Shown here one piece after another: positions 1 to 37,030 of a stretch of 37,030 bases of DNA (position 1 is the first letter of the stretch; each line of letters begins with the position of its first letter). A program made the position numbers and the translations under genes. Source of the stretch: a virus. The DNA is taken from positions 1 through 37,030 of IMG/VR virus record IMGVR_UViG_3300008266_000199. One strand, given 5' to 3'. The notes beneath the pieces were generated by a model, which saw only the letters and a program-made list of their open reading frames with translations, made no database searches and was not told the DNA's origin.

Positions 1-134
1 CCCTTCGTCGCTTCCTGTAATCGCGCTATACCCCTCACCCCACCCTTCTCTATGGGTAGGTATTAGCACTGGCTGGCAATCAATAGGCGCTCCCATAGGG
101 GCTTGTGAGTGTACGTACATGGGGATACACACGG
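1..134. other. Left-end non-coding segment, possible cos/terminase leader
   Basis: No complete gene lies between the left end of the window and the HNH stop codon. If the molecule is circular, the minus strand here stays open in the frame of the terminase small subunit at the right end, from an ATG at 118-120 (and another at 94-96) through position 1 and on into 37030. In phages with HNH and P27/HK97-type terminases the cos site usually lies between these two genes, so this is where a packaging site would be expected. No cos motif can be identified by eye. Confidence 0.35.
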
Positions 135-452
135 CTATACATTCCACTCATGGTAATCAGACAGGGGAATGCCTTGCTCGTCACATCCTTTGAGGAAGCC
201 AGCGCCGCCCTTTTCTTGTGACTGCTTGAATCGGTCATGGCATACCTTCGCCATGCTCTGTAGGTTAGACCTATCCCAGAACAGGAAGACATTGCCTTGA
301 TGGGGTATCCTGTGGTCTACCACGTTGGCGGGGTATTGCTTGCCTTTGTGGTGCGGGCATTGGCAGAATGGATGCTTACTGAGTATGTGGAGTCTCAGTT
401 GCTTCCATCGCTTGGAGTTGTAGAGGTGCTTTAGTTGCTGTGCGCCGCCCAT
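135..452 (-). CDS. HNH endonuclease
   Basis: A 105-residue protein of the phage HNH nuclease type. It shows the opening LYNSKRWKQLR helix typical of these proteins, a Cys pair (CQCPH, about residues 30-34), the VVDHRIPH motif (residues 45-52) carrying the catalytic His, and a following N-L-Q-S-M...CHDRFK segment that supplies the Asn and final His. In HK97-like phages such proteins nick DNA and stimulate terminase cutting at cos, and they lie next to the terminase genes. Here the gene reads towards the left end, and the terminase small subunit reads in from the right end, so the pair would be adjacent on a circle. ATG start 26 nt after the stop of the preceding small gene. The family assignment is firm; the packaging role is inferred from family and position. 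Confidence 0.88.
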   Translation of the reverse strand: MGGAQQLKHLYNSKRWKQLRLHILSKHPFCQCPHHKGKQYPANVVDHRIPHQGNVFLFWDRSNLQSMAKVCHDRFKQSQEKGGAGFLKGCDEQGIPLSDYHEWNV

Positions 453-478
453 TGGTGTACTGGTCTCTGCGTGTGGTG

Positions 479-604
479 TTACTGCTTAGGCTTGCCGTCC
501 TTCTTGTCTTGCTTGTCCTTCTTTCCGAATGCTGCTTCCCATCTGCGCTGTAGTTCTTCAGCACTTATCTGGGATGGTCTTTGCTTTGATCCTTTACCGC
601 TCAC
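479..604 (-). CDS. Small conserved phage protein (41 aa)
   Basis: A 41-residue basic, hydrophilic protein beginning MSGKGSKQRPSQIS, followed by an EELQRRWEAAFG helix and a Lys/Asp-rich tail. The start is a GTG that overlaps the stop of the upstream gene as GTGA at 601-604, which supports translational coupling. A second GTG one codon earlier is the only alternative start. Very similar short proteins with an MSGKGS(K)xRP start and an RWxxxFG motif are common in tailed phages, but I know of no established function. The HNH gene follows after 26 nt. Confidence 0.72.
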   Translation of the reverse strand: MSGKGSKQRPSQISAEELQRRWEAAFGKKDKQDKKDGKPKQ

Positions 605-885
605 CACTTCACCTTGTCGGCCCAGTATGCCGCGCTCATCTTGCCTTTCTCTATGTTGCTTGCGTGCCTTGCTTTGAAACTTGCCCGCCTTGCCTTGTCT
701 GCCGCTGACTCGCCTTCTTTCTTCGGACTGCCGCTTACACCCTGCTGGCCGAACCTGATCGTCTTGATCTGGTCACCAGACTTTGCCACAACTACGTGAG
801 ATTTAGTCGGGTGATTAGGCGTGCGCTTTGGTTTGTTGAACCCTTCTACTCCGATTCTCTCTAGCCTTGGGTCTTTCTTTGCCAT
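601..885 (-). CDS. Conserved small basic phage protein (94 aa)
   Basis: A 94-residue, strongly basic protein with an N-terminal FNKPKRTPNHPTKSHVVVAK segment and a C-terminal motif of the type FKARHASNI..GKMSAAYWADKVKW. The same two blocks occur in small proteins of many unrelated phages, so this is a real conserved family, but its function is not known to me. The charge suggests nucleic-acid binding, which is only inference. It is the first gene after the terminator and candidate promoters at 911-1043 and is coupled by GTGA overlap to the next small gene. A GAGG ribosome binding site lies about 8 nt before the ATG. Confidence 0.8.
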   Translation of the reverse strand: MAKKDPRLERIGVEGFNKPKRTPNHPTKSHVVVAKSGDQIKTIRFGQQGVSGSPKKEGESAADKARRASFKARHASNIEKGKMSAAYWADKVKW

Positions 886-910
886 GTGTAAAGCCTCGCT
901 TTGAGGTTAC

Positions 911-939
911 AGTATACCAAAAAAGAAAGCCCGCACCAA
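911..939 (-). promoter_or_regulatory. Candidate promoter overlapping a terminator
   Basis: On the minus strand TTGGTG (934-939) is followed after 17 nt by TATACT (911-916). The -10 is good (5 of 6), the -35 poor (3 of 6). It would start RNA just upstream of the 601-885 gene and physically overlaps the terminator hairpin at 919-950. Confidence 0.3.
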
Positions 940-950
940 GTGGCCGGGCT
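919..950 (-). terminator. Rho-independent terminator (minus strand)
   Basis: Minus-strand hairpin with arms AGCCCG and CGGGCT (928-933 and 945-950), an additional inner CAC/GTG pairing, and a T-rich tract (TTTCTTTTTT) from 928 down to 919. It would end transcripts of the lipoprotein gene and also those from the promoter at 1015-1043, before the HNH/terminase genes. Confidence 0.75.
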
Positions 951-1014
951 ATGTGACCTAATCGCAGCCGGAGTCGAGGCGCGTCGATGGGTCTAGTGGG
1001 GTAAGTCAGGCGAC

Positions 1015-1043
1015 AGTATTGCGCTATTGAATATCAGTGTCAA
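1015..1043 (-). promoter_or_regulatory. Candidate late-operon promoter
   Basis: On the minus strand a perfect -35 TTGACA (1038-1043), a 17-nt spacer and AATACT (1015-1020, 4 of 6) form a sigma70-like promoter with a predicted start near 1008. It points towards the HNH and terminase genes. RNA from it would meet the terminator hairpin (919-950) after roughly 60 nt, giving a leader RNA of about 90 nt unless transcription is antiterminated. Confidence 0.5.
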
Positions 1044-1086
1044 TAGTTTATTTCATGTAAATCCGAGTTTGAACTTTGATATTGCA

Positions 1087-1314
1087 TTACAATCCCACAG
1101 CAGCGTCTACAGCAGCGCCAATGATTTCAGCGTTACTGCCCTGCTCCCTGTTCACTGTAAGAGCGCCACGGCCATCTAGGGCGCCATCTAGGGCTATTGA
1201 CTCGCCTGAAGGATGGAAATCAATCACAGTGAGTGCGCCTTGGTCATAGCGGACGTATGTACACCCGGCCAACAGGGATATTGCGGCGATTACAGCCGGA
1301 AGTTTGCGGGTCAT
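1087..1314 (-). CDS. Small lipoprotein
   Basis: A 75-residue protein with a textbook lipoprotein signal: MTRK followed by a hydrophobic stretch and the lipobox LLAGC, the lipidated Cys being residue 18. The residue after the Cys is Thr, not Asp, which in enterobacteria would favour the outer membrane. The mature part is about 58 residues, with no recognised domain and no proline richness such as Rz1-type spanins show. A strong ribosome binding site (GAGGTGAT) precedes the ATG. It stands alone, with a terminator downstream and a divergent plus-strand operon upstream. By analogy with other phage lipoproteins it could act in superinfection exclusion, but nothing in the sequence proves this. Confidence 0.72.
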   Translation of the reverse strand: MTRKLPAVIAAISLLAGCTYVRYDQGALTVIDFHPSGESIALDGALDGRGALTVNREQGSNAEIIGAAVDAAVGL

Positions 1315-1498
1315 TTCATCACCTCTGAATTAGTGCGCCCTGATTGAATGGTGCGCCCGGCCACTTCAGCAACCCGTTTCGGCGTTCAATCTCGGACGGC
1401 TTTACCGCACGTTTACGGCTTTTGTGTATTTTATCATAACGCTATTGCAAAGACAGCAAGCCCGTGGCATGGTTGGCAAAACAACAGAGGAAATCAGC

Positions 1499-1723
1499 AT
1501 GGAAAATATCAGCAAACAATCCGAATTGCAGTTCTGGCTCGAATCATATCAGTTTTGGAGCAAGGCCATCACCGTGTGTAATGGCTATCCGTCAATGCTC
1601 AACTATAACAGAGTACGCAAGAACCTGGCTCGCGCTATACGGGCAGCAGAAACCAAACTTAATCGAACGCATAGAAACCTGCCGAAGTTGGGCTGCGTCC
1701 AATACATGGGGAATGGCAAATGA
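1499..1723 (+). CDS. Hypothetical small protein (74 aa)
   Basis: A 74-residue, mainly helical, basic protein beginning MENISKQSELQFWLESY. The ATG at 1499 was chosen because AGAGGAA lies at a proper distance in front of it; the open frame continues upstream, but earlier starts lack such a site. I do not recognise a family. It opens a plus-strand string of tiny genes joined by ATGA overlaps (1720, 1908), divergent from the lipoprotein gene. Confidence 0.6.
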   Translation: MENISKQSELQFWLESYQFWSKAITVCNGYPSMLNYNRVRKNLARAIRAAETKLNRTHRNLPKLGCVQYMGNGK

Positions 1724-1911
1724 ACTGCACCGCCTGCCCTGCTCTTAGATACCCCATAACGTCCGGAGTGTGCGCTATGGGCTTTCGTACCGCTACCGTG
1801 GCTAAGGATGGCTACAAGGTGCGACACCCGCTGGAAACGTGCCACAGACCTGCTAGTGACGGGGAAGTGGCTGACAGAATGGAAGTACTAGCTCGGGAGA
1901 GAAGCGAATGA
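1720..1911 (+). CDS. Small Cys-containing phage protein (63 aa)
   Basis: A 63-residue protein starting MNCTACPALRYPITSGVCAMGF, then a YKVRHPLETCHRPASD segment. Cysteines at 3, 6 and 18 with a later His/Cys pair (HPLETC) suggest a metal-binding knuckle. Similar short proteins with a CxxCP start and an RHPxxxC motif occur in other phages as accessory genes of unknown role. The start overlaps the previous stop as ATGA, and its own stop overlaps the next start in the same way, so it is very probably translated as part of this small operon. Confidence 0.62.
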   Translation: MNCTACPALRYPITSGVCAMGFRTATVAKDGYKVRHPLETCHRPASDGEVADRMEVLARERSE

Positions 1912-2084
1912 TTCACTTTAGAGATAAAACGCTGTGCGAATTCAAGAAGTGTGCGAAGTTTGAAACTTGCCCGCGAGCATTGACAGATGATCTAATAGAA
2001 CAAGGCCGCAAGTGGTGGGGGAGCGATGACTTCCCCGTATCAATCTACATATCTGAGCCTGAGTGCTATGAGAATCCTGCTTAG
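1908..2084 (+). CDS. Small Cys-rich protein (58 aa)
   Basis: A 58-residue protein beginning MIHFRDKTLCEFKKC, with cysteines in the pattern C-x5-C-x5-C near residues 10-21 and one more near the C-terminus (EPECYENPA), again suggesting a small metal-binding fold. Start overlaps the previous stop as ATGA (1908-1911). The function is not recognised. Its last 17 nt overlap a possible small membrane protein in another frame. Confidence 0.6.
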   Translation: MIHFRDKTLCEFKKCAKFETCPRALTDDLIEQGRKWWGSDDFPVSIYISEPECYENPA

Positions 2085-2211
2085 GTTCTTTGCCACGATT
2101 ATCGCTACTACCTACCTCACAGCCGCATCCGTTCAATACGGTTTTGCGGCTTCTTTGTTAATCCTTCTCAGCGGAATCATTGTGGCGGTTTGGTCGCTCC
2201 ATTGGGACTAG
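2068..2211 (+). CDS. Possible small membrane protein (47 aa)
   Basis: A 47-residue reading frame, almost entirely hydrophobic (MRILLRFFATIIATTYLTAA, then a second apolar stretch ending VWSLHWD), which could form two short membrane helices. It has only a weak ribosome binding site and contains an intrinsic-terminator-like hairpin at 2121-2159, so it may be poorly expressed or not a gene. Its TAG stop shares the CTAG palindrome at 2208-2211 with the stop of the convergent minus-strand gene. Confidence 0.42.
   Translation: MRILLRFFATIIATTYLTAASVQYGFAASLLILLSGIIVAVWSLHWD
2121..2159 (+). terminator. Candidate intrinsic terminator (plus strand)
   Basis: Arms AGCCGCA (2121-2127) and TGCGGCT (2145-2151) pair perfectly, with an inner CCGT/ACGG pairing and a TTCTTTGTT tail. 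It lies where the plus-strand string of small genes converges with the minus-strand recombination/replication operon, though inside the last small reading frame. Confidence 0.5.
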
Positions 2212-2501
2212 ATACGCACCTTCTTGTGTAGATCAAAATCAGGCGCTTTCTTGATCGGACACTTCGGGCCGGTCTTGTCTTTGCTCTTTCGCAGATCAAG
2301 GTCAGATCGTGTCTTGAGATCGCGCTCAGGAGAGAACGTGCAAGATGGCAGCACTTCTATCGTGCCCCCACTTGAAAGGAAGCCAGCAGTCAGGGACGCA
2401 ATCAGCAATCGTCGCGCCTCTTTGTCTTGCAGGGACTCGTTCGGTGTCAATTCTTCGTTGGCTGGTGGAATCATATTCGTTATTGTAGCACGCTCTGTCA
2501 C
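2208..2501 (-). CDS. Hypothetical protein (97 aa), last gene of the minus early operon
   Basis: A 97-residue hydrophilic protein: an N-terminal helical segment (about residues 15-45) and a very basic C-terminus rich in Lys, Asp and Arg (SDLDLRKSKDKTGPKCPIKK). The GTG start overlaps the NinG stop as GTGA at 2498-2501, which favours it over the overlapping plus-strand frame at 2224-2547. No family is recognised. It is the most distal gene of the replication/recombination operon. Confidence 0.58.
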   Translation of the reverse strand: MTERATITNMIPPANEELTPNESLQDKEARRLLIASLTAGFLSSGGTIEVLPSCTFSPERDLKTRSDLDLRKSKDKTGPKCPIKKAPDFDLHKKVRI

Positions 2502-3070
2502 TTGCTTACCCCTAGTCGTTTCTCATGGAAGTCTATCTGCTCTTTGAAATACTGTACTTGCCCGGCTATCCATTCGCGTGATGGCTTGAATGTCGCCTTA
2601 GACCACGCTACAAGCTCATCTACGCAATCAACCCCATACATATCAATCATGGCTGATCGGTAAGCCAGCACGGTTGTGGTGTTCTTCATTCCCCATTGGT
2701 TACACTGCGGGCATTGCGGGTGAATGTTGATCTCGTCTGCCTTCGTTGCTTTCTTCCCGCGCTCAATGAAGTGCCCGCCCTGCATTTCCTGCCACGGCTT
2801 CGACACTCCGCACGTTATACACTTGCAATATCCGTTATCGTCAGCAGCTTTGAGGCGCACCATGCGCTGACAGAGGACTGCGGCAGCGTCTAGCTCCTGG
2901 GCGATGCTCTTGACCTTGGCTTTCTTTGGCTTTGGCTTTGCAGGCTTGTGCGCCTTCTTTTCTAACTCCGCTTGCCAGTAGTGATCTTTAGTGCAAAATC
3001 CTGCCTGCTCCCATGTATCAGAGTTCTTTATACTTGGCAGCTCGGACTTGCAGTGGCGGCACTTTCTCAT
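2498..3070 (-). CDS. ninG: NinG/Rap recombination protein
   Basis: A 190-residue protein of the lambda NinG (Rap) family. In lambda it acts in phage recombination as a structure-specific nuclease on branched DNA. The sequence shows an N-terminal zinc pair set (CRHC and FCTKDH), a Lys/Pro-rich linker (about residues 38-55), and the conserved C-terminal core: CKCITCG, MQGGHFIERGKKATK and INIHPQCPQCNQWG. Length matches the family (about 190-205). The ATG start overlaps the methyltransferase stop as ATGA. It sits with NinB in the same operon, while the annealase, exonuclease and SSB are in the divergent operon, so together they form a full recombination set. Confidence 0.93.
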   Translation of the reverse strand: MRKCRHCKSELPSIKNSDTWEQAGFCTKDHYWQAELEKKAHKPAKPKPKKAKVKSIAQELDAAAVLCQRMVRLKAADDNGYCKCITCGVSKPWQEMQGGHFIERGKKATKADEINIHPQCPQCNQWGMKNTTTVLAYRSAMIDMYGVDCVDELVAWSKATFKPSREWIAGQVQYFKEQIDFHEKRLGVSK

Positions 3071-3813
3071 AGAAGCCCCTCGCTTAGGATTCGGAAAGCA
3101 GCAGCAGCGGCATGTGGATATTGTCCATTGCCAATGGCTTTAAGTCTGTCCATTTGTGCGGCCATGCCATTAGCCATTCTGTCCACTCCGGATTTATCTT
3201 TCCTCCTGCATGGGTTGCCAGCGTAGGCGTTTTTCTTGTGTACTCCGCTGGATACGCTCCCTCCTTGGCGTTGTGTGCCGTGGGGGTAGGCAAGAATCCA
3301 AATGCGCGGCCTGACATGGCAAGCTCCAAGCTCTCCTGCTGATAGGCATATCCATTCAGCATCATACCCGCTTTCGGCCAAGTCTCCGAGAACGGTTCCG
3401 AGCCCTCTAGCAGTGAGCATTGAGGAATTTTCCATAAATGCAAATCGTGGTCGTATTTCGCCAATAATCCGGAGCATATGCTTCCACATTCCAGACTTTT
3501 CCCCGTCGATTCCGGCACCTTTCCCGGCGCTGGATATGTCTTGACAAGGAAATCCTCCCGATACCACATCAACAAGTCCTCTCCACGGCTTTCCGTCAAA
3601 GGTTTGAACATCATCCCAAATCGGGAAAGGCGGGAGAATTCCGTCATTTTGTCTTGCGACAAGTACGCACGCTGGATATGGCTCCCATTCAACAGCACAG
3701 ACTGTTTTCCATCCGAGCAAATGTCCTCCAAGGATTCCGCCACCAGCTCCTGCGAACAGTGCCATTTCTCGTAAAGCGCCTTGCTGATTATCCACCCCAT
3801 GTTCACTCCTCAT
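3067..3813 (-). CDS. C5-cytosine DNA methyltransferase
   Basis: A 248-residue enzyme transferring a methyl group from S-adenosylmethionine to cytosine C5 in DNA. Motif I is FAGAGGG (residues 20-26), motif IV is FPCQDIS with catalytic Cys90, motif VI is ENSS (128-131), motif VIII is VRPRIW (167-172) and motif X/GNG is at 228-230. The target-recognition region between motif VIII and the GNG block is only about 55 residues, short for the family. ATG overlaps the NinB stop as ATGA and the stop overlaps NinG. No restriction endonuclease is nearby, so it probably protects phage DNA. Unusually, a second long reading frame with recognisable conserved motifs lies inside it (3084-3800). Confidence 0.92.
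   Translation of the reverse strand: MRSEHGVDNQQGALREMALFAGAGGGILGGHLLGWKTVCAVEWEPYPACVLVARQNDGILPPFPIWDDVQTFDGKPWRGLVDVVSGGFPCQDISSAGKGAGIDGEKSGMWKHMLRIIGEIRPRFAFMENSSMLTARGLGTVLGDLAESGYDAEWICLSAGELGACHVRPRIWILAYPHGTQRQGGSVSSGVHKKNAYAGNPCRRKDKSGVDRMANGMAAQMDRLKAIGNGQYPHAAAAAFRILSEGLL
3084..3800 (-). CDS. Nested overlapping gene inside the C5 methyltransferase
   Basis: A 238-residue reading frame lying entirely inside the methyltransferase gene, one frame over. Its ATG at 3800 is preceded by AGGAG with a 5-nt spacer, a better ribosome binding site than that of the methyltransferase; a GTG at 3806 is also in frame. The protein carries motifs I remember from phage proteins annotated near methyltransferases: LAKYDHDLHLWK, SETWPKAGMMLNG, GFLPTPTA, and a C-terminal INPEWTEWLMAWPHKWTDL. 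The Trp-rich blocks suggest a folded protein and not a random translation. Function unknown; it could bind or modulate the methyltransferase, and a translated frameshift fusion is another possibility. Long chance overlaps occur elsewhere in this genome, so the motifs and ribosome binding site carry the case, not the length. Confidence 0.6.
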   Translation of the reverse strand: MGWIISKALYEKWHCSQELVAESLEDICSDGKQSVLLNGSHIQRAYLSQDKMTEFSRLSRFGMMFKPLTESRGEDLLMWYREDFLVKTYPAPGKVPESTGKSLECGSICSGLLAKYDHDLHLWKIPQCSLLEGSEPFSETWPKAGMMLNGYAYQQESLELAMSGRAFGFLPTPTAHNAKEGAYPAEYTRKTPTLATHAGGKINPEWTEWLMAWPHKWTDLKPLAMDNIHMPLLLLSES

Positions 3814-4247
3814 TGCTTCGCTTCCCGATACTGCTCAAATACCGCCAGGGATGGGTCAGACCACTTGATTGACTGATCCGCGCCAAATGCTTGTATGTAA
3901 TCCACTAGTGCCGAAAACGTGGGCTTGTCCATCTTTGACGTTCGCATTCCAAGCAGCACAAACCCGTCACCGTTGATATTCGGCACAAACTCAGCGCCCT
4001 TGAATGACCCCGTGATAATGTCCTTCCAAGCTTCGGGTGAGTGCTTCTTGTCGAACCATGTCACTTGGTTGGATATGTCGGTCAGGAGCGCCCAAAGGAG
4101 GTTATTCTGCTCCCCTGATCTTGTTTCGCGCCCAAGAGATACAATTACCGGCCCCGACTTCAGCCCGTTTATGATGTTTTGCTGTATCCACGGCATTGCA
4201 GCAGCAGCTCCGGCCATGTCGTCTATCTTGCGCTTAATGTCGGCCAT
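3810..4247 (-). CDS. ninB: NinB recombination protein
   Basis: A 145-residue protein of the lambda NinB (Orf) family, a recombination mediator that binds single-stranded DNA and SSB and can stand in for RecFOR functions. Family features are visible: GPVIVSLGRETRSGEQNN near residue 32, WFDKKHSPEAWKDIIT in the middle, and the GMRTSKMDKPTFSALVDYI block followed by a short helical end. An ATG at 4247 was chosen; the preceding TTG at 4250 is closer to the AGGAG site and could also be used. Its stop overlaps the methyltransferase start as ATGA. Confidence 0.92.
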   Translation of the reverse strand: MADIKRKIDDMAGAAAAMPWIQQNIINGLKSGPVIVSLGRETRSGEQNNLLWALLTDISNQVTWFDKKHSPEAWKDIITGSFKGAEFVPNINGDGFVLLGMRTSKMDKPTFSALVDYIQAFGADQSIKWSDPSLAVFEQYREAKQ

Positions 4248-4259
4248 CAATCCATGCTC

Positions 4260-4475
4260 CTATACTTGCGCCCTAGAACTTTTAGCCCTCGCTTTTGGGA
4301 TTCGTGGCGGGCGCATCCAGTGCGTCCATGACCAGTTCCCGAACTTGCCATCTGCAAACAATACAATGCCGACTTGATCTGACTTGTAGTCCCGTGATCC
4401 AGACTCAGAAAGCCCTACAAATACAACGGTGTTTTCTTCCGGCATTTCTTTATCTGTTTTGCGCCAATTTGCCAT
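4260..4475 (-). CDS. DUF551-like protein
   Basis: A 71-residue protein with an N-terminal W(R)KTDKEMPEENTVVFVGL segment and a C-terminal WSWTHWMRPPRIP motif, which matches the DUF551 type of small phage/prophage proteins (opening W...P, strand VVFV, closing THW.P.P). The function of this family is unknown. Ten bases separate it from NinB, and its start follows the primase stop by two bases, so it is co-transcribed with the replication genes. Confidence 0.72.
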   Translation of the reverse strand: MANWRKTDKEMPEENTVVFVGLSESGSRDYKSDQVGIVLFADGKFGNWSWTHWMRPPRIPKARAKSSRAQV

Positions 4476-4477
4476 TT

Positions 4478-5365
4478 TTATCCCCTTGTATCTGCAAAAT
4501 CACCAACGAACTTAGGCACCACAACTTCCACCGGCACCCCTGCCAAGGCAAGGCGATTCGCCAGTATGTAAGCCGACCTCTGCCCCGTAAAGTTTTCGTC
4601 GTTGTCGGCATATACTGTCACCGATTTTACACCGCATGGCAAGACAAATTTTTCAAGCATTCCTGCATTTCCAGAAGCCCAGCAAGGCACCTTGAAATCA
4701 CGCATAACAGCAAGCGCAGTTTCAATTCCTTCCGCGATTCCGATGTGCTCGTAAAGGCTGGTCAATCTTATGGCTCCTCCGGCCATTTCAACGATTGGCG
4801 TTAAAACCTTTTTAGGGGCATTTACAGGCGCTTTGCCTTGACCCTGTAGGTACGTAACATGAAGCGTGCAAAGTCGCTCTAATGGGCTTATAAACTGCCC
4901 AATCATAGCCGGAAAGGTGCCTGCGTGCTTTCCGTCTTCGTAATAGCGCATTTCCTTGATCGCCATCACTCCGCTTGAGCATGGCAAGCCCCTTGCTCGG
5001 AGGTAATCCATAACCTGGGGGCAGTGCTTTGCGGGAATCATATACTTAAACAAATCACTGATCCGTCCGTTATCCTTTGGCTTGGTGATTTTCTCTGGCT
5101 TAATGTTGCCGACAAATGAATCAATTTCAGCGGCAAGCGGTTTAAACTCTCGCCCGGTGAATTCTATTGCCAGTTTCATTCCGTCACCGGCTCCACATCC
5201 TGAACAGAAATAACTTCCCGTCCCGTCCTTGTCGTCAAACCTGTACCGATCCTTACCGCCACACAAAGGACAAGGCCCGTGCCTATTTTGCAAGAACTCG
5301 TCACCAAGCCCAAGATGGGCAAGTATACCGCGCCATTTTCCGATTGCTGCTTGTTGTGTTTTCAT
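4478..5365 (-). CDS. DNA primase (P4 type, zinc-binding plus TOPRIM)
   Basis: A 295-residue primase that would make RNA primers for phage DNA synthesis. The N-terminal zinc domain has CPLCGGKDRYRFDDKDGTGS and FCSGCGAGDG, with Cys ligands at 32, 35, 54 and 57. The TOPRIM part shows AEGIETA (211-217), carrying the catalytic Glu, and VYADND (251-256), the DxD metal site. The hexameric helicase domain found in P4 alpha and gp4-type proteins is missing; the helicase is the separate upstream gene. The start overlaps the helicase stop (ATGA). The protein ends soon after the TOPRIM fold, in line with stand-alone phage primases. Confidence 0.93.
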   Translation of the reverse strand: MKTQQAAIGKWRGILAHLGLGDEFLQNRHGPCPLCGGKDRYRFDDKDGTGSYFCSGCGAGDGMKLAIEFTGREFKPLAAEIDSFVGNIKPEKITKPKDNGRISDLFKYMIPAKHCPQVMDYLRARGLPCSSGVMAIKEMRYYEDGKHAGTFPAMIGQFISPLERLCTLHVTYLQGQGKAPVNAPKKVLTPIVEMAGGAIRLTSLYEHIGIAEGIETALAVMRDFKVPCWASGNAGMLEKFVLPCGVKSVTVYADNDENFTGQRSAYILANRLALAGVPVEVVVPKFVGDFADTRG

Positions 5366-6915
5366 TGCATCACCGCCATTAGCTTTTCTAGCGCGGCATG
5401 GCCTCTGGCAACATCCGCAGCCGTTCTGACTTTTACCACAGGCTCAGACTTCGCAAACTTTTTGCCGTATGCCTGCTTAATGTTCAAATGCTTCAGGTAA
5501 TCCAGCGTCTCAGGAGTCGGTTCTTTGGGCGCAGCGTCCTTGTGGGCGTTAGGCCAAACTGAAAACCGCTCTCGATACTTGTTAGCCGCCCATCCGGGCT
5601 TGTAGCCTTTCTGCATAGCGTAGTGCTGCAATTCGCCAAAGAAGTCTTTTTTCTGCCAATCCGTCAATTCTCGATTCAGCTTCTTCTTGGCTTTAAGCTC
5701 TTGCAGCTCACCATCTGCCGTTTCAATCTTTGACTGCGCCTCTGGCTTAAATCCGCAAGCAGGGCAAACGTGGACTTTTGGCGGCTTCAGGTAATGGCAC
5801 TTCATGCACTCTTTCGGGAGCGGTTCGTCTTTTTCCTTCGTGGCGCTTTTCTCTTTCGGGCTTCCGTCACACAGTTCCAGATACTTCCCGTCAATGTCAG
5901 TCACAAATCCCAATCTGAGGTGCGTGTCTGAGTGATCCAAAATCAAGCAATCCGCTTTTCCGTCTGCCGTTCTCAATCCCCGGCCAATGATCTGCTGGAA
6001 CAGAATATCAGACTTGGTTGGCCTTGCAAGAATAATACAGCGTACATCCCAATCTATGCCCGTGGTCAACACTCCCACGTTGCAGATAACCTGTAGAACT
6101 CCGTCCTTGAACTGCCTAGCGGTTTCCCTGCGCTCGTCCATTTCAGTGTATGAGTCGATGTAACCGCAAGCCACTCCACGGGAAAGGAATTGCTGCTGAA
6201 TGTGCTTTGCGTGCGCCCGGTTTACTCCGTAGCACAGTGTCGGCCTATCCTCGCCTAACTTGAGCCAGGTTTCCACAATGTCGGCGACTAGGGGCTTTTT
6301 GTCCATTGCATCGGCAAGATCACCTTCGTGATAATCTCCCGCCAACGTCCGAACGCCTTTCAGGTCTGGGTGCGACGGGGCAAACACTCGAAAGCCAGAA
6401 AGCCAGCCTTCGTCAATCAGCTCCTGAGTCGTGGCCGGGATCAGCAATTCATCGTAATGCTTTCCAAGCCCCTTAGTGTACGGGGTAGCCGATAGCCCGA
6501 TAAAAGGCACTCGGTTCCACTTGTGCATCCAGTCGGCATAGAACTTGAACCAATTGTGCGCCTCATCGATGATAACCAAGTCAGCCGCCGGGATGTTTCT
6601 TCGCATTAGGGTTTGAACCGAGCAAATCTGCACCGGCATGGCGTAGTTTGTTAATTCGTGAATTCCTTGGATTACACCAATATCGGACAAGCCTTCCTCG
6701 ATGAACTTTGTGGCAGTCTGATCCACCAAGGAAACGGCATTGACGACAAAAATAACCCGCTTTCCCTTTGCCCTTGCCATTTCGATAATATGCGAAGCAA
6801 TCACGGTCTTGCCAAATCCTGTGGGCGCTTTAAGCAATACGCGCTTACATCCCCTAGCCAAGGAAGAACGGATCATTTGAATTGCAGTTTGCTGCTTAGG
6901 TCGAAGGGTTTTCAT
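5362..6915 (-). CDS. SF2 DEAH-box helicase (replication)
   Basis: A 517-residue superfamily 2 helicase of the ResIII-like type. Walker A is APTGFGKT (residues 30-37), Walker B is IIDEAH (115-120), motif III is SAT (142-144), and motif VI is QQIIGRGLR (307-315). A C-terminal zinc knuckle, CMKC plus CPAC (370-373 and 384-387), is followed by a Lys-rich helical tail. It would unwind DNA in an ATP-dependent manner. Gene order DUF1376 - helicase - primase argues for a role as the replicative or origin-opening helicase, since no DnaB-type helicase is present in the window. Both ends overlap neighbouring genes by 4 nt, so expression is coupled. Confidence 0.93.
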   Translation of the reverse strand: MKTLRPKQQTAIQMIRSSLARGCKRVLLKAPTGFGKTVIASHIIEMARAKGKRVIFVVNAVSLVDQTATKFIEEGLSDIGVIQGIHELTNYAMPVQICSVQTLMRRNIPAADLVIIDEAHNWFKFYADWMHKWNRVPFIGLSATPYTKGLGKHYDELLIPATTQELIDEGWLSGFRVFAPSHPDLKGVRTLAGDYHEGDLADAMDKKPLVADIVETWLKLGEDRPTLCYGVNRAHAKHIQQQFLSRGVACGYIDSYTEMDERRETARQFKDGVLQVICNVGVLTTGIDWDVRCIILARPTKSDILFQQIIGRGLRTADGKADCLILDHSDTHLRLGFVTDIDGKYLELCDGSPKEKSATKEKDEPLPKECMKCHYLKPPKVHVCPACGFKPEAQSKIETADGELQELKAKKKLNRELTDWQKKDFFGELQHYAMQKGYKPGWAANKYRERFSVWPNAHKDAAPKEPTPETLDYLKHLNIKQAYGKKFAKSEPVVKVRTAADVARGHAALEKLMAVMQ

Positions 6916-7415
6916 TGCCCGCCCTCCAGCACAGAATACTCGCCAGTTTCATGGTCAACAAACACGGAAAAATCACCGTTCTTTCCTTGGTAAAGTGTAG
7001 TTAATACTCTGGACTCTGGACTATGGTTATTCTGGGTTATGTTTTTTGGCGTTTTTTCTAACCTAGAAATAACCCCTTGGGTTTTGTTTGGGTTTTTAGC
7101 CGGACGCCCTCCCTTTTTGCCGTTCTCTCGCCCACGAACCGCCATTTCAAAGGCGTGCGCCATTTCTTCCTGTGCTCTCTGGTTGATATAACCGTCAGGA
7201 GTTTCCGTCCAATACAGGGCAATTATGCGATTTACCGCCTGCTTTTCAATGCGAGTAAAGCAGCGTAAAAGTCGATATAAAGCCTCGCCTTTTGGAAGCG
7301 GTTTTTCGTCAGAATAGTGATAGTCCAACATGAGGCAATATGCACCATGTTCGGCCAGGGAAAGCTCGTTTGTATTTTTCAAATAGTCAACGACAAATCT
7401 TTTGTAAAAGATCAT
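6912..7415 (-). CDS. DUF1376 phage replication protein
   Basis: A 167-residue protein of the DUF1376 family. Family features are the opening MIFYKRFVVDYLKNTNELS, the SLAEHGAYCLMLDYHY helix and a P(L)PKG...YRLLRC segment, followed by a basic, low-complexity middle (GRENGKKGGRPAKNPN). Such proteins stand first in phage replication modules and are thought to act in initiation, possibly as DNA-binding initiators or helicase loaders; this is inferred from context. The start at 7415 is preferred to an in-frame start at 7454, because AAGGAG lies 6-7 nt before it and the family begins M-x-x-Y-K-R. It is the first gene after the strong promoter at 7517-7545. Confidence 0.86.
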   Translation of the reverse strand: MIFYKRFVVDYLKNTNELSLAEHGAYCLMLDYHYSDEKPLPKGEALYRLLRCFTRIEKQAVNRIIALYWTETPDGYINQRAQEEMAHAFEMAVRGRENGKKGGRPAKNPNKTQGVISRLEKTPKNITQNNHSPESRVLTTLYQGKNGDFSVFVDHETGEYSVLEGGQ

Positions 7416-7446
7416 ACATAGCTCCTTTTTGGCCCCTTTTGAAATA

Positions 7447-7509
7447 GCTGGCACCCAAGGAAAAGGGAGGAAACCAACTCAGAGCGCGACCAATGAGCCG
7501 GGTGCCAGC
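7447..7509 (-). promoter_or_regulatory. Inverted repeat forming a 5' leader hairpin
   Basis: A perfect 10-bp inverted repeat, GCTGGCACCC (7447-7456) and GGGTGCCAGC (7500-7509), with 43 nt between. Read on the minus strand, the distal arm starts at the predicted transcription start of the DUF1376-helicase-primase operon, so the mRNA would begin with a stem-loop. It could stabilise the mRNA, regulate translation, or as DNA bind a repressor. Confidence 0.6.
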
Positions 7510-7516
7510 GTTACCG

Positions 7517-7545
7517 ATTATATGCCCCCTTTAACTGAGTGTAAA
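7517..7545 (-). promoter_or_regulatory. Promoter of the minus-strand replication operon
   Basis: On the minus strand TTTACA (7540-7545), a 17-nt spacer and a perfect TATAAT (7517-7522). Predicted start near 7509-7510. This is the best sigma70-type promoter seen in the window and would be active early using host RNA polymerase. Confidence 0.8.
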
Positions 7546-7587
7546 GCCTGTAAAAAAGCACTATGGATGGTGTTTCATGGCCTTGTT

Positions 7588-7624
7588 TTAGCTTTTAATG
7601 CCGTGCGCGGATTAGCTTTTAATG
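7588..7624. repeat. 13-bp direct repeat between divergent promoters
   Basis: TTAGCTTTTAATG occurs at 7588-7600 and 7612-7624, repeated with a 24-bp period (a little over two helical turns). It lies between the two divergent promoters, upstream of both -35 boxes, and so is a good candidate for a regulator or initiator binding site. Confidence 0.6.
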
Positions 7625-7648
7625 TGTGAAAAATAGTGTAAATAGTGC

Positions 7649-7676
7649 TTGCAATCGTCTGGAGGCCGCGTATTAT
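7649..7676 (+). promoter_or_regulatory. Promoter of the plus-strand recombination operon
   Basis: TTGCAA (7649-7654), a 16-nt spacer and TATTAT (7671-7676, 5 of 6). RNA would start near 7683, just before the AGGAGG ribosome binding site (7691-7696) of the ERF gene. Confidence 0.65.
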
Positions 7677-7704
7677 GGGGCTTCTAATACAGGAGGGTTC
7701 CAGA

Positions 7705-8253
7705 ATGCTACACACAATCCAATCAGAACTAAAAGCTCCAAAAGGCAATTACAATTCATTCGGCAAGTACAAGTACCGATCATGTGAGGACATTGTAGAG
7801 GCGCTGAAACCTCTCCTTGCCAAGCATGAATGCCACCTGATTCTGTCTGATGACGTGGTGATGGTAGGCAATAGAATCTACGTGAAAGCCACGGCGTCGA
7901 TATATCAAGGCGCTGTCATTGTGGGAACGTCCACGGCATTTGCCCGCGAAGCTGAAACAAAGAAGGGAATGGACGAAAGCCAGATAACCGGCACGGCTTC
8001 AAGTTATGCCCGCAAATACGCATTGAATGGCTTGCTTGCGATTGATGACACAAAAGACGCTGACACGGACGAAGATACAGCGGCCAGAAACGCGCCATCC
8101 AAACAACCCGCGAAGATTGACGAAGCCGTAAAGCGTGCGCTGCATGAGTGTGTAGATATTGACGGACTCCGGACGGTGTGGAAAACGCTGACACCCGAGC
8201 AACGTGAAGCTCACATGGACATTCTCAACGAAGTAAAAGAGCGTCTATCGTGA
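7705..8253 (+). CDS. erf: ERF-family single-strand annealing protein
   Basis: A 182-residue annealase of the ERF superfamily (P22 Erf). It would anneal complementary single strands during phage recombination and circularisation. The conserved N-terminal core is clear: KGNYNSFGKYKYRSCEDI, a K-PLLAKH helix, then the central strands and the ITGTASSYARKYALNGLLAI motif, followed by DDTKDADTDED and a divergent C-terminal helix region. The ATG at 7705 is chosen for the AGGAGG 8 nt upstream; the frame remains open to 7645. The exonuclease and SSB genes follow directly, a standard two-component recombinase layout. Confidence 0.93.
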   Translation: MLHTIQSELKAPKGNYNSFGKYKYRSCEDIVEALKPLLAKHECHLILSDDVVMVGNRIYVKATASIYQGAVIVGTSTAFAREAETKKGMDESQITGTASSYARKYALNGLLAIDDTKDADTDEDTAARNAPSKQPAKIDEAVKRALHECVDIDGLRTVWKTLTPEQREAHMDILNEVKERLS

Positions 8254-8843
8254 CACTATCGCCTAAACGCGCTGGAAGGCTCACTGCCAGCGTTTTTGCC
8301 AATGCCATAGGGATAGGCTATGACTCGCGGCAAAAGACTTGGAGGCAGCTTACAGGCAAGGAAGAACGCTTCCAAGGCAATGCTGCGACTCAGTGGGGCA
8401 GTGACAACGAAGTAAATGCGATCCAGCAGTATGAAGTGATGACCGGCAACATAGTCGAGAGCGCATTACATGGTCAGGAGTTTGTGATTCATCCTGAGCA
8501 CGATTGGCTCGGATGTACGCCGGATGGGATTGTGATAGATCATTTGCTGAAGGTTGTGATTGAGGCCAAGTGCCCCGCGTCAATGAATCTGTATGGAGAG
8601 GTTCCGGCGCACTACATGACCCAGGTTCAAGGGCAGATCGAAATAGTGGGAGCCGACCACGCGCATTTTGCTTGCTGGACCCCTGAAGGCTTTGAAGTGT
8701 TTGAAGTGCCGCGAAACCCGCAATATTGGCAAGAATGCTTTGCCTTGCTGGATGAATTCTGGCAATGTGTGAAAAACGATGTAGAACCAAAGAAGCGCAA
8801 GAAACCAACATTACCAACAGTTGAATACAGGAAAATAATATGA
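8250..8843 (+). CDS. YqaJ-type viral recombination exonuclease
   Basis: A 197-residue nuclease of the YqaJ/lambda-exonuclease type (PD-(D/E)XK fold). It would resect DNA ends to give the single strands that ERF anneals. Active-site blocks visible are the RLTAS start (residues 10-14), a helix with [13 protein letters not shown] (50-62), GCTPDGIV with metal-binding Asp92, and IEAKCP with Glu105 and Lys107, then the QVQGQ helix (125-129). GTG start overlapping the ERF stop as GTGA. Confidence 0.92.
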
Positions 8844-9265
8844 AGCGCGGAGTAAATCGAGTGATGCTTGTCGGGTCTGTAGGCAAAGACCCTGAATCAA
8901 AACATCTGCCATCCGGCAGCATGGTTATCAATTTCAGCGTAGCAACTTCGGAAAGCTGGAAGGATAAGCAAACCGGCCAGCAACAGGAGCTGACGGAATG
9001 GCACCGCTGCGTATGTTTCGGCAAGCTCGCTGAAATCATTGCACAGTACGTCAAGAAGGGCAGCAAGCTCTACATCGAAGGAAGCCTGCGTACTCGGTCA
9101 TGGGAGCAAGACGGAGCGAAGCGATACGCCACGGAGATTGTGGTAAGCGAAATGCAGATGCTAGACGGAAAGCCTCAGGATTCCGGCCAGCAGCCCGGCC
9201 AGGGTCGCGCTCCTGTTCAGTCAGCGCCAAAACAAGATAATTTTGACGATGATATTCCGTTCTAA
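8840..9265 (+). CDS. ssb: Single-stranded DNA-binding protein
   Basis: A 141-residue SSB. The OB fold covers about residues 1-110, with the classic opening [42 protein letters not shown] and [13 protein letters not shown] Gln/Pro-rich linker leads to the acidic tip DDDIPF, the bacterial SSB partner-recruiting tail. It protects single strands during replication and recombination. Start overlaps the exonuclease stop (ATGA). Confidence 0.96.
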
Positions 9266-9267
9266 TC

Positions 9268-9492
9268 ATGCGGCCATCCGAGCAACTAGCAGCAATCCTA
9301 TCGGGAAAGATGCTACCGAGTGAAGCAGATGACGCAGTGCAATCATGGCTGCGTTTATCTGTTTACAACCTTGCAAAGCAGGTGTTACTGTTACCATCGA
9401 AAGAAGAAAGAAGAATGCGGCTAAATGCCGTACACGGGCCAGAATTGCGAAGATTAGTCGGCCTTGAATGCAAAAGACTATTAGGGGAATAG
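9268..9492 (+). CDS. Conserved small phage protein (74 aa)
   Basis: A 74-residue helical protein, MRPSEQLAAILSGKMLPSEADDAV at the start and a Leu/Arg-rich C-terminus. The form MRPS..L.AI..G..LP.EAD..V..WL occurs in short proteins of other phages next to recombination genes, with no known function. It starts two bases after the SSB stop and ends 2 nt before the helicase start, so it belongs to the same transcript. Confidence 0.66.
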   Translation: MRPSEQLAAILSGKMLPSEADDAVQSWLRLSVYNLAKQVLLLPSKEERRMRLNAVHGPELRRLVGLECKRLLGE

Positions 9493-9494
9493 GG

Positions 9495-10859
9495 ATGGAA
9501 TACGCTGATTTTATAAGAAGCAAGTCTTTCAAAACAAAGTCAGCCGGTTTTGTTGCTGACTTGTCAGAATATCCGCTGTTTGGGTATCAGTCTGACATTA
9601 CGCAATGGGCGCTTAGTCGAGGCCGCGCTGCAATCTTTGCAAACACCGGGCTTGGTAAAACGCTGATGCAACTAACGTGGGCAGATCAGGTTGCACGCAA
9701 TACCGGATCTCCGGTGCTGGTTATAGCGCCATTGGCCGTATCAGAGCAGACAATAGGCGAGGGGCAGAAGTTCGGCATTAACGTCGAAAGGTTTGAATTC
9801 TGCGAGGTATCAGGTCCAAAGATTTACATCACCAACTATGAGCAATTGCACAATATAGACGAAAACCAGTTCTCCGCAATCGTGCTGGACGAGTCTAGCA
9901 TATTGAAAGGAACGGACAGCAAGACCCGCCAACTAGTTCAAGACAAGTTCCGGCACATTCCGTACAAACTAAGCTGCACTGCCACCCCGTCACCTAATGA
10001 CTTTATGGAGCTTGGAACCCAGGCTGAATTCCTTGGCATTATGTCTCAGGTAGAAATGCTTGCCATGTTCTTTATCCATGACGGCAGCGACACCTCCAAA
10101 TGGCGATTGAAGGGACACGGTCGCAAAAAGTTTTTTGAATGGCTGGCAACGTGGGCAATCTTCATAACAAAGCCTTCAGACATTGGCAGGCCAGACGAAG
10201 GGCATGAATTGCCTGAATTGATCTTCCATGAGCATATTATTGACTCAGGAATCACAGATGGGCTATTTGCTCCGGTTGCTCAGGGATTGCTTGATAGAAA
10301 CAAGGCCAGAAAAGACACTGTAGATTCGCGGGTAGAGAAGGCGGCAGACATTGCCAATTCGTTTGATGACCAGTGCCTGATATGGTGTCACCTGAATGAC
10401 GAATCCGAAAAGCTGAAGTCTGTAATCGATAACGCTGTAGAAGTAAAAGGCTCGGACGATCCAAAGCATAAAACCTCATCCATGATAGGGTTTGCCAAAG
10501 GCGAAGTTATCAAACTGGTCAGCAAGCCAAAAATATGTGGCTTCGGGATGAACTTTCAGTCTTGCAATAAGATGGTATTCGTGGGACTCTCTGATTCGTG
10601 GGAACAGTTCTACCAAGCTGTGAGAAGATGCTGGCGCTACGGGCAGACAAAGCCGGTTCATGTTCACATAGTGAGCGCGGACATTGAAGGCGGCGTACTT
10701 GCTAACATCAAACGCAAAGAACAGCAGCACCGGGAATTGATGGCCGAAATGATAGCTGTAATGAAAGACAAGACTTTGATGGAATTGGGGAAAGCAAGAA
10801 ACGAAAAGGCAGACTACAACAATACAAAGACAATGGAGATTCCGCGATGGGTAGCGTGA
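9495..10859 (+). CDS. SNF2-like SF2 helicase/ATPase
   Basis: A 454-residue superfamily 2 ATPase similar to SNF2-type phage helicases. Walker A ANTGLGKT (about 49-56), motif II LDESS (131-135), motif III TATPSPND (162-169) and a motif VI region AVRRCWRYGQ (375-384). The RxWRxGQ form is typical of the SNF2/RapA group. It probably translocates on double-stranded DNA and not as a classic unwinding helicase. Start at ATG 9495 follows a GGGGAA site; the frame is open further upstream, but that would run deep into the preceding gene. The 3' end overlaps the methyltransferase by 13 nt. This helicase-methyltransferase pairing recurs in phages, and a shared function in DNA modification or anti-restriction is plausible. 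Confidence 0.87.
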   Translation: MEYADFIRSKSFKTKSAGFVADLSEYPLFGYQSDITQWALSRGRAAIFANTGLGKTLMQLTWADQVARNTGSPVLVIAPLAVSEQTIGEGQKFGINVERFEFCEVSGPKIYITNYEQLHNIDENQFSAIVLDESSILKGTDSKTRQLVQDKFRHIPYKLSCTATPSPNDFMELGTQAEFLGIMSQVEMLAMFFIHDGSDTSKWRLKGHGRKKFFEWLATWAIFITKPSDIGRPDEGHELPELIFHEHIIDSGITDGLFAPVAQGLLDRNKARKDTVDSRVEKAADIANSFDDQCLIWCHLNDESEKLKSVIDNAVEVKGSDDPKHKTSSMIGFAKGEVIKLVSKPKICGFGMNFQSCNKMVFVGLSDSWEQFYQAVRRCWRYGQTKPVHVHIVSADIEGGVLANIKRKEQQHRELMAEMIAVMKDKTLMELGKARNEKADYNNTKTMEIPRWVA

Positions 10860-11812
10860 TAGACCAGGTAATAACAGACAAGTATTCGATATATAACGGC
10901 GATTGCGTAGAAGTGGCCTCGGCGCTTCCTGAAGGCTCGGTAGACTTTTGCATATACTCGCCTCCCTTTGCATCGTTGTACACTTACAGCAACAGCGATC
11001 GAGATATGGGAAACGTCAAAAGCGATGATGAATTCTTCGAGCACTTTGCCTTTTTGGTGAAGGAGCTTTACCGGGTCATGGCCCCCGGCAGGAACATGGC
11101 CGTACATTGCATGAATCTGCCCTCATCCAAGGTACGCGATGGCGTGATCGGGCTTAAAGACTTTCGCGGGGATCTGATTCGTTCTTTTCAAGACGCTGGC
11201 TTTATTTACCATTCAGAGGTTTGCATCTGGAAAGACCCCGTACTAGCCATGCAAAGAACCAAGGCACTCGGGTTGCTTCACAAGCAGATCAAGAAGGACT
11301 CTGCAATGTCACGGCAGGGAATCCCTGATTACTTGGTAGTCATGCGAAAGCCTGGGATTAACGCAAAGCCATGCGCCGGAGAGTTTACGCACTATGTCGG
11401 GGACAATCCGCCAGAAGGGTTTATTGGCCTGCAATACGATGACGGGCGGGCCTACTATGTCCCCGGCCCCGCAGGTACTTCGGTTGACGTCTGGCAGAAC
11501 TACGCAAGCCCGATATGGGATGATATTCGTCAAACGAACACGCTTCAGTTTCAAGAAGGGCGAGACAATGACGACGAAAGGCACATCTGCCCGCTGCAAC
11601 TGGATGTAATCGAAAGAGCTTTGCAGCTTTGGAGTATGCCGGGTGATGTAGTGTTTACGCCATTCCTTGGGATAGGATCTGAGGCTTACACGGCAGTCAA
11701 GATGGGCAGAAAGGCCGTAGGCTCAGAGCTGAAGCCATCATACTTTGCGCTTGCGAAACGGCACATGGCCCTTGCAGAAAAGACTCAATACGATATGTTC
11801 GGATCTGAATAA
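10847..11812 (+). CDS. N4/N6 DNA methyltransferase (beta class)
   Basis: A 321-residue amino-methyltransferase that modifies adenine N6 or cytosine N4. The catalytic motif IV is SPPF (38-41) near the N-terminus, and the S-adenosylmethionine motif I, TPFLGIGSEA (about 271-280), is near the C-terminus, the order of the beta class. SPPF in place of DPPY leans towards N4-cytosine, but this is not decisive. The PDYLVVMRKPG and IWDDIRQTNTLQF segments in between are typical of the family. No cognate nuclease is present, so this is likely an orphan protecting enzyme. A TAATG overlap joins it to the HTH gene. Confidence 0.93.
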   Translation: MGSVIDQVITDKYSIYNGDCVEVASALPEGSVDFCIYSPPFASLYTYSNSDRDMGNVKSDDEFFEHFAFLVKELYRVMAPGRNMAVHCMNLPSSKVRDGVIGLKDFRGDLIRSFQDAGFIYHSEVCIWKDPVLAMQRTKALGLLHKQIKKDSAMSRQGIPDYLVVMRKPGINAKPCAGEFTHYVGDNPPEGFIGLQYDDGRAYYVPGPAGTSVDVWQNYASPIWDDIRQTNTLQFQEGRDNDDERHICPLQLDVIERALQLWSMPGDVVFTPFLGIGSEAYTAVKMGRKAVGSELKPSYFALAKRHMALAEKTQYDMFGSE

Positions 11813-12012
11813 TGGCATACCCGGCAGACACGCAAAGGCGCGAGATAGTCTTGCGCCATGCCGGAACAATGCCCAGAAGGACTTTAGCCGCGATTCTAGG
11901 CATTACACCGAACACTTTGAGTAGATGGGCAGCAGATAACGGAATCAGCCTGAAATTGAAGTTTGAGTACTTAAGCGAAGATTACAAGCCGCAGAAGGCT
12001 AGGGGAATGTGA
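11812..12012 (+). CDS. Small helix-turn-helix DNA-binding protein
   Basis: A 66-residue protein with a clear helix-turn-helix: PRRTLAAILGITPNTLSRWA (about residues 21-40), of the homeodomain-like/transposase-HTH type found in small phage regulators. A short tail follows (FEYLSEDYKPQKARGM). Its start overlaps the methyltransferase stop as TAATG. It could regulate transcription of this operon or of the divergent region at 7.4-7.7 kb, or be a DNA-targeting partner for the helicase or methyltransferase; the sequence does not decide. Confidence 0.72.
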   Translation: MAYPADTQRREIVLRHAGTMPRRTLAAILGITPNTLSRWAADNGISLKLKFEYLSEDYKPQKARGM

Positions 12013-12185
12013 TGTGGGTCGTGATGCTGGAAAGAAACTGGAAAAAAGAAGTTTGCAACAATGGGCGAGTCTACGGGCTAAAGTATGAGGCGGCACTTGC
12101 AAGGGATGAAATGCAGGGACACTTCCCGGCTAATAAATACACGCTTTGTGAGCTGAAGCCGACACAATCACTTAATGAGGATTGA
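12012..12185 (+). CDS. Hypothetical small protein (57 aa)
   Basis: A 57-residue protein, MWVVMLERNWKKEVCNNGRV at the start and ending QSLNED. The TGATG overlap with the HTH stop (12010-12014) and a stop 3 nt before the next ATG make it a very likely gene. The pattern of an N-terminal strand followed by LKYEAALARDEMQGHFPANKY resembles small phage proteins with a beta-alpha-beta layout, but I do not recognise a family. Confidence 0.6.
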   Translation: MWVVMLERNWKKEVCNNGRVYGLKYEAALARDEMQGHFPANKYTLCELKPTQSLNED

Positions 12186-12188
12186 AGC

Positions 12189-13799
12189 ATGTCAGACTTT
12201 CCGCCGGAGTTACTGAAATACTGCACCACCGCAAGGCAGCGAGAGCAGTACGAAAGCCTGATGCAGACGGGGAGTTACCGAGCCACAAAACGGGCTATGG
12301 GGTACGCCACGCACAAAAACCTGATGGACCTAGTAGATAAGCTGAGAATCAGGGAAAAGACGGGCATATACGATCCGCTAGAACAAGGCCGGGTCATGCA
12401 CGAAGACGAATCATTCAAAGCAACGAAACAGTTGCCGCATAAGCAGAAAGCCCGCTATGTGATTACCTGCGCCCAGAATGCAACGCCTGTGTTTCCACAG
12501 GGGCTTGCTGCCCTCAGGCAGTACTGCAAGAAAAACAAGGCGGAGTTAGTTGTGATCCCTATCCGCTACCACAACCCAACCAGCGCATGGACGAAAGCGG
12601 ATGAAAGCTCAGATTGGTGGGCAAGTGAAATCGAGGCAGACATTGTTGACACTCGAACGGAGCTAAACGCAAACCTTGTCTTGCTTGCTGACATCCGAAT
12701 TCAGCCAACGGCAGTTAGGCCGACTTCAGGCATGGAGACATTTTGCGGAGGTCAATCAACCATTATCGGTCATCCTAAGCTAGAAGTGGTCACAATCCCC
12801 ACGCCACAGAATCAGCTTGCAAAGATTATCCACACAACCGGAGCCATCACGGTAGAGAATTACACCGATTCCAAGGCAGGAAAGAAAGGCGAGCATCACC
12901 ACGCATTTGGTGCGCTGGTAGTCGAGATAAGCGGCGACAAGTTCTTTCTACGTCAGATCAATATGGAAGAAGATGGTTCATTCTATGATCTGGACGCTCG
13001 ATACAGCCCTTCAGGGGTCGATACGGGCATAAAAGCCGCAGCACTGGTACTAGGTGACCTGCATGAGCGTTTCGTTGATCCTGGCGTTGTAAAGGCCACG
13101 TTTGGCAAAGGCGGGATAGTCGATACCGTAAACCCTCAGAACGTGGTTTTTCACGATGTACTAGACTTCCATTCGCAGAATCACCATCACCGAAAGAAGG
13201 TGTTCACGAAGATTGCCAAACACAATGCAGATCGGGCCAATGTGGAAGATGAGATTACCGAGTGCGCGGCATTTATTGACAAGCACTTGCGCGACGATCA
13301 AACGGCAATCTTTGTGCCATCGAATCACCCGGACGCAATAGCCAGATGGGTCGAGGAAACGGATTGGCGCGAAGACCCTGAGAACGCGGGATTCTACCTT
13401 GAGACTGCTTTGGCAATGGTCCGCTCACTAGATAACGAGCTTGTTGATCCATTTGTGTACTGGATGCAAAAGAAGCTCAAGCGCGTCAGTCAATGCGAAT
13501 TCCCTGCGCGTGATGACTCAGTGATGATCCACGGGATAGAGGTAGGGATGCACGGGGACAAAGGCCCAAACGGGTCGAGAGGGTATATCAGGGGATTCGG
13601 GAGGATCGGCGTCAAGTCAGTGATAGGCCACAGCCATACCCCAGGCTTCATGGATGGGGTGGCTCAGGTGGGCACTTCCTCTAATCTGAGGCTTGAATAC
13701 AACAGCGGTCCAAGCAGTTGGATGCACTGTCACTGTTTGGTGTATCAAAGCGGCAAACGCTCCTTGCTGTGGATAATTGGCGGGGAGTGGAAAGCGTGA
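12189..13799 (+). CDS. T5 A1-like protein with metallophosphoesterase domain
   Basis: A 536-residue protein resembling the pre-early A1 protein of phage T5, which is needed for host DNA degradation and second-step DNA transfer. An N-terminal HTH-like part (TGSYRATKRAMGYATHKNL, 27-45) precedes a calcineurin-like phosphoesterase signature: GDLHERF (289-295), HDVLD (322-326), PSNHPD (377-382), HGDKG (455-459) and GHSHTP (480-485). These supply the Asp, Asn and His metal ligands. It could be a nuclease acting on host or phage DNA. The length is close to that of T5 A1 (about 550). The family name is recalled from general resemblance; the phosphoesterase motifs are seen directly. Confidence 0.72.
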   Translation: MSDFPPELLKYCTTARQREQYESLMQTGSYRATKRAMGYATHKNLMDLVDKLRIREKTGIYDPLEQGRVMHEDESFKATKQLPHKQKARYVITCAQNATPVFPQGLAALRQYCKKNKAELVVIPIRYHNPTSAWTKADESSDWWASEIEADIVDTRTELNANLVLLADIRIQPTAVRPTSGMETFCGGQSTIIGHPKLEVVTIPTPQNQLAKIIHTTGAITVENYTDSKAGKKGEHHHAFGALVVEISGDKFFLRQINMEEDGSFYDLDARYSPSGVDTGIKAAALVLGDLHERFVDPGVVKATFGKGGIVDTVNPQNVVFHDVLDFHSQNHHHRKKVFTKIAKHNADRANVEDEITECAAFIDKHLRDDQTAIFVPSNHPDAIARWVEETDWREDPENAGFYLETALAMVRSLDNELVDPFVYWMQKKLKRVSQCEFPARDDSVMIHGIEVGMHGDKGPNGSRGYIRGFGRIGVKSVIGHSHTPGFMDGVAQVGTSSNLRLEYNSGPSSWMHCHCLVYQSGKRSLLWIIGGEWKA

Positions 13800-13933
13800 T
13801 CCTCTGCTGCCCATCGTGCCTCCATGAGCTGTTCCATGTGCTGGAAGATGGGCGGATATGTTGCGCGAAGTGTAAGCAGGAAATTGATGTAAAAAGAGTA
13901 AAAAAAGAGTGGATTTTGATTGCAATCCACTAA
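13796..13933 (+). CDS. Small zinc-ribbon protein (45 aa)
   Basis: A 45-residue protein with two CxxC knuckles: CCPSC near the N-terminus and CCAKC about 20 residues later, a zinc ribbon, then a basic tail. The GTG start overlaps the preceding stop as GTGA; an in-frame ATG at 13718 would overlap the A1-like gene heavily and is not preferred. Function unknown; zinc ribbons of this size usually bind nucleic acid or protein. Confidence 0.6.
   Translation: MILCCPSCLHELFHVLEDGRICCAKCKQEIDVKRVKKEWILIAIH
13891..13931 (-). terminator. Candidate minus-strand terminator
   Basis: Perfect 8-bp arms AGTGGATT (13908-13915) and AATCCACT (13924-13931) with an 8-nt loop. On the minus strand the hairpin is followed by CTTTTTTTACTCTTTTT. 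No minus-strand gene ends here, so it would stop antisense read-through of the lysis block at 14819-15860. The stem is AT-rich. Confidence 0.5.
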
Positions 13934-13975
13934 ACGCGGGCGTAATCTTGAGGCATAAAAACCGGAGATTTACAC

Positions 13976-14143
13976 ATGGCACAAGTAATCACAGACAGCG
14001 AGTACACCCGACAAGAAATGATCCGCACTCAGAAACTAATACGGTCACATCTTGTATACATGGAATCAGATGACCTTCGGCGGGCAAAGCGCACTCTCAG
14101 GTATCTTGAAGCGGCGCTAAACGGGAGAGAAGCCAAATGGTAG
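13976..14143 (+). CDS. Hypothetical small helical protein (55 aa)
   Basis: A 55-residue, charged helical protein starting MAQVITDSEYTRQEM and ending REAKW. CCGGAG lies about 9 nt upstream as a ribosome binding site. Its stop overlaps the DUF3310 start region by 7 nt. The helix with alternating Arg and Leu (LRRAKRTLRYLEAAL) could form a helical hairpin. No family recognised. Confidence 0.58.
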   Translation: MAQVITDSEYTRQEMIRTQKLIRSHLVYMESDDLRRAKRTLRYLEAALNGREAKW

Positions 14144-14412
14144 ACGCAATTATGCACTACAACGCAGTTCAGAAGATGGGCGCTAAAGAGGCTTTGGGAG
14201 CGTTTGACAGCGTGAACAGGCCAGCCCACTACGCTAGTGGCGATATTGAGTGCATCGACGCTATACGCGCTCAGATGAGCAAAGAGGAGTATCAAGGCTA
14301 TCTACGGGGCAACGTTGTCAAATACATGTGGCGATGGCGAGATAAAGGCGGAGTCGAATCACTACGCAAGGCCAGATGGTATCTTGATAAGCTGATTGCG
14401 AGCGAAGTCTAA
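14137..14412 (+). CDS. DUF3310 protein
   Basis: A 91-residue protein of the DUF3310 family, also found in the C-terminal part of T7 gp1.7. The signature is complete: VNRPAHYASGDIECIDAI (about 26-43), then YLRGNVVKYMWRWRDKGG and LRKARWYLDKLI. T7 gp1.7 has been linked to nucleotide (thymidylate) kinase activity and ddT sensitivity; whether short stand-alone members share it is uncertain. It overlaps the genes on both sides. Confidence 0.88.
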   Translation: MVDAIMHYNAVQKMGAKEALGAFDSVNRPAHYASGDIECIDAIRAQMSKEEYQGYLRGNVVKYMWRWRDKGGVESLRKARWYLDKLIASEV

Positions 14413-14690
14413 TGATTCCCGTTGTAGTGCTGCTGACAACGTACCTCTTTGTACTTGGGAAGTCGTTTCAGCAGTTGAACGTGGCAAACTTCCGATGGTT
14501 GATGATTCCGCCATTTAGCTATCTCATGGCTTACATGGAATATGCAGGGCTAGGCGTAGGAATAGCGGATGTAATAGCGAACGGGTATGAGCGAATCCTG
14601 ATTCTAGGCTTTGCGGCAGGCACAGGCGGATGGCTTGGTAGCTGGTCGGGTATGTGGCTTTATCGCAGGACGGAAAGTGGCAGAAAGTGA
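14412..14690 (+). CDS. Phage membrane protein (92 aa)
   Basis: A 92-residue protein with several hydrophobic stretches: residues 2-16 (IPVVVLLTTYLFVLG), about 30-50 around MIPPFSYLMAYMEYAGLGVG, and about 62-84 (ILGFAAGTGGWLGSWSGMWL), then a short basic end. Probably two or three membrane helices. TAATG overlap with DUF3310. Its place just before the lysis block is suggestive, but there is no firm holin signature. Confidence 0.6.
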   Translation: MIPVVVLLTTYLFVLGKSFQQLNVANFRWLMIPPFSYLMAYMEYAGLGVGIADVIANGYERILILGFAAGTGGWLGSWSGMWLYRRTESGRK

Positions 14691-14694
14691 AACT

Positions 14695-14874
14695 ATGAGC
14701 CGATCCAAAAAGAACCCATACTCAGGAAGCAAAGCCGTGGACAAGTCTTGTCGAAGTCACGGCAGTTGCCCGCATTGCGAGAACGGCAGGAAACACAAGA
14801 ATGCAAGGCGAGCGCCAGTCAGTGAAACATCCATCCCGCAAGACGAACAGCACGATACATCGCATGACGTTTAA
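14695..14874 (+). CDS. Conserved small basic phage protein with CxxC (59 aa)
   Basis: A 59-residue basic protein starting MSRSKKNPYSGSKAVDKSCR followed by HGSCPHCENGRKHKN. This MSRSKK...SCR.HGSC..C...RKHKN pattern is widespread in small phage proteins; function unknown. The CxxC and Cys/His spacing suggest zinc binding. The ATG at 14695 is chosen by similarity, not an earlier in-frame ATG at 14611. Its last 56 bases overlap the antisense 3' end of the DUF1353 gene. Confidence 0.75.
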   Translation: MSRSKKNPYSGSKAVDKSCRSHGSCPHCENGRKHKNARRAPVSETSIPQDEQHDTSHDV

Positions 14875-15172
14875 GCCAGCCGACCTTGGATATTTCCAGC
14901 GCCTCTAAAAAGATTGCGTCCGCTTCGTGGCGGGCGTACTTCTGAGAATAAAGGTAATCGTGAACAGTAGCCGCCCATCTGTCGCGGCCATGACCTGAGA
15001 TAAAGGCACGGGCAGCGGCAGGAACTGAGGCAAAGTTCGTCACAAAGCCTTCAGGGACGCTAATCAGCCTTTCGTGATTGCCGTGCATAGTGATGTAGCG
15101 GAATTCATGCAGGAGCATGTATCCATCGTCTACGGCGCGGACATCTAGCTCGTTTAAGAACATTGGTCTCAT
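14819..15172 (-). CDS. DUF1353 family protein
   Basis: A 117-residue protein of the DUF1353 family: DDGYMLLHEFRYIT, then VPEGFVTNFASVPAAARAF (the TDFAS(V/I)P block), and ATVHDYLYSQKYARHEADAIF. These are the family's conserved motifs; its function is unknown, although it is often found beside lysis genes. The start at 15172 is an ATGA overlap with the lysozyme stop; a longer frame exists upstream but overlaps the lysozyme. It is the third gene of the minus-strand lysis block. Confidence 0.86.
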   Translation of the reverse strand: MRPMFLNELDVRAVDDGYMLLHEFRYITMHGNHERLISVPEGFVTNFASVPAAARAFISGHGRDRWAATVHDYLYSQKYARHEADAIFLEALEISKVGWLKRHAMYRAVRLAGWMFH

Positions 15173-15585
15173 TGCGCGAATCCTTCTGCTAGTTGCTTGG
15201 ATAGAGTGATGGCCCGCTGGCCTACTTGTTGCGCCCACTTGCTTGCGAGCATTTCCTTTGCTGCCGTTTCGTAGTCGTCGTTATTCAGCGCAGCCCAGAA
15301 TTTGGAGAACTTAGCCAATCGAGGCCGCCCAAGGTTGAACTGCATTTCAATCAGCGTGTTTTGAACGTGTTCGGGATGTTCGCGCCAGCCTGGGAATCCT
15401 TTGTCCAGCTCAATCATGCAGACTTCAATGTCGGAATCTAGGAGTAGATAGGCTTGTCTCAGAGATATTCCGGCGTCCAAGTTTTTGCCATAGCCGATAG
15501 TCAGATGCCCTTCCGTGTCCTTGTACGGCACAAGGGACAGCCCTTCGTGTTTCCGTATTGACTCTATAAGCATTGAGATATTCAC
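15169..15585 (-). CDS. Endolysin, T4-type lysozyme (GH24)
   Basis: A 138-residue lysozyme that cleaves the glycan strands of peptidoglycan. With the GTG start at 15585 the catalytic triad is Glu14-Asp23-Thr29, in the exact E-x8-D-x5-T spacing of T4 lysozyme, within IRKHEGLSLVPYKDTEGHLT, followed by IGYGKNLDAGIS. The N-terminus is not hydrophobic, so it is not a SAR endolysin and needs a holin. GTG overlaps the holin stop as GTGA; an ATG at 15573 is an alternative start. Confidence 0.92.
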   Translation of the reverse strand: MNISMLIESIRKHEGLSLVPYKDTEGHLTIGYGKNLDAGISLRQAYLLLDSDIEVCMIELDKGFPGWREHPEHVQNTLIEMQFNLGRPRLAKFSKFWAALNNDDYETAAKEMLASKWAQQVGQRAITLSKQLAEGFAQ

Positions 15586-15860
15586 AGCCACATATCCTGA
15601 AATCGCTCTATAATCGTATCCCAAACCGCCACAACCACGGCCACGATGCCGGACCAGATCAGCACAATCACCGACATTGCCCCGGCTATGTATCCCCGCT
15701 GGCTTGCCAACGTGGTTTCAATCCCGTCGATTTTCTGTTCAATCCTTGCTAACCTGTCCCGAGTGTCTTTTTCTACTTCTACCGAATTTTCGTGATATAT
15801 TTCAAGGGCTTTTATGCGTTCGGTGGACATTTCAGGCGCTCCGTGCGGGTAAGTGGACAC
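15582..15860 (-). CDS. Holin-like protein with coiled coil and membrane helix
   Basis: A protein of 92 (GTG 15860) or 82 (ATG 15830) residues. The N-terminal part is a charged helix (IKALEIYHENSVEVEKDTRD) leading into a coiled coil (RLARIEQKIDGIETTL), followed by one membrane segment, about residues 60-82 (AGAMSVIVLIWSGIVAVVVAVW), and a short charged end. This layout resembles XhlA-type haemolysin/holin proteins. Position directly before the lysozyme with GTGA overlap supports a role in releasing it. Both starts have an acceptable ribosome binding site (GAGG, GGAG). Confidence 0.78.
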   Translation of the reverse strand: MSTYPHGAPEMSTERIKALEIYHENSVEVEKDTRDRLARIEQKIDGIETTLASQRGYIAGAMSVIVLIWSGIVAVVVAVWDTIIERFQDMWL

Positions 15861-15909
15861 AATGCCTCTATATTACCATTTCACGGTTCAAAAATAAATT
15901 GCAGAAGTG

Positions 15910-15938
15910 TTGACACTGCCCGTAATGGGTGCAAATAT
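15910..15938 (+). promoter_or_regulatory. Candidate plus-strand promoter
   Basis: Perfect -35 TTGACA (15910-15915), a 17-nt spacer and a weak -10 AAATAT (15933-15938). It lies in the divergent gap between the lysis block (minus) and the small-gene/metzincin operon (plus) and would start RNA just before the gene at 15971. Confidence 0.45.
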
Positions 15939-15970
15939 GCGGCAAGTCAAACAGAAACAGGGGAAACGAA

Positions 15971-16186
15971 ATGGCACAGTGGACAGAAACAGTTGAACTC
16001 GGCGGCATTAAGTTTGAGGTCACTTGTGAGTATTCGGCATACGAGCCAGCAACGCACACAGACCCCGCAGTGAACGAGGAATTTTACGCAATATCAGCGA
16101 TGGCAAACGGATACGATTGGCTGGAACACTTCTCAGGCGAGACAGCAGAATGGCTTACTGAGCAAGTGCGCGAGAAGATGGCATGA
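15971..16186 (+). CDS. Hypothetical protein (71 aa)
   Basis: A 71-residue acidic protein starting MAQWTETVELGGIKFEVTCEY, with strands first and a helical end (GETAEWLTEQVREKMA). The start is set by AGGGGAA, 5-6 nt upstream; the frame is open a little further. The stop overlaps a possible start of the next gene. No family recognised. First gene of the plus-strand operon that ends with the metzincin. Confidence 0.58.
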   Translation: MAQWTETVELGGIKFEVTCEYSAYEPATHTDPAVNEEFYAISAMANGYDWLEHFSGETAEWLTEQVREKMA

Positions 16187-16236
16187 TGTGCGGCGATAGA
16201 TGGCTGGAAACTGGAAGCCCTTGGGAGGGTGATGAA

Positions 16237-16599
16237 ATGACAGAGCGTGAACCGACAGAAGAAATGATAATGGCCGGGATTAATGCGGCGAACAGGTCGA
16301 TGCCGTACATAAACGATACGCAAATGGTGCTGGCAATCTGGAAAGCAATGCAAGCCCGCGCTACTCCCGCACTGCCGCAGGGGGTGGAGGAGTGGATAAA
16401 GCAAAATAAATTTTCTGCCCTATCTGCCGGGGAGTTTAATGACGTTGTTTCTATACGCGACCTCCGCGCCTTGCTCGACGGCATGGCGATTGCGCCGGTG
16501 GATCTGTTGCACGATATTGAGACCGATCTCATCATGGAGATCACAAATATTGGAAGATTGCAGGCACTTCGCGCAATCATCGAGGAAGAACAGCCATGA
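16237..16599 (+). CDS. Hypothetical phage protein (120 aa)
   Basis: A 120-residue acidic helical protein. Its opening MTEREPTEEMIMAGINAANR and the MVLAIWKAMQAR segment resemble short phage proteins with an EPTxEMI(E)AG start; function unknown. ATG 16237 has GGAGG 8 nt upstream. An in-frame ATG at 16183, overlapping the previous stop, would add 18 residues and cannot be excluded. The C-terminal half contains a second helical region, LLHDIETDLIMEI. Confidence 0.6.
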   Translation: MTEREPTEEMIMAGINAANRSMPYINDTQMVLAIWKAMQARATPALPQGVEEWIKQNKFSALSAGEFNDVVSIRDLRALLDGMAIAPVDLLHDIETDLIMEITNIGRLQALRAIIEEEQP

Positions 16600-16679
16600 G
16601 CAAACAAGAACTGTATTCAATGATCGCAACGCTTGCCCTTGCCTTTGTGCTTGGATGGATTGTTGCAGGGGGTTTGTGA
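16596..16679 (+). CDS. Tiny membrane protein (27 aa)
   Basis: A 27-residue peptide: a short polar start (MSKQELYSM) and one apolar helix ending in AGGL. The start overlaps the previous stop (ATGA) and its stop overlaps the next start (TGATG), so the coupling pattern supports translation despite the size. Function unknown. Confidence 0.5.
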   Translation: MSKQELYSMIATLALAFVLGWIVAGGL

Positions 16680-16843
16680 TGAGCAATAATTGGCGCGAAG
16701 AACTACAGCAGCAGCTAGACATTAACAACGCACAGCGGCAGTTATCCGTGGTGCGTATAGGTGACGCAGTAAGTGAGCGTCAAACACAGCAGGAATGGGT
16801 CGGAAGGCCGAGAGAGGTCAATCGTGAGCAGAATCAAGCGTGA
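16679..16843 (+). CDS. Hypothetical small polar protein (54 aa)
   Basis: A 54-residue Gln-rich, polar protein beginning MSNNWREELQQQLDINNAQR. TGATG overlap with the preceding tiny gene; its last 20 nt overlap the start of the metzincin gene in another frame. No similarity recognised, no signal or membrane segment. Confidence 0.52.
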   Translation: MSNNWREELQQQLDINNAQRQLSVVRIGDAVSERQTQQEWVGRPREVNREQNQA

Positions 16844-17714
16844 CCCGCGAAGCTCAGGCAATGCGCCGATAATCCTGGCGCTAATCGTTGCGCTGATAAT
16901 GCTCGGGCTGAATATCTTCATGCCTCGGGCGGAAGCGTCTGAGTTAGAGTTATACACTAGCCACGGATGGCAGGAGGAATTCTCAGCGATGAGACCGGGC
17001 ATGACTTATTGGCCGGATGGAATCGTGGTGGAACTTAACCAGACGAATGCCCCTGTAGACGCTTCTATGATGCTTGAGCGGGCTTTGTGGTCATGGGGGC
17101 AAAGAACCGGCAAGGTAATCACGTTTGCAGGCTCTACGGCCTCTCAGGGGGCATCTAAGAGCGGCAAGATCACGGTAGTGTGGAAGACGCTTGCACAAAT
17201 AAGATACATTACGGGGAGTCAGTCTACAGCAGCGGCAACGAATCGGTGGACGTACACGGACACGGGACATATTGCGGGGGCTATCATCTACCTGCCGATT
17301 GACCGCTTGCTATGTCTTGAGCACGCAATTTTGCATGAGATAGGCCATGCTATCGGAATTCAGGGTCACGCAGACACCGAGCCAACAGATGTGATGAATG
17401 AAACGCAGTCACGTTGTGTACCGGCACTGACGGTGCGCGATGTGGAAATGGCGCCGTATCAAGATCACAACTGCCACGCGGAGCTGCTTTCGGATGGATC
17501 CTTGTATATCCCCTCAGTAGGCGGATGGGCTGTCCACTTGTCGCCATCGCTTCAGATACTCAGGGCAGTGCCGCAAAGCAAAGCATGCGTAGAAGCCAAG
17601 CTAGACGGTGATGATTTGCTGTTGTCTGACATACGCTCACCTTCAGGCCGATGGATGGGGCAGCTACGCAACGAGAACAATCAATGGAAAGTTGTGTGGG
17701 TAGAGAGTCGGTAA
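16824..17714 (+). CDS. Exported metzincin-type zinc metalloprotease
   Basis: A 296-residue protein predicted to cross or anchor in the inner membrane and to carry a zinc protease domain outside. The N-terminus is basic (MSRIKRDPR), then a hydrophobic segment at about 14-33 and an AEA cleavage site (36-38). The zinc motif HEIGHAIGIQGH (171-182) is the full metzincin HExxHxxGxxH with catalytic Glu172, and DVMN supplies the Met-turn (Met191), as in matrixins (M10A). A disulfide-capable C-terminal part with several Cys follows. The GTG start at 16824 has a GAGAGG site. Last gene of its operon. A substrate is not known; envelope proteins of the host, or rival receptors, are possible. Confidence 0.85.
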   Translation: MSRIKRDPRSSGNAPIILALIVALIMLGLNIFMPRAEASELELYTSHGWQEEFSAMRPGMTYWPDGIVVELNQTNAPVDASMMLERALWSWGQRTGKVITFAGSTASQGASKSGKITVVWKTLAQIRYITGSQSTAAATNRWTYTDTGHIAGAIIYLPIDRLLCLEHAILHEIGHAIGIQGHADTEPTDVMNETQSRCVPALTVRDVEMAPYQDHNCHAELLSDGSLYIPSVGGWAVHLSPSLQILRAVPQSKACVEAKLDGDDLLLSDIRSPSGRWMGQLRNENNQWKVVWVESR

Positions 17715-17718
17715 CGGC

Positions 17719-17765
17719 CCCGGCAAGTCCCATCACGGTCGTGAATGGGTGAGCAGCTTGCCGGG
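17719..17765. repeat. Nested inverted repeat between convergent operons
   Basis: Perfect 9-bp arms CCCGGCAAG (17719-17727) and CTTGCCGGG (17757-17765) enclose a second hairpin, CCCAT/ATGGG with an inner CAC/GTG. It lies exactly between the stop of the metzincin gene and the stop of the fibre gene. There is no T tract on either side, so it is at best a weak or factor-dependent two-way terminator, or an mRNA 3'-end barrier. Confidence 0.5.
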
Positions 17766-20495
17766 TTATAGCCCCAGTGTCGAAATTACAAACGCGCCGT
17801 AAGTGGCGTGCCCGGCAGTGTTTGGATGCACGTTATCGGACAGCTCGCCTACAGTGATAATCGTGGAGCCGTCGATATACGTGCAATATGTCGGCCTTGC
17901 AGCGGCTGCTGTGGAGATTTGCGTGCGGTAGTTGCCCAAGGTAGATCCAAGGCCGTTTGCAGTCTCTGTGACCCTCACAGTAGGCGATTGGCAGTAAATG
18001 GCCATGCTAGGAAGGGCTGTGTGCAAATCGTCTAGCAGGGCTGCGTAGGCCGTTCCAAAGTCAGCAGCAGTCCACAGATTCAGCGCATAGTCATTGGTGC
18101 CGATTGCAATCCACAGTGTCTCAGGGGAATAGGCGGCAATGATGGACACAAACGCAGCTCTTTGGCCAGAGGTTTGACAATCCCTATAAAGCGCACGATA
18201 GCCCCACGCTTCTTGTGCAACTGAATCAGGATAAGCCGCAGCGCGGACAATCTGAAACCACGAGCTTTGCTGCACAGGACTTGCAGCATCACCCGCAACG
18301 ATGCTGTCCCCATAGACCAGAATCCGATTGGATGGAGCTAGGTTGGTTTGCGTCATTGGAAGGCTTGACGATACAGACTTGATGAACGTCCCGAGAATCG
18401 ACCCGCTTGGAGAGGGGCGGCTTTGTGGTCCGTTCACAATGGATACAGTTTTGCTACCAGCCGGAAGAATCACAGACCGAGAAACATCCCCCTCTGCGCC
18501 TTGCAGGATGCTTTGGTTGTACACTCCGTTGACGTATATCCCCACGCTTGCAAATGTCGGGAAAGTATCGTGCAGGTTGTTATAGGCATTTACCGTGATG
18601 GCAGTGGCTGAAGTCGTGAAATCAAGGCTTGCATACCCAGAGGTCAGGTAGTAATCCCCCATGTCCACAGTCGTGCCGGTGTCTGTGAATTGAGTGGGCG
18701 TGTAAGATGACTGTGCGCCTGAAGAAAGCCCCGCAAGGTTTGCCAGATACCGCGTCACGTTCGATTCTTCCTGTGCGCTGAATGCTTCGTCTCGGTAGAT
18801 GACAGAATACCAATCCACATCTGGCAGAGTTGTCTGCCCTGAGATTGTCTGCCCGACCAAGACAACTACTTCGGATGAGGTTGAATAGGCAATCGTCGCC
18901 GCTATCCCAAGGTTATCAAGATTCGCCACTAGAGCATCATCAACCCCATCCATGTTGATGAATCGCGTTCCGTACAATGGGCGCAAAGTTGAGGATGATT
19001 GCAAAGCGTGGCCGCCAGGTACGGCAATCACCGCATTTCCGTTTAGCGTCCAAGTCTCGCCGGTTGTGGATACAAAAGTCGCTCCTCCGGTGTAGCTGTT
19101 TGGGCTAAACGATACGGCCAGAGTCCCGCCGATTCCATTGTAGATGTTGGCTAGATAGACCTTGCCTTGCAGCATCTGAGTAGTTCCCGCAAGGTAAGAC
19201 CCAACTATTACACTAGCAGTAGAGTTGAATGTATTGGCGGCGGTCGCAACGGTCACGCTTGTACCTAGCTGAGTCCATGTTAATCCATCATCAGACAAAT
19301 AGAAGTTTGCCGTCCTTCCCGATGCGCCGTTGTTAACGTCAAGGGTTGCCTTTATCCACTTGCTCTGCCCGTTAGTAACGCCAGTGGCTACGGTTGAAAA
19401 GAAGTTGGAGGCAGACCCGGAAGTGCCATCCGTGCTTTGGTTTAGAATCAGTGTTCCGTTAGTGTTGACCGCGAGGTAATAAGATCGCTGATTCCCGGTG
19501 TTCAGGTACTTTGACACGATTATCTGAATGGCCGAAGGAGTCCAGTCTTCCATAGACACAAGCGCTTGAATTTCAAGATCGCCAGTTATAGAGGCCGCCA
19601 CACTATCTGGGGTGGACAAGTAGTCACCTGACGCCCCCGGAAGGTCTGCCGCCATATCAGGCTGCGCCACCACTACATCACCGTTTATCGCCCAAGTTTC
19701 ACCCGTGGAAGACGACACCAGAGAAGACCCGCCAAGGTAGTCTTCCGGATTGAAATCCAGCGCAAGAGTTCCGCCGATGCCGTTGTATATTTGAGCAAGG
19801 TACACTGTGCCGTTGAGGTTTAGGGAAGCTCCTTCCAGATAGGAGCCAATCATTACCTCGGCATTTGAATCAAACGTATTGGCGGCAGTTGCAACAGTAA
19901 CGTCCGTGCCTAGCTGAGTGTAGGTTACGCCATCGTCAGAGAGATAGAACTTAGCCGTCCTTCCCGATGCGCCGTTGTCAACGTCCAGCGTTGCCTTGAC
20001 CCACTTCACAGCGCCATTTGTTATTCCCGTGGCGACAGTTGAAATGAAATTGTCGGCTGACGCGTTAGTGCCAAGCCTGCTCTGCGTTAAGACAATTTCC
20101 CCGGTATTCTGTATGTAGAGCAAATATGATCTTTGATTTCCTGTGCCTAGATATTTTGATACCAATACCTGCGCGGCTGTAGGCGTCCAATCATCTAGCG
20201 CAACCTTGACGATTATTTCCAAATCACCAGTGATTGACGCAGCGGCGCTGTCAGGAGTGGAAATATAATCACCAGCAGCACCGGGCAAATCAGCAGCTTT
20301 CGCAATAACCCTGCTCAACAGATTCTGAGCAAACCCAACGGGATCGCTCGTTGCAGTAACGGCAGTTGTGCCGTTAAAGCCCTGATACAGGCGTTGCGGG
20401 TCGGCAAGGAAATACGCCCCGCTTTGGCCGTTATTAAAAAGGCTCAAAGGGCTGGTTTGCGTCATGCCTGCTGAAAAATTGTGTAGCTTATACAT
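17766..20495 (-). CDS. Tail fibre/spike with tandem LamG-like domains and SGNH esterase
   Basis: A 909-residue virion protein at the end of the structural operon. Residues 1-66 form an N-terminal attachment part. Two tandem copies of a laminin-G/concanavalin-A-like beta-sandwich follow (about 67-281 and 282-496), each with KATLDVxNGASGRTA and IYNGIGGTLA. Residues about 500-715 are beta-rich. The C-terminal SGNH hydrolase shows GDSIVAGD (Ser731 nucleophile), IAIGTND (Gly799, Asn801) and DNVHP (Asp887, His890). Such domains remove acetyl groups from surface polysaccharides, so this is a likely receptor-binding, capsule- or O-antigen-modifying fibre. Start overlaps the upstream stop as TAATG. 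Confidence 0.85.
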   Translation of the reverse strand: MYKLHNFSAGMTQTSPLSLFNNGQSGAYFLADPQRLYQGFNGTTAVTATSDPVGFAQNLLSRVIAKAADLPGAAGDYISTPDSAAASITGDLEIIVKVALDDWTPTAAQVLVSKYLGTGNQRSYLLYIQNTGEIVLTQSRLGTNASADNFISTVATGITNGAVKWVKATLDVDNGASGRTAKFYLSDDGVTYTQLGTDVTVATAANTFDSNAEVMIGSYLEGASLNLNGTVYLAQIYNGIGGTLALDFNPEDYLGGSSLVSSSTGETWAINGDVVVAQPDMAADLPGASGDYLSTPDSVAASITGDLEIQALVSMEDWTPSAIQIIVSKYLNTGNQRSYYLAVNTNGTLILNQSTDGTSGSASNFFSTVATGVTNGQSKWIKATLDVNNGASGRTANFYLSDDGLTWTQLGTSVTVATAANTFNSTASVIVGSYLAGTTQMLQGKVYLANIYNGIGGTLAVSFSPNSYTGGATFVSTTGETWTLNGNAVIAVPGGHALQSSSTLRPLYGTRFINMDGVDDALVANLDNLGIAATIAYSTSSEVVVLVGQTISGQTTLPDVDWYSVIYRDEAFSAQEESNVTRYLANLAGLSSGAQSSYTPTQFTDTGTTVDMGDYYLTSGYASLDFTTSATAITVNAYNNLHDTFPTFASVGIYVNGVYNQSILQGAEGDVSRSVILPAGSKTVSIVNGPQSRPSPSGSILGTFIKSVSSSLPMTQTNLAPSNRILVYGDSIVAGDAASPVQQSSWFQIVRAAAYPDSVAQEAWGYRALYRDCQTSGQRAAFVSIIAAYSPETLWIAIGTNDYALNLWTAADFGTAYAALLDDLHTALPSMAIYCQSPTVRVTETANGLGSTLGNYRTQISTAAAARPTYCTYIDGSTIITVGELSDNVHPNTAGHATYGAFVISTLGL
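19008..20297 (-). repeat. Tandem 645-bp repeat encoding LamG-like domains
   Basis: The fibre gene contains two adjacent copies of a 215-codon unit, at about 19653-20297 and 19008-19652. They are clearly similar in protein but diverged. Shared landmarks are ADLPGA, TPDS(A/V)AASITGDLEI, STVATG, GASGRTA, YNGIGGTLA and TGETW. Internal duplication is the simplest origin. Confidence 0.8.
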
Positions 20496-20794
20496 TAGAG
20501 CACCGGCTTGTAGATTACTGTGATACTACCCGTTGCAGCGTCGTCAGGATCAATGACAATGCCGGAGTCCAAAACAACGTCACCAAATGCAATGGTTTGG
20601 CCTGCTATTGCGCCGGTCGGGATCGTGAAGACAGTGCTTGCCCCGGTCGAAATGACGGTAGCCGCAGATGTGGTTGTGTTGATATAGACCCCACGAAGCA
20701 TTGCCCGGCGAGTCGTGACAGTGGTAGAGTTGTCGGAAAGGTCAACTACATCCCATCTGAACTCAAAGCCTGTTTCTACTGTGTTTCCGCTCAT
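20495..20794 (-). CDS. Small beta-rich virion protein (99 aa)
   Basis: A 99-residue protein rich in Thr, Val and Ala, with no predicted helix or signal, starting MSGNTVETGFEFRWDVVDLS and ending in ITVIYKPVL. Composition and position, between two fibre genes and TAATG-coupled to the SGNH fibre, suggest a small fibre-associated or chaperone/adaptor protein. No family recognised. Confidence 0.62.
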   Translation of the reverse strand: MSGNTVETGFEFRWDVVDLSDNSTTVTTRRAMLRGVYINTTTSAATVISTGASTVFTIPTGAIAGQTIAFGDVVLDSGIVIDPDDAATGSITVIYKPVL

Positions 20795-20821
20795 GTCTTT
20801 ATCCTCAAGTATTCGATTATT

Positions 20822-21889
20822 TTACCATGACCATACGCGAACTTCACCGCGTGCGCCGGTTCCGCCGTTGCCTTGGTTTGATGATCCGCCGCCACCACCT
20901 GAAGGAGCAGTACCATTGCCGCCAGCAGTCAAAAGAGTGTTATTTCCTGCGCCGCCATCACCTGCCCATTCGGACGTTCCGCCGGATGTAGTAGTGCCGC
21001 CACCACCACCGCCGCCGCCGCCGTTGATAGATGATCCGCCAGCCTCGTTCGTATAGCCGCCGATGCCAGCTTGCGCCATAGTAAGACGGGAGAAGCCCTG
21101 AGCAAAAGTCAAAGCGCCGCGAGGCATAGCGGGAGAGTTTGCCGAGGCCATCCCGCCCTTTCCGCCGTATGCAGTCAGCCATGATCCAAAGGAAGAATTG
21201 CCGCCGTCAGTGCCTGCGTTATTCCCGCCAGTAGCCCCCCCGGCGCCGCCTGTTCCAACCGTAACGGTCTCAGTCGCGCCCAAGTCCGATGCTTCAAATA
21301 GCTGCCAGACGCACTCGCCGCCACCGCCTCCAGAACATGAGTCTCCGTTAGTGACAACCGCTCCTCCGCCACCGCCAGCCGCGAACACTTGAACCAGAAC
21401 AAAGGAAATATTTGCCGCCGCAGTCCATGTTCCGTTAGCAGTGAAAGATTGATAATCGGCCACGTTACGAAGCGTTCCTGAGCCGATCATGTCGTAAACG
21501 TCTGAGTTTGAATTGTAAGCAACAGATATAATCGAGCCGGATATAATCTCATCAGCAGAAATCGCAGCGCCTTTTGAGCGAATTGACTTAGCCGCAAGCC
21601 CATCAACAGCAAGTGTCGCCGCTCCGGTGTTCGTGTGGTTTGCCCTGAATACAAGAAGACTCTGAGCGCCTAGCGTGGCGTGCGCGTTGTTAGTGGTCAG
21701 GACGTAGGCATTTGAGCTTCCTGTGGAAACTAGAGTGCCCTGGGTGTCTTTGTAAAACTTGGACACTGCCGCCATATTTTCGCGGATAACGTCATTCACG
21801 CCGCTGGGGGCCATTCCTTCAGGCGCCCCATTAGGCGCTGCCGAGTTATTGCTTGCCGCTGTAGTTGACCATGAACTGATATTGCTCAT
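20822..21889 (-). CDS. Tail fibre with glycine-rich C-terminus
   Basis: A 355-residue fibre. The N-terminal block SWSTTAASNNSAAPNGAPEGM, with APSGVNDVIRENMAAVSKFY and DTQGTLV, is a recurrent attachment part of phage fibres. Residues from about 170 are dominated by poly-Gly stretches (AAGGGGGA, SGGGGGE, INGGGGGGGGG, SGGGGGSS), in the style of the polyglycine-II sandwich tips of T4-like gp38/S16 adhesins. It would be a second receptor-binding protein, or the tip of one. Start overlaps the next upstream gene (ATGA). Confidence 0.8.
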   Translation of the reverse strand: MSNISSWSTTAASNNSAAPNGAPEGMAPSGVNDVIRENMAAVSKFYKDTQGTLVSTGSSNAYVLTTNNAHATLGAQSLLVFRANHTNTGAATLAVDGLAAKSIRSKGAAISADEIISGSIISVAYNSNSDVYDMIGSGTLRNVADYQSFTANGTWTAAANISFVLVQVFAAGGGGGAVVTNGDSCSGGGGGECVWQLFEASDLGATETVTVGTGGAGGATGGNNAGTDGGNSSFGSWLTAYGGKGGMASANSPAMPRGALTFAQGFSRLTMAQAGIGGYTNEAGGSSINGGGGGGGGGTTTSGGTSEWAGDGGAGNNTLLTAGGNGTAPSGGGGGSSNQGNGGTGARGEVRVWSW

Positions 21890-23226
21890 TGTAGCGCCTC
21901 AAATTTCTGTCTGAATTCTCTGTTGTTCATCAGGTCTTCGATTGTGGTGGAAAGACTGACTTTCTCATCAACAAATGCCCGTTCAATCCTGCGAAGCGAT
22001 GCCGGGTCAAAATAGCCTGGGTCTGTGGAAATCTTGTTAACAACTGCTTCCGCTGCCGGGTCTTCAAGTATCTGTGTCAATACTGAGAGAGTTGCAGCCC
22101 GTGGCATTGATGTAATCATGTCGGCCACTTGCGGCAGAGCTGTTACGGGGAAGCGATTAGTCACGCGGCCCATTCCAGCAGCGCCAGAGACAACGCCAGC
22201 GGCCAGCCCTAGCGCCACCTTGTTAAAGCCCGCGTCAAGCGAGGAAAGAACCTCTACGGGGCTTTCATTGCCAGCCGGAGTAGCAGCTTTGAATATCTGC
22301 ATCATGGCGCCGATTGCTACAGCGGAGATGGCCAGCTTGGTCCCTGCTTTAGTCGGGCCACCTGATAGCAATCCAGTCATGCCGCCAAGCAATACACTTC
22401 CAGCCGCCTGCGTCCCTGCCGCATATGCCGCTGTTTCCAGCGGGTCAGCCTGTCCGTTCAATGCGGCGAGCGTAAATCCTTCAAGCCCGGTTTCACCAAC
22501 CCTGCCGAGTCTGTTCATCAGCGTGGCCGTGGATTTTGAATTGACTGTGGCGCTTTTTAGGGCAGCAGCAACACTAGGAGCCAAAGCAATAGATGTTCCG
22601 CCCTTCTCAGCGGCCTTTGCAGCACTAATGGCCGCAAGCTGTGCATTGCCACGCGCAGACGCAATAGGAGCGCGAGCGGTCAGCATGGTCATCATGTCGC
22701 CACCGATCTGCCCGAGCCAAAATGATGTTGGGCTTTGCTGCTGCATGGCCTCGGTTCTAGCTTGCTGCTGTGCGCCTGCATTTGGTCGAAACTGGCTAAA
22801 GTCTCCCGTTCGGATCGCGCCCGCCAATTCTCCGCCTCTTTGGGCCAGGCCAAGCAAGTCTGAGCCGGTAGGGCCGGGAATCGTTTCTTGCCCCAAGGTC
22901 GGCACCGGAATCAATGTTTCAGGCTGCTGGAAATTGCGTACATCGCCGCCGCCCCGCTGATAGTTTGCAGGGTTCATAAAATCAGGAAGCTGTGCCGCGT
23001 TATTCACCGACCTTGCGGCAATGTTCGCCAGAACGTCAGGAATGTTCGCCACATTACCAGCAAGCCTAGATGCCATGCCCTGCATCATCGCAGAGCCTGA
23101 AGTATCTACTGCCTGCCGCTGCTGTTCTCGGTTTGCCACCATTGCCTGATTGCCTGCAACGCTAGGCGGGACAGACGACGAGGCGGCTTGACGCTGTTGG
23201 GCAATCATTTCAGCGATTGTTGGCAT
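21886..23226 (-). CDS. Internal virion/ejection protein
   Basis: A 446-residue protein, Gln- and Ala-rich at the N-terminus (MPTIAEMIAQQRQAASSS), with long apolar stretches between about 245 and 365 (AAYAAGTQAAGSVLLGGM, GAMMQIFKAA, LGLAAGVVSGAAGM) and a helical end (IEDLMNNREFRQKFEAL). These could be membrane-inserting segments. In podophages proteins of this composition, located between the tail and fibre genes, are packaged in the head and ejected with the DNA. No enzyme motif is visible. TAATG overlap with the upstream gene. Confidence 0.7.
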   Translation of the reverse strand: MPTIAEMIAQQRQAASSSVPPSVAGNQAMVANREQQRQAVDTSGSAMMQGMASRLAGNVANIPDVLANIAARSVNNAAQLPDFMNPANYQRGGGDVRNFQQPETLIPVPTLGQETIPGPTGSDLLGLAQRGGELAGAIRTGDFSQFRPNAGAQQQARTEAMQQQSPTSFWLGQIGGDMMTMLTARAPIASARGNAQLAAISAAKAAEKGGTSIALAPSVAAALKSATVNSKSTATLMNRLGRVGETGLEGFTLAALNGQADPLETAAYAAGTQAAGSVLLGGMTGLLSGGPTKAGTKLAISAVAIGAMMQIFKAATPAGNESPVEVLSSLDAGFNKVALGLAAGVVSGAAGMGRVTNRFPVTALPQVADMITSMPRAATLSVLTQILEDPAAEAVVNKISTDPGYFDPASLRRIERAFVDEKVSLSTTIEDLMNNREFRQKFEALQ

Positions 23227-24425
23227 TAAAGTCCGGCCTCTTGAACGCGCTGAATTGCACGCTGAATCTGCGCGGGAGTCAACCCTGAAGTGTCAAGGTT
23301 TCTCAACTGCTCTACCGGCATTACCTCAATATCCACCGGGCCGCCCTTCAGCCTTTGCGCCAGTTCTCGGTATCGGTCAGCGTTAGGAACTTCAATTCCC
23401 TCAATTGCAGCACCATCAAGAATGGAATTGATGTTGTCGGCAATAATCAAGTTGTTTGCTTGCGGCGAAGAACCAAGGCTCGCATTTGAGCTAATCAGGG
23501 CGTTGAACTTAGTGTCAGTCAAAGCGCCAGAACCATTGAGCCGGTCGATGGACCCGATAACAAAGTCCTGAGTCAATTTGCTGAAGCGGTCAAAGTCAGA
23601 GATTACTTTTTGAGACTCGGCTGTATCCGCTCCGAACAATTCATTGACGGACGTTCGCACGCTGGCAATGTCTCGGCGCATGTCAGGGCTAACCATGCCG
23701 GGCGCAAGGAATGTTCCGGAAAGCCGCTCGTTCAGCTGGCCCATTTCTTCCAGCTTGGCGAGGTCTGAATACACCGCTTTGCGCGTGCCTGCCGCTTCCT
23801 GAGTGCGCGTTCTTTCCTCTTGCGCTCTGGCTGTCCGCTCGTTTTCAAGCTGCAAGCTCAGGAGCTGCAATTGCACTTGATCGGTCAGTGCGCCGGACGG
23901 GTCTTGCTGGCCCATAAACTCTTTGTAACCAGATCTGAACTCAGGCGAGCCGGGGGCAAGGTCGGGATTCATCAGCATGAAATCGTTAACTGAAGTTGAC
24001 ACTCTCGGCGCTTCAGCTTGTGCGGGTGCTGCGAATTGACGCGCTGCCGCTTGCTGTGCGAATGCTTCCGGATTAATCTGCCCAAGGAGGCCCATAGCCC
24101 GAGATTGGCCTTCAGGCGTATTGATAGCCGCAGGAGTCGCAGACACAACAGGGCCGGGAGTTTGGCCGGGGGTCAGTAAACCGGAGAACTCAGCAATAGC
24201 CGCCTTGCGCTTCTGTGCAGCGTCCATTTCATCGCGGGCCATTTGCAGCTTCATCTGCTCGGCTTGTCGCTGTGTGCCGTACTGAATGCCAGAGGCCAAA
24301 GCCTGTCCGAAGCCTACCGGAGTGGCAGACGGGCCAGAGGCGGCAAGGAGGCCGGTGCCAATGTTGAACATTGGATTAGACAAAAGCCCTTGCAGGTGAT
24401 TCCCGAAGTTTCTTTGATCTGCCAT
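23226..24425 (-). CDS. Internal virion/ejection protein
   Basis: A 399-residue helical protein. The N-terminus (LSNPMFNIGTGLLAASGPSA, VGFGQALASGIQ) followed by a charged helix with AEQMKLQMARDEMDAAQ is a recurrent pattern in podophage genes for DNA-ejection proteins. The middle is Gln- and Ala-rich, with a coiled-coil stretch (LQLENERTARAQEERTR). The C-terminus ends with GLTPAQIQRAIQRVQEAGL. The role as an ejected virion protein is inferred from composition and from the neighbouring similar genes. Confidence 0.7.
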   Translation of the reverse strand: MADQRNFGNHLQGLLSNPMFNIGTGLLAASGPSATPVGFGQALASGIQYGTQRQAEQMKLQMARDEMDAAQKRKAAIAEFSGLLTPGQTPGPVVSATPAAINTPEGQSRAMGLLGQINPEAFAQQAAARQFAAPAQAEAPRVSTSVNDFMLMNPDLAPGSPEFRSGYKEFMGQQDPSGALTDQVQLQLLSLQLENERTARAQEERTRTQEAAGTRKAVYSDLAKLEEMGQLNERLSGTFLAPGMVSPDMRRDIASVRTSVNELFGADTAESQKVISDFDRFSKLTQDFVIGSIDRLNGSGALTDTKFNALISSNASLGSSPQANNLIIADNINSILDGAAIEGIEVPNADRYRELAQRLKGGPVDIEVMPVEQLRNLDTSGLTPAQIQRAIQRVQEAGL

Positions 24426-24428
24426 AGA

Positions 24429-25553
24429 TTACCCCAAAAGCCCAAGAAGGCCGCCGCCAACAGCCCCTATTCCGGTTCCCATCGGCCCAAAATAAGACCC
24501 AAGCTGTGCCCCAGTAAGAGCGCCGCCCAATGCGCCCGCGCCCTTGTTTCTATAGATAGGCTCTGTTCCAGTAGACGTTCCAGACTGCCCCAATAGAGCA
24601 TTGAACTGAGGCATTCCAGAAGCCGCCGCAAGGAGCATTTGCTGTGCGTTCAATGGGGCGTTGATGTTGGATTGATTCATCTGCTGCTGCAATCCGCCGA
24701 TGCCCTGAAGAACGTCCGCGCCAAGTAAACCTATGCCCGGAAGCTGTCCTGCCGCGTTAAGTTGTCGGCCTCGCTCGTCGCTCAGTAACCCGCCAAAGTT
24801 AGCCGCCGCCTGATTGCGTAGCTGCTGGCCTTGTAGCTGGGCTTGAATGTTCTGATTCGCAGCGTCCTGCTGAAGATTGCGAGCACCAAGACTGAAATCG
24901 CCCAATTGGCCGGAAGCCCTCAATTGACGCTCTCTTTCATCACCAAACAATCGAGCAAACGAATCAGACGCCGCTTGCTGCATTCCAATCTGAGCCAGCC
25001 CGCCCTTCGCCGCTCCTGCCCCGCCTTGCGAAGCAAACCCGGAGAGGATATTAGGACGGACGGCACGAATAGAGGCTTGCACAGCTTCATCAAAAGCCGG
25101 GTTGCCATACATGAACCCGCCGGCAGCGGATTGAGTCAGGGCATTCTGTGCTTCAGATTGAAGTTGTGCGGGATTCTGTGCAAAATTCTGTAGGCCGGAA
25201 GTGTCAAACGAAGCGCCCATTCCTTGGCCAAGCGCATCTAGCACTTGCGGAGAATAGCGGGTAATCGCCGCGCCTTGTGCAATGTCGCCAATCCGGTTCT
25301 GCGCTTGAGCCAGTGCGCCGTTAGGGTCTGTGGCGAAGTTCCTCGCCATGTCCATTCCCCGAAGCTGATCGGGGGTAAATCCCGCAACCAGTTGGTCAGC
25401 GCCAGCGTTTTGCAGTTGGCCTTGAAGATTAGTCAAAGCCCCGCCGCCCACGTTCATCTGATTTTGCAGATACGGCTTCAGGAAGTCAGGGATAACAACC
25501 TGGCTTTGGCTTTGCGTTGTTGTTGGTCCGCTTTGTTTGCTGCTACCGCCCAT
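24429..25553 (-). CDS. Internal virion/DNA-transfer protein
   Basis: A 374-residue protein very rich in Gln, Ala and Gly, starting MGGSSKQSGPTTTQSQSQVVIPDFLKPYL, with a long helical body and a glycine-rich, weakly apolar tail (GALGGALTGAQLGSYFGPMG, then GAVGGGLLGLLG). Proteins of this type occur in podophage structural operons just before the other ejection proteins. No catalytic motif, in particular no lytic transglycosylase motif, was seen. Eleven nucleotides overlap the GNAT-like gene. Confidence 0.7.
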   Translation of the reverse strand: MGGSSKQSGPTTTQSQSQVVIPDFLKPYLQNQMNVGGGALTNLQGQLQNAGADQLVAGFTPDQLRGMDMARNFATDPNGALAQAQNRIGDIAQGAAITRYSPQVLDALGQGMGASFDTSGLQNFAQNPAQLQSEAQNALTQSAAGGFMYGNPAFDEAVQASIRAVRPNILSGFASQGGAGAAKGGLAQIGMQQAASDSFARLFGDERERQLRASGQLGDFSLGARNLQQDAANQNIQAQLQGQQLRNQAAANFGGLLSDERGRQLNAAGQLPGIGLLGADVLQGIGGLQQQMNQSNINAPLNAQQMLLAAASGMPQFNALLGQSGTSTGTEPIYRNKGAGALGGALTGAQLGSYFGPMGTGIGAVGGGLLGLLG

Positions 25554-25953
25554 GATCCAGCCTCATAAGAATGGCTACTTGTCGCCAATTCTTCAGTTTC
25601 TTTGCGAGTCCGGGGCGGCATGATGCCTCAATGGTTGTTGCCCCAATCTGCCTAGCGTATTCTTTCAAAAGAGGTTCTACTTCATCCAGCCATGTATCTA
25701 GCTGTGATCCGGCGAGAAGTTCAATAAATAATGACTTGCCTATCGGAAATTCATTGACAGATACAATTCCAACCGCCATTATCTCGCTTTCGTGCATTGC
25801 CCACATCATCATTCTACCACTAAGCACTTCTTGATAATAGTACGCTTCGCTGTAGTGGTCGCCCATGCCGCCGGATAAAGCCTCCTGTATTTTGGGTCTA
25901 AACTGCTCCCATACCACGGGCAAAGTCTCTGCTGTTATCAAGCTGACTGACAT
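25543..25953 (-). CDS. GNAT-like protein
   Basis: A 136-residue protein with a fold pattern close to GNAT acetyltransferases: helix-rich start (VWEQFRPKIQEAL), MMMWAMHESEIMAVGIVSV strands, a LLAGSQLDTWLDEVEPLLKEYA helix and ATTIEASCRPGLAKKLKNW near the end. Small GNAT-like proteins with these motifs are found in podophage structural operons. The usual acetyl-CoA loop (Q/RxxGxG/A) is not evident, so activity is uncertain. Confidence 0.62.
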   Translation of the reverse strand: MSVSLITAETLPVVWEQFRPKIQEALSGGMGDHYSEAYYYQEVLSGRMMMWAMHESEIMAVGIVSVNEFPIGKSLFIELLAGSQLDTWLDEVEPLLKEYARQIGATTIEASCRPGLAKKLKNWRQVAILMRLDHGR

Positions 25954-26450
25954 CAGACAACCCTGTACACAATATGCAAGTGAACGGTAGTGGTATTGGT
26001 GAAATCAGCGTCATCAATCGCAGTAGCCGCGCCAGCCGATGCCCCGTGTGAATGGTAGAGGGTGATTGTGCTGGACCCGGTTTCGACCCTTGCTTTTAGT
26101 GCAGTAAGCCCGCTGCTGGCATTTTCCATTGCCAAATCAGCAGAACAAGCCGGAACGCCAGAATTGTTCGTTTCCAACAATCCTGTAATTGTGGCGTCAC
26201 CCGTGGCACTTCCTTTGCTGGACAGGTCAATGTCTACCCATACTTCGTGGACTACTCCAGCGTAAGTCACGGTGCGCCCTAGCTGAGTTGAATAAGTGAT
26301 GCCGGTAGTCGCCCCGCCAAACTTTAGAACCGGGGTAAAATCCCTGAGCACAGGAATGGCCGCGTTTGCTTGTTCGGCAAGCATTCGACGGTGTTCTTTC
26401 TCGTTAATGTGATTGGTCGGCACATTAGGCCGCGATCTTACATCAGGCAC
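25953..26450 (-). CDS. Structural protein, tail region (165 aa)
   Basis: A 165-residue protein with an N-terminal polar segment (HINEKEHRRMLAEQANAA, about 15-32), then a beta-rich domain (FGGATTGITYSTQLGRTVTY, VWVDIDLSSKGSATGDATIT). Similar proteins are encoded next to tail stabilisation proteins in other podophages. Role unknown; a tail-bound beta-sandwich is likely. GTG start overlapping the upstream gene by 8 nt. Confidence 0.65.
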   Translation of the reverse strand: MPDVRSRPNVPTNHINEKEHRRMLAEQANAAIPVLRDFTPVLKFGGATTGITYSTQLGRTVTYAGVVHEVWVDIDLSSKGSATGDATITGLLETNNSGVPACSADLAMENASSGLTALKARVETGSSTITLYHSHGASAGAATAIDDADFTNTTTVHLHIVYRVV

Positions 26451-27930
26451 GGCCGCTTCCTTGTCTTACGTCCGCCGGGTCAATTTGAACGCCCAAGGCA
26501 TCTACCCAATCATTCCCGCTAATGGTCAGCCTAAAGCGATGATAGCGGGCATTGGAGCGAGTATTGAACTTGCCGCTAGATGACTGGCTTAATGAGGCTC
26601 CCCATGTAACTGGGTCGGTCAATCTGTCACGCCGACCCACTTCCGCCGTCACCGTGCCCAAATCCACCAGAGGCCGGAAAGCATTTACCTGAGCATTAGC
26701 CCCGGCGAATATCTCGCTTTCTCGCGTCTCAATAGTGGCGGTCTTGTATAGCCCACGGAAGAACCCGAGCTTGTATTCATCATCAAACGCGGCAAGCTGT
26801 GAGGCTGATTGCTTGAACAATGGGGAATCGAGCGAAACATTCATCAGGTCAAGGTTTGGATAGCCAATAGCATCTAACTCATCCAAGGTGAATCCAATGC
26901 CCTTAGCTCTCAAAAGCAGCTCGACATCTTCTTCAATCAGCGTCCACTTTAGAAAGGTGCGGTCGTATATAATCAGCTTGTTCGGGCGCCCAGAAGTATT
27001 GGACGCGCCAGGATAAGCCCAGATAATCCGGTTGCCTGTGGGGTCTGCAATGCAGGACATTCTCGAAAGATATTCGGGGTCCAAATCCTCAAAGAAGAAC
27101 TGGTCTACTTTCCCGGCCCCGATGTAATTAACGCCCGTGCCGCCGCCGGTCAATTCCACAAATCCCTGTTCGGATATGAAATATACATTGTCTCCCAACT
27201 GAGTCACGCAGCCCGGACAGATTGCGCCAACCTCCGGCAGAATCTCATCTATCTGGAACACCACGGGAGCGCCAATAAACGACATACGGGAAACGCCCCG
27301 CTGGCTAACGATAATCCCAATCTCGCCGCCTAGTATCTTTTGAATAGGCCCGCCCGATGGAAGGTCTCGGTAATCAGCCAGAGTAGATGCTGATACTGTC
27401 CAGCTTGTTTCGTCGCCTATCCCTGACCATCTCACGCGGTTTGGGCGGTTTCCGTCCGAAGCATCATAGGTATTAGCCACTACAACGAAATCACGCACCA
27501 CGGCTATGTGACGCGCCCGGAAGGCCGTTGAAAGGTCTGTGAAGTTGGCCCCGCCCATCGTGATCTGTTGCGGGTCGTCGGTAAAGTTCACGCCTAAAAC
27601 TTTGTTCTCCCATCGAACAAACTCCCACGCCTCGCCCGATGCCGTAGCATATGCCCCGCCAGAGTTGGTTACATCCGTCCAAGTCAGGTCGGTTTCGTTT
27701 AGCTCATAGATGGCCGCTGCAATCCCGACATACTGATAAGAAGCGTTGTTAATGTCGTAGGCTTCTATGGCGCCCAATGGACGGGTAGCCAGCGCATCAG
27801 TGATAACGCTAAGGGAGTTGAACGGCTTGTATCCTGCGCGTCCGGGGAGGGCATTCTTGACAACTACAGCCCCGGAGCTTCCAAGGTCTGCGTCATCAGG
27901 CGTCCATTCGATGAAATTGATTACAGGCAT
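26443..27930 (-). CDS. Tail stabilisation/nozzle protein (P22 gp10-like)
   Basis: A 495-residue protein resembling the P22 gp10 packaged-DNA stabilisation (tail nozzle) family. Evidence is its length, its repeated beta-propeller-like strands with recurring W (AWEFVRWENKVLGVNF, RPNRVRWSGIGDETSW, NRIIWAYPGA, KLIIYDRTFLKWTL) and segment GIIVSQRGVSRMSF. It would close the portal/adaptor channel and bind fibres. Located directly downstream of the adaptor gene in transcription order, as expected. Confidence 0.75.
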   Translation of the reverse strand: MPVINFIEWTPDDADLGSSGAVVVKNALPGRAGYKPFNSLSVITDALATRPLGAIEAYDINNASYQYVGIAAAIYELNETDLTWTDVTNSGGAYATASGEAWEFVRWENKVLGVNFTDDPQQITMGGANFTDLSTAFRARHIAVVRDFVVVANTYDASDGNRPNRVRWSGIGDETSWTVSASTLADYRDLPSGGPIQKILGGEIGIIVSQRGVSRMSFIGAPVVFQIDEILPEVGAICPGCVTQLGDNVYFISEQGFVELTGGGTGVNYIGAGKVDQFFFEDLDPEYLSRMSCIADPTGNRIIWAYPGASNTSGRPNKLIIYDRTFLKWTLIEEDVELLLRAKGIGFTLDELDAIGYPNLDLMNVSLDSPLFKQSASQLAAFDDEYKLGFFRGLYKTATIETRESEIFAGANAQVNAFRPLVDLGTVTAEVGRRDRLTDPVTWGASLSQSSSGKFNTRSNARYHRFRLTISGNDWVDALGVQIDPADVRQGSGRA

Positions 27931-27939
27931 TTGATACCC

Positions 27940-28551
27940 TTAAGGAGTAGAGCCGCGAACCCTTGAAACTAGAGCGCCGGAGCTTCTTTCTTGTCTTCGA
28001 GCGATTGCTAGTCCGTCTACAGCAGACTTATACAATGATGCCCACGTTTCAATTCTTTCATCGTTCAAGAGGTAGGGTGCCGATGCTACCAACGCCCCGT
28101 AAAGGTAGGCGTCAGGAGCGCGAGTCAATAGCGCGTTTGTGGTGTTCCCATCAGCTAAGGCAGTGAGTGCTTTGTGGAAAAGAATCTCGCCGCTATACGA
28201 AGCGTCTGGAACTTTGTTGAATTCAAACTGTGAATGAATCGTGAACAATTCAGGCTTGCCGCTTTCTTCCTTTCGGTAGTCGCCCATCTGCTCAGGGGTC
28301 ACATACTGAAGTTTGGTCACCGGGTCAGTAAGCAACCTGAAGGTGATGACCTCAAGCAAGCCTGTGGGAAAGTCTTCATAGCGGGCATCAATAGTGATAG
28401 CCTCGCGGGTAATCATCTCACGTATACGAATGTCTCGACGGTGCCTGGCTTCAGCAAGGTCAATAAACGTGTCAATCTTGGTAGTCAGATCATCGCGGTC
28501 CAAATGCTCCGCAATCTCTGTTTTCAATTCTGAGTATGTGCTAATTGCCAT
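27940..28551 (-). CDS. Head-tail adaptor protein
   Basis: A 203-residue helical protein. MAISTYSELKTEIAEHLDRDD and TKIDTFIDLAEARHRRDIRIREM form the typical N-terminal helices of podophage adaptor proteins (P22 gp4-like and SU10 adaptor). The ATG at 28551 is chosen because it overlaps the upstream stop; an open frame continues to 28596 but lacks support. A role in attaching the tail nozzle to the portal follows from family resemblance and order. Confidence 0.75.
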   Translation of the reverse strand: MAISTYSELKTEIAEHLDRDDLTTKIDTFIDLAEARHRRDIRIREMITREAITIDARYEDFPTGLLEVITFRLLTDPVTKLQYVTPEQMGDYRKEESGKPELFTIHSQFEFNKVPDASYSGEILFHKALTALADGNTTNALLTRAPDAYLYGALVASAPYLLNDERIETWASLYKSAVDGLAIARRQERSSGALVSRVRGSTP

Positions 28552-28903
28552 TGACTTTAACCACTCCCGGCTTTGTGCGGAAGGCGCGGAAATCACTGTT
28601 GTTCAGTAGGTCATTCCAGATAGCTTTTGCTCGATCTGTCTTGCAGTGCATCAATTCTTGAAACTTGATCCCCTTCGTGGCGCAGATGTTCTCTAACACC
28701 ACGGCAGGGATCGAAGCCACTTTCTGCATATCACTTTTGCCAAAGCCTCTGGAGGCCGAGTTGTATTCTTCACGGTTATTCTTAAGAATCCCTTCAACGT
28801 CCTGCACGCGCTCGATAGTGAGAAGTTTCCTTCCCCCATCTTCGTGCATCCAGTGACGTTCAACGATACCGTTTAGAGTCTCGACCCCCATCAACTTTGC
28901 CAT
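28541..28903 (-). CDS. Conserved structural protein (120 aa)
   Basis: A 120-residue protein: N-terminal strands (GIVERHWMHEDGGRKLLTIE), a helical middle (VLENICATKGIKFQELMHC) and an NNSDFRAFRTKPGVVKV end. The F(R)xFRT(K/R)PG motif recurs in small proteins located between decoration and adaptor genes of podophages. Function not established. Overlaps the adaptor gene by 11 nt. Confidence 0.62.
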   Translation of the reverse strand: MAKLMGVETLNGIVERHWMHEDGGRKLLTIERVQDVEGILKNNREEYNSASRGFGKSDMQKVASIPAVVLENICATKGIKFQELMHCKTDRAKAIWNDLLNNSDFRAFRTKPGVVKVNGN

Positions 28904-29274
28904 TAGGTAGGCTCCAGTTCCAGAGTGATTGTCACGATAGCAGTCGTCGAGGACGCGCCATCGGTTTCAATCTCTACAGCCTGGGTGGAAGTAAAGCTAT
29001 TAGCCCCCGTAGGAGTGCAGCTATCCACATCGCCAGAGGCAGAGCCAGACTGTGTAATAGTGATAGTGCCGCCAGTAACAGCCGTTCCGCCAATCTTCAG
29101 CGTAAGGCCAGCGTCAGCGCCGGTAATAGCACTGTTGAGCGCAGTGTATGCGCGGATGATCTTGCCACGGAAGCCGGGAACAACGTAAATCTGCCCGGCT
29201 GCCGAAACGTCCGCAATCTGAGCCGTGATAAATCGACGGCTGACTTTGGGAGTATTAGGGTAAGTGTTTGCCAT
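28903..29274 (-). CDS. Probable head decoration protein (123 aa)
   Basis: A 123-residue beta-rich protein (FITAQIADVSAAGQIYVVPG, AYTALNSAITGADAGLTL, GGTAVTGGTITI) with no enzyme motif. Composition, size and position just after the capsid gene fit a capsid cement or decoration protein, possibly trimeric. Very similar layouts occur in podophages with SU10-like capsids. Starts 12 nt after the upstream gene. Confidence 0.6.
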   Translation of the reverse strand: MANTYPNTPKVSRRFITAQIADVSAAGQIYVVPGFRGKIIRAYTALNSAITGADAGLTLKIGGTAVTGGTITITQSGSASGDVDSCTPTGANSFTSTQAVEIETDGASSTTAIVTITLELEPT

Positions 29275-29286
29275 GTGTCAGTGTCC

Positions 29287-29841
29287 TTATACCGTGGCGC
29301 TAAATGGGGTTGCTTCAGTGCCTGTGCCGGACAACACACAACGCACGTAAAACAGGTTTGCGGCAACGTCAATCAGTTCAATGAAGTCACCCAAAATGCC
29401 GCCAGTTGTGGTGCCGTTAAGCGTAATCGTGTCGGCAGTTGATCCCGCCTCAAAACCAACCAGAGCATCGCCCGCATCCTGAAGAACTATTGCGTTTCCG
29501 CGCATCGTTTCAGAAGCAGTACCAACTTTGATAGTCGTTGAGTTACTTGTGACAGTAGTGCCCACGAAAAAGCGATAAATAGAACCAGTACCAGTAGCCA
29601 GAGGCAAAGTAACAGCAATGCCAGCCGCCCGATTAAGGGTAATAGTCTTGCCACCGTGTGACGCTTGAGTAACGGCCAGAGTCGCAGCAGTTGCATCTGT
29701 CACCCCGCCATTAAGCTGTGCCCGCACCTGTGATCCAGTGACGCCCCGCGTTGATTTCGTCGAGAGGTCATAAACCACAAACGAGTCACCGTCCGCTAGT
29801 GCGTCGATGGCTGGTTCGTTTTCAATGATGTATGTACTCAT
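29287..29841 (-). CDS. Probable head decoration/fibre-like protein (184 aa)
   Basis: A 184-residue, Thr- and Val-rich beta protein (KSTRGVTGSQVRAQL, GKTITLNRAAGIAVTLPLATG, STTIKVGTASETMRG). It follows the major capsid gene across a strong UUCG hairpin. The repeated short strands suggest a head decoration or head-fibre role. No named family recognised. Confidence 0.58.
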   Translation of the reverse strand: MSTYIIENEPAIDALADGDSFVVYDLSTKSTRGVTGSQVRAQLNGGVTDATAATLAVTQASHGGKTITLNRAAGIAVTLPLATGTGSIYRFFVGTTVTSNSTTIKVGTASETMRGNAIVLQDAGDALVGFEAGSTADTITLNGTTTGGILGDFIELIDVAANLFYVRCVLSGTGTEATPFSATV

Positions 29842-29855
29842 AAATTCTCCAGACA

Positions 29856-29873
29856 GAGGCCCCGAAGGGCCTC
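29856..29873 (-). terminator. UUCG-capped hairpin after the capsid gene
   Basis: On the minus strand GAGGCCC-TTCG-GGGCCTC, a perfect 7-bp GC-rich stem with a cUUCGg tetraloop, the most stable loop type known. It lies 8 nt past the capsid stop. There is no T tract, so it more likely protects the capsid mRNA 3' end or partly attenuates downstream expression. Confidence 0.6.
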
Positions 29874-29880
29874 GCCATTA

Positions 29881-30828
29881 TCAAGAGGTTGTCAGGTCGG
29901 CAATCATGCCGTTCGCTTTTTCATTGCAGGCTTCAAGTGTGTACTCAGCCAGAATCTGCTTACGGTCTGTGTCACCAGTCTTGGCAAGGTCAGTCGTGAC
30001 CATGTTGCGGCCCGGCATAAACGCCACTTTCCACATATCAGACTGAAGCACGAAGGCATCACGCGAACGCTGGAAGCGGTTAGGAATCATCTTCAGTTGA
30101 CCGAAGTCTGATTCATAAACGTCATAGGTCGCGTGCAGGGTCTTGTCTTCTGCTTTCTGGAAACCAGACTTGCCGCCAGTGAAGCTGGATGCAATTTGAC
30201 GGTTGAATGAACCAGTCATCAGCACGTCAGGCATACCGCCTTGTTCCCATACCAGCTGCATTACAGTCTTCACCTGATCTTCCGTGAAAGCACGCTGCGT
30301 GCCGTCTGTGCGTGCGTCAGTACCGTCACCAGTACCATCTGCGCCACCAGCACCAAAATCAGTGTTGGTGAACAGCCACGCGGGAACGCCAGCACACTCG
30401 CGGGCAGTAGTGTCATCACCAGATACGCGGGCATTGTTTGCCAGCAGAACTGTTTCCATGTCGCGCTTCAGCTCTTTTGCACGCTTGAGCACCTGGTAGT
30501 CCATTTCATCAGCGCGGCCAGCGGCATTCACTGCGCGAGCTGTACCAGTGACGCGAGCCACCTTGTCGGAAATGTTGGTGTAATTGCCTCGGCGAGTTGT
30601 CGCAGTACCTGCATCAGTAGTTGCGTCATCGCCTTCAATCACGTAGTTAGTCGCAGCAGCGGCAAGAGAATCAACCTGCCATTCGTGGTAGGTGTTCGTA
30701 GCTTCTGAGCGGCCAGCCAGAGACAGAAAAGGCGTCTCAGTGGGGGAAACGTCATAGATAATGTCTGACAAGTCCTCGCGGATGCCTGCCATATCGTTAG
30801 TGCTAAAGGTATTGGTTGGTTGTGCCAT
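29881..30828 (-). CDS. Major capsid protein (SU10-like, DUF5309)
   Basis: A 315-residue capsid protein of the SU10-like (DUF5309) family. Its start, with an N-terminal arm (DMAGIREDLSDIIYDVSPTE, PFLSLAGR), the motif TNTYHEWQVDSL, IEGDD with a long acidic stretch, and VARVTGTARAVNAAGRADEM, is very characteristic of it. Residues 185-225 contain an Asp/Gly-rich loop (ADGTGDGTDARTDG). The C-terminus (TGDTDRKQILAEYTLEACNEKA) is also typical. It builds the icosahedral shell in an HK97 fold, assembled on the scaffold protein encoded just upstream. Confidence 0.9.
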   Translation of the reverse strand: MAQPTNTFSTNDMAGIREDLSDIIYDVSPTETPFLSLAGRSEATNTYHEWQVDSLAAAATNYVIEGDDATTDAGTATTRRGNYTNISDKVARVTGTARAVNAAGRADEMDYQVLKRAKELKRDMETVLLANNARVSGDDTTARECAGVPAWLFTNTDFGAGGADGTGDGTDARTDGTQRAFTEDQVKTVMQLVWEQGGMPDVLMTGSFNRQIASSFTGGKSGFQKAEDKTLHATYDVYESDFGQLKMIPNRFQRSRDAFVLQSDMWKVAFMPGRNMVTTDLAKTGDTDRKQILAEYTLEACNEKANGMIADLTTS

Positions 30829-30834
30829 GATTAT

Positions 30835-31878
30835 TTATCCTTTGCGCCGTGAGCGCAGTAATTCGAGTGCAGATTCAAGGCTTCCTGTGCTTCTCAGCTT
30901 GGCTTTAACCTGATTCTGACGCTCTCTATTAACTTGTTCCTGTGGTTTAGGACTCCCAGGCTTAAGAACCTTGGGAATCTTAGTAATTTTCTTCTCTACA
31001 ACTCCGGCTTTATCCTTGCCCTTGTCGTAAAGCATGGCCTTGCGAGCCATGATTACCATCCGATGGTCAGAAGCGGCGGAAATGTCCTCTTGTGTAAAGC
31101 CCTGATTTAACAGATACTCCGCCACCGCTGTTTTTTCGGCTTTGGCTGTGTTCGGGTCTTTCCACTCCGGCAGTCGTTCAATAAGCTGTTGGGCTTGTTC
31201 TTGAAGGTACTGCTGTTGCCGTTCTTTTGTTTCGTATTCAGCTTGGGCAACTGTGCTCTTGTATGAGTCAACCGCCTCCCGCTTGGTTCTTTCAATATCT
31301 TCGCGTCTTTGCTTGAATTCCTCGCGCTTCGCTGACCATTCTGCCGGGTCTTGCTGACGCAACTGTTCCCAATTTACTGAGGACTCATCCTTGTTGAAGG
31401 ATTTTTCCATGCGGTCAATCAGGCTTCCTACAACTGCAAACTGGCTTTGAAGCTGTTCACGCTTCTCTGCAATAATCTGTGTTTCTGCCCTCGCTTTCTC
31501 TTTCGCTTCTTTGAGCCTTGCCTCTGCCGCTTCTTTAATCTGGTAGCTGGCTTTGAGGTCCGAAAGTTTAGCTTTGCCTTCCTCCCCGTTGATCTTCACC
31601 GCTATTTCTAGCGTGTCCATCCATGCAGGGTCGAATTCGTAATGGCTGATAAGCTCATCAATTGATGATATTGGGGATTCTTCCGCATAAGTCTCGACTA
31701 CCTCTGCCGCCACCCCTTCATCTGGCGTTTCCGTGGAAACTTCCTCAGATGAATCTAATTGTACCACTTCCGGAGCCTCTGTTACATCCCCGTGGAACTG
31801 GTCGCCAAACGCTTCAGACGCAAGCAATGACCAGCTTTTCTTCGGTTGTTCTACTGCTTCAACGGTTGGTGTGTCCAT
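30835..31878 (-). CDS. Scaffolding protein
   Basis: A 347-residue protein with an acidic, disordered N-terminus, a long central coiled coil (KASYQIKEAAEARLKEAKEK, QREDIERTKREAVDSYKS, EYETKERQQQYLQEQAQQ) and a basic C-terminal end (RSTGSLESALELLRSRRKG). This is the standard layout of podophage scaffolds, whose basic C-terminal helix-turn-helix binds the capsid protein. It directly precedes the capsid gene (6-nt gap). Function inferred from layout and position. Confidence 0.82.
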   Translation of the reverse strand: MDTPTVEAVEQPKKSWSLLASEAFGDQFHGDVTEAPEVVQLDSSEEVSTETPDEGVAAEVVETYAEESPISSIDELISHYEFDPAWMDTLEIAVKINGEEGKAKLSDLKASYQIKEAAEARLKEAKEKARAETQIIAEKREQLQSQFAVVGSLIDRMEKSFNKDESSVNWEQLRQQDPAEWSAKREEFKQRREDIERTKREAVDSYKSTVAQAEYETKERQQQYLQEQAQQLIERLPEWKDPNTAKAEKTAVAEYLLNQGFTQEDISAASDHRMVIMARKAMLYDKGKDKAGVVEKKITKIPKVLKPGSPKPQEQVNRERQNQVKAKLRSTGSLESALELLRSRRKG

Positions 31879-32165
31879 TATTTAAACCTTTCAATTATTG
31901 ACGGATTTTTCACTTTCAAAAGCTCTTTTGCTGCCGCGTCGCCGTTGGTGACGGTTTTCACTAGATACCCTCTCAGCGCCCCCAGTAGCTTATAGGAGCG
32001 CCACGCATCCTCCCTTCGCTGCGCGTCCTCTGTCGAGGTGTTGCGCCATTCATCCATGAGGGTTTGCTCTATCTTTTCAAACGCTTCCTTCAGTAGTTCG
32101 TTATCAAGTAGCGCCTTTGCACGCGGCCCACGCTCTGCCGCCTTTCTCAAAGCCATTTCACTCAT
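31878..32165 (-). CDS. Small helical head protein (95 aa)
   Basis: A 95-residue, mainly helical protein starting MSEMALRKAAERGPRAKAL. The ATG at 32165 follows AGGAA; an in-frame TTG at 32171 is an alternative. Its stop overlaps the scaffold start (TAATG). Proteins of this size between portal and scaffold occur in other podophages; no defined function. Confidence 0.65.
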   Translation of the reverse strand: MSEMALRKAAERGPRAKALLDNELLKEAFEKIEQTLMDEWRNTSTEDAQRREDAWRSYKLLGALRGYLVKTVTNGDAAAKELLKVKNPSIIERFK

Positions 32166-32225
32166 CTGCAATTCCTTGGTTTTAGGTTGCGTTTATGCGT
32201 CTTCTAAAATCCCAGACAGAGTACA

Positions 32226-34262
32226 TTACTCAATTTCCCCGGTTTCAGCGTTAAACCTCAGTTTTTTAGGCTCGGCGGGCTGGTTATACTTGAGTTTCAA
32301 TTCAAGAAGCTCGTTCTGTAGCCCTTCCATCTGAATTGCAAGGTCGTTTTCATTCTTCGTTGCTTGCTCTCTCAGCTTCGCCACTTCAATCTGATAATCA
32401 AGCTGCATCTTCTGTTCTTTGAGCGCCTGAGACTGAGCATCCAGCATTTGCTGCCTTTCGAGAAGCGCCTGCTCTTTCTGCTGCATTTGTATTTGTTCAT
32501 CTGAGGGCGGAGGAGCCATTTCGTCGCCAGGATCGGTAAAGAATAGCGCTGGGTCTTTCAGGTTTGCGTTTCTGACAAACTCTGCCGCCGTGTTATAGAT
32601 GTTCTTCGGGGTCACCAGTAGATTCATGCCGCCATTCTGAACAATCGTCGCCTGTAGGTCTTTGATCGCAGCAAGGTGCATATTGTTCTGTTCACGGCTA
32701 CCGATACCAAGCCCAATATTTACAGTCACGTCATAGCGGTCACGCCACGAAGTCGGGTCAACTTCTACCCAGTCATTGCGAAGGCGCACAATCTGCTTTT
32801 TGGTTTGGTGTTTCTGGATCAATTCGTGCAGATGGATGAACAGCGATTTAATCCCGGTCTCTGCAAAGATTCTGGCAATCGCCTCGATTTTCATCCGCGC
32901 CAAGTCCATAGACTGGCCCATGACTGAAGTTTGAATGTTCTTCAGTTGGTCAGGTGAAAGCCCTTCAGCGTCCGAATGTACTCCCGTGCGGTCGCGCTTC
33001 ACCTTGTCGAAATACTCGATCATGGGGAATGACGCGCCAGCCGTGAAGGGCACTGTCATTGGCGAGTAAGACTCAGCCACCGGGCGATTGAATCGAGTGA
33101 CGCCGCCGATCTTGCGAGTCAGCAAGTCATCTAGGGTGTTATCACCTATGCCCTGCTCCCATACTGCATGGCCGGGGTTGTTCGTGTGGTACAGGTTATC
33201 CAGAGTCTGCCGCAATAGAGTAGTGCTGACTCGCTGAACGTCCATCACGGCTTCAGCAGGGCACGATCCGAAGTGTTTATGGGGGAGCGGCTTAGGACTA
33301 AGAACGTGGAATGGCTGACGGTCTGCCGGTTCGTTTGACAGAACGTAATTGCCAGAAACGAAAACTTGCCGAAGTTCAGAACGCCCCTTGCCTTCGTAAT
33401 CACAACGGATATAAACCTCGCGGACTCGAATCAAGTCTTGCGAGGCGTCATTCGTGCCGCGTTCTTCTTCGTCGGTCTTGTCGTATCGTGCGGTTCTTTC
33501 TTCCGTGTCGTCCGCCCTACCGACTGCCGGGAGCATATCAACGATAGAAGCATCAAAGCCCATAGCCAGCAAATCAGAGCGTGCAATGTCCCTCTCTTGT
33601 CCGACCATGCGAGCGGATGAGGGGTCAAGCGTGCGGGCATCTGAGGAGATTCGGTATTCTTCGGGCGGGACGTTTTCAACAATGAATCGCGGTTCTTTGG
33701 TGACGCGCTTCACTTCAATATCGTGCAGCACTTCGCCGGTAAGATTGTCGAATGATTCGGACCGTTCGACGGGTTCGAGTTCATCATCTTCCAGCAGGGC
33801 GAACAGTTGCGCCTGAGTCAGCCCTGAGTAAGTCTCGGTTGTTACTCTCTCGCTTTCGTCATACCACGCCTTCACAATGCCGTTCTTTTGCACAAGGGCA
33901 TCAAAGAACCACGTGTAAAGAATCATAAACGCGGGGTTCTTCTTGAAGAAGATATGCGTCACAAAGTCGGATTCTTGCTCAGATTGCGCTACGTCCTCAA
34001 ATCCTACAGGGTCAAAGGCAATCAGGTTATCCGCCACCGTGAACAATCGAAGCAGCGAAGGCATAATGCCATCGACAATATCCGCCACGTCTGAGGTTAC
34101 AACCTGGGATTGCCCGTCCTCCTCGTTCCCAAGGGGCTTGGACATATAGTAATCCCACGCACGCGCACGCTCGACGGATATTTCCCCGCCTTGCTTGCCC
34201 ATCGCGCCGGAGAACTCGTTATCAATTAGCGCGAGTAGGTCTCTTTCGTCCATCTTTGGCAT
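32226..34262 (-). CDS. Portal protein (SU10-like)
   Basis: A 678-residue portal, forming the dodecameric ring through which DNA is packaged. Typical segments are an acidic N-terminus followed by NEEDGQSQVVTSDVADIVD, RLFTVADNLIAFDP, PEEYRISSDARTLDP, the PLPHKHFGSCPAEAVMD block and MTVPFTAGASFPMIEYFDKV, RTGVHSDAEGLSPDQLKN. A long coiled coil near the C-terminus (about 575-660; QMQQKEQALLERQQMLDAQ) would form the barrel or crown. ATG 34262 has AGGAACC upstream; the frame is open to 34310 but with no site. Confidence 0.92.
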   Translation of the reverse strand: MPKMDERDLLALIDNEFSGAMGKQGGEISVERARAWDYYMSKPLGNEEDGQSQVVTSDVADIVDGIMPSLLRLFTVADNLIAFDPVGFEDVAQSEQESDFVTHIFFKKNPAFMILYTWFFDALVQKNGIVKAWYDESERVTTETYSGLTQAQLFALLEDDELEPVERSESFDNLTGEVLHDIEVKRVTKEPRFIVENVPPEEYRISSDARTLDPSSARMVGQERDIARSDLLAMGFDASIVDMLPAVGRADDTEERTARYDKTDEEERGTNDASQDLIRVREVYIRCDYEGKGRSELRQVFVSGNYVLSNEPADRQPFHVLSPKPLPHKHFGSCPAEAVMDVQRVSTTLLRQTLDNLYHTNNPGHAVWEQGIGDNTLDDLLTRKIGGVTRFNRPVAESYSPMTVPFTAGASFPMIEYFDKVKRDRTGVHSDAEGLSPDQLKNIQTSVMGQSMDLARMKIEAIARIFAETGIKSLFIHLHELIQKHQTKKQIVRLRNDWVEVDPTSWRDRYDVTVNIGLGIGSREQNNMHLAAIKDLQATIVQNGGMNLLVTPKNIYNTAAEFVRNANLKDPALFFTDPGDEMAPPPSDEQIQMQQKEQALLERQQMLDAQSQALKEQKMQLDYQIEVAKLREQATKNENDLAIQMEGLQNELLELKLKYNQPAEPKKLRFNAETGEIE

Positions 34263-34365
34263 TGTTCGGTTCCTTTGTGCGCTGCAATAATAGCGCAACG
34301 GCGGCTTCAAGCTCTAAAACGCGGTCTTGCAGATTTTTTAGCTCAAGGTCTTGTTTAATGCTCAT
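34222..34365 (-). CDS. Small coiled-coil protein (47 aa)
   Basis: A 47-residue peptide starting MSIKQDLELKNLQDRVLELE, with heptad-spaced Leu and Val (a short coiled coil), then a basic tail (NAKDGRKRPTRAN). ATGA overlap with the upstream gene at 34362-34365 supports translation. The last 41 nt overlap the portal start in another frame. Possibly a terminase- or portal-associated helper; unproven. Confidence 0.55.
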   Translation of the reverse strand: MSIKQDLELKNLQDRVLELEAAVALLLQRTKEPNNAKDGRKRPTRAN

Positions 34366-34883
34366 ATCATGGATATTCTGCGGGTATTGGTCTTGAGCTT
34401 GCGCGGGCTTTGTAGCTTCTTGGCAAGGTCTAGCTGCCCGATTGCGTAACGTGTAGCGGCCATTAAGGGATAGCCAGAAACGGGAATCTTGCCTCCTTGC
34501 TTGCTGAACAGCTCAAATTCAGAAAGCCATTCGGCCAATCGACGGTCTACCTTAAACCGGCCCGTTCTCATCCGTTCTTCAATGTCCCGTGAGGCTATTT
34601 CCGCCATCTGTGGCGATTCTTTCAAGCCCTCGAAAAGAACATTACAACCTCTTTCCATTATTTTATCACTGAAGTCCTTTGAAGTCACGTTCCACGCTAT
34701 TGGAATCCAGCGGCCACGGGCGTTCAAGCCCTCTGAAATCACGGCCAATACCTCTGCATTGAACTTGCACGCATCATACAGCGTAACAACGTCTGACAGC
34801 TTATCGTGGCCTATCCAGACAGCCGCAACCTTGCCGTCTTCCTCTACTTCAATCCCTGCAATTCTTCGCCATTGGTCACTCAT
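34362..34883 (-). CDS. Conserved protein between terminase and portal
   Basis: A 173-residue protein. Conserved-looking segments are VAAVWIGHDKLSDVVTLYDA, FNAEVLAVISEGLNARGRWI, and DFSDKIMERGCNVLFEG. Such proteins follow the P27-type terminase large subunit in several phages. The opening strands with Asp resemble an RNase H-like start, so a nuclease-type fold related to terminase is possible, but the terminase already has its own nuclease motifs. Function unknown; role in packaging inferred from place and ATGA overlap on both sides. Confidence 0.62.
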   Translation of the reverse strand: MSDQWRRIAGIEVEEDGKVAAVWIGHDKLSDVVTLYDACKFNAEVLAVISEGLNARGRWIPIAWNVTSKDFSDKIMERGCNVLFEGLKESPQMAEIASRDIEERMRTGRFKVDRRLAEWLSEFELFSKQGGKIPVSGYPLMAATRYAIGQLDLAKKLQSPRKLKTNTRRISMI

Positions 34884-36571
34884 GCTCTTGCATCCGTCAA
34901 AATTGAACTGAGATTCACTGTAAATACCTGTTGATTGCCTTGATGCTCATTCGCTACAGCACAAGCCATGCCAAGGGCTACCATTCCGTCTATTCTGCCC
35001 CGGCTTCGCTTCTTGTCTAGCTTCCGGTTGCCCGCTTCGTCTGACTTCACAACCGAGTTTGCCGCGCACATAGTCAAGATAGGGTGATTGCCGTGACGCA
35101 TCTTTGTGTTTAGCAGGATTGTTTCGAGGTTTCTCAGTGCTGGCGACATTGAAACGAACCCTTGCCCGAAGTCTTGAAATCTGTCCGTAATCAAAGCCTC
35201 TGATAATCCAGCCTTCAGCAGCCACGGCTTAAGGTGCCGCATGTTGTAGCGGTCAAAGGCCACCTTTCTAATATCGTATTCGTTGAACAGGTTGGCAATG
35301 TGCTTGGCAACGTATTCGTATTCAATAGACTTTCCCGGAGTAGTATTGAGAAAGCCCTGCTTTGCCCATAGGTCATAGGGCACGCGGTCTTGTCTTGCCC
35401 GCTCCTCTAGCCCATCAGCAGGAAGCCAGAAAGTAGACTTCACGTTGAACCAGCCGTTCTTCACCGTGACCATAATCAAGGCCGTGAGGTCGCTCGTTTC
35501 TGACAAGTCCAGTCCCGCATAAACCAATCCGTTGAACTGCGGATCGTCGCCAGACTCCGCCCATACGCCCTTAGTCACAAACGGACTATAAGCCTCCACT
35601 CTCTGATTCAAGATCAGGTTTCTGAATTCAGCCTCACGTGCGGGCATCCTTCGAGCTGCCTCTGCCATTGCCATCGTTTCTTCAGCGTTCTGGAAATCAC
35701 CAAAAGCCGGGTTGGCCATGCGTATTGTTTCTTCGCAGAAAGGATCGGCGTCATCTGGGGCAGTGTACAAGAACAGCTTAATTTTAGGCTTCGTCTGCCC
35801 TGCCGCGATACTTGCAATAATCTCGCGCACGCTCTTAATGTGCGCCCCGGTAATATCGACAATCTCCTCTGCCGGACGGCCAGCAAGCGCCAGCTCGAAA
35901 ATTGCTATTTGCTGTTTTGCGTCGTCAATCAGGATTGATAGCAGGTCGCTATCGTTAGGGGCTTGCGTAGATATGATGATTGAAAGGGGGGCTTCTTGCG
36001 CTCCCGTTGCGGTCTCAAGTGCCTCGTATAGCGAATGTCTCGGCCCCTTAACTTGCCCTAGTTCGTCGTGAACAATAAACACCGGGGAAAGGCCGTAGCT
36101 TGTCGCCGCATCAGCAGATAGGGCTTTATAGAGCGTGCCCAGCTCCTGACAAGCCAGCTCCTTGATTGTCTCGCGGATAGTGACAAACTGAGGCAGCAAA
36201 GACGAGAATCGCACCATCTTTGCCGCCAGGCTGTAAACAATCGCCGCCTGATCCCTTGAAAGAGCCGTCGAGTACAGTTGGGAGTTTGGCCTAGCTTCAG
36301 GCCCGCATGCGTGCAGCAATAGCATTATGGCCGCAATAGCGGTCTTGGCGTTCTTGCGGCCTACCGAAATAATAGCTGTTCGCGTAGGGGAGTCATAGAT
36401 TCCCTGAATAATCTCTTTCTGCCAGCTTCTCAGGACAATCGGCTTTCCTACGTCCCGGCCATCGGGAACAATGCAGTGAGTTTCAATCCATGCGATATTC
36501 CGACAAGAGCGTGAACAATACTTGCCCCACTGCTTTTCCGCCTTCTTGTCGCAATACGAGCATTTTGCCAC
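34880..36571 (-). CDS. terL: Terminase large subunit (P27/HK97 type)
   Basis: A 563-residue DNA-packaging motor. ATPase motifs are GRKNAKT (Walker A, 71-77) and VFIVHDE (Walker B with Glu170). Nuclease carboxylates are seen at GLDLSETSD (Asp355) and, near the end, RGRIDGMVAL. An N-terminal zinc knuckle (CSYC, CSRSC; Cys 4, 7, 19, 23) precedes the QKEII helix. This zinc part is not usual in Terminase_1 proteins. The GTG start directly follows the small-subunit stop. Confidence 0.94.
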   Translation of the reverse strand: MAKCSYCDKKAEKQWGKYCSRSCRNIAWIETHCIVPDGRDVGKPIVLRSWQKEIIQGIYDSPTRTAIISVGRKNAKTAIAAIMLLLHACGPEARPNSQLYSTALSRDQAAIVYSLAAKMVRFSSLLPQFVTIRETIKELACQELGTLYKALSADAATSYGLSPVFIVHDELGQVKGPRHSLYEALETATGAQEAPLSIIISTQAPNDSDLLSILIDDAKQQIAIFELALAGRPAEEIVDITGAHIKSVREIIASIAAGQTKPKIKLFLYTAPDDADPFCEETIRMANPAFGDFQNAEETMAMAEAARRMPAREAEFRNLILNQRVEAYSPFVTKGVWAESGDDPQFNGLVYAGLDLSETSDLTALIMVTVKNGWFNVKSTFWLPADGLEERARQDRVPYDLWAKQGFLNTTPGKSIEYEYVAKHIANLFNEYDIRKVAFDRYNMRHLKPWLLKAGLSEALITDRFQDFGQGFVSMSPALRNLETILLNTKMRHGNHPILTMCAANSVVKSDEAGNRKLDKKRSRGRIDGMVALGMACAVANEHQGNQQVFTVNLSSILTDARA

Positions 36572-37024
36572 CTAGCCAAGCTCCCAAGGCTTCTTCATTC
36601 CAGCGCCCTTGCCTTTCGACTTCTCAGGATGATAGGTGGATTGCTGGGTCAGTCTCATCCTGGTAGCCAGCGAAGACATGGCGCGGCCTTCACGCTCCTG
36701 CATGGCAAGGAGTTTGTCGTAATCCTTCAGACTGAATCCCTCCTCGCCTGAGTCGTCATCTTCCTCCCGCATCGCCTGGACACTAGCAGCGTCACCAGAG
36801 TGCGGCCCGACTTCAATCGACCTAATCATCTGAGCAATCCGGTTAGACGAGACAACGTGCCGACAATACTGAGCCAGCAGCGCCCACGATTCACGCGGGA
36901 ACCAGTCAGCAGGAAGCCTATCCACAATGGCACGCCATTCCGAAGCCTGCTCCTGCGTCAATTCCGGCAATGGCTCCGGCCTCTGAGTAGCCACGGCCAT
37001 GCTCTTTTGTGGCACAACTGCCAA
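36572..37024 (-). CDS. terS: Terminase small subunit (P27-like), start at or beyond the right end
   Basis: A protein of at least 150 residues that recognises the packaging site and recruits the large subunit. Family features are PEPLPELTQEQASEWRAIV, ADWFPRESWALLAQYCRH, and YDKLLAMQEREGRAMSSLAT, then QQSTYHPEKSKG and a KPWEL end. The start shown is TTG at 37024. The frame is open to the window edge (37030), and the family often has a few more N-terminal residues before LAVVP, so the true start may lie outside or, if circular, at 1-120 across the junction, up to 43 residues longer. Confidence 0.85.
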   Translation of the reverse strand: MAVVPQKSMAVATQRPEPLPELTQEQASEWRAIVDRLPADWFPRESWALLAQYCRHVVSSNRIAQMIRSIEVGPHSGDAASVQAMREEDDDSGEEGFSLKDYDKLLAMQEREGRAMSSLATRMRLTQQSTYHPEKSKGKGAGMKKPWELG

Positions 37025-37030
37025 GTCTGC

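Follow-up and report, generated by a model that had tools for sequence, protein, structure and literature searches.

The window analysed here, 37,030 bases long, is a virus record from IMG/VR, and all positions refer to its numbering. Its minus strand carries a gene for the large domain of a C5-cytosine methyltransferase, termed alpha, and a second open frame nested within it, termed beta. The locus and its parts are:

3067..3813, minus strand: alpha, C5-cytosine methyltransferase large domain, 248 aa, with motifs I-VIII and X
3084..3800, minus strand: beta, nested +1-frame protein, 238 aa, the proposed recognition and motif IX subunit
3806..3810, minus strand: AGGAG Shine-Dalgarno site, upstream of the beta ATG by 5 nt and of a candidate alpha GTG at 3795 by 10 nt, identified in the sequence
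3793..3800, minus strand: paired starts, beta ATG 3800 and candidate alpha GTG 3795, 5 nt apart
3736..3762, minus strand: alpha motif I, ALFAGAGGG (alignment of 76 alphas; alpha aligned with M.HhaI)
3541..3558, minus strand: alpha motif IV with the catalytic Cys, GGFPCQ (same alignments)
3424..3432, minus strand: alpha motif VI, ENS (same alignments)
3360..3389, minus strand: beta segment SETWPKAGMM, in DNA that encodes the part of alpha a little ahead of motif VIII
3295..3318, minus strand: alpha motif VIII, HVRPRIWI (same alignments as motif I)
3189..3293, minus strand: beta variable cassette LPTPTAHNAKEGAYPAEYTRKTPTLATHAGGKINP, the proposed recognition segment, where alpha is poorly conserved (26-41%)
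3141..3191, minus strand: beta segment PEWTEWLMAWPHKWTDL, similar to motif IX by alignment with the canonical motif via actinophage bridge proteins
3115..3138, minus strand: alpha motif X, AIGNGQYP, overlapping the beta residues right after WTDL (alignment of 76 alphas)
3810..4250, minus strand: upstream neighbour, NinB-like recombination mediator (PF05772, E=1.5e-30), whose stop overlaps ATG 3813 (ATGA)
2498..3070, minus strand: downstream neighbour, NinG-like (PF05766, E=5e-11), whose start overlaps the alpha stop (ATGA)

The original prediction had placed both frames and the Shine-Dalgarno site at these positions, and this held (AGGAG-TGAAC-ATG), as did the claim that one DNA segment encodes DRLKAIGNGQ of alpha and WTDLKPLA of beta in two frames. 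A refinement concerns the start of alpha, which is uncertain and could be ATG 3813, GTG 3795 or ATG 3765.

Homologues of the nested frame are widespread. A tblastn search with beta found 49 phage records and 15 plasmids, including plasmids from Leptospira and cyanobacteria and one archaeal plasmid. Pattern scans, one per database, gave at least 501 confirmed stretches in IMG/VR, a count that is a lower bound, and 155 in GTDB genomes; they worked with a tight set of betas (A3), an earlier alignment (A1) having proved too heterogeneous. The analysis below uses 180 loci, comprising loci fetched from phages, plasmids and genomes together with the window. A beta-like frame lies +1 to alpha in all 180 and overlaps the alpha match in 179, the sole exception being the enzyme of Propionibacterium phage B22 (L019), which has a long insert in the catalytic frame. 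Beta apart from alpha was not seen among the 180 loci, as would be expected if both are parts of one enzyme. This co-occurrence was rejected as proof that beta is a gene, as any +1 reading of alpha would coincide with alpha likewise.

Frame length was also dropped as evidence, because chance frames of similar length occur in the window: two further long frames lie opposite genes, one of 239 codons (8353-9069, minus strand) and one of 314 codons (22016-22957, plus strand). The null model for stop codons kept the alpha protein fixed and shuffled its synonymous codons. Under this model the overlap in the window acquired 5.8 stops on average, and each of 200 shuffles contained at least one. Across 162 near-complete loci no beta-frame stop was observed, against a mean of 4.3 per locus under synonymous shuffling; the +1 frame of neighbour genes contains about 12 stops per 230 codons. 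Similarity in the beta frame was assessed by codon permutation on 60 random pairs with an alpha identity of 35-65%. It exceeded the null with a mean z of 6.0, and 92% of the pairs scored above 3, compared to a median z of 1.1 for neighbour genes of the same loci. Medians are quoted for the controls because three neighbour-gene pairs, with DNA 75-82% and protein 48-60% identical, gave z values of 14-18; these are probably frames taken on the wrong strand. The permutation null ignores shared ancestry, an objection that the neighbour-gene controls answer only in part.

Substitution patterns in 19 independent close pairs provide a separate measure. An OLGenie-like dNN/dNS ratio was 0.064 for beta (bootstrap 0.045-0.083) and 0.39 in neighbour genes; the control value is not 1, so that the contrast and not the absolute value counts as evidence. 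In the same pairs alpha showed 0.111 changes per site at codon position 1 and 0.127 at position 3, against 0.066 and 0.182 in neighbour genes. These results show that both frames are under purifying selection, and that selection on beta goes beyond what alpha explains. The arrangement thus qualifies as an overprinted gene pair by selection in both frames, with translation of both remaining an inference. The suggestion that a second gene was overprinted on an enzyme gene is therefore supported, on the basis of conservation, and two of the checks proposed with it gave strong synonymous constraint and homologues of the nested frame, which were never found apart from alpha. The accompanying caution that length is weak evidence, given long chance frames elsewhere, also held.

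Alpha meets the criteria for a C5 large domain in that motifs I, IV (PC), VI (ENV/ENS), VIII and X are present in order. Its match to PF00145 (E=8e-27) covers residues 17-183 only, and neither PF00145 nor M.HhaI matches beyond motif VIII. The AlphaFold2 (AF2) model of alpha (pLDDT 74, pTM 0.76) is a C5 catalytic domain, with which Foldseek found M.HhaI at E=2e-12. In a complete single-chain enzyme the interval from motif VIII to motif X would hold both a recognition domain and motif IX, and alpha fails this criterion. Motif IX is absent from the alpha alignments and present in the enzymes of Gordonia phage Sanjuju and phage B22. Because the matches end at motif VIII and are followed by only about 50 poorly conserved residues before motif X, a stretch that AF2 models with low confidence, alpha is judged to be without a full recognition domain and without motif IX.

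The identity of beta is less directly accessible. Its profile gave no match in Pfam or the PDB and no direct match to canonical C5 enzymes. The AF2 model of beta alone, built with 76 homologues, was of low confidence (pLDDT 56, pTM 0.23), and Foldseek found no match with it. All 76 betas match PHROG_1008 ('DNA methyltransferase'), the best at 1e-36. The N-terminal 65 or so residues of beta resemble nothing known, and several relatives lack them.

A connection to canonical enzymes comes from actinophages. In Mycobacterium and Streptomyces phages alpha ends after motif VIII, and the +1 chain has the recognition region, motif IX and motif X; a tblastn search with the chain of Medusa found 570 records, mostly of actinobacteriophages. 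In Sanjuju one frame runs on to motif X. The beta segment NPEWTEWLMAWPHKWTDL was matched in the proteins of Medusa, Samora, Sanjuju and B22. In these a segment of this type shares its frame with motif X, which it immediately precedes, and it can be aligned with canonical motif IX, LTPKECFRLQGFPDKY. The EWMMG-type segment is carried by second chains in Medusa and Samora, which strongly match PHROG_1008, and by single-chain enzymes in Sanjuju and B22; the PF00145 match of B22 spans the region of this segment. A segment of the SETWPKAGMM type is also found in the +1 frame of the actinophage forms. In these phages the beta-type motifs thus occupy the position of the recognition domain and motif IX. 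The original prediction had assigned the nested motifs to phage proteins found near methyltransferases. This needs correction: because the same motifs directly precede motif X in one frame in actinophages, they belong to the methyltransferase itself. Of the features expected of a small domain, a motif IX-like segment is therefore present in beta by the bridge alignment, although the assignment rests on the bridge proteins and on a short segment.

Two further observations on the actinophage forms are recorded here. Sanjuju has an unexplained +1 frame of 104 codons over motif VIII (L014 1757-2068) that matches PHROG_1008 at E=4e-19. An identical GTGAGAGGACTACTCAGTG is present in Medusa (L012 ~1766-1784) and Sanjuju (L014 ~1754-1772), inside the RGLLS codons of alpha. 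It could possibly serve as an internal Shine-Dalgarno site and GTG start for the second chain, an idea inferred from sequence alone.

Another feature expected of a small domain is a variable, exchangeable segment. Along the DNA, conservation alternates between the two proteins, being strong in alpha over motifs I-VIII and X and in beta between VIII and X. Alpha identity is 0.41-0.95 (mostly at least 0.6) over motifs I-VIII and 0.26-0.30 between VIII and X; there beta identity is 0.33-0.54, followed by 0.67 over motif IX. The cassette adjoining motif IX is decoupled in identity from the rest of beta, which meets the criterion. Between the window and Stenotrophomonas phage SOVA965 (L006) it is 83% identical, against 30% for the rest of beta, and between the window and L010 72% inside against 29% outside. 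The comparison with L001 gives the opposite pattern (31% inside, 46% outside). The cassette moves between distant members as target-recognition domains do, and a role in recognition is proposed on that basis. Taken together, beta is likely to be the small domain, combining target recognition and motif IX, of a two-subunit C5 methyltransferase. Its fold is inferred, and there are no expression, binding or activity data.

The starts of the two frames were compared in 131 loci in which both N-termini are resolved. In 112 of these beta starts 4 nt after alpha (NTGAATG). In 109 of the 112 the +1 codon directly before the beta start is TGA, so that beta has no upstream extension. The beta start is ATG in 111 of the 112 loci, and alpha uses ATG, GTG and TTG in 69, 32 and 11. 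The codon for Asn2 of alpha is AAT in 124 of 124 loci, compared to 511 of 1226 for other Asn codons; the loci are related and no exact probability is claimed. In L022, which belongs to the window's own subfamily, the alpha start lies 5 nt after that of beta, and the equivalent in the window is GTG 3795. This subfamily has an N-terminal extension and apparently a reversed start order. E. coli can use both frames of a start site whose two start codons lie close together (PMC9841429), which makes initiation of two proteins from one ribosome site plausible here, but this has not been shown for the present loci.

Natural C5 enzymes of two chains are known, namely M.EcoHK31I and M.AquI (PMC3404938), and C5 enzymes divided at the border of motif VIII and the recognition domain, whether by nature or by design, are functional (PMC3404938; PMC5944983). 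M.EcoHK31I (YGGCCR) resembles the present pair in that its large subunit has motifs I-VIII and X and motif IX lies on the smaller polypeptide (PMC3404938), a criterion met here. Its small frame is reportedly also nested in the large one (Lee et al. 1995). However, the large subunit of M.EcoHK31I is described as carrying the recognition domain (PMC3404938), and YGGCCR enzymes have clear recognition-loop motifs (PMC2413257), whereas here alpha is too short between VIII and X and the variable cassette lies in beta. M.AquI (CYCGRG) is likewise a C5 enzyme naturally in two chains (PMC3404938), but its small chain has half of the variable region together with motifs IX and X, while here X stays in alpha. 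Its layout is closer to the Medusa and Samora forms, in which motifs IX and X are both on the small chain. The engineered circularly permuted or split forms of M.MpeI and M.SssI are similar: the cut falls after motif VIII and ahead of the recognition domain, the C-terminal helix is attached to the large domain, motif X stays on the large chain, and the resulting chains correspond to the two native domains (PMC5944983). They differ in being engineered, encoded by separate genes and not overprinted. The family name of PHROG_1008 is silent on a second subunit or overprinting. C5 enzymes made of two chains, the smaller of which has motif IX, are therefore already known. The split into large and small domains, the complete overprinting, the pairing of the start codons and the wide distribution are apparently undescribed as far as the open-access literature goes. 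No prior report of the phage arrangement was found there; subscription papers were outside the scope of the search, so an earlier report is not excluded.

In view of the above, we propose that one DNA cytosine-5 methyltransferase is made as two polypeptides from the same DNA. Alpha would be the large domain, with the AdoMet-binding and catalytic motifs I-VIII plus motif X, and beta would be the small domain, with its own start codon in the +1 frame, a few nt from that of alpha. Ribosomes at a single Shine-Dalgarno site would pick either of the close starts and so produce both subunits from one message. The subunits would then assemble, alpha methylating the DNA and beta selecting the site and supplying motif IX. 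As a whole, the two-polypeptide reading is probable; translation of both frames, binding of alpha to beta, DNA methylation by the pair and the role of the paired starts are inferred. A bolder reading, towards which we lean by a small margin, is that the small (~230-300 aa) C5 methyltransferases that are widespread in phages, prophages and plasmids are obligate heterodimers with overprinted catalytic and DNA-recognition domains and the paired start NTGAATG. The arrangement would be old enough to be shared by many phyla of bacteria and by one or more archaeal plasmids, and recognition cassettes would have been exchanged within the doubly coding stretch.

Three other explanations can be considered. 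The first is that beta is a genuine protein of different function, such as anti-restriction or regulation, that merely rides on the methyltransferase gene. The absence of a curated domain or fold match for beta, and its N-terminal region without counterpart, would agree with this. It is nevertheless unlikely, as beta seems to supply exactly what alpha is missing, the bridge proteins have these segments too, ahead of motif X, the cassette varies in the manner of a recognition domain, and beta was never found without alpha. The second is that beta does not use its own start and is translated by programmed frameshifting out of alpha, as part of a single long chain. In its favour, actinophages have the same segments in one frame with motif X, and in the single-chain Sanjuju form the +1 frame over motif VIII remains conserved. 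This is very unlikely in view of beta's own conserved ATG, the in-frame stop directly before it in nearly all loci with the common spacing, the conservation of beta also upstream of motif VIII, and the omission of motif X that a single shift would cause. The third, that beta is a chance open frame conserved merely via alpha, could appeal to the constant coincidence of its homologues with alpha and to the two other long chance-like frames in the window, but it is all but excluded, being already contradicted by the synonymous-site tests: shuffling with the alpha protein fixed destroys both the open frame and the similarity, neighbour-gene controls behave differently, and the Asn2 codon is invariant.

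If the two-polypeptide reading is correct, two essential enzyme halves share the same ~700 bp and are kept in distant mobile elements, which would make this a gene overlap of unusual depth, and one that can be tested, and would offer a natural C5 enzyme split into large and small domains. It also raises the question of how a recognition domain alters specificity while its DNA encodes a second protein. Annotation of a single frame leaves one half of the enzyme missing from databases, and work on alpha alone may find inactivity.

In all 11 phage records of the nested set that were examined just one frame is annotated, sometimes alpha and sometimes beta. The phage records L004 (1498-2226), L005 (1495-2193) and L006 (1384-1884) have an annotation for beta but none for the catalytic alpha frame. 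A point against the two-polypeptide reading is that one frame is interrupted in L046, L095, L115, L117 and L132, whether by sequencing error or by decay. A relative of EcoHK31I was sought via E. coli genomes; four matched, in prophage-like settings where inspected, and this candidate was set aside as not a restriction-modification system. A prophage-like copy in E. coli PCP07014 (L186 4991-5752) is annotated as a pseudogene and has stops in both frames at nearly the same place. The phage of the window has a second methyltransferase: at 9468-11812 on the plus strand a helicase-like protein (matches related to Helicase_C, ResIII and SNF2) is directly followed by an overlapping gene for an N6/N4 DNA methyltransferase (PF01555).
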